A stretch of 25,263 nt of DNA from a virus, in IMG/VR virus record IMGVR_UViG_3300027754_000402, positions 1-25,263 of that record. One strand, written 5' to 3'. Below are positions 1-25,263 of the stretch, one piece after another (positions within the stretch are counted from its first letter, which is position 1; the number at the start of each line of letters is the position of its first letter). The position numbers and the translations under genes are program-made. The notes below the pieces were generated by a model. The model made no database searches. It had not been told where the DNA came from and saw only the letters and a list, made by a program, of their open reading frames with translations.

Positions 1-1191
1 CAACTCGCGCAATTCCTCAAAAACCATGAGCAGATTAAGCAGTTCGAAAATCTGTTTGCTGAAGTCGATGTGTCTACATCTACCCTTGAGGCGGTCGCAA
101 TAGAAGCTGCAAACGCAAGCGCCAAAGCGAACCTAATAGATGGCCTGAAGGAATTAGTAGAGCAGGCGCTAATTGAGTCTGGCAACGCTAGAGCTGGGCT
201 TAATAATTGCTTGAGTCTTATCAACGCTATATCTAACGATTTAAACCTTACACCATCATCTATTATTGATCTTGTGGCACCGTTAATTTCAGCAGTAACA
301 CTACAAAAAGCTTATGACAGCTCAACGGACCCGGAGATATTAACCGACGCCACTAGGCGAGCCTTATCGGTAAAAATTGGAACGGGATCAAATTCTGATT
401 ACGTGTACGAGGGAATAAACGCGGCGGGAACAATAACATTTTCTGTAAATGGATTCGGGGATGTAATAGGGCGCCAACTCAATGGAGTAACACTCACTAA
501 CGCTGGTACTGGGTTAAACTTACTGGCAGACGATGGGGCATATTATGATTACACGCTTTTTGCAGCTCCTCTCCAAAATTCCTATAACAATTCAATTCCT
601 CCTGAGATTCTAACCGCTCCGGGTATCGATGCTCTTATTCTTAGACGTGGCACCGCAGCGGACACAGACGACGTTCTAGTTGTTCAAAATAATGCAGGCA
701 CTGTTAAATTCGCTGTCACTGGAAATGGAGTTATAACAGGCGGTGGCAGTAATGGCCTAAATATCACTTCAGATGGACGATTATACGGCACCGCGCTGCA
801 CAATAACGCTGGGGCTGTGACTGGTGCGACTAATCAATATATTGCCTCTGGCAGCTATACTCCCACGCTAACAAACGTTACAAACGTGGCGGCTTCTACG
901 GCTAGATTATGCACATGGTCTAGGCTCGGAAATTCTGTAACAGTCAGCGGTCAGCTAGACATAGATTTAACCACTACATTGCTAGCGTCCGAGGTTGGAA
1001 TGAGCCTTCCTATTCCGTCGGCATTGACTACAGCGTTTCAGTTGGGTGGCACTGCCAACTCCATGTCATCACAGTCTATCTGGGGCATTCAAGCGGATGC
1101 TGTGAATGACAGGGCGAAATTTAAGGCCACTGGGATAGTGCCTGTGACCAACGATACTTACACATTTATTTTCAAGTATGAAGTGCTCTAA
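1..1191 (+). CDS. Tail-fibre-like virion protein, 5' end outside window
   Basis: The reading frame is open from base 1, so the gene starts upstream; 396 residues are visible. A GTG at 70 is in frame but is probably internal. The visible N-terminal part is helical and Ala/Leu-rich. The middle has two similar stretches (DSSTDPEILTDATRRAL and later NSIPPEILTAPGIDAL, each followed by a DYVYEG/DDVLVVQ-like beta segment), which suggests repeated beta modules. The last ~120 residues (GSYTPTLTNVTNV onward) resemble a beta-sandwich domain common at the C-terminus of phage fibres and collar proteins. A role in the virion tail or host contact is inferred from this domain and the neighbours. Confidence 0.6.
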   Translation, partial: QLAQFLKNHEQIKQFENLFAEVDVSTSTLEAVAIEAANASAKANLIDGLKELVEQALIESGNARAGLNNCLSLINAISNDLNLTPSSIIDLVAPLISAVTLQKAYDSSTDPEILTDATRRALSVKIGTGSNSDYVYEGINAAGTITFSVNGFGDVIGRQLNGVTLTNAGTGLNLLADDGAYYDYTLFAAPLQNSYNNSIPPEILTAPGIDALILRRGTAADTDDVLVVQNNAGTVKFAVTGNGVITGGGSNGLNITSDGRLYGTALHNNAGAVTGATNQYIASGSYTPTLTNVTNVAASTARLCTWSRLGNSVTVSGQLDIDLTTTLLASEVGMSLPIPSALTTAFQLGGTANSMSSQSIWGIQADAVNDRAKFKATGIVPVTNDTYTFIFKYEVL

Positions 1192-1203
1192 CAGGTGACT
1201 AAA

Positions 1204-1410
1204 ATGACAGACCCAGAAATTGAGCAGTTAGACCCGACGAAAGTAAGAATTACCGAAGTAGTGTCAAAAGTCACAGAATATGACATACCCGCGCTACAGA
1301 AGAAAAGGGCAAGACTTGTCGCATGGAATGAGCAGGCGGTGGCTGGAAGAAATGCAGAAATTGCAGAGATTGACCGTATTTTAAACCTAATCGCAGAGAC
1401 AACACCATGA
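1204..1410 (+). CDS. Small hypothetical protein, helical
   Basis: Encodes 68 residues. The ATG at 1204 is preferred over the in-frame GTG at 1195 because AGGTG at 1193-1197 is well placed as its ribosome binding site. The C-terminal half (PALQKKRARLVAWNEQAVAG to the end) is charged, with heptad-like spacing as in a short coiled coil. It lies between a fibre-like gene and another small gene, and its last codons overlap the next ATG (ATGA at 1407-1410), indicating translational coupling. No family recognised; a chaperone or minor structural role is only a guess. Confidence 0.65.
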   Translation: MTDPEIEQLDPTKVRITEVVSKVTEYDIPALQKKRARLVAWNEQAVAGRNAEIAEIDRILNLIAETTP

Positions 1411-1742
1411 CAGTCACGGTAAAAAACATAATTCCGCCAAAGCGAGCGGAGAACGCGCAGACTACTCAGTACACCGCGACGAACTGCAAGACGATAATTG
1501 ATAAATTCACAGTGACCAACACCACGGGGGGCGCTGTAGCATTTAGCGTCAACCTAGTGCCTTTGGCGGGCTCAGCGAGCGCCGCAAACATAGTTATTAG
1601 CGCGAAAAGCATCGCAGCGGGTGAATGCTATACCTGCCCTGAATTAGTCGGGCAAACGCTTGAGTCTGGTGGGTTTATATCTACCCTCGCTGGCGCCGCA
1701 ACATCACTGACAATTAACGCATCGGGCCGAGAGATCACATAA
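1407..1742 (+). CDS. Small beta-rich protein of the virion region
   Basis: Encodes 111 residues rich in Thr, Ala, Val and Ser with alternating hydrophobic residues, as in an all-beta fold. It resembles in size and composition the 111-residue protein at 6334-6669 (N-terminal Pro-rich strand, central Ala/Thr-rich strands, Gly near the end), so the two may be the same structural class. Start overlaps the preceding stop (ATGA). The setting suggests a virion or head-tail accessory protein; no family is recognised with certainty. Confidence 0.65.
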   Translation: MTVTVKNIIPPKRAENAQTTQYTATNCKTIIDKFTVTNTTGGAVAFSVNLVPLAGSASAANIVISAKSIAAGECYTCPELVGQTLESGGFISTLAGAATSLTINASGREIT

Positions 1743-1747
1743 GTTGC

Positions 1748-1792
1748 AAAAGTGACAATTTTGGGCAATAATTGACGCGCTGAGTCACTTTT
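1748..1792 (+). other. Inverted repeat between structural genes
   Basis: AAAAGTGAC at 1748-1756 is the perfect reverse complement of GTCACTTTT at 1784-1792, and CAATT/AATTG inside the loop can extend the stem. There is no T-run after it, so a classical terminator is unlikely. It sits in the 83-base gap before the 1826 gene and may be an RNA processing or stability hairpin in the late mRNA. Confidence 0.4.
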
Positions 1793-1825
1793 AGCCGCCA
1801 GCAGCTTTCCCCTAGTGGAGACCTC

Positions 1826-2269
1826 ATGACCAGCATAGATTGGCTAGAAAAAAACCTCCGTGAATCGCTTGGATTATCAGATGCGGCTATTGCGTGGCTT
1901 GTCATGCTGTACGGAGTTATTCAGGTATTCGACGACTTTGCAGACGGCGATAAAGTTGAGCGCGCAGACCTCGACAGCGCAATCTGGAACGCGCTTATAG
2001 CAATGCCACAAAATTCCTTTTACATGCAGAATTCTAATGTTCTCGCCCCCGTTATGGCATCCGCCCTACTACGCTGGAAAGCCTCAGACCTAGCCGAAAA
2101 ATCAGGCAATGCGAGCGCCTTAGCCTTCGCATGGCGTGCCAGCTATTACGATGTTGTTTTGATGGCCTATCAATTAGTTCACGGCGCAGCATTGGCGATG
2201 GAAAATTCAGCCAAAGTGCTTAATCTGTACGGTGAAAAGTTCCCCGAATATCTAGCGGAGTTTAAATAA
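1826..2269 (+). CDS. Hypothetical protein of the ejection-gene cluster
   Basis: Encodes 147 residues, mainly helical (MTSIDWLEKNLRESLGLSD at the start, then hydrophobic AWLVMLYGVIQVF). It contains no clear signal peptide; the hydrophobic stretch at about residues 22-34 is short for a membrane span. A ribosome site (GTGGAGACC) precedes the ATG. It overlaps the next gene by one base (TAATG), so it is translated together with the ejection proteins. A minor virion or assembly role is inferred from position only. Confidence 0.65.
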   Translation: MTSIDWLEKNLRESLGLSDAAIAWLVMLYGVIQVFDDFADGDKVERADLDSAIWNALIAMPQNSFYMQNSNVLAPVMASALLRWKASDLAEKSGNASALAFAWRASYYDVVLMAYQLVHGAALAMENSAKVLNLYGEKFPEYLAEFK

Positions 2270-3012
2270 TGCCTGAGCCAATAACGACTGCAATGGCGGT
2301 CATGGGTGGAAGTTCAATAATTGGCGGAGCAATGAACGCCAATGCGGCGAAAAAGGCAGGCAAACAGCAAGCGCAATCCGCACAAATGGGGGTTGAAGAG
2401 CAGCGCCGACAATTCGAAGCTTTGCAGGCAGGATTAGCGCCTTATGCACAAGCTGGTGTGCCAGCGTTAGCAGGGCAGAAAAATCTTATCGGGCTAGGCG
2501 GTGCGGATGCGCAAGCTCAGGCCATACAGCAATTGCAAGACAGTCCGATGTTTAGACAATTGGCCCAGCAGGGTGAAAATGCCATTCTACAAAATGCATC
2601 TGCTACTGGCGGGTTGAGGGGTGGTAACACTCAGGCTGCACTAGCACAATTTAGGCCAAACATGCTAAGCGCACTAATTGACCAGCAGTATGGAAGGCTT
2701 GGCGGAATAGCAAGCATGGGTCAAAACTCGGTATTGAACACCGGACAAGCGGGGATGCAAACCGGCCAGAACATAGCCGGACTTTACGGCCAGCAGGGCG
2801 CAGCGCAGGCGGGTGCGACACTAGGCAGGGCTAACGCTATAGGTCAGGGCATTAACGGTGTTGCGCAAGCATTCGGCGGTTTTATGGGTAATGGCGGCTT
2901 TAGTCAGTTTGGCGGAAAAACGCCTCCTCCTGCTGGTAGCGGTGGGTTTGGGTTTATGGAGACAAATAGCGGCATTGACCCCAACGCATATTACAATGGG
3001 GTGAAATATTAA
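2269..3012 (+). CDS. Probable DNA ejection protein (P22 gp7-like)
   Basis: Encodes 247 residues. It opens with a Gly/Ala-rich hydrophobic segment (MAVMGGSSIIGGAMNANAA), followed by a Gln/Ala-rich helical region and a Gly/Gln repeat-like C-terminal half ending in aromatic-glycine runs. This composition is typical of proteins annotated as phage DNA transfer proteins, which are carried in the capsid and enter the cell envelope to help DNA entry. It is the first of three consecutive genes of this type in the P22 gp7-gp20-gp16 size order. It overlaps the preceding gene (TAATG) and ends directly before the next ATG. The assignment rests on composition, order and size rather than a catalytic motif. 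Confidence 0.65.
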   Translation: MPEPITTAMAVMGGSSIIGGAMNANAAKKAGKQQAQSAQMGVEEQRRQFEALQAGLAPYAQAGVPALAGQKNLIGLGGADAQAQAIQQLQDSPMFRQLAQQGENAILQNASATGGLRGGNTQAALAQFRPNMLSALIDQQYGRLGGIASMGQNSVLNTGQAGMQTGQNIAGLYGQQGAAQAGATLGRANAIGQGINGVAQAFGGFMGNGGFSQFGGKTPPPAGSGGFGFMETNSGIDPNAYYNGVKY

Positions 3013-4281
3013 ATGGAGCCGCTAAACTATAACGTCAACATTCCCAACCCAGTGCAAGCATTTCAGAACGGGATGATTAACCAGCAGAACATCAAAGCCC
3101 AGCAAACCGAAATGGCGAACTTGGCGGAAGACCGCCAGCGGCAAGCAGAAGACCGGCAAAAGGCGCAGCTGCAAGCGGCGTGGGCGGCTAAAGGCGCAGA
3201 GGAACAAAAGGCTGATTTATTGATGGGCGGGCAGGTTCTTTCTGCGCTCAATTCAAAAAATAGCGATGCGGCGTTAAATCTCATCAAGACGCGAATGGAG
3301 GGTTATAAAAACTCGGGAAACAATCAGCAGGCTTCCGTTTTGCAGTCTTACGTTGACGCTATAGAAAAAGACCCAGCAACGGCAGCACAGGGTATCCAGT
3401 ACATGATGGCCACAGTTCCCGGCGGCGACAAAATAATCGAATCGCTCAACAAGATTGCATTAGCACCCGGCGAACTGCAAAAGCAAACATCAGAAAAAGA
3501 AACATCCACTGCTAACTTGGCAAAAATTAAGGCCGAGACGAACCGGATAAACGCGGACATCATGCGCGGAAGCTCGGTAAATTCAACCGCCAACAAAAAA
3601 GACTGGGACGAGTACCAGCGGTTATTGAAAATTGACCCAGCTCAAGCCGCAGCATTCGGCCGTGCTGCCAATTTCGTCTCGCAGGAAGGAATGAAGCTAT
3701 CTGATTTTAACTCCAAACAAATAGCGTCGGCGTCTGATGCAGCGGTAGCTAATTCGGCGGATGCTGGGAAGTACGCTACCGCAGCAGAGCAAATAAGAAA
3801 GGCTGGCTTAAGCGGTGGTCTATTCAGTTCGTGGGGTGAAAAATACAAAGAGATCACCGGCGATCAAGACGGAATAACTAAATTACGCAAGCAGGCGATG
3901 GAAATTGTGAATAGCGAGGCCATAAAAGCGCTTCCGCCCGGATCTGCTACTGATAGAGACATCACGCTAGCCCGTGAGCCATTTCCGACCGACAAAGCCA
4001 ATGGCGAATATGTAGCTAACTGGCTTGAATCGGTTGCCCGCTTAAGTGCAAAAAAAGCAGAGTACGAAGAGCATAAAGCTGAATTTATAGCGAAAAATGG
4101 CGGCCAACGTGATGCTAGCGGAGGTACTACATTATCAACGTGGAAGGCCAAGCAAGAGGAGCAAGCGAAGGCTGATAAGGCAGGAAATTCAGTGACAGTT
4201 AATGGGGTCTCTTATGAGCGGCCTGCCAACTTTACTGATCAGCAGTGGGCGACCTATAAACAGCAGATGGGTGTTAAATAA
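3013..4281 (+). CDS. Probable internal virion / ejection protein (P22 gp20-like)
   Basis: Encodes 422 residues, almost entirely predicted helix. Residues about 15-80 are Gln/Arg/Ala-rich (RQRQAEDRQKAQLQAAW) as in a coiled coil, and another long polar helix lies near residues 155-180. There are no enzymatic motifs. It lies between two likely ejection proteins, and its length is close to P22 gp20 (about 470 residues). The start codon follows the previous stop without a gap, and the stop overlaps the next ATG (TAATG). A role as capsid-internal protein released with the DNA is inferred from context and composition. Confidence 0.6.
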   Translation: MEPLNYNVNIPNPVQAFQNGMINQQNIKAQQTEMANLAEDRQRQAEDRQKAQLQAAWAAKGAEEQKADLLMGGQVLSALNSKNSDAALNLIKTRMEGYKNSGNNQQASVLQSYVDAIEKDPATAAQGIQYMMATVPGGDKIIESLNKIALAPGELQKQTSEKETSTANLAKIKAETNRINADIMRGSSVNSTANKKDWDEYQRLLKIDPAQAAAFGRAANFVSQEGMKLSDFNSKQIASASDAAVANSADAGKYATAAEQIRKAGLSGGLFSSWGEKYKEITGDQDGITKLRKQAMEIVNSEAIKALPPGSATDRDITLAREPFPTDKANGEYVANWLESVARLSAKKAEYEEHKAEFIAKNGGQRDASGGTTLSTWKAKQEEQAKADKAGNSVTVNGVSYERPANFTDQQWATYKQQMGVK

Positions 4282-6296
4282 TGAGCCCTGAAGAGTGGCT
4301 AGCGTCACAACAGCCTGATAGCCCAGCGGCGACATCAGCTATGTCACCAGAGGCGTGGTTGGCCACCCAGCAGCAAGGCATAGGCGACGTTTTTGGCGAC
4401 CTAAAGCCGGGGCAGCAATTCCAGCAGGGGCCAGCACAATCCGGCCAAACAGCGCAACCAGCAGCCACACAAGATGGCGGAATATTGTCCAGCCTGAAAG
4501 AAGCGTTAACCGGCGAACAGCGGGCCACAGATGCCACTAGAACTTTGCCAGATTGGGTTAATATGCCCGAGATGAATGAGATAAGCACAACCGGCCTAAA
4601 AACTGGGCTAGCTACTCTTACCGGTTCGCCACAGGAAGTTGCGCAAATAATCAAAGCCAACTACCCGAACACTCAAGTGCGTCAGGATGAAAAAGGCAAC
4701 TACATCTTAAAGTCCTCCATGGATGGAGCAGAGTACGCAATTAAGCCCGGCTTTCAGATGAGCGACCTGCCTAGAGCCGCTGGACTTGGGCTAGCATTTA
4801 CGCCAGCTGGCGGAGCTCGAACTATACTCGGAAGAATGGCCGCAGGGGCCGCAACACAAGGGGCTATTGAAGCTGGCCAAGCCGCGTCGGGTGGGCAGTT
4901 CAATCCTGAAGAGGTTTTGCTGGCAGGAGCAATTCCGGGGGTGACTGGGACACTAGCGGCAGGAGCTAGGGCAGCAAAAGGGGCGGGGCAACAAATGCTA
5001 GGCACTGCTGCTCCGCCTGTTCCTATTCGCGGATTAGCCGAGGCCGAGGCCGCTAAGATTCCGTTTACTACCTCTGATGCTTTTCCGCCAAAAAATCAGG
5101 TTTCAAATTTTCTTATTGGTGCAGGTGAGCGCATTCCAGTAGCTGGAACAGGGCCGGTACAAGCCGCCAAACAAGACGCAAGAGAGCTGGCGGTCAAGCA
5201 GCTATTCACTGACTATGGATCGCCAGAAATTGCGGACGCATCAGAAAAGGTGATGAAGGATTTGCTGAAAAAGCGCGGCGATGATTTAACGCGATATTCA
5301 GGTATGAAAAACGACGTCATAAACCGCCTTTCAGACCCCCAGCTTCCACCAGTACCGGTAGTTAATGCCGTGGCGGCAACAGATCAAGAAATAGCGAGAT
5401 TATCGAGTCTGAGGCTGGATGAGTTAAATCCTGTAATAGCGAAGCTAGAAAACTGGAAAAGCGCAATTCAGGGGCAGGGGCTTGATAATATCGAATCGCT
5501 GAGAAAAGTAGTTGGGGAGTCATTTAAATCTGCGGAAATGGCAGGCGTAAGGTCTGAAGCTGAAAAATCACTTTCATCAATATATGGGCCATTGCGCACA
5601 GACATGGGAGAGTTTATTAAAACGCACGGGCAGCCTCAGGACTTTAACAAGTGGTCGGTTGCGAATAAAGAACTTTCAGCTATGCAGAATGAATTAAAAA
5701 ACACCACCTTAAAATCAATGATAAAGCGAGGTCAGGCTACTCCTGAAATTATCGAGAAAGCGTTATTCAGCAAAAAGAAAAGTGATGCGCGCATTTTATA
5801 TAATTCGCTTTCGCAAGACGGTCAAAACCAAGCCAAGCGAGCCCTAATTGCTAAAGCCATAAGTGATGCTGGTGGGGTTGAAGACTTAAGCACTGCGAAG
5901 TTTGCTACGAGCATTAAAAAATTAGGCGCACCCATTGGCATCATGTTTAATGGTGATGAACTGGCTAGAGTGCAGGGGTTGCGAGTAGCACTAAGGGCCA
6001 CAAGACGTGCAGAAACAGCGGCATTAAACCCACAAACAGGGGCAACGCTAGCCGTGCCTGCTGTGGTTGGTGGATTGACGGCGCTATTTGGTGGCGGGAA
6101 TAGTGGTTTTGCTGCTCTTGGGGCGGTGGCCGGAGCTGGCGGGCTTGCTAGAGCTTATGAATCTAAACCTGTCAGAAACCTGTTAATAGCACTTTCCAGA
6201 GTACCGCCAGAAAGCGACGAGGCTGCCCGTATTATGGCAAAGCTTAATACTACATTGCAGGCCACCACAGATGCACAAAACAAGAGCCGCAACTAA
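4281..6296 (+). CDS. Probable large ejection protein (P22 gp16-like)
   Basis: Encodes 671 residues. The N-terminus carries a tandem motif: SPEEWLASQQ at residues 2-11 and SPEAWLATQQ at 22-31. Residues about 165-245 are Ala/Gly-rich and amphipathic (AAGLGLAFTPAGGARTILGR), and a second Gly/Ala-rich hydrophobic stretch lies near 590-625 (LAVPAVVGGLTALFGGG); both could insert into membranes. The middle is charged and helical. Position as third gene of the ejection set and size fit P22 gp16 (about 610 residues), which helps DNA cross the cytoplasmic membrane. There is no recognisable lytic transglycosylase motif. The function is inferred. Confidence 0.6.
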   Translation: MSPEEWLASQQPDSPAATSAMSPEAWLATQQQGIGDVFGDLKPGQQFQQGPAQSGQTAQPAATQDGGILSSLKEALTGEQRATDATRTLPDWVNMPEMNEISTTGLKTGLATLTGSPQEVAQIIKANYPNTQVRQDEKGNYILKSSMDGAEYAIKPGFQMSDLPRAAGLGLAFTPAGGARTILGRMAAGAATQGAIEAGQAASGGQFNPEEVLLAGAIPGVTGTLAAGARAAKGAGQQMLGTAAPPVPIRGLAEAEAAKIPFTTSDAFPPKNQVSNFLIGAGERIPVAGTGPVQAAKQDARELAVKQLFTDYGSPEIADASEKVMKDLLKKRGDDLTRYSGMKNDVINRLSDPQLPPVPVVNAVAATDQEIARLSSLRLDELNPVIAKLENWKSAIQGQGLDNIESLRKVVGESFKSAEMAGVRSEAEKSLSSIYGPLRTDMGEFIKTHGQPQDFNKWSVANKELSAMQNELKNTTLKSMIKRGQATPEIIEKALFSKKKSDARILYNSLSQDGQNQAKRALIAKAISDAGGVEDLSTAKFATSIKKLGAPIGIMFNGDELARVQGLRVALRATRRAETAALNPQTGATLAVPAVVGGLTALFGGGNSGFAALGAVAGAGGLARAYESKPVRNLLIALSRVPPESDEAARIMAKLNTTLQATTDAQNKSRN

Positions 6297-6333
6297 CACC
6301 AAACATTCCAGCAAAATCACACAGGGTTAAATT

Positions 6334-6669
6334 ATGTCCAGCTCACAAATCCCATTTTTACCATTAGGCCCAACGGTTAGCTTTACTGCTGCAACACCAA
6401 CAGCACCAACAGCCGTTCAGGCGCCTGTAAAATCCACAGAAACAAGTGCTGGACAATTTAGAATCGTTAACTCGGGAGTAGTCGCGGTATTTTTGGCAAT
6501 TGGTAAAACAAGTGCAGAAGCGGTTACCAACGCCAGCGCAGTGGCTACATCCATTCCGCTACTGGCTGGCTCATCTCAAATTCTTCGGTTTCCTGCTGGG
6601 GCGTTCTTTACTGCCACATCTGCTTCTAGTACTTCAGTTGTTTACATAACACCGGGGCAGGGGTTATAA
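6334..6669 (+). CDS. Small beta-rich virion protein before the tailspike
   Basis: Encodes 111 residues, Ala/Ser/Thr/Val-rich, with alternating hydrophobic residues and few charges, as in a beta-sandwich. CAGGG ahead of the ATG serves as ribosome site. It ends one base before the tailspike ATG and so is translationally linked to it. It resembles the 1407-1742 product in length and composition. Genes in this position often encode head-tail or tailspike-anchoring accessory proteins; that role is inferred. Confidence 0.6.
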   Translation: MSSSQIPFLPLGPTVSFTAATPTAPTAVQAPVKSTETSAGQFRIVNSGVVAVFLAIGKTSAEAVTNASAVATSIPLLAGSSQILRFPAGAFFTATSASSTSVVYITPGQGL

Positions 6670-6670
6670 C

Positions 6671-8419
6671 ATGAGCGTCATAGAGGTTAAGCCACCATTT
6701 TATCAATTCAATGGAACAGACGGTCTGCCGTTAGAATCTGGATATTTGTATATCGGGACGGAAAACCTAGACCCCACGATAACAGCTAATCAAATTTCTG
6801 TTTATTGGGATTCCGCCAAGACAATAACGGCGGCACAGCCAATCCGGCTCTTGAATGGCTATCCTTCAAACAATGGGACAGCAGGGGTTTTATTTACCGG
6901 TGTTATTCACTCGCTAACAACTAAAGATTCAAATGGGTCGGTAGTTTTTAACTCAAATTCAGTATATGACCATTTTGGTGTTGAGTACTTAACAATAGTT
7001 TCAACCTTTGCCGATATTTCTGCCGCTCTTGCAACCATGTCAATAGGTCAACAATTCAGCCTTTTAGGGCATACTGTACAAGGTGTAGGCGGTGGAATTT
7101 TTGATGTCATTAGCTCTTCAGGGTTAACGGCAGACAATGGCACTATCGTCATTAGTGGAGCAAAAGCAGCAAAGCGAAAATACACATACATTGAAATGGA
7201 GTTTTTCGGATGTGTTCCTGCAACAACAGCAGATTGCGGCCCATATTTGCAATCTGCAATTAACTTGCAGCAATTTGATAGCAGTAAACGTACTCCAATT
7301 AAAACAAATTCTTGCGCTTACACTTTCACATCCCGAGTTGAAAAGGCATCTAGCCCATACGGAATTGATATATTCGGTGACAAAACTACTTTCAACTATA
7401 CAGGGTTGCCAGTAAGCACGGCATTAGTCACAACAATTGGCGGGTCAGGTAATCTTTGTCAAGCCATTATTAGCGGGATTACTGCAAATGGTCATGCGAC
7501 ATCAATATTTTTAGAGTCTCAAGGGCAGTGCGGGCAAGATATAAAATATTGCAAAATAGGAACAAATGCAGTTGGTTATTTATTGCACAACAAGTCAGTA
7601 GGTCAATTTACGGAATATTGCACGCTTGACCAGTGCGAAATTTTCACTTCGTGTACTACGGCAATGGAGTATAGAAAAACATCCGGTGATCAGTCATTCC
7701 ATGGATCAGGAATGAAAAATAGATGTTTGGTTAACACTCCAACAACAGGAACTCCATCGGTGTTACTTGTAGGCGCCGACTGTTTGCCCTATAACGCTCC
7801 TCTTGATGTGCAGGTGTGGAGTAAAGTAGGCACTGCTGTGTTAATTAAAAATAATAATACCGGAACGCCTGCAATAAACAATTGTAACTGGCATGGTGCC
7901 ATCACTATAGAACCGTTCACCACAATTACTCTTGCGTCAGGATACGATAGAACATTTTTTACTGGCACAATAAATTCAAATAACGAAGCTACGCTATACG
8001 GTGTTCTAAAGCATTTAGACACTATCATTATGAATTCTGACGGCAATGTGCGGTTAATACCGAAGACATCAACAAAGCGCAATATTGCATTAACTACCGG
8101 TGCAAATAATGTCTCGTTGAGCTGGTGGGCTGGGTTTTTAGGCCCGGGCCCGGGTACAACTGGATGCAGCTTGTGCCATGTTTGGGTAGAAGCGCCGAAT
8201 TACTATTATTCTTATCTATTATCGCTAGGGAGAAGCCCTTATGGCGCAGGTAATGTTGTGACTTTAGCCAACCATTACGCTTTTAACGTTGCAGGATATG
8301 GCGCCCCAACATTTACGCTAGATGCTTCAAATAATTTGGTAATCACAAATGCGGGGTACCCAGCATCAGGCGTCAATGCCAATATAAGTCTTTCCGCTGT
8401 CGGGTGGCCGCAACCTTGA
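6671..8419 (+). CDS. Tailspike protein with P22-like head-binding domain
   Basis: Encodes 582 residues. Residues 1 to about 110 match the pattern of the P22 tailspike head-binding domain: PPFYQFNGTDGLPLESGYLY, then DPTITANQISVYWDSA, then AAQPIRLLNGYPSNNG. The rest starts with STFADISAALATMSIGQQFS and continues in Gly/Asn/Thr-rich short strands, as in a right-handed beta-helix of the pectate-lyase type. The C-terminal ~110 residues are aromatic and Gly-rich (SWWAGFLGPGPGTTG) and may be the trimerisation or receptor part. The N-terminus would attach the spike to the tail; the helix would bind or cleave a surface polysaccharide. Catalytic residues cannot be assigned by eye. Confidence 0.85.
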   Translation: MSVIEVKPPFYQFNGTDGLPLESGYLYIGTENLDPTITANQISVYWDSAKTITAAQPIRLLNGYPSNNGTAGVLFTGVIHSLTTKDSNGSVVFNSNSVYDHFGVEYLTIVSTFADISAALATMSIGQQFSLLGHTVQGVGGGIFDVISSSGLTADNGTIVISGAKAAKRKYTYIEMEFFGCVPATTADCGPYLQSAINLQQFDSSKRTPIKTNSCAYTFTSRVEKASSPYGIDIFGDKTTFNYTGLPVSTALVTTIGGSGNLCQAIISGITANGHATSIFLESQGQCGQDIKYCKIGTNAVGYLLHNKSVGQFTEYCTLDQCEIFTSCTTAMEYRKTSGDQSFHGSGMKNRCLVNTPTTGTPSVLLVGADCLPYNAPLDVQVWSKVGTAVLIKNNNTGTPAINNCNWHGAITIEPFTTITLASGYDRTFFTGTINSNNEATLYGVLKHLDTIIMNSDGNVRLIPKTSTKRNIALTTGANNVSLSWWAGFLGPGPGTTGCSLCHVWVEAPNYYYSYLLSLGRSPYGAGNVVTLANHYAFNVAGYGAPTFTLDASNNLVITNAGYPASGVNANISLSAVGWPQP

Positions 8420-8543
8420 CAGTCGCCCAAGTCGAAGATAATTGCAAACATCACCTAAATAAGGTTATTAAATGTTTCCTTCGTCATTCATGCAGATATG
8501 TTCTAAAATGCAACCTCTATCACCTCACCAACAGAGAAACATT

Positions 8544-8660
8544 ATGCCGAACAAATCGAAACCAGCAAACCCACCTGTTGCCAAGAAATCAAAAGCCAGC
8601 CAAGCAGTAACCAAAGTAAAGTCAACAAAAGGCAAGCCAACAAAAGGCGGTATGTGCTAA
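8544..8660 (+). CDS. Small lysine-rich basic peptide
   Basis: Encodes 38 residues, with about ten lysines, many Pro/Ala/Ser, and a duplicated TKGKPTKGG-type ending (the DNA repeats CAACAAAAGGC twice). The ATG at 8544 follows AGAGAA and is preferred over the upstream in-frame ATG at 8472, which has no ribosome site. The stop overlaps the next start (TAATG). A short, highly basic, probably disordered peptide could bind nucleic acid or membrane phosphate; no family is recognised. Confidence 0.5.
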   Translation: MPNKSKPANPPVAKKSKASQAVTKVKSTKGKPTKGGMC

Positions 8661-9055
8661 TGAGAAAAAGCCTAGCCCTAATGGTATTAGTCGCCGTGGT
8701 GTACATGCTCCCACTAGGAGCGGATCACGCATGGCAGCAGGAGTTGATCATCAAGTCGGCTTTGTCCATGGGGCTTGCGCTTTCCGCTTTGGCATTATCG
8801 AAAAAACCCTGCTTTATAGTCGTGGCAGGGTGTGAAATCCTTGCTTTGTTATATAATACAATCGTGGCTTTCTGTTATTCTATTGGGTATGTGGAGGTTG
8901 ATTGGTTATATAGCGCGGCAATGGATTCCCTGTTTGCCGTCGAAATTTTGGCGCTATCGCTGGGGCTGCTCGATGAGTTTAAACGATTACAATTCGATAC
9001 TGGCAGTGATCGTTACATCGGTGGCGCTGATAAAAACAATCTACGAATGGGTTAG
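8660..9055 (+). CDS. Multi-pass small membrane protein
   Basis: Encodes 131 residues. About four hydrophobic segments are visible: residues 4-20 (LALMVLVAVVYMLPLG), about 32-47, 50-72 (CFIVVAGCEILALLY) and 88-105 (LFAVEILALSLGLL), then a polar tail. The start is ATG at 8660, overlapping the previous stop. The last 83 bases also encode the start of another membrane protein in a different frame (8973). Placement after the tailspike is typical for lysis, superinfection-exclusion or surface-modifying genes; which applies cannot be decided from the sequence. Confidence 0.6.
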   Translation: MRKSLALMVLVAVVYMLPLGADHAWQQELIIKSALSMGLALSALALSKKPCFIVVAGCEILALLYNTIVAFCYSIGYVEVDWLYSAAMDSLFAVEILALSLGLLDEFKRLQFDTGSDRYIGGADKNNLRMG

Positions 9056-9173
9056 AGCTTACAATGAATCACGCGGAACATGCAGAGACGTTAACACCAT
9101 TGATCGACCGCCTACTGCCGCACGGGGTAGCGGTGCCGGTGGCTGGAGTGGGCGTGATAGCGCCGAGCGTTGA
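8973..9173 (+). CDS. Single-helix membrane protein, out of frame over two neighbours
   Basis: Encodes 66 residues. Starting at MSLNDYNSILAVIV, it has one hydrophobic helix (about residues 7-24) followed by KTIYEWVRAYNESR and a polar Gly/Arg-rich tail. It overlaps the 3' end of the 8660 gene and the 5' end of the 9064 gene in a third frame. The helix region aligns without gaps to the C-terminal helix of the 9064 product (LNDYNSI / LSDYASI, then LIKTIYE / IIKTIRE), about 11 identities in 33, which supports real coding. No strong ribosome site precedes the ATG (GGGGCTG only), so translational coupling is likely. A holin-like role is a possibility. Confidence 0.45.
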   Translation: MSLNDYNSILAVIVTSVALIKTIYEWVRAYNESRGTCRDVNTIDRPPTAARGSGAGGWSGRDSAER

Positions 9174-9324
9174 AAGCCATATAGAGATAGCGCAGCACAT
9201 TATGAATGCGACACTATCAGATTACGCCAGTATAGCCAGCGCCATTTATTTGACGCTAATGATTATTAAAACCATCCGCGAATTGTACCAATCGTTCAAA
9301 AACGGGAAAAAATCGAAACAATAA
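9064..9324 (+). CDS. Small membrane protein, possible holin-like
   Basis: Encodes 86 residues: a soluble N-terminal part of about 50 residues (start MNHAEHAETLTPLIDRLL), then a hydrophobic helix (about 54-70, YASIASAIYLTLMIIK) and a strongly basic tail ending NGKKSKQ. One helix plus a short cationic C-terminus recalls small phage holins. Its helix is homologous to that encoded in another frame at 8973-9173. The ribosome site is weak. The gene runs convergently into the leftward operon with only 7 bases between the stop codons. A separate endolysin-holin pair lies at 23777-24672, so this may have another role. Confidence 0.55.
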   Translation: MNHAEHAETLTPLIDRLLPHGVAVPVAGVGVIAPSVESHIEIAQHIMNATLSDYASIASAIYLTLMIIKTIRELYQSFKNGKKSKQ

Positions 9325-9331
9325 TGCATCA

Positions 9332-9550
9332 CTATTGTCTCAAAAGATCGTCTAAATTCGCCAGCAGTTCACTGGCAAGTTGTTCACTATTGTTTCGGCT
9401 CATGCTGCCGTCAGCAGCAGCTACCAAATACCCGCGAACCTCGTTCAGCAAATTGTGAACATCATCAAAGAGAACAAACTCTCCGTCGCCTTCATCCGGC
9501 GAGTACATGCACTCTTCAGTGTGGTTTAAACTGTATCGTTTAATGCTCAT
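9332..9550 (-). CDS. Small acidic phage protein, last gene of left operon
   Basis: Encodes 72 residues. The N-terminal motif KRYSLNHTEECMYSPDEGDGE followed by FVLFDDVHNLLNEV is a pattern seen in many phage small proteins (Arg-Tyr start, Cys-Met, D/E-G-E-(F/W)-V-x-(Y/F)-(E/D)-DV). A GAGGA ribosome site stands 9 bases before the ATG. Function unknown. The stop is only 7 bases from the stop of the oppositely oriented 9064 gene; a weak ACAATA/TATTGT hairpin at 9318-9338 is the only terminator-like element there. Confidence 0.6.
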   Translation of the reverse strand: MSIKRYSLNHTEECMYSPDEGDGEFVLFDDVHNLLNEVRGYLVAAADGSMSRNNSEQLASELLANLDDLLRQ

Positions 9551-9595
9551 CTATATTCATCCTCAAAAAATGTAATGGTGGCCATGTGGACAAAA

Positions 9596-10006
9596 CTAAA
9601 GCCCAACGCACTCAATCTTAAAACTCGTGAATCGGTAAGCGTCCTCCGCGTGTAGTTTTCGCGCCTGCTTAATTTCGTCCAAACAATGATCGTTAAGTGA
9701 CTTTAGGTGGCAATTGCACTCTAACTCGATGTCTTCCTGATACTTATCGCCATTCGCATACTGGAAAAAGAGCGCTATTTGAACGCGCCAAGTCATGCGC
9801 ATGCGCTCAAAAATGAACTGGGCGTACTGATTAACCATAGCCTTCGCGCTAAGCTTCGTTATCGGGTTTCTATGCCCTATTTTAGTAGAAACTACGTGAG
9901 TCCCATCTAAGGGGTTCAGGTCGTCCCATTCGAGCGTTAAACCGCGAATCAGGCGCTTGGCTTTAGCCATGTTTTTAGGTGACTTACTGGCGATAATGTT
10001 AGACAT
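9596..10006 (-). CDS. Hypothetical early protein
   Basis: Encodes 136 residues from the ATG at 10006 (start MSNIIASKSPKNMAKAKRL). A longer open frame reaches 10081, but that part lies over the upstream gene and lacks a ribosome site. The N-terminal ~20 residues are basic; the rest is mixed alpha/beta with a Cys pair (ECNCHLKSL) near residue 100. It overlaps the preceding gene by 8 bases. No family recognised; expressed with the recombination genes. Confidence 0.6.
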   Translation of the reverse strand: MSNIIASKSPKNMAKAKRLIRGLTLEWDDLNPLDGTHVVSTKIGHRNPITKLSAKAMVNQYAQFIFERMRMTWRVQIALFFQYANGDKYQEDIELECNCHLKSLNDHCLDEIKQARKLHAEDAYRFTSFKIECVGL

Positions 10007-10439
10007 TTTCAGACACCATTTTGTCAATCTGCCCCTCAGTAATAGCGGATAATTTTCGCCCGTTTTTAGTTGAATCTGCAAAAACTATTTTAGCCCGCGC
10101 CCTGATAGCATCCTCTGCACTTTGCTGGCTTGGGAAAAAGCCTAGCGTGAAAATGCCTAGTGTAGCCTGCCACATTCTATCCTGCGGCCTGTAGACAATT
10201 GTCATGTTGCAATTGGCCTTTAGCCCACAGCGCAATTTAACAGCCATTTCTTCCTGTTGAGTCATGGGCCGATATGCCTCGATATTCTCGGCATTCACAT
10301 AAGGCGTAACTTCCACAATCTGGCCGCCATTCTTCAAAAACTCCGACATTAAATCGCGGATTTCTTGCCGCTCAGGCTCTTTCATTTGCACGTTAGTTGA
10401 TGTGATAACGTCGTTTTCGAATGTTTTAATTAGTGCCAC
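9999..10439 (-). CDS. Hypothetical early protein
   Basis: Encodes 146 residues with a GTG start at 10439, preceded by GAGG at 8 bases. The N-terminal half is helical and charged (EPERQEIRDLMSEFLKNGGQ). The segment MWQATLGIFTLGFFPSQQ followed by SAEDAIRARAK has the strand-strand-helix look of a small AP2-like or similar beta-beta-alpha nucleic-acid-binding module, but the resemblance is weak. It is preceded by a structured 170-base gap and overlaps the next gene. Function unknown. Confidence 0.6.
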   Translation of the reverse strand: MALIKTFENDVITSTNVQMKEPERQEIRDLMSEFLKNGGQIVEVTPYVNAENIEAYRPMTQQEEMAVKLRCGLKANCNMTIVYRPQDRMWQATLGIFTLGFFPSQQSAEDAIRARAKIVFADSTKNGRKLSAITEGQIDKMVSENV

Positions 10440-10466
10440 TTCTATTCCTCAGTTGGTTAGTTAGGT

Positions 10467-10604
10467 GCCGTCTTTCCGGCTGTCAAGTTTCTCACCCATT
10501 CCACTCGGCAGAGTTTCCAGATTATCCGACACCTGCCGGAATCCAGTTGCCCGCGTCGCAGAACCCTAAAGGAGAGGTGGGGCGAAACCTGCGGGAGTTT
10601 TTTT
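10467..10604 (+). terminator. Three-hairpin element ending in a plus-strand T-run
   Basis: The gap 10440-10636 inside the leftward operon contains three stems in a row: GCCG/CGGC (10467-10480); ATTC.CGGCAG/CTGCCG.GAAT (10498-10542, 4-base bulge); and CCCGC/GCGGG (10550-10595) with inner CGC/GCG and CCC/GGG pairs. Seven T follow on the plus strand (10598-10604). Read rightward it has the form of a structured RNA with an intrinsic terminator; read leftward it is the 5' leader of the 10439 gene and has no T-run. It may stop readthrough from the late plus-strand genes. No known riboswitch could be matched with confidence. Confidence 0.4.
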
Positions 10605-10636
10605 AGGCCTACTACCCGCTAATGGCGCTGGTTCGG

Positions 10637-10888
10637 TTACAAATATCTATTCAGTGAGTTGTGACAATCATTCGAACCTTCCATATACGCTGCCTCTATA
10701 ATCTCAAGCATTGTTTTTCGCATTAGCTCTAAAGTTGCTGGCATTGTGTAATGGAGTAATGCGGAACCTGAAGCACGCAAAACAGAATCTAAAGCCTGAT
10801 CGACTAGTAACCAATCTGTGCTTATCTCTTTTGTTGTCGCTGCTGCAAAGTGCGGAACTGTGCTGCAAGGCCCTCGAAATTCGCGCAT
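10637..10888 (-). CDS. Small hypothetical early protein
   Basis: Encodes 83 residues from the ATG at 10888 (a GTG directly before it at 10891 would add one residue). The stop of the upstream 40-residue gene shares the A of this ATG (TGATG), so the two are coupled. The C-terminal half is helical with LELMRKTMLEIIEAAYMEG, and the IEAAYMEGSNDCH pattern recurs in small phage proteins of unknown role. Function unknown. Confidence 0.55.
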   Translation of the reverse strand: MREFRGPCSTVPHFAAATTKEISTDWLLVDQALDSVLRASGSALLHYTMPATLELMRKTMLEIIEAAYMEGSNDCHNSLNRYL

Positions 10889-11010
10889 CACTTATGCCCT
10901 CCAAACTCTGCAGGGTGATACCCTAGATCATCTAACGTGCATAGTATTATCATAGCAATTAAACCAACAATAATTGCGCCCAGAATTTTCTTTAATTGTC
11001 GTTCGGTCAT
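10888..11010 (-). CDS. 40-residue single-helix membrane peptide
   Basis: MTERQLKKILGAIIVGLIAM starts the product: a basic amphipathic start, then a hydrophobic helix (about residues 9-25, ending MIILC), then a polar tail LDDLGYHPAEFGGHK. A clear ribosome site (AAGGGG, 6 bases before ATG) and stop/start overlap with the downstream gene support coding. N-terminus probably cytoplasmic by the positive-inside rule. Small membrane peptides in early phage operons often act on host membrane proteins; no specific role can be given. Confidence 0.55.
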   Translation of the reverse strand: MTERQLKKILGAIIVGLIAMIILCTLDDLGYHPAEFGGHK

Positions 11011-11020
11011 GTTGCGCCCC

Positions 11021-11674
11021 TTAAATTATGTATTGATCGTGATCGGTTGCGAATTGTTGGGTGGCAGATTTTATCCACTCGTTAGCTTGTGCGCACTTTT
11101 TCAGCATTGCTGATTCAATTTCCAAATCACGGGTGTAGCGCGCTATTGTAATTCGGTGGTGCATTGGAATAGCCGAGTCTATAACGTGAATCGAACGGTC
11201 GTCATAGTCGCGCAGAATATTGTCAGGCGTATCAATGGCGCAGTAAGCAATTTCCCACTCGGGCAAATCAAAAAGGCACATGTACCCGCGCGCTTGCCAT
11301 TCATAACCTTTTTTATCGCACATTTCTTCAGTTAGAGGGAATGTGAGCAAGCTCCAAGCCACCTTAATATCAACACCCTTTTTAGATGATGCCGCTACCA
11401 AATCAGGTTCGCCTGTGATGATTCCATTATTCCGCCGACCGTCGCTATTGATCTTTTTTAGGTCATACAAAAAAACGTCGTTATAGAGCTGAATGCCTTC
11501 GTCTTCGCATGCTTTGCCCTTCTGAATTGCGCGAACATCGTCTAGGTTTTTGCGCACTCCAAAAAGGTTTTCGCGAACAGCCTCAAGCATGGCGCCTTTG
11601 GCTGTTTCTGACCACGCTTCACCCTTGGTGCGTGGGTTAGTCATTATCTGAGCAATTGAACTACAACGGATCAT
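11021..11674 (-). CDS. Lambda-exonuclease / YqaJ-family recombination nuclease
   Basis: Encodes 217 residues with the PD-(D/E)XK signature: GKACEDEG (residues 53-60, Glu59), GEPD (88-91, Asp91), VDIK (101-104, Asp102 and Lys104) and a following Q-x3-Y motif (Gln127, Tyr131). Family members degrade the 5' strand of double-stranded ends to leave 3' single strands for an annealing protein. The partner is encoded directly upstream with an ATGA overlap (11671-11674), so the two form a Red-like recombination pair used in replication, concatemer formation or repair of phage DNA. All core catalytic positions appear present. Confidence 0.85.
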   Translation of the reverse strand: MIRCSSIAQIMTNPRTKGEAWSETAKGAMLEAVRENLFGVRKNLDDVRAIQKGKACEDEGIQLYNDVFLYDLKKINSDGRRNNGIITGEPDLVAASSKKGVDIKVAWSLLTFPLTEEMCDKKGYEWQARGYMCLFDLPEWEIAYCAIDTPDNILRDYDDRSIHVIDSAIPMHHRITIARYTRDLEIESAMLKKCAQANEWIKSATQQFATDHDQYII

Positions 11675-12312
11675 AAAATACCCTCACAAAAACAATCTAC
11701 AACTTCCTGTTGTGCGTCTGTAAACTCAAAAGCGTCAACCAATTTTTCGATAGTGTATTCGCCAGCTTTTATTTTTATTAAGGCCTTTTGCAATCGCTCA
11801 TCAGTTATTAATTTTTTCGGTACTAGCTGCGGTTGCAGCTCCTCAATAACCGGAACGCTCTTGTGCTTATTCAAGTCGCCTTTGTGCCAATACTCGAGCG
11901 CACACCCAAACCGCATTCCGGCGTTTCGTATTGCGTCGCCTATGCGCTCCTTAGTAGCGTTGGGCCCTTTCTTACCTTGCGCGTCACCGTACCCAAGACG
12001 GGTTACGCCTAGGACTGTCAGTTCGACCCACATTCCACCGTCAACATCTAACAGCGGCAATCCATTCCCGTCAAATGCTAATGGCTTCCAAGACCACGCT
12101 GGGTCAACATCTAATAACCGATCGGTGAGCGCGGCGTGGCCGACATAGGCGAGGTGCATAACCTTGTCGCGAGCGTGGTACTGACCGCAAAAGTCGCAAT
12201 TCGCCTTTGGGATTTTATCCATATGCTCTTTTGCGAGCATTGGCTTTGGCAGCCAGCTAACTAAATTTTCAGGGAATGGCTCACGTAATTTATTGAATCT
12301 GGCCTCAGTCAT
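11671..12312 (-). CDS. Rad52-like single-strand annealing protein
   Basis: Encodes 213 residues. A CDFCGQYH cluster (39-46) precedes the core YVGHAALTDRLLDVDPAWSW (56-75), the strand GMWVELTVLGVTRLGYGD (93-110) and KERIGDAIRNAGMRFGCALE (121-140). This succession is the pattern of phage Rad52/Sak-type annealing proteins. It would coat the 3' strand made by the neighbouring exonuclease and anneal it to a complement. The C-terminal ~60 residues are Lys/Glu-rich and may contact the nuclease. ATGA overlap with the exonuclease gene gives coupled synthesis. The fold assignment is by motif pattern. Confidence 0.75.
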   Translation of the reverse strand: MTEARFNKLREPFPENLVSWLPKPMLAKEHMDKIPKANCDFCGQYHARDKVMHLAYVGHAALTDRLLDVDPAWSWKPLAFDGNGLPLLDVDGGMWVELTVLGVTRLGYGDAQGKKGPNATKERIGDAIRNAGMRFGCALEYWHKGDLNKHKSVPVIEELQPQLVPKKLITDERLQKALIKIKAGEYTIEKLVDAFEFTDAQQEVVDCFCEGIL

Positions 12313-12317
12313 ATAAT

Positions 12318-12443
12318 CTATCCTAAAAGTTCGATCAATTTTAAGTAAACCACCGAGCGCGAAGGCCCAGCGGTTGTGATTGTTGCGTGGTCTAGCTTGA
12401 TTGTGCCGACCCAGTGACCCGGCAGGGCTTCTCTAATTGTCAT
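12318..12443 (-). CDS. 41-residue hypothetical peptide
   Basis: The product starts MTIREALPGHWVGTIKLDHA and ends in a hydrophobic segment YLKLIELLG. The ATG at 12443 has GAGG 9 bases upstream and overlaps the end of the preceding gene by 11 bases; the stop is 5 bases from the annealing-protein start. This compact packing supports coding. Predicted beta-beta-alpha, too short for family assignment. Confidence 0.5.
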   Translation of the reverse strand: MTIREALPGHWVGTIKLDHATITTAGPSRSVVYLKLIELLG

Positions 12444-12978
12444 GCTTTAGTTCCTCTAGCCACTCGTCTACGGCAGCATCAAAAATACGCTCGGCGGTGA
12501 CCATGGTGTGCTTGATCGCGGCCTCTTGGCACACGCTCAGAAACTCGCCATGGTCGAACTTGAGCAGCATTGCTAGGTTGAATCCGTGCTGCTCCATAAA
12601 TCCTTGATCGTTGCTATATTCGCAGCGCAGAGCCTCGCACCAGAGCAAATCATCTAGCTCAGCCATGTCAACAATGTACGTTCCGGCCGTTTCTGCGGTG
12701 AACACCCAGTCTAGCGCCATCACCAGCCATAAGCGTGGGGATGTGGTGAACAACACCTGATCTGCGCGAGTGGATAGATCACCCGCTGGGGTGAATTCGT
12801 TAACGTAGGCATCCGCTTCGAAATCATCCGCCTCTACCGACCAGCGTTGAATCTGAGTGCTGAGCAGGCGCGCTACGTGCTCAGGAAGGTATGCAAACTG
12901 ACATTCAGCGTCGATCTTAACGCCGAACTGTATAGCCAAACGAACCAACTCGATGCCCTTATTCTTCAAAAAATTCAT
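12433..12978 (-). CDS. First gene of left operon, acidic hypothetical protein
   Basis: Encodes 181 residues from the ATG at 12978, preceded by AGGA 5 bases away. A TTG at 13011 would extend it by 11 residues but lies about 10 bases from the predicted transcription start and lacks a ribosome site. The protein is acidic and helical, with several Trp (WLVMALDWVFTAETAG) and a C-terminal helix VDEWLEELKHDN. It has no helix-turn-helix or peptidase motif, so it is not a CI repressor despite standing where lambda-like phages place early-left or repressor genes. Function unknown; a host-takeover or DNA-mimic role is only speculation from its charge. Confidence 0.6.
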   Translation of the reverse strand: MNFLKNKGIELVRLAIQFGVKIDAECQFAYLPEHVARLLSTQIQRWSVEADDFEADAYVNEFTPAGDLSTRADQVLFTTSPRLWLVMALDWVFTAETAGTYIVDMAELDDLLWCEALRCEYSNDQGFMEQHGFNLAMLLKFDHGEFLSVCQEAAIKHTMVTAERIFDAAVDEWLEELKHDN

Positions 12979-13027
12979 AAACTTCCTACCCTTAGTTGCC
13001 TGCAGCGCCAATCGCTTCAGTGGGGTA

Positions 13028-13069
13028 ACTATACCTCAGGTCTAGCCGTGAGTCTATACCCTAGGTGTA
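13028..13069 (-). promoter_or_regulatory. Leftward early promoter with two operators
   Basis: On the minus strand: -35 TAGACT (13056-13051), 17-base spacer, -10 TATAGT (13033-13028). Two 15-bp near-palindromes overlap it: TATACCCTAGGTGTA (13055-13069), touching the -35, and TATACCTCAGGTCTA (13030-13044), touching the -10; centres are 25 bp apart. These score 12 and 11 of 12 against TAYACC-NNN-GGTRTA. It would drive the recombination operon and be shut off by the adjacent Cro-like protein. Confidence 0.7.
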
Positions 13070-13118
13070 AAAAAGTGAAAATAGTTTAGGAGCGCGGGCC
13101 GGCCACTAACTGCTGTTG

Positions 13119-13160
13119 TTTACCGCCAGTGTAGACGCTGCAGAACACCAGTGGTACACT
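13119..13160 (+). promoter_or_regulatory. Rightward early promoter with two operators
   Basis: The -35 TAGACG (13132-13137), 17-base spacer and -10 TACACT (13155-13160) stand 25 bases before the Cro-like start codon. Operators TTTACCGCCAGTGTA (13119-13133) and AACACCAGTGGTACA (13144-13158) each match 10 of 12 positions of TAYACC-NNN-GGTRTA. They sit in the same places relative to the -35 and -10 as in the leftward promoter. The weaker match suggests lower affinity than the leftward pair. Confidence 0.65.
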
Positions 13161-13184
13161 CCAGCAAAACCACAGGGGATTAGA

Positions 13185-13373
13185 ATGCAAATAAAACTTA
13201 CAGAATACCTAGCCACAGGCAAAACCTTTTCCAGCGTCGCACGGGGCGCTGGGTTAACCTTATCAGCAGTAATCAAGATGGTGGCCATTGGGCGTGACAT
13301 CAGCGTGCAGAAGCTCGAAGGCGGAAAGTTGGCGCTGTTCGAGCAAAAAAGGATCGATAAAAATGAGCGATGA
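13185..13373 (+). CDS. cro: Cro-like transcriptional repressor
   Basis: Encodes 62 residues from the ATG at 13185, with AGGGGA 8 bases upstream (a longer frame from 13116 crosses the promoter and is rejected). The layout follows lambda Cro: an N-terminal strand and helix (QIKLTEYLATG, as in Cro RITLKDYAMRFG), helix-turn-helix TFSSVARGAGLTLSAVIKMV, then AIGRDISVQKLEGGKLALFE, matching Cro AGRKIFLTINADGSVYAEE. As first gene of the right operon it probably binds the operators at 13.03-13.16 and 21.85-21.89 kb as a dimer and turns early transcription down. No CI partner is encoded nearby. The stop overlaps the next gene. Confidence 0.75.
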   Translation: MQIKLTEYLATGKTFSSVARGAGLTLSAVIKMVAIGRDISVQKLEGGKLALFEQKRIDKNER

Positions 13374-13578
13374 ATGGCAAGAAATGGACAGTGCACCGAA
13401 AGACCGGCAAATTTTACTGGATGTTGGTTTGCTATGTCCGGTTGTCGCGGTTTACAACGTTAATAGAGAGGTATGGTTTTTCGCTCAAGCAAACGGAACA
13501 TGCGATTATTTTGAAGCGATGAGATGCCCGGCGCCTAAATTCTGGCGAGAACTTCTAAAACTAAGGGGGCAAAAATGA
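13363..13578 (+). CDS. DUF551-like small protein
   Basis: Encodes 71 residues from the ATG at 13363 (AGGA upstream); it overlaps the Cro-like stop by 11 bases and the dUTPase start by 4. The start MSDEWQEMDSAPKDRQILLD corresponds to the W-x-(P/E)-(I/M)-x-(T/S)-APKDG-x-x-IL motif of DUF551 proteins; the middle VVAVYN and an aromatic segment follow the family pattern, and the end PKFWRELL replaces the usual FTHWMPLP. DUF551 proteins are very frequent in phage early operons and have no established biochemical role. Confidence 0.65.
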   Translation: MSDEWQEMDSAPKDRQILLDVGLLCPVVAVYNVNREVWFFAQANGTCDYFEAMRCPAPKFWRELLKLRGQK

Positions 13579-14087
13579 GCGATTTGATGATTATTGACAT
13601 GGCGGAAATGCCGGCAGTTTTGAGACTACCGACAAGAGCGACAGATGGAGCCGCTGGGTTTGACCTATACGCGGACTCTTCAACGCCGGATCTGGTGAAA
13701 ATCCCACCATTCGGCCGAGTCGTTTTCAATACCGGGGTGCGCGTTGCGATTCCTGCGGGCCATGCGGGTTTTATCTGGCCGCGCTCAGGGCTGGCGGTTA
13801 AACAAGGGATCCAAGTGCTAGGCGGGTTGATCGATTCAGACTACCGAGGCGAGATTAAAGTTTGCCTGCATAACGGCTCTGCCAACGTGGCCACGGTGGA
13901 CACCACCAAAGCTATTGCGCAGATGGTATTTCAGCGCCACGAAACGCCTGTTTTCCGCTTAGTTTCGGAATTGCCGGACTCCGATAGGGGTGAGGGCCGT
14001 TTTGGCAGCACAGACGAGGATATAGCGGCATCAGCTAACCGTGCGCGGCTTGAGGCTGACTCGTTTTTGATTGAGGTGGAACGATGA
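13575..14087 (+). CDS. dut: Trimeric dUTPase
   Basis: Encodes 170 residues. All five motifs of homotrimeric dUTP pyrophosphatases are visible: DGAAGFDLYA (24-33), RSGLA (70-74), GLIDSDYRGE (84-93, catalytic Asp87, Tyr90 stacking on uracil), TTKAIAQMVF (110-119) and RGEGRFGSTD (138-147, C-terminal lid with Phe). It hydrolyses dUTP to dUMP and pyrophosphate, keeping uracil out of phage DNA and supplying dUMP. About 20 extra residues follow motif 5, longer than the standard enzyme (about 150). Start and stop overlap both neighbours (ATGA type). Confidence 0.95.
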   Translation: MSDLMIIDMAEMPAVLRLPTRATDGAAGFDLYADSSTPDLVKIPPFGRVVFNTGVRVAIPAGHAGFIWPRSGLAVKQGIQVLGGLIDSDYRGEIKVCLHNGSANVATVDTTKAIAQMVFQRHETPVFRLVSELPDSDRGEGRFGSTDEDIAASANRARLEADSFLIEVER

Positions 14088-14425
14088 TAAATTGCAATTG
14101 TGCGTTCTGCGAGGAATCAAGGCCGGCGATTAAAGCAAATCATTCAGGCCAATCTATTGCGGGAATGTTGGACCTAACTCGTGCTACTGGCATGAGAAAC
14201 GCCAATGCTAAGCCAGCAACAGCAACATCAACTCAGGTCGGCGGAGATCACTATTCAAAGCTGAAAATACAGCCTGTTGAGTACATCCACGCCAATAATA
14301 TTCCGTTTATAGAGGGCAGCGTAATTAAGTACGTTACTCGGTGGCGTGATAAAGGCGGCGTGAAAGACCTAGAAAAAGCTAATCACTTTATCGAACTTCT
14401 AATCGAGTTGGAGGGGCTGAAATGA
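14084..14425 (+). CDS. DUF3310 family protein
   Basis: Encodes 113 residues. The C-terminal two thirds carry the DUF3310 signature: GGDHYSKLKIQPVEYIHANN, then FIEGSVIKYVTRWRDKGG and KDLEKANHFIELLIE. The N-terminus has a Cys cluster (CNCAFC, residues 4-9) that could bind metal. DUF3310 proteins occur beside nucleotide-metabolism genes in many phages and are sometimes called nucleotide kinases, a label that is not well supported. Overlaps the dUTPase stop and the next start by 4 bases each. Confidence 0.85.
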   Translation: MINCNCAFCEESRPAIKANHSGQSIAGMLDLTRATGMRNANAKPATATSTQVGGDHYSKLKIQPVEYIHANNIPFIEGSVIKYVTRWRDKGGVKDLEKANHFIELLIELEGLK

Positions 14426-14529
14426 TCGCATTTATAGCGTTTGGCGTTATTGGGCTAGGGATTTTTGCCGTAGCATGGCTTTTTGCTATTGCGATTCAGT
14501 ATGTAGAAGGCCGTACGAGTGACGAATGA
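14422..14529 (+). CDS. 35-residue membrane peptide
   Basis: MIAFIAFGVIGLGIFAVAWL begins the product: one long hydrophobic helix (residues 2-27) and a short polar end ending EGRTSDE. It overlaps the DUF3310 stop (ATGA at 14422-14425), with GGAGGGG just upstream as a strong ribosome site. Likely a small inner-membrane protein; role unknown. Confidence 0.6.
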   Translation: MIAFIAFGVIGLGIFAVAWLFAIAIQYVEGRTSDE

Positions 14530-14544
14530 CATTAAAGGTGAATT

Positions 14545-14802
14545 ATGAACGACAATACAGACAAGCTAAGGCAAAAAGCGGTTGATGATGGGGTTTTTAG
14601 CAAGAGCGTTTACACGCTTTTTTTAGAACAAAACCTGCAACGAATGGTTGATGAAGTCAAGCGGTTGCAGCTGGCGGTAGAAGCGGCTTTTGAGGAGGGT
14701 TTTGATTGCGGATATGAAGGTGCACAATTTATTGATAGCCCATCGCATGTCGAGTCGTGGGAGCAAAGCAAAGCCAAAAAAGACGCGGGGGAACCACAAT
14801 GA
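14545..14802 (+). CDS. Small hypothetical protein, coiled-coil
   Basis: Encodes 85 residues with AAGGTG upstream of the ATG. Residues about 25-55 form a probable coiled coil (FLEQNLQRMVDEVKRLQLAV); the rest (EAAFEEGFDCGYEGAQFIDS) matches a pattern of small phage proteins with an aromatic-Gly-rich helix and acidic end. The stop overlaps the next ATG. Function unknown. Confidence 0.6.
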   Translation: MNDNTDKLRQKAVDDGVFSKSVYTLFLEQNLQRMVDEVKRLQLAVEAAFEEGFDCGYEGAQFIDSPSHVESWEQSKAKKDAGEPQ

Positions 14803-14966
14803 CCAAGCCAGAACTGCTAGAGCTGCTCAAACTCCTATCAGCGCTCGAATCTTGGGCGCACTCGACAGGCAGTAAGTTCCCAGACTTTTTATATGAGCGG
14901 TTGGGGGATGCTTTGGACAAGTTGACTAACGAGGTGTTGAACGGTTTGCCAGTGCCGGCAAAGTGA
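14799..14966 (+). CDS. Small helical hypothetical protein
   Basis: Encodes 55 residues; the ATG at 14799 overlaps the previous stop (ATGA), preceded by GGGGGAA. Leu-rich amphipathic helix at the start (MTKPELLELLKLLSALESWA) and a second helix LGDALDKLTNEVL. It is the last gene of the Cro operon, 9 bases before the terminator. Function unknown. Confidence 0.55.
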   Translation: MTKPELLELLKLLSALESWAHSTGSKFPDFLYERLGDALDKLTNEVLNGLPVPAK

Positions 14967-14975
14967 TCTAGCCAA

Positions 14976-14998
14976 GCCGCCTTCGGGCGGTTTTTTTT
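14976..14998 (+). terminator. Intrinsic terminator of the right early operon
   Basis: CCGCC-TTCG-GGCGG (14977-14990) is a perfect five-pair stem with a UUCG tetraloop, extended by a G before it and followed by eight T (14991-14998). It lies 9 bases after the last stop of the Cro operon. Confidence 0.9.
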
Positions 14999-15002
14999 GC
15001 AT

Positions 15003-15030
15003 AAAAAAAGCCCTCGTTTTAAGGAGGGCT
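15003..15030 (-). terminator. Minus-strand intrinsic terminator
   Basis: On the minus strand AGCCCTC, an 8-base loop, then GAGGGCT is followed by seven T (15009-15003). It is positioned exactly after the stop codon of the small minus-strand frame 15176-15030 and faces the plus-strand terminator, insulating the two units. Confidence 0.85.
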
Positions 15031-15176
15031 CACCGGATCACCCTTGCCGCCACTGGCTGACCCTTTCGGGTGGTGTGATGCCATGCAATTTCTAGCACGT
15101 CCGTAACATCATTGTGCGACGGGGGCGGCGCCAACCACCCCCATCGCGGAGCTAATCGGCACGCAGCCAAATTCAC
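15030..15176 (-). CDS. 48-residue minigene, near-leaderless start
   Basis: An open frame from GTG at 15176 encodes a peptide beginning VNLAACRLAPRWGWLAPPPS and ending VLEIAWHHTTRKGQPVAARV-IR. The C-terminal part has protein-like amphipathic character. It fills the space between a minus-strand promoter (predicted start 15179/15180) and a terminator beginning at its stop codon, which argues for a dedicated monocistronic unit. The GTG would lie only about 4 bases from the RNA 5' end, so translation would be leaderless or nearly so; no ribosome site exists. The alternative is a small RNA: the transcript also has a 10-pair stem (15114-15144 region) and a GNRA-type hairpin ACCC-GAAA-GGGT. No family recognised. 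Confidence 0.4.
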   Translation of the reverse strand: MNLAACRLAPRWGWLAPPPSHNDVTDVLEIAWHHTTRKGQPVAARVIR

Positions 15177-15185
15177 TCGGGGCGC

Positions 15186-15214
15186 AGCATAACACAAAAT
15201 CGGCTTAAAATAAC
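15186..15214 (-). promoter_or_regulatory. Minus-strand extended -10 promoter
   Basis: The minus strand reads TGTTATGCT at 15194-15186: an extended -10 (TGn) with hexamer TATGCT. The -35 at 17 bases (GTTATT, 15214-15209) is weak, as is common with extended -10 promoters. It diverges from the plus-strand promoter at 15237. Confidence 0.5.
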
Positions 15215-15236
15215 CACTACGGTTATGAAAATACTA

Positions 15237-15266
15237 TTGGCAACAACCAATGGCGTTTGCTATACT
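15237..15266 (+). promoter_or_regulatory. Strong sigma70-type promoter
   Basis: TTGGCA (15237-15242), 18-base spacer and TATACT (15261-15266), with TGC before the -10 (extended -10). Predicted start is about 15273. The next convincing start codon is at 15850, so the transcript begins with about 575 bases lacking an obvious gene. No Cro-type operator overlaps it, so it would stay active when the early promoters are repressed. Confidence 0.75.
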
Positions 15267-15272
15267 TCGATT

Positions 15273-15823
15273 GCAGCTAGGGTTATCCCGAAAGCTCTTT
15301 CCCTATCATTTGAGTTGCTGCACTCGATAGGGGCGTTGACCATACAACGTAAAAAAGGCGAGTAAGACAATGATGGGGCATTATTTCGAGGCGTTCTGCC
15401 GACCAAAAAAAATCCATTGTTTCAAATTTGTTCGAGTACCAAAGTTTTGGGGTATATGTCACCCCGTCCCACTGCACGGTTTTATGCGTCTAATCAGCGC
15501 CTAGGGCTGACACGGTTTGAAGTGAATGTGCGGTACCGGCCTAAAACCGGATGAGGAAAAGAGTTTGAGCGGGCAGGATGCCGGATGGCTTGAATGATGG
15601 ACTTGAGGACGGGAAACGGGCAGAGGGCGACCTCGACGGCTCAAGCACCACTGGGCACGTCTAATCTGAGCAGCAAGTGCGATTGGCGCCAGAAGTTCGG
15701 CGCATGTTTGCGGGGCTATACGTTGCCGCATCCAGCTCAGGATAATAAAACTTGAATACAGTGCGCAGTATATAAACACAGTCGGCATCCGGTGCCCTCT
15801 GGGCTTGGTATGGCTTGTTGATT
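15273..15823 (+). ncRNA. Candidate large structured RNA / long 5' leader
   Basis: Between the promoter and the 15850 gene no frame is convincing, but stems are frequent. CCCTATC/GATAGGG (15301-15332) with inner GAGT/ACTC has a loop GCTGC complementary to GCAGC at the RNA 5' end (15273-15277), a possible pseudoknot. Others are CGTTG/CAACG (15334-15349), GGGGT/ACCCC (15449-15465), CTTGAG/CTCAAG (15602-15645) enclosing GAGG-GCGA-CCTC with a GNRA loop, and CTGAGC/GCTCAG (15666-15740) enclosing GCGCC/GGCGC and GCGG/CCGC as a three-way junction. A GCCC/GGGC stem near 15800 followed by T-rich bases may mark the 3' end. Size resembles known giant phage RNAs (ROOL class), but no consensus match could be verified. 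Confidence 0.4.
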
Positions 15824-15849
15824 TAGTCCTGATAACAAATGGTAATTTC

Positions 15850-16104
15850 ATGAAAAAATCATTAAGGGAGAAACGAAAACTACACGAATATATTATAGAG
15901 CAGCGCGTCAATGAGGCATTCGAAAGGCTATGGCAGGTTCACACTGCTTGGTACTACTCAAAAATGTTAAACGGTAACAGGCTGGATTACTGGCCAAGCA
16001 AAAATAAATACAGATACAAAGGAAAAACTGAAATTGGTGATGTATTTGAGTTCATCAAGCAAAATGCTAATCCAATTGGAATTGCCAAAAACATCAACGA
16101 ATAA
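15850..16104 (+). CDS. Basic hypothetical protein
   Basis: Encodes 84 residues from the ATG at 15850; a longer frame from 15805 lacks a ribosome site. AT-rich compared with neighbours, and Lys/Arg/Tyr-rich (MKKSLREKRKLHEYIIEQRV; then WYYSKMLNGN and KYRYKGKTEIGDVFEFIKQ). The helical basic N-terminus suggests nucleic-acid binding, but no domain is recognised. The ribosome site is weak (GGTAA). It is the first gene after the structured leader. Composition suggests recent acquisition. Confidence 0.5.
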   Translation: MKKSLREKRKLHEYIIEQRVNEAFERLWQVHTAWYYSKMLNGNRLDYWPSKNKYRYKGKTEIGDVFEFIKQNANPIGIAKNINE

Positions 16105-16114
16105 GGGGGAAAGC

Positions 16115-16375
16115 ATGGACAAGTACGAACGGGAAAACAAAAAATACGTTGACGAACAACTAGCGCGACTGCCCCATCAACACAGGGACGCGGCACTAGC
16201 CAAATACACGCAGGCAATCAAGGACGGCTATCAGGCCATGGTTGTCGGTGGAATGGCCCCACAAATGGCTGAGACGCGCTCAGTAGCGGCGGCGAACACT
16301 AGGCTGGGTGATTATGTGGATGCAAGGCTAAAAACTTTAGGTGGGGCCACTCAGGCGCCTCCAGCTATGATATAG
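16115..16375 (+). CDS. Hypothetical helical protein
   Basis: Encodes 86 residues from the ATG at 16115 (AGGGGGA upstream). The N-terminal half is charged helix (MDKYERENKKYVDEQLARLP), followed by KYTQAIKDGYQAM and an Ala/Arg-rich helix; the end RLKTLGGATQAPPAMI is repeated in diverged form after the next gene (17131-17181). Function unknown. The repeat shows that this gene, or a relative, once existed in two copies flanking what is now the PP-loop gene. Confidence 0.6.
   Translation: MDKYERENKKYVDEQLARLPHQHRDAALAKYTQAIKDGYQAMVVGGMAPQMAETRSVAAANTRLGDYVDARLKTLGGATQAPPAMI
16325..16375 (+). repeat. Direct repeat copy A flanking the PP-loop gene
   Basis: These 51 bases encode RLKTLGGATQAPPAMI and stop. 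Copy B at 17131-17181 has the same length and frame; AAAACTTTAGG and CGCCTCCA blocks are conserved at the same spacing. The offset is 806 bases, just the size of the PP-loop gene unit. Confidence 0.75.
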
Positions 16376-16384
16376 GGTGCGCAC

Positions 16385-17137
16385 ATGAATATAATTTTTG
16401 GCAGCGGGGGAAATGATTCGGTTGCCCTAGTCCAGTGGGCAATAGAGAACAAGATCAAAAATTTGCACATAGCCTACAGTAACACAGGCTGGGCAGCTGA
16501 TTTTTGGGCTGGACGGTTGAATGAGTTTCGCAGGTTCATAGAAAAGAACGATGGGATTTACCACGAGATAGCTAGCGAGGGCATGGAAAGTCTTATAAAG
16601 CGTAAGCAGGCTTGGCCGCGTAACGGCATGGCTTTTTGCAGCTACGAATTAAAAATTAAACCGGCAATGGAATGGCTGAAAACTGTGGACCCTGACGCAA
16701 GCGCGACATGTTTGGTTGGTGTGCGGCGCGAAGAAAGCGCCAAGCGCAGCAATTGGCCGGAGTGGGTGGAGGAGTCACCAAACCATGGTGGGCGGTCGCT
16801 TAGGTCGCCACTAGTTAGGCACACCGAAAAAATGCGCAATGAGCTAATCCTGCGGGCTGGCTTTGAGGTGTTGCCGCACAGGTCAATGGAGTGTTACCCG
16901 TGTGTAAATGCTGGAAAATCAGACATTGCGATGCTCGACGCCGGCCGCGTTGATTATATAGAGCTGGTTGAGCTTGGTATGGGCGTAGGCCCTATTAGCG
17001 GGAAGAGAAAAACAATGTTCAGGCCTGCGAGCAAAAAAGGGGCGACAGGAATCCGTGACGTCTGGCAGTGGGCGCAAACGTCTAATTTTATTGCAGGACA
17101 AGCTGATATTTTTTGCGATAGCGGATTTTGCGGTTAA
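16385..17137 (+). CDS. PAPS-reductase-like PP-loop protein
   Basis: Encodes 250 residues. PP-loop SGGNDS (residues 7-12) binds the pyrophosphate of an adenylyl nucleotide. Further family signs are FCSYELKIKP with Cys85, GVRREESAKR (112-121), CYPC (170-173) and a C-terminal CDSGFCG (Cys244, Cys249), enough cysteines for an Fe-S or zinc site. The family includes PAPS reductases and DndC-type sulfur-transfer enzymes; phage members stand alone and have no settled substrate. No dnd genes are present here. AGGGTG precedes the ATG. The gene is flanked by duplicated ends of the upstream gene, a sign of insertion or recombination. Confidence 0.8.
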   Translation: MNIIFGSGGNDSVALVQWAIENKIKNLHIAYSNTGWAADFWAGRLNEFRRFIEKNDGIYHEIASEGMESLIKRKQAWPRNGMAFCSYELKIKPAMEWLKTVDPDASATCLVGVRREESAKRSNWPEWVEESPNHGGRSLRSPLVRHTEKMRNELILRAGFEVLPHRSMECYPCVNAGKSDIAMLDAGRVDYIELVELGMGVGPISGKRKTMFRPASKKGATGIRDVWQWAQTSNFIAGQADIFCDSGFCG

Positions 17138-17181
17138 AAACTTTAGGCGGGGCGGTTTATTCGCCTCCACAAATGCGGTAG
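17131..17181 (+). pseudogene. Remnant C-terminus of a copy of the 16115 gene
   Basis: In frame, these bases encode RLKTLGGAVYSPPQMR and a stop, compared with RLKTLGGATQAPPAMI at the end of the 16115-16375 gene (11 of 16 residues identical). A stop codon just upstream in this frame and the overlap with the last codons of the PP-loop gene show that only the tail of a second copy survives. It is therefore not an independent gene. Confidence 0.65.
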
Positions 17182-17278
17182 AATATTAGAAGGCCATGAC
17201 GAAAGCGCGAACGGATTCTAGTGGCCACATAAACGCAGTGTAGCAACTGTAAACAATCGAAAGGCAGCAAACAGCATT

Positions 17279-17363
17279 CTCTAGAGTCGCCACTTGTTGC
17301 CGTAACCTCGCCACCCCATGGCTTGCCTTTCAGCGGCATTGCTACCAAGTGGCGACCCTAGAG
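17279..17363 (+). promoter_or_regulatory. Hairpin covering the helicase ribosome binding site
   Basis: Bases 17279-17296 and 17346-17363 form an 18-position stem with one A-C mismatch (CTCTAG.GTCGCCACTTG with CAAGTGGCGAC.CTAGAG), and TGCCG/CGGCA extends it inside. The 3' arm contains most of the AGAGGG ribosome site (17360-17365) of the helicase ATG at 17372. GAAAGGCA (17259-17266) can instead pair with TGCCTTTC (17324-17331) in the loop. The T-run after the stem is only four bases, so translational control is more likely than termination. Confidence 0.6.
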
Positions 17364-17371
17364 GGTTTTGT

Positions 17372-18874
17372 ATGCAATATGAAGATTTAAGACATTTTCA
17401 GCAGGTGGCGGTATCAATGCTGCGGGCCGGCTGGAAAAAGCACGACACCCATCTAATCAACGCATCCTGTGGCTTTGGCAAAACAGCGGTGGCCAGCTAC
17501 CTAGCTCAGGCTTTCGCAAAATCAGGCCAAAAAACCCTGTTTGCGGCGCCCTACGTTACATTGGTTGACCAGACTTACACGCGGTTCAGCCAATACGGCC
17601 ACACCGACCTTGGAGTTATCTGGCAAAAAGACGAGCGCACTGACCCCACGGCAATGGTTCAGATTGCCAGCGCGGACACGCTGATTAGGCGCGCGTTCCC
17701 TGACGACATCAAAGTTTTGATAGTTGATGAATGTGACCTCAAGCGAAAGGCGATTTTGGAAATCATGAAGACGCCGGGGTTGAAAACCATAGGATTGACG
17801 GCGACGCCTTACGCAAAATGGCTTGGAACTCACTACCAGAATTTCATCAAACCCGTGACAACTCAACAGCTAATCGAAGACGGCCTGCTAACTCCGTTCG
17901 ATATTTCTGCGCCATTCCGTCCAGATTTGAAAGGCGTCAAGCTCAAAAAGAACTACGCTGGCGACTACGACTATGACGAGGACGCAATTAGTCAAATAAT
18001 GGGTGACGCTAAAATAGCTGGCAACATCCTAGACAACTGGCTGCGATATGGCGAAAACGAGCCTACTATTGGGTTTGCCCCGAACGTATCGACTGCGAAC
18101 GCATACACAACCCAGTTTAGGGCCGCAGGAATATCAGCGGAGGTTGTTACAGCCGATACACCGATTGAAGAGCGCAAGGTGATTTTCAATCGGTTCGCTG
18201 ACGGCATAGTTAAAGTGATTTGGAACGTGGGGGTGCTAGGCGCGGGGTTCGATTCGGACGTTCGCTGCATAATCTGGGCAAAGCCAACGAAATCAGAACG
18301 GACTTGGGTTCAGGGTGTTATGCGGGGGAGCCGCCCAGCGAAAGGAAAAACCAGTGCAAAATTGTTCGATCATAGCGGCACCTATTTCAGATTAGGATGC
18401 CCAACTCAGATTGAATATTTCGAGCTGCATGATGGTAGCGACGGAATGGAGGAGGCGCGCAAAGCCAAACGCGAAAAGCGCGAGAAATCCACCGAAGGCA
18501 AAACATGCACTCAGTGCCAGCGAGTAAAAGAGCCCGGCGAGTACGTGTGCCGCCGCTGCGGGCACAAGCCGCTGGCTGGTGAGATAACGGTGGACGTTGA
18601 CGAAACGATAGGGCTTAAAACGGTTTCGGGCAAAGTTAAGACGTACACGATGGAGGAGAAAGCCATTTTTTACGGGGAGTTGCTTGGCTATCAAAAAGAA
18701 CGCGCAAACGCTGGCAAAAATTACTCTGACGGCTGGGTGTCCAACCAATACAAAAAACGGTTTGGGGTGTGGCCGAAAGGACTGGCGAAAGTGCCGCGAC
18801 CTGTGAGCCCAACAACGGCCGGTTATATAAAATCCAGCCAGATAGCCTACGCAAAAGGCAGGGCCAAGGCATGA
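17372..18874 (+). CDS. Superfamily 2 DNA helicase with zinc motif
   Basis: Encodes 500 residues from the ATG at 17372 (an in-frame ATG at 17318 lies in the leader loop without a ribosome site). Motifs: Walker A SCGFGKT (32-38), DECD box (119-122), motif III TATP (143-146), motif VI QGVMRGSRP (314-322), and a zinc-ribbon-like CTQC...CRRC (379-382, 393-396). It is a DEAD/DEAH-type ATPase of the phage replication type, and with the downstream primase (4-base overlap) forms the replication module. A highly charged linker (EEARKAKREKREKS) precedes the zinc motif. Which DNA structure it opens cannot be read from the sequence. Confidence 0.85.
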   Translation: MQYEDLRHFQQVAVSMLRAGWKKHDTHLINASCGFGKTAVASYLAQAFAKSGQKTLFAAPYVTLVDQTYTRFSQYGHTDLGVIWQKDERTDPTAMVQIASADTLIRRAFPDDIKVLIVDECDLKRKAILEIMKTPGLKTIGLTATPYAKWLGTHYQNFIKPVTTQQLIEDGLLTPFDISAPFRPDLKGVKLKKNYAGDYDYDEDAISQIMGDAKIAGNILDNWLRYGENEPTIGFAPNVSTANAYTTQFRAAGISAEVVTADTPIEERKVIFNRFADGIVKVIWNVGVLGAGFDSDVRCIIWAKPTKSERTWVQGVMRGSRPAKGKTSAKLFDHSGTYFRLGCPTQIEYFELHDGSDGMEEARKAKREKREKSTEGKTCTQCQRVKEPGEYVCRRCGHKPLAGEITVDVDETIGLKTVSGKVKTYTMEEKAIFYGELLGYQKERANAGKNYSDGWVSNQYKKRFGVWPKGLAKVPRPVSPTTAGYIKSSQIAYAKGRAKA

Positions 18875-19824
18875 GCGAGACAACAGCACAGGCAGCACAC
18901 GGCAATTGGGAGTTTATATTCGAAAAGTATGGGATGCCACCAAAAACAGGAGGAAAGCATTACGATGGAGAGTGCCCGATATGCAAAGGGAAGGGAAAAT
19001 TTCGATTCGACGACAAGCGCGGGGATGGAGGGTGGATATGTAACTGTAATTCGGGAGCAGGGTTTAAGCTGTTGGAATTGGCGACAGGTAAAGATTTTAA
19101 AACGCTGGCCGCCGAAATAGACAAATTGCTAGGCCGTACATTCCAAACAGACCAGCGCCAGCCCACACAAAAAATGAACAAGGTGGCGCAGGCACGTGAA
19201 AAATTTTTGGCACTACCGGCGATAAAAGGCACCCGGGCGCAGGAGTATTTAAACGCGCGCGGGATTTACGAACTGCCGACGCGAGGTATTAGATTCTCAG
19301 AGTCAGAGCTGGACAGCTCCACAGGCCGCAAATTTGGCGCCATTTTCAGTGTGGCTAGTGATGAGTACGGTGAGCCGGTTTACATCCACAGGACGTACCT
19401 AGACGGAGCAGATAAGGCCAAGATTGAAGCGCCACGGAAGCTGTTTAGCTTGAAAGAGTTTGAAGGCCCAGCAGCGGTAAAAATGTTTGCAGTCGCGGAA
19501 GTGATGGGAATTAGCGAGGGAATCGAAACAGGTTTAAGCGCGCACGCATTGTACAAAATGCCGGTCTGGGCAACCCTGAACACCAGCATCATGCGGAAAT
19601 TCAGAGCGCCCACCGGAGTCAAGGCGCTGTACATTTTTGCGGATAACGACAAGAACGGGGCAGGGCTGGCGGCGGCGTTTGAGTGCGGTCACCGGAATGT
19701 TTTAACGAATAACGACGTGACTACGGTGGTGATTCGGTGGCCACAGGACTACGGGAAAGACTTCAATGATGTTTTGGTGGCTGGCGGGCAGGTTATCGAG
19801 TGGAGGTTAGGCAAAACTATTTGA
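18871..19824 (+). CDS. Primase with zinc ribbon and Toprim domain
   Basis: Encodes 317 residues from the ATG at 18871, overlapping the helicase stop (ATGA). N-terminal zinc-binding module: CPIC (35-38) and CNC (57-59) around GKGKFRFDDKRGDGGW, the P4-alpha/gp4-type ribbon that reads the template. Toprim: Glu217 in SEGIE and FADND (256-260, Asp258 and Asp260), the metal-binding acidic residues. A middle segment (EYLNARGIYELPTRGIRFSE) matches the linker typical of this family. No helicase domain is fused; the separate helicase upstream supplies it. Makes RNA primers on the lagging strand. Confidence 0.9.
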   Translation: MSETTAQAAHGNWEFIFEKYGMPPKTGGKHYDGECPICKGKGKFRFDDKRGDGGWICNCNSGAGFKLLELATGKDFKTLAAEIDKLLGRTFQTDQRQPTQKMNKVAQAREKFLALPAIKGTRAQEYLNARGIYELPTRGIRFSESELDSSTGRKFGAIFSVASDEYGEPVYIHRTYLDGADKAKIEAPRKLFSLKEFEGPAAVKMFAVAEVMGISEGIETGLSAHALYKMPVWATLNTSIMRKFRAPTGVKALYIFADNDKNGAGLAAAFECGHRNVLTNNDVTTVVIRWPQDYGKDFNDVLVAGGQVIEWRLGKTI

Positions 19825-19833
19825 AAAAATAGC

Positions 19834-19861
19834 TTTACTCCTTTAAATAATTTGTTATACT
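19834..19861 (+). promoter_or_regulatory. Extended -10 promoter before the 19894 operon
   Basis: TTTACT (19834-19839), 16-base spacer, TATACT (19856-19861), with TG one base before the -10 (TTTGTTATACT). The region is much more AT-rich than its surroundings. A CTATTT-GAAA-AAATAG hairpin (19817-19832) just after the primase stop lacks a good T-run but may slow readthrough. Confidence 0.6.
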
Positions 19862-19893
19862 GACAACATGCAAACACAACAGAGGAATTAAAA

Positions 19894-20103
19894 ATGTTAG
19901 AGATTAAAGCTGAAAATATAGAAAAAATTATTTCTGAAAATGCTGCTTTTGGTTATATAGCTTCAAAATGGGAAATTAGTGCTGACTACTGGCACCGCTT
20001 TATGACACCAAGCGAGCGCCTTAATCTATCTCAGAAAGTTGGCGTTAAAGGGCTGAAGCAAAGTTACGAGGCTTGCTTAAAGGTGATCGAAAATGCACTT
20101 TAA
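19894..20103 (+). CDS. Small hypothetical protein
   Basis: Encodes 69 residues with AGAGGAA as ribosome site. Sequence is helical and AT-rich in codon use; YIASKWEISADYWHRFMTPSE then KQSYEACLKVIEN. No family recognised. First gene behind its own promoter; the end overlaps the next ATG by 11 bases. Confidence 0.6.
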   Translation: MLEIKAENIEKIISENAAFGYIASKWEISADYWHRFMTPSERLNLSQKVGVKGLKQSYEACLKVIENAL

Positions 20104-20245
20104 GGAAAAGATATGGGAGGCTGTAAAGGCCTCCTTAAGGGCTGACGGGATAGCTTTAGGCGATAAAGAAAAAGCCGTTATAAGCCTTTCACAATGTTGT
20201 GCTGCTAGAGTTTGCATAGCTGTTTATTTGGAGTTTACGCAATGA
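20093..20245 (+). CDS. 50-residue hypothetical protein
   Basis: Begins MHFKEKIWEAVKASLRADGI and continues to CCAARVCIAVYLEFTQ, with an N-terminal amphipathic helix and a Cys-rich hydrophobic end. AGGTGA stands upstream of the ATG at 20093, inside the previous gene; the stop overlaps the next start (ATGA at 20242-20245). Coding is supported by this tight overlap. Function unknown. Confidence 0.5.
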   Translation: MHFKEKIWEAVKASLRADGIALGDKEKAVISLSQCCAARVCIAVYLEFTQ

Positions 20246-20412
20246 CCCCAAGCCAACAAGCAAAGGCAGCAGGCCTAAAAAACCTGCGCCAAGTTCAGCA
20301 GCTCACCGGCCAGAGTGCGCAAACGCTCGGCAATTGGGCCAAGCATAAGCCGGAGTTGTTCAGAATCGTTTTGATTGGGTGCCTCCCATTTTCACGGGCG
20401 GCCGCTAAATGA
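20242..20412 (+). CDS. Small helix-turn-helix protein
   Basis: Encodes 56 residues from the ATG at 20242, GGAG 9 bases upstream. The pattern QQAKAAGLKNLRQVQQLTGQ followed by SAQTLGNWAKHKPELFRIVL is the small HTH family found in many phages (helix, LxxVxxLTGxSxQTLxNWxxxKPELF). A role as DNA-binding regulator is likely; the target is unknown. Overlaps both neighbours by 4 bases. Confidence 0.65.
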   Translation: MTPSQQAKAAGLKNLRQVQQLTGQSAQTLGNWAKHKPELFRIVLIGCLPFSRAAAK

Positions 20413-20594
20413 AATACGCGGTGTGCGTCAAGAAAAGCTTGCAAGATCGGCTGTGCTCAGGCGGAAGAATCTGGGTAGGCTGGGGCGATGATTACGTTCA
20501 GAAGCATGAGCGGGTAACGACTGAAGACAAATCCAAGGCGAAATTACTGGTTAAACACTTTTGGGAGCATGTCGTAGAGGTGAGCAATGACTAA
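20409..20594 (+). CDS. Small hypothetical protein
   Basis: Encodes 61 residues: MKYAVCVKKSLQDRLCSGGR, then IWVGWGDDYVQKHERVTTED and a Lys-rich helix. Strand-rich with Trp and Gly. Overlaps the HTH stop (ATGA) and the next gene by 8 bases. No family recognised. Confidence 0.6.
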   Translation: MKYAVCVKKSLQDRLCSGGRIWVGWGDDYVQKHERVTTEDKSKAKLLVKHFWEHVVEVSND

Positions 20595-21048
20595 CTGTGA
20601 ATTCACAGTAGATTCAGCGCGCACACTAGCAGAGGCGCATCGGTGGCTAGATGCCAATTTTAAGGCTGAGGGATTCACCCGGTACAAGTGCAGGCATGGG
20701 AAAAGCGCGAGCCTTCCGATGAATGCGTTGCTTCACGTTTGGCTAGCTGAGCTGGCGGGACATTTTGCCAAGTGCGATCCTAAAGAGGTAAGCATAAACA
20801 TGGCCGAAGGCATGAAGCGCACGGCAAAAGGTTTGTGCTATCGGGAAACCGCATGGAGCTGGTTAGTACACGACGTTTTTTGTCCGATGACACACAGAGC
20901 AAAAGTTGATTACACAAGCAGCGCATCATGGGCCAAGGGCGAGAAGTCAGACTTTTTGAATTGGCTGCAAGCGTTCGCGGCCCAGCACGGGTGCATACTC
21001 GAATCGAAAGGCGAATTTTCGGAGCTGAAAAAGGCACAAAACCAATGA
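20587..21048 (+). CDS. NinB-like recombination-associated protein
   Basis: Encodes 153 residues. HGKSASLPMNALLHVWLAEL (about residues 38-57) followed by a Lys/Arg-rich middle (EGMKRTAKGL) and FLNWLQAFAAQHGCIL near the end follows the pattern of NinB-like phage proteins (KR-SL-QNALxHxW; terminal xFLxxLQxxAAxxGxxL). Lambda NinB binds single-stranded DNA and assists recombination. The similarity is clear in layout, but the central TSSASWAKGEKS segment differs from lambda. Next to an HNH-like and a RuvC-like gene, as in lambda nin-type regions. Confidence 0.5.
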   Translation: MTNCEFTVDSARTLAEAHRWLDANFKAEGFTRYKCRHGKSASLPMNALLHVWLAELAGHFAKCDPKEVSINMAEGMKRTAKGLCYRETAWSWLVHDVFCPMTHRAKVDYTSSASWAKGEKSDFLNWLQAFAAQHGCILESKGEFSELKKAQNQ

Positions 21049-21398
21049 TGAGAAAATCAACAGCGCAAAGCCGAGGGCCGAATGCGGCAGAGAAAGCGCA
21101 TATGGCATGGGTGAAGCACAACGGCGATTTTTGTTCAGCTTGCCAATGGCCGGCAATTCTTATTGTGCATCATTGCGAAGGCGCTACATTTAGACATAAC
21201 AAGATTTTAATAGGGCATTGGTTTGTGCTCGGGCTCTGCCAAGAATGCGACGACGTTGTTACGCACGGCAGTAGGCGCGCATTTCGGGAAAAGTTTGGGC
21301 CTCAGTCAGAGCTTTGGCTAAGGCAGTTTGAGCGGTATCCATTTAAAACTGAGTGCCCATTAGAGGTTCAGGCGGCAATTAAAGACTGGGGCAAATAA
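21045..21398 (+). CDS. HNH/Ref-like nuclease homologue
   Basis: Encodes 117 residues from the ATG at 21045 (ATGA overlap). C30-x2-C33 and C65-x2-C68 could hold zinc, with HH at 42-43 in the first beta strand as in HNH nucleases of the phage Ref/YbcO type, and LCQEC-DDVVTHGSRRAF-REKFG follows the family layout. The second-helix metal-binding His of a normal CxxCHxxxH motif is replaced (DD at 69-70; His74 remains), so activity is uncertain. Such proteins act in recombination with NinB and resolvases, which flank it here. Confidence 0.55.
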   Translation: MMRKSTAQSRGPNAAEKAHMAWVKHNGDFCSACQWPAILIVHHCEGATFRHNKILIGHWFVLGLCQECDDVVTHGSRRAFREKFGPQSELWLRQFERYPFKTECPLEVQAAIKDWGK

Positions 21399-21841
21399 TG
21401 ACTGACGTTTTCACGGTGGGGATTGACCCCGATTCAGAGCGCCATGGTTTTGCTGTTTATCTGAATGGAACATTAATAACGTGCGCGACAACAACGACAA
21501 TCGAAATTTTAAAAGAGCAATTCCCGCTGATGTGGCACGGGGTAATTAATGTTTCGATAGAGGACGTTATGGCCAACCAATTCGTCTATGCGCGCAACGT
21601 CAAAACCAGCAAGGCGGCACAGAGCAAAGTGGCGATGCACATAGGCCGCTGCCAGCAGGCGCAAGTGGAGCTTATTAGGTGGTTAGACCACATAGGCATG
21701 GGGTACGAGCTACATAAGCCGCAAAAGGGCAACTGGGCAAAAGACAAAGCCATGTTTGAGCGCATGACAGGCTGGACGGGCCGCAGCAATGAAGACGGAA
21801 GAAGCGCGGCATATTTTGGGTATCTAGCACTAAAAAAGTAA
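21398..21841 (+). CDS. RuvC-like Holliday junction resolvase
   Basis: Encodes 147 residues with an RNase H fold pattern: VGIDPDSERHGFAVY (Asp10 in the first strand), VSIEDV (Glu55, Asp56) and GRSNEDGRSAAYFG near the C-terminus (Asp133) supply the acidic residues of RuvC. It probably cuts branched phage DNA before packaging. The start overlaps the previous stop by one base. Last gene before a Cro-type promoter. Confidence 0.75.
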   Translation: MTDVFTVGIDPDSERHGFAVYLNGTLITCATTTTIEILKEQFPLMWHGVINVSIEDVMANQFVYARNVKTSKAAQSKVAMHIGRCQQAQVELIRWLDHIGMGYELHKPQKGNWAKDKAMFERMTGWTGRSNEDGRSAAYFGYLALKK

Positions 21842-21847
21842 ATTATT

Positions 21848-21889
21848 TACACTTGGGGTATAGACGCACACCTAAACCTCTAGTATAGT
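21848..21889 (+). promoter_or_regulatory. Second rightward promoter with Cro-type operators
   Basis: -35 TAGACG (21861-21866), 17-base spacer, -10 TATAGT (21884-21889). Operators TACACTTGGGGTATA (21848-21862) and TAAACCTCTAGTATA (21873-21887) match TAYACC-NNN-GGTRTA at 11 and 10 of 12 positions, centres 25 bp apart. The whole 50 bp is similar to the leftward promoter read on the other strand. The untranslated leader holds two hairpins (21908-21921; CGCGCC/GGCGCG 21951-21968). Confidence 0.7.
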
Positions 21890-21987
21890 TACCTCAACGC
21901 CAAGCAATACCGCTGGCGGTAATTAAGGGGAATAATATTAACAACAACCACGCGCCAACACCGGCGCGGGATCAAATAGGGGGAGTT

Positions 21988-22107
21988 ATGACGTGGTGGA
22001 TGCGGTTAATTGACAGATCTATAGAGTTCACAATTAATCTGGTTTTGTATTTTTCTTTGAACATTTGCATTTTGGTATTATTAAACGCTATGCAATGTAA
22101 ATGTTAA
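21988..22107 (+). CDS. 39-residue membrane peptide
   Basis: MTWWMRLIDRSIEFTINLVL opens the product: an amphipathic start, then a hydrophobic helix (about residues 14-33) and the end NAMQCKC. AGGGGGAGTT directly before the ATG is a very strong ribosome site, repeated almost identically before the next gene (22122). First gene under the Cro-type promoter. A membrane-acting role is inferred; no family known. Confidence 0.6.
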   Translation: MTWWMRLIDRSIEFTINLVLYFSLNICILVLLNAMQCKC

Positions 22108-22121
22108 AAATGGGGGGAGTT

Positions 22122-22697
22122 ATGGGAACAGATATACACGGCGTTTTTCAGCGCAAAGATAAGCAAACGAGTAAATGGTATGACATTGCCAGCAACTACA
22201 AGCAGGATAGGCATTACCAACTTTTTGCGGTTCTTGCTGGTGTTCGTAATGGTTTTGGCTTTGCGGGCTTTCCAACAGGTGAGTCCGTTGCGATAATTTC
22301 TGAGCCAAGGGGGTTCCCAAAAGATTTTCCAATGGATGACGAAAGCCACTCGCAGTGGATGGGCGATCACTCACACAGCTGGTTAACCGGCAAAGAGATG
22401 CTCGCTTGGTACGAAACAGCTCCCACGGTGCTTAAAACAGGCGTCCTCGATCGTGGCACATATGATAGCTGGGATGGTGCCAGCGTCCCAAATTCGTATT
22501 CTGCAAGCATTATCGGGCAAGGCATCGTTATAGTAAAAGACGACGAAGTTTACAAACAAGAGCAGCCAAGCTGGACACATATCCAGTGCACATGGAATAG
22601 CAACCTGCGCGAAGAATTGGCATATTTTTTTGAAGAAGTCGCTCGTCTAGTCTCCGAGCATGGTGAGGTGCGCTTTGTTTTTGGGTTTGATAGCTAA
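22122..22697 (+). CDS. Conserved phage/bacterial protein (MGTDIH family), unknown role
   Basis: Encodes 191 residues from the ATG at 22122 (GGGGGGAG upstream). MGTDIHGVFQRKDKQTSKWY, RHYQLFAVLAGVRNGFGFAG and ISEPRGFPKDF, then HSHSWLTGKEML are hallmarks of a family common in phages and bacteria that starts with GTDIH and contains Y-x-LFA-x-LA-x-VRNG and SEPRG-(L/F)-P. The conserved His/Asp and Glu-Pro-Arg residues suggest an enzyme or metal-binding protein, but no activity is established. Followed by small hypothetical genes. Confidence 0.65.
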   Translation: MGTDIHGVFQRKDKQTSKWYDIASNYKQDRHYQLFAVLAGVRNGFGFAGFPTGESVAIISEPRGFPKDFPMDDESHSQWMGDHSHSWLTGKEMLAWYETAPTVLKTGVLDRGTYDSWDGASVPNSYSASIIGQGIVIVKDDEVYKQEQPSWTHIQCTWNSNLREELAYFFEEVARLVSEHGEVRFVFGFDS

Positions 22698-22714
22698 TTT
22701 AACTAGGAGATTTT

Positions 22715-22909
22715 ATGGCGCTCGATTTACAGATAAGGGTAGAAACGAAAGACCCGACCAAATGGCTGGATGAGGCGACCACCAAGGCCAAGAAGTTGGC
22801 TGGCCGTCCAGAGCATTATCTAGGGGCTTCGGTGTTTGTATTCCTACCTGAGCGCGGCAGGTGTTTCACTAAACGGGCCGGCAGCTTGACGCTGGTAGCG
22901 CATGGGTAA
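22715..22909 (+). CDS. Small hypothetical protein
   Basis: Encodes 64 residues with TAGGAG before the ATG. MALDLQIRVETKDPTKWLDE then a Lys-rich helix and GASVFVFLPERGRCFTKRAG: alpha/beta, basic. No family recognised. Confidence 0.55.
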   Translation: MALDLQIRVETKDPTKWLDEATTKAKKLAGRPEHYLGASVFVFLPERGRCFTKRAGSLTLVAHG

Positions 22910-22918
22910 GGGCAAAAA

Positions 22919-23155
22919 ATGATTAGAACAATCAGCGAGCGGCTAGCAATAGCCAGTGAAGAATCGCCGCTTTTAGTCACGCGGGAGAGATTAGGCGACG
23001 GCATGGGGTTTGTTGCTCGGTTTGCCTCAACGGTAAAATCACAGCAGGCAATCGCCCGTGGTGATGAAAATATTGTCGGAATTTTTGACAGGTCTAGGAT
23101 TGAGCGATTCAAAACGCTGTCGCGCAAATGGGGGGCTGAAAATGGAATGGACTGA
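22919..23155 (+). CDS. Small hypothetical protein
   Basis: Encodes 78 residues; AAGGGC precedes the ATG. ISERLAIASEESPLLVTRER then strands GMGFVARFAST and a basic end IERFKTLSRKWGAENGMD. The end overlaps the next gene by 14 bases. Function unknown. Confidence 0.5.
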   Translation: MIRTISERLAIASEESPLLVTRERLGDGMGFVARFASTVKSQQAIARGDENIVGIFDRSRIERFKTLSRKWGAENGMD

Positions 23156-23324
23156 GCAAAACGACCACCGGCCTCCAGTGACGGGCCGCACGGTGGTGGA
23201 GGTTGTGGACAGACTGAGCGGCAGGACAATGAAAGGCCCAGCGCGTGAGTTTTGCTGGGAAAACGTAACCAAATATCGGGTGACAAGACTCGAAAATAAA
23301 ATGCAAAAAAACTTTCATCCGTAA
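23142..23324 (+). CDS. Small hypothetical protein
   Basis: Encodes 60 residues from the ATG at 23142 (GGGGG upstream; a longer frame from 23058 covers the previous gene). DHRPPVTGRTVVEVVDRLSG then FCWENVTKYRVTR resembles short phage proteins with a P-V-x-VEV start and a W-x-x-V-x-x-YRV end. Function unknown. Confidence 0.5.
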   Translation: MEWTEQNDHRPPVTGRTVVEVVDRLSGRTMKGPAREFCWENVTKYRVTRLENKMQKNFHP

Positions 23325-23330
23325 AATAGT

Positions 23331-23340
23331 TTGATATAAT
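23331..23340 (+). promoter_or_regulatory. Extended -10 promoter before the lysis genes
   Basis: TTGATATAAT gives a consensus -10 TATAAT (23335-23340) with TGn in front; the -35 at 16-18 bases (CTTTCAT) is poor. Same TTTGNTATANT form as at 15257 and 19851. Confidence 0.5.
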
Positions 23341-23373
23341 GAGCGCACACAAACAAACTAATAGGCTAGCAAA

Positions 23374-23556
23374 ATGTCAAAGTTCAACCCAGTAGAAGTG
23401 GCAAACTTCATAAACGCGCAAGAATATGTGCAGTTTGAATATCAAGTGCGCGGAAAGGTTCAAAGCCGTTTTGGTATCACAACTATTACAGCAGCAAAGT
23501 GGGTTGAACGTGTTATCTCATTAGGGTTGGTCAATGTCCAAGCCCTGAAGCATTAA
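23374..23556 (+). CDS. Small protein with possible winged-helix pattern
   Basis: Encodes 60 residues. FNPVEVANFINAQEYVQFEY then VRGKVQSRFGITTITAAKWV and ERVISLGLVNVQALKH: the helix, strand-turn (RFGITTITAAKWVERV) pattern recalls a small DNA-binding helix-turn-helix, but this is not firm. First gene after its extended -10 promoter; no strong ribosome site (AGGCTAGC). Confidence 0.5.
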   Translation: MSKFNPVEVANFINAQEYVQFEYQVRGKVQSRFGITTITAAKWVERVISLGLVNVQALKH

Positions 23557-23570
23557 AACCATGGTGATTC

Positions 23571-23756
23571 GTGCAAGTGCCACAACAAGTAATTGACCAT
23601 TGCCAAGCACACAAGCTGTGCAAGGGCTGCAAAATAGGCTGCACTGCGCCGGTCTCAGATCGTGATTTTGACGGCTGGGTCGAGTTGCAGATTGCAAAAA
23701 TAGAGGCGTTTTTAGCTGCGAAAAGGCAGCAAAATGCGGGAAATGTGGTAAAATAA
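23571..23756 (+). CDS. Small Cys/His zinc-motif protein
   Basis: Encodes 61 residues from GTG at 23571; GTG at 23577 is better spaced from GGTGA (23563-23567) and may be the true start. HCQAHKLCKGCKIGCTAP gives a C-x2-H-x2-C-x2-C-x3-C cluster, a pattern seen in a small phage family (CxxHxxCxGCxxxCxAP) of unknown role. Followed by 20 bases to the endolysin ATG. Confidence 0.55.
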   Translation: MQVPQQVIDHCQAHKLCKGCKIGCTAPVSDRDFDGWVELQIAKIEAFLAAKRQQNAGNVVK

Positions 23757-23776
23757 CACGAAAATAAGGGGAAATT

Positions 23777-24247
23777 ATGACGTTTGATGAATGCTTTACC
23801 CGCCTAATGGGCTATGAGGGCGGATATGTTAACAACCCAGCCGACCCCGGCGGTGAGACCAACTGGGGAATCAGCAAGCGGTCCTATCCGGCGCTTGACA
23901 TTAAGAACCTAACGCAGGCTGACGCCAAGGCCATTTACAAGCGTGATTTTTGGGATAAGTGCAAGTGCTCAAGGTTAGAATGCGGGTTGGATTTCGCCCT
24001 ATTTGATTGTGCGGTAAATAGCGGGACCAGTCAGGCCATTAAACTACTACAACAAACTCTCGGCGTAAAAGATGATGGAGTTCTTGGAGAAGTAACGATT
24101 GAGGCGATCAGGCAAGAAGGCAGAGATAGAAGGCTAACAGCCAAATTTCTCGGCCACAGGCTGCAATTTATGACCAATCTTCGCCCATGGGACACATTCA
24201 GCAAAGGCTGGGCGCGCAGGATAGCCGAGCAGTTGGTGAACCTATGA
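23777..24247 (+). CDS. Endolysin, glycoside hydrolase family 108
   Basis: Encodes 156 residues. The catalytic region MGYEGGYVNNPADPGGETNW (11-30, Glu14 the likely acid) followed by GISKRSYP is diagnostic of GH108 (N-acetylmuramidase). A C-terminal peptidoglycan-binding type 3 segment is seen in AIKLLQQTLGVKDDGVLGEV. No signal peptide, so release needs a holin, supplied by the next gene (ATGA overlap at 24244). AAGGGG ribosome site. It cleaves the cell-wall glycan at the end of infection. Confidence 0.92.
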   Translation: MTFDECFTRLMGYEGGYVNNPADPGGETNWGISKRSYPALDIKNLTQADAKAIYKRDFWDKCKCSRLECGLDFALFDCAVNSGTSQAIKLLQQTLGVKDDGVLGEVTIEAIRQEGRDRRLTAKFLGHRLQFMTNLRPWDTFSKGWARRIAEQLVNL

Positions 24248-24672
24248 GCCTAAACCCACTAACCGACGCGCTGCTAGGATTCGGCAAAATAGCTCTGGAC
24301 AAATTTGTTCCCGACCCGAAAGCCAAGGCGGAGATGGCGCTAGAACTCGAAAAACTTCACGCAGCTGGGAATAGCGAGCAACTCCAAGCGCAGGTGCAGT
24401 TAATCTTGGCGCAGGCGGACATCAACAAGATCGAGGCGGCCAGTTCAGATCGTTTTGTGGCTGGTTGGAGGCCGTTTATTGGCTGGGTATGTGGCTTTGC
24501 TTTGGCATACGACTTCATTGCAGAGCCGTTTTTGCGGTATGTATCGCAAGTGGTGTTCAGCTACTCGGGGGCGTTCCCAATCATCAACACAGACGCTCTG
24601 AGCACCATTCTGATGGGGATGCTAGGCCTAGGTGCCATGCGCACAATTGAGAAAATGGGGGGTAAGGCATGA
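24244..24672 (+). CDS. Holin, 3TM family
   Basis: Encodes 142 residues from the ATG at 24244. An amphipathic Lys/Glu/Gln-rich N-terminal part (FVPDPKAKAEMALELEKLHA), then AASSDRFVAGWRPFIGWVCG begins the first clear membrane helix (about residues 80-100) and a last one near 117-135 (LSTILMGMLGLGAMRTIEK). This RPFIGW...LLxGMLGLGxxRTxEK pattern is the 3TM holin of GTA and phage lysis modules (Holin_3TM). It would form membrane holes that let the endolysin out. Overlaps both neighbours (ATGA). Confidence 0.85.
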   Translation: MSLNPLTDALLGFGKIALDKFVPDPKAKAEMALELEKLHAAGNSEQLQAQVQLILAQADINKIEAASSDRFVAGWRPFIGWVCGFALAYDFIAEPFLRYVSQVVFSYSGAFPIINTDALSTILMGMLGLGAMRTIEKMGGKA

Positions 24673-24947
24673 GCCCGAAAGATTTTGCAGAGCTACTACC
24701 AGTCCACGAAGGCGGTGTCACTTTAACCCATAACGATTTCAATGCTTATAACCAAAGCGTGGAGCGGTTTATGGATGAAGATGACCATTACGACTGGGAA
24801 AGCGACGAAGCTAAGCGGTTAGCTATAGAGACAGCAGAGGTTTGGACTCTGCAATGGTACCCGGAAAGCCCTATATCATTCCATGCAATCGCAGCACCAA
24901 CATTGCACGACCTGCTGCGCATAGCTAACAGTGAGAGGTATAAGTGA
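24669..24947 (+). CDS. Hypothetical acidic protein
   Basis: Encodes 92 residues: MSPKDFAELLPVHEGGVTLT, then RFMDEDDHYDWESDEAKRLA and VWTLQWYPESPISFHAIAAP. Strongly acidic in the middle, with a helix LHDLLRIANSERYK at the end. Overlaps the holin stop and the next start by 4 bases. Its place after the holin might suggest a spanin, but no lipobox or membrane helix is present. Function unknown. Confidence 0.6.
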   Translation: MSPKDFAELLPVHEGGVTLTHNDFNAYNQSVERFMDEDDHYDWESDEAKRLAIETAEVWTLQWYPESPISFHAIAAPTLHDLLRIANSERYK

Positions 24948-25263
24948 AATACTCACAAGAGGATAAGGCGCGCATGCAGATAGAGCACAGAAGCGTTGGC
25001 GACCTAATACCATACGCGCTCAACTCACGCACTCACAGCGAAGCGCAAGTGACTCAAATCGCGGCCAGCATTAGAGAGTTTGGATTCACCAACCCGTTAT
25101 TGGTAGACGAGCAGGGCGGCATAATCGCCGGCCATGGGCGGCTAATGGCGGCTAAGAAGCTAGGCATGGCTGAGGTGCCTACAATCACCCTGCCGGGGCT
25201 AACAACAGCGCAGAAGAAGGCGTATGTTATAGCTGACAACAAACTTGCGCTTAATGCTGGGTG
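24944..25263 (+). CDS. ParB/Srx-domain protein, 3' end outside window
   Basis: GTG at 24944 overlaps the previous stop; ATG at 24974 is an alternative start. 106 residues are visible: VGDLIPYALNSRTHSEAQVT, then SIREFGFTNPLLVDEQGGII, AGHGRLMAAKKLGMAEVP and YVIADNKLALN. This is the ParB-like N-terminal nuclease/CTPase fold (GHGRLxAA motif) found in phages, often fused to a DNA N4/N6-adenine or cytosine methyltransferase. Whether that domain follows cannot be seen. It may modify phage DNA before packaging. Confidence 0.8.
   Translation, partial: MKYSQEDKARMQIEHRSVGDLIPYALNSRTHSEAQVTQIAASIREFGFTNPLLVDEQGGIIAGHGRLMAAKKLGMAEVPTITLPGLTTAQKKAYVIADNKLALNAG

What the first reader, a model, noticed from the sequence alone, without database searches (positions are those of the whole stretch)
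15237..15849. Strong promoter followed by ~550 nt of hairpin-rich, gene-free DNA: candidate large structured RNA
A TTGGCA-18-TATACT promoter with extended -10 predicts an RNA starting at 15273, and no convincing start codon appears until 15850. The interval has at least six stems, a three-way-junction domain (15666-15740), a GNRA-capped hairpin (15623-15634), and a 5'-end GCAGC that can pair with a hairpin loop 40 bases away. Length is close to that of ROOL-type giant phage RNAs, though I cannot show homology. Alternatives are a long regulatory leader or debris of an old gene.
Basis: partly seen in the sequence, partly recalled or inferred. Interest (0 to 1): 0.78.

Follow-up and report, generated by a model that had tools for sequence, protein, structure and literature searches.

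The report
Phage RNA leader of swappable cassette
The first ~170 bases of this gene-free stretch are a real folded RNA shared by four related phages, and in two of them it heads an undescribed cassette of structured RNA plus an HNH DNA-cutting enzyme; the other ~400 bases show no sign of being an RNA.

Summary
The finding is partly right. The promoter is real: in a relative whose upstream DNA has diverged, both hexamers and the distance to GCAGC persist, and conservation begins exactly at the predicted start, 15273. Conservation (77-86%) stops at ~15440, so about 170 nt, not 550, is a supported RNA. It is non-coding (substitutions equal at the three codon positions). One strand co-varies with two mutually exclusive partners. 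The remaining ~400 nt (15441-15849) fold no better than shuffled DNA and have no detected relative. It is not ROOL, GOLLD or any Rfam 15 family.

Two of the four relatives show what this RNA can belong to: 5' RNA, then a ~280-nt 3' RNA with very strong covariation, then an HNH endonuclease gene. The 3' RNA occurs in 13 viral loci, 12 upstream of HNH genes and one upstream of a DUF3223 gene, and matches no Rfam family. Modules are exchanged freely. In the window the 3' RNA and HNH were replaced, between ~15440 and ~16072, by unrelated DNA and an ordinary 84-aa phage gene. My best reading is that the 5' RNA is a switch-like leader of an exchangeable cassette. Regulation versus partnership with the nuclease is untested.

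The parts
15237..15266 (+). sigma-70-type promoter, TTGGCA-18-TATACT with extended -10
   Evidence: conserved in L002/L005 and, as independent hexamers at the same distance from +1, in L003
15273..15440 (+). 5' RNA unit: conserved non-coding structured RNA (predicted transcript start at 15273)
   Evidence: 77-86% identity to L002, L003, L005 starting exactly at GCAGC and ending at ~15440; no codon-position bias
15273..15277 (+). GCAGC, pairs with hairpin loop GCUGC (15317-15321), pseudoknot
   Evidence: 5 of 5 pairs invariant in four phages; invariance neither supports nor refutes it by covariation
15301..15310 (+). strand 1 (CCCUAUCAUU), pairs with strand 2 or strand 3
   Evidence: own-partner pairing is best of all 24 permutations for both partners; paired changes
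15326..15332 (+). strand 2 (GAUAGGG), partner of strand 1 in state 1:2
15334..15349 (+). hairpin CGUUG-ACCAUA-CAACG, invariant in all four phages
15369..15378 (+). strand 3 (AAUGAUGGGG), alternative partner of strand 1, 10 bp; also complementary to strand 4 (15412-15423)
   Evidence: no HMM or covariance-model match to the 3' RNA, no kissing-hairpin signal, fold z +0.76
15850..16104 (+). 84-aa ordinary phage protein; its last ~11 codons lie in the flank shared with L005's HNH gene
   Evidence: relatives in Ochrobactrum phage OH and two Manatee Spring podoviruses; shared flank from 16072

Best explanation
15273-15440 is a promoter-proximal structured RNA (5' unit) of an exchangeable phage cassette. 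Transcription starts at 15273. The RNA makes an invariant pseudoknot and hairpin, and has one strand (15301-15310) that pairs either with 15326-15332 or with 15369-15378. I infer that it is a cis-acting, switch-like leader that gates expression of whatever lies downstream: the 3' RNA and HNH endonuclease in relatives L003 and L005, an ordinary 84-aa gene in this window. Shown: conservation, its sharp start at the predicted +1, non-coding nature, paired changes, cassette architecture in relatives, module exchange. Inferred: transcription itself and the gating function. The stretch 15441-15849 is replacement DNA and not part of the conserved RNA.
For: Conservation begins at the predicted +1 although L003's promoter region has diverged. 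Strand 1 matches its own strand 2 and own strand 3 best among all partner permutations (1:2 sum -56.3 vs next -52.4; 1:3 sum -66.6 vs next -58.0); paired changes exceed column shuffles for 1:3 (6 cells vs 2.7, 1/500) and more weakly for 1:2 (3 vs 0.8, 12/500), and every slid control. No terminator-like site between 15273 and 15850, so the RNA would be the leader of the next gene. In L003/L005 the same unit precedes a 3' RNA with 62 both-sides-changed cells vs 22.7 shuffled and 10-19 slid, then HNH. Module swaps: window vs L005, L038 vs L039 and L027 vs L028.
Against: Only four phage populations carry the window-type 5' unit, so covariation rests on few independent changes. MFE is not below shuffles (z -1.03). 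No RNA-seq. In more distant cassettes the 5' unit ends in a U-run after a long helix, which looks more like a separately terminated small RNA than a leader; the window type does not match that crossing-helix descriptor (58 of 200 shuffles do as well).
Confidence: 0.45

Rival explanations
1. The 5' unit and the 3' RNA are working parts of a ribonucleoprotein or homing system with the HNH endonuclease (a HEARO/omega-RNA-like arrangement); the window keeps only the orphaned 5' part.
For: 3' RNA found in 13 viral loci, 12 with an HNH gene directly downstream and one (L123) with a DUF3223 gene instead; loop sequences conserved as well as stems; in L005 vs L003 the 3' RNA is at least as conserved at the DNA level as the HNH gene.
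Against: HNH relatives in marine phages (L040-L053) overlap the gene upstream and leave no room for the RNA; no RuvC or other RNA-guide domain called; the HNH model's best solved match is a stand-alone phage HNH, weakly (E 0.009); the window and L002 keep the 5' unit without HNH.
Confidence: 0.22
2. The 5' unit is an independent small trans-acting RNA gene; cassette neighbours are accidental.
For: Own promoter; modular exchange; in nine other loci the analogous unit has a crossing pseudoknot and ends in a U-run (0-1 of 200 shuffles).
Against: Window, L003 and L005 lack a GC-rich terminator hairpin at the unit's end (read); the unit stays upstream of gene cargo in all four phages.
Confidence: 0.22
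3. A long 5' UTR conserved by recent descent, without a function of its own.
For: Only four populations; MFE ordinary; the downstream part is freely replaced.
Against: Conservation sharply bounded at +1 (L003) and ~15440 while flanks diverge to 26-43%; paired changes on one strand with two partners; invariant loop/5'-end pairing.
Confidence: 0.08
4. A ~550-nt giant structured phage RNA (ROOL/GOLLD-like) covering 15273-15849.
For: Length and phage context only.
Against: No Rfam match at gathering or E<=10; no tRNA in the window; 15449-15849 unstructured beyond chance and not conserved.
Confidence: 0.03

Closest known systems
HEARO RNA / OMEGA RNA upstream of IscB/IsrB (HNH-associated RNA and ORF)
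   Same: In relatives, a large covarying RNA directly precedes an HNH endonuclease gene in a mobile-looking cassette
   Different: No Rfam match; proteins are about 155-215 aa with an HNH domain only and no RuvC hit in Pfam; two RNA units; the window itself has no HNH gene
ROOL and GOLLD giant phage RNAs
   Same: Structured non-coding RNA in phage
   Different: No Rfam match, supported length ~170 nt in the window, no tRNA island in the window
Group I introns with HNH homing endonucleases
   Same: Structured RNA plus HNH gene, apparent mobility
   Different: No Rfam Intron_gpI match, intergenic, own promoter
Phage leader RNAs with alternative pairings (attenuators, put-like leaders; from general knowledge)
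   Same: Promoter-proximal, one strand with two exclusive partners
   Different: No terminator hairpin found in the window-type unit; no regulator or function shown

Membership tests
ROOL / GOLLD | match to the Rfam covariance model | tested here: not met
   Searches (window; relatives): no match
ROOL / GOLLD | length ~550 / >800 nt of conserved structure, often near tRNA islands (PMC12286853) | tested here: not met
   conserved part 168 nt; no tRNA in window
HEARO / OMEGA RNA with IscB-like nuclease | match to the Rfam model | tested here: not met
HEARO / OMEGA RNA with IscB-like nuclease | downstream nuclease with RuvC and/or HNH domains of the IscB type | tested here: not met
   relatives: HNH domain only; window: no nuclease downstream
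HEARO / OMEGA RNA with IscB-like nuclease | RNA binds the nuclease and guides cleavage | not testable with these tools
   needs biochemistry
Group I intron | conserved catalytic core (Rfam Intron_gpI) | tested here: not met
   no match
Group I intron | interrupts a gene and is spliced out | tested here: not met
   lies between intact genes with its own promoter; splicing itself not tested
Attenuator-type leader RNA | mutually exclusive helices conserved in evolution | tested here: met
   strand 1 covaries with two partners in four phages; small sample
Attenuator-type leader RNA | one alternative state is an intrinsic terminator or hides a ribosome site | tested here: not met
   no terminator-like site inside 15273-15849; ribosome-site hiding not tested
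3' RNA + HNH cassette described here | 3' RNA (model R1) present | tested here: not met
   window best 1.5 bits with filters off; L003/L005 E ~1e-27

The most novel reading that the evidence does not exclude
The window holds an orphan 5' module of an undescribed phage system in which a variable, exchangeable 5' RNA and a conserved ~280-nt kissing-hairpin RNA act together with an HNH endonuclease as an RNA-dependent homing or inter-phage interference system, evolved independently of IscB/OMEGA.
Probability: 0.15. Interest if true: 0.87.

Novelty: new variant of a known kind. Interest (0 to 1): 0.58.

Why it matters
The window led to a phage RNA family that Rfam 15 does not hold: a ~280-nt RNA with very strong covariation directly upstream of HNH endonuclease genes, preceded by an exchangeable 5' RNA. 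An HNH gene with a large upstream RNA turned out once before (HEARO) to be an RNA-guided nuclease, so whether this one is regulation, a mobility device or a partnership is directly testable. For the window itself, the result narrows a vague '550-nt RNA' to a defined ~170-nt element with a testable two-state fold.

Tried and rejected
Rfam at gathering and at permissive E-values on window and relatives: nothing relevant. Blastn of the region against known phages: one 32-nt hit at E 0.004. Coding explanations: codon scores and codon-position counts give no support to the frames overlapping the conserved part, nor to the 136-aa minus-strand ORF. Window 15441-15849 as a diverged 3' RNA: no nhmmer hit, no CM hit with filters off, no kissing-hairpin signal above shuffles. 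Window 5' unit as the U-run pseudoknot type seen elsewhere: not above shuffles. VIPR guide RNAs (PMC13142463): a RAMP-type protein, no HNH in the text, and a GGY/NN repeat code that I did not see here (not tested formally). Pattern scan for more 3' RNAs: 28 viral hits, only one new true member (L123), plus two chance genome hits. R1 in 369 genomes of the class of a Nitrosomonas MAG: one weak hit, within ordinary cellular genes. The kissing-hairpin descriptor was hand-made from the first examples, so its hits in L022/L023 are suggestive only.

Full report
WHAT WAS CLAIMED AND WHAT IS THERE. The window is a 25-kb virus record. Between the terminator at 14974-14993 and the gene at 15850 there is no convincing gene. 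The promoter at 15237-15266 is present as described. The claim of unusual structure fails on its own terms: the MFE of 15273-15849 is no lower than shuffles (z +0.66), and likewise for 15449-15849 (z +0.76); the first part alone is only slightly low (z -1.03). Rfam 15 gives nothing at gathering thresholds and nothing relevant at E up to 10.

COMPARATIVE EVIDENCE FOR THE 5' UNIT. Relatives found through the neighbouring helicase gene share part of the region. Aligning the window with L005, L003 and L002 shows conservation that in L003 starts at GCAGC, the predicted +1 at 15273, and in all three ends at ~15440: identity 0.845 (L005), 0.861 (L003) and 0.768 (L002) before, 0.40, 0.43 and 0.26 after. 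In L003 the DNA upstream has diverged, yet TTGCAA-16-TATAAT lies at the same 6-nt distance from GCAGC (read). L002 and L005 also share the promoter itself. A profile of the unit finds only these four populations among all loci fetched; IMGVR 3300009155_000363 is the window's own population (100% over 13.9-17.4 kb).

It is not a coding region. Variable sites fall 7, 5 and 6 on codon positions 1, 2 and 3 of the frame at 15225-15362, and are equally flat in the other frames tested; codon scores are low, with two short frames just reaching the bottom of the gene range (0.10-0.11 vs genes 0.10-0.28).

STRUCTURE OF THE 5' UNIT. The pairing of 5' GCAGC with the loop GCUGC and the hairpin CGUUG/CAACG are invariant. 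Strand 1 (15301-15310) pairs with strand 2 (15326-15332), with two pairs changed on both sides in four sequences (3 cells, 12 of 500 shuffles). It pairs also with strand 3 (15369-15378): 5 pairs and 6 cells changed on both sides (1 of 500 shuffles). In both cases the sum of own-partner energies is the best of all 24 partner permutations (cross energies). The two pairings exclude each other. In the window state 1:2 is 5 kcal/mol more stable than 1:3 by constrained folding (-43.5 vs -38.6). Four sequences is a small sample, so I treat the two-state model as supported, not proven.

THE CASSETTE IN RELATIVES. In L003 and L005 the 5' unit is followed by a second RNA and then an HNH endonuclease. 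Searching with the HNH proteins and reading upstream DNA gave a ~280-nt RNA family. Its first half (model R1, 117 positions) has 83% of cells paired versus 55% in shuffles and 33-47% in slid controls, and 62 cells changed on both sides versus 22.7 and 10-19. R1 matches 13 loci at E from 2e-29 to 8e-12, including L033, which was not used to build it, with one copy in each of the 12 records searched whole. Twelve of the 13 loci have an HNH gene downstream; the exception, L123, has a DUF3223 gene, which I do not count as HNH because Pfam did not call an HNH domain. No Rfam family matches any of these. Further downstream, two hairpins have complementary loops whose sequences change together (e.g. 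UACAAG/CUUGUA in L005, UGCAAG/CUUGCA in L003, read); a descriptor finds this kissing pair at corresponding places in most members and in Vibrio phage 2.095.A and Xanthomonas phage Kintu at 0-2 of 40 shuffles, a post-hoc test. Several isolated phages with related HNH genes have 460-640 nt gene-free gaps upstream of them, while marine relatives have none.

MODULES ARE EXCHANGED. L038 and L039 share 3' RNA and HNH at 96-100% but differ in the 5' unit (56-64%), and L039's 5' unit equals L036's; L027 and L028 show the same pattern. In nine such loci the 5' unit, though unlike in sequence, has a helix crossing a long helix that ends at a U-run (0-1 of 200 shuffles); the window type does not pass that test, so I do not file it with them.

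WHAT HAPPENED IN THE WINDOW. R1 does not match (best 1.5 bits with filters off), nor does the sequence profile. Similarity to L005 stops at 15448 and resumes at 16072, inside the 3' end of both the HNH gene of L005 and the unrelated 84-aa gene of the window. That gene belongs to an ordinary phage family present without any such RNA in Ochrobactrum phage OH. The simplest account is replacement of the 3' RNA and HNH by other DNA between these points; the direction of the change is inferred.

MECHANISM. I think a cis-acting leader with two states is most likely for the window: transcription starts at 15273, no terminator-like site lies before 15850, and the next gene would be expressed from this transcript. 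The gating itself is inference. A trans-acting small RNA and an RNA-nuclease partnership in the full cassette remain open. The HNH model is moderate (pLDDT 68.6) and shows a small helical N-terminal domain and an HNH core whose best solved match is a stand-alone phage HNH at a weak E of 0.009, which gives no support for an RNA-guided enzyme and does not exclude it.

LIMITS. The interest score reflects the cassette family reached from this window more than the window's own 170-nt RNA.

Noticed in passing
L033-L039, L054, L057, L094, L123, L003, L005: ~280-nt covarying RNA upstream of phage HNH endonuclease genes (once a DUF3223 gene), absent from Rfam 15
   Followed up: yes
L027 vs L028; L038 vs L039: 5' RNA unit swapped while the 3' RNA and HNH stay nearly identical
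   Followed up: yes
L022, L027, L028, L033, L036, L038, L074, L085, L094: 5' units of unrelated sequence share a crossing-helix (pseudoknot) layout ending in a U-run
   Followed up: partly
window 15100-15228: Separate conserved segment just upstream of the promoter, 92% in L002; part of it (15107-15195) sits elsewhere in L003, next to a tRNA
   Followed up: partly
window 14974-15031: Back-to-back terminator-like sites on the two strands after gene 14757-14966
   Followed up: no
L057 1750-1950: A tRNA (Rfam) and, by eye, a second tRNA-like sequence inside a long stem just upstream of the 3' RNA
   Followed up: no
L040-L053: Marine phage HNH relatives whose gene overlaps the gene upstream, so no RNA
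   Followed up: partly
window 16385-17137: PAPS-reductase-domain protein in the phage's rightward gene block
   Followed up: no
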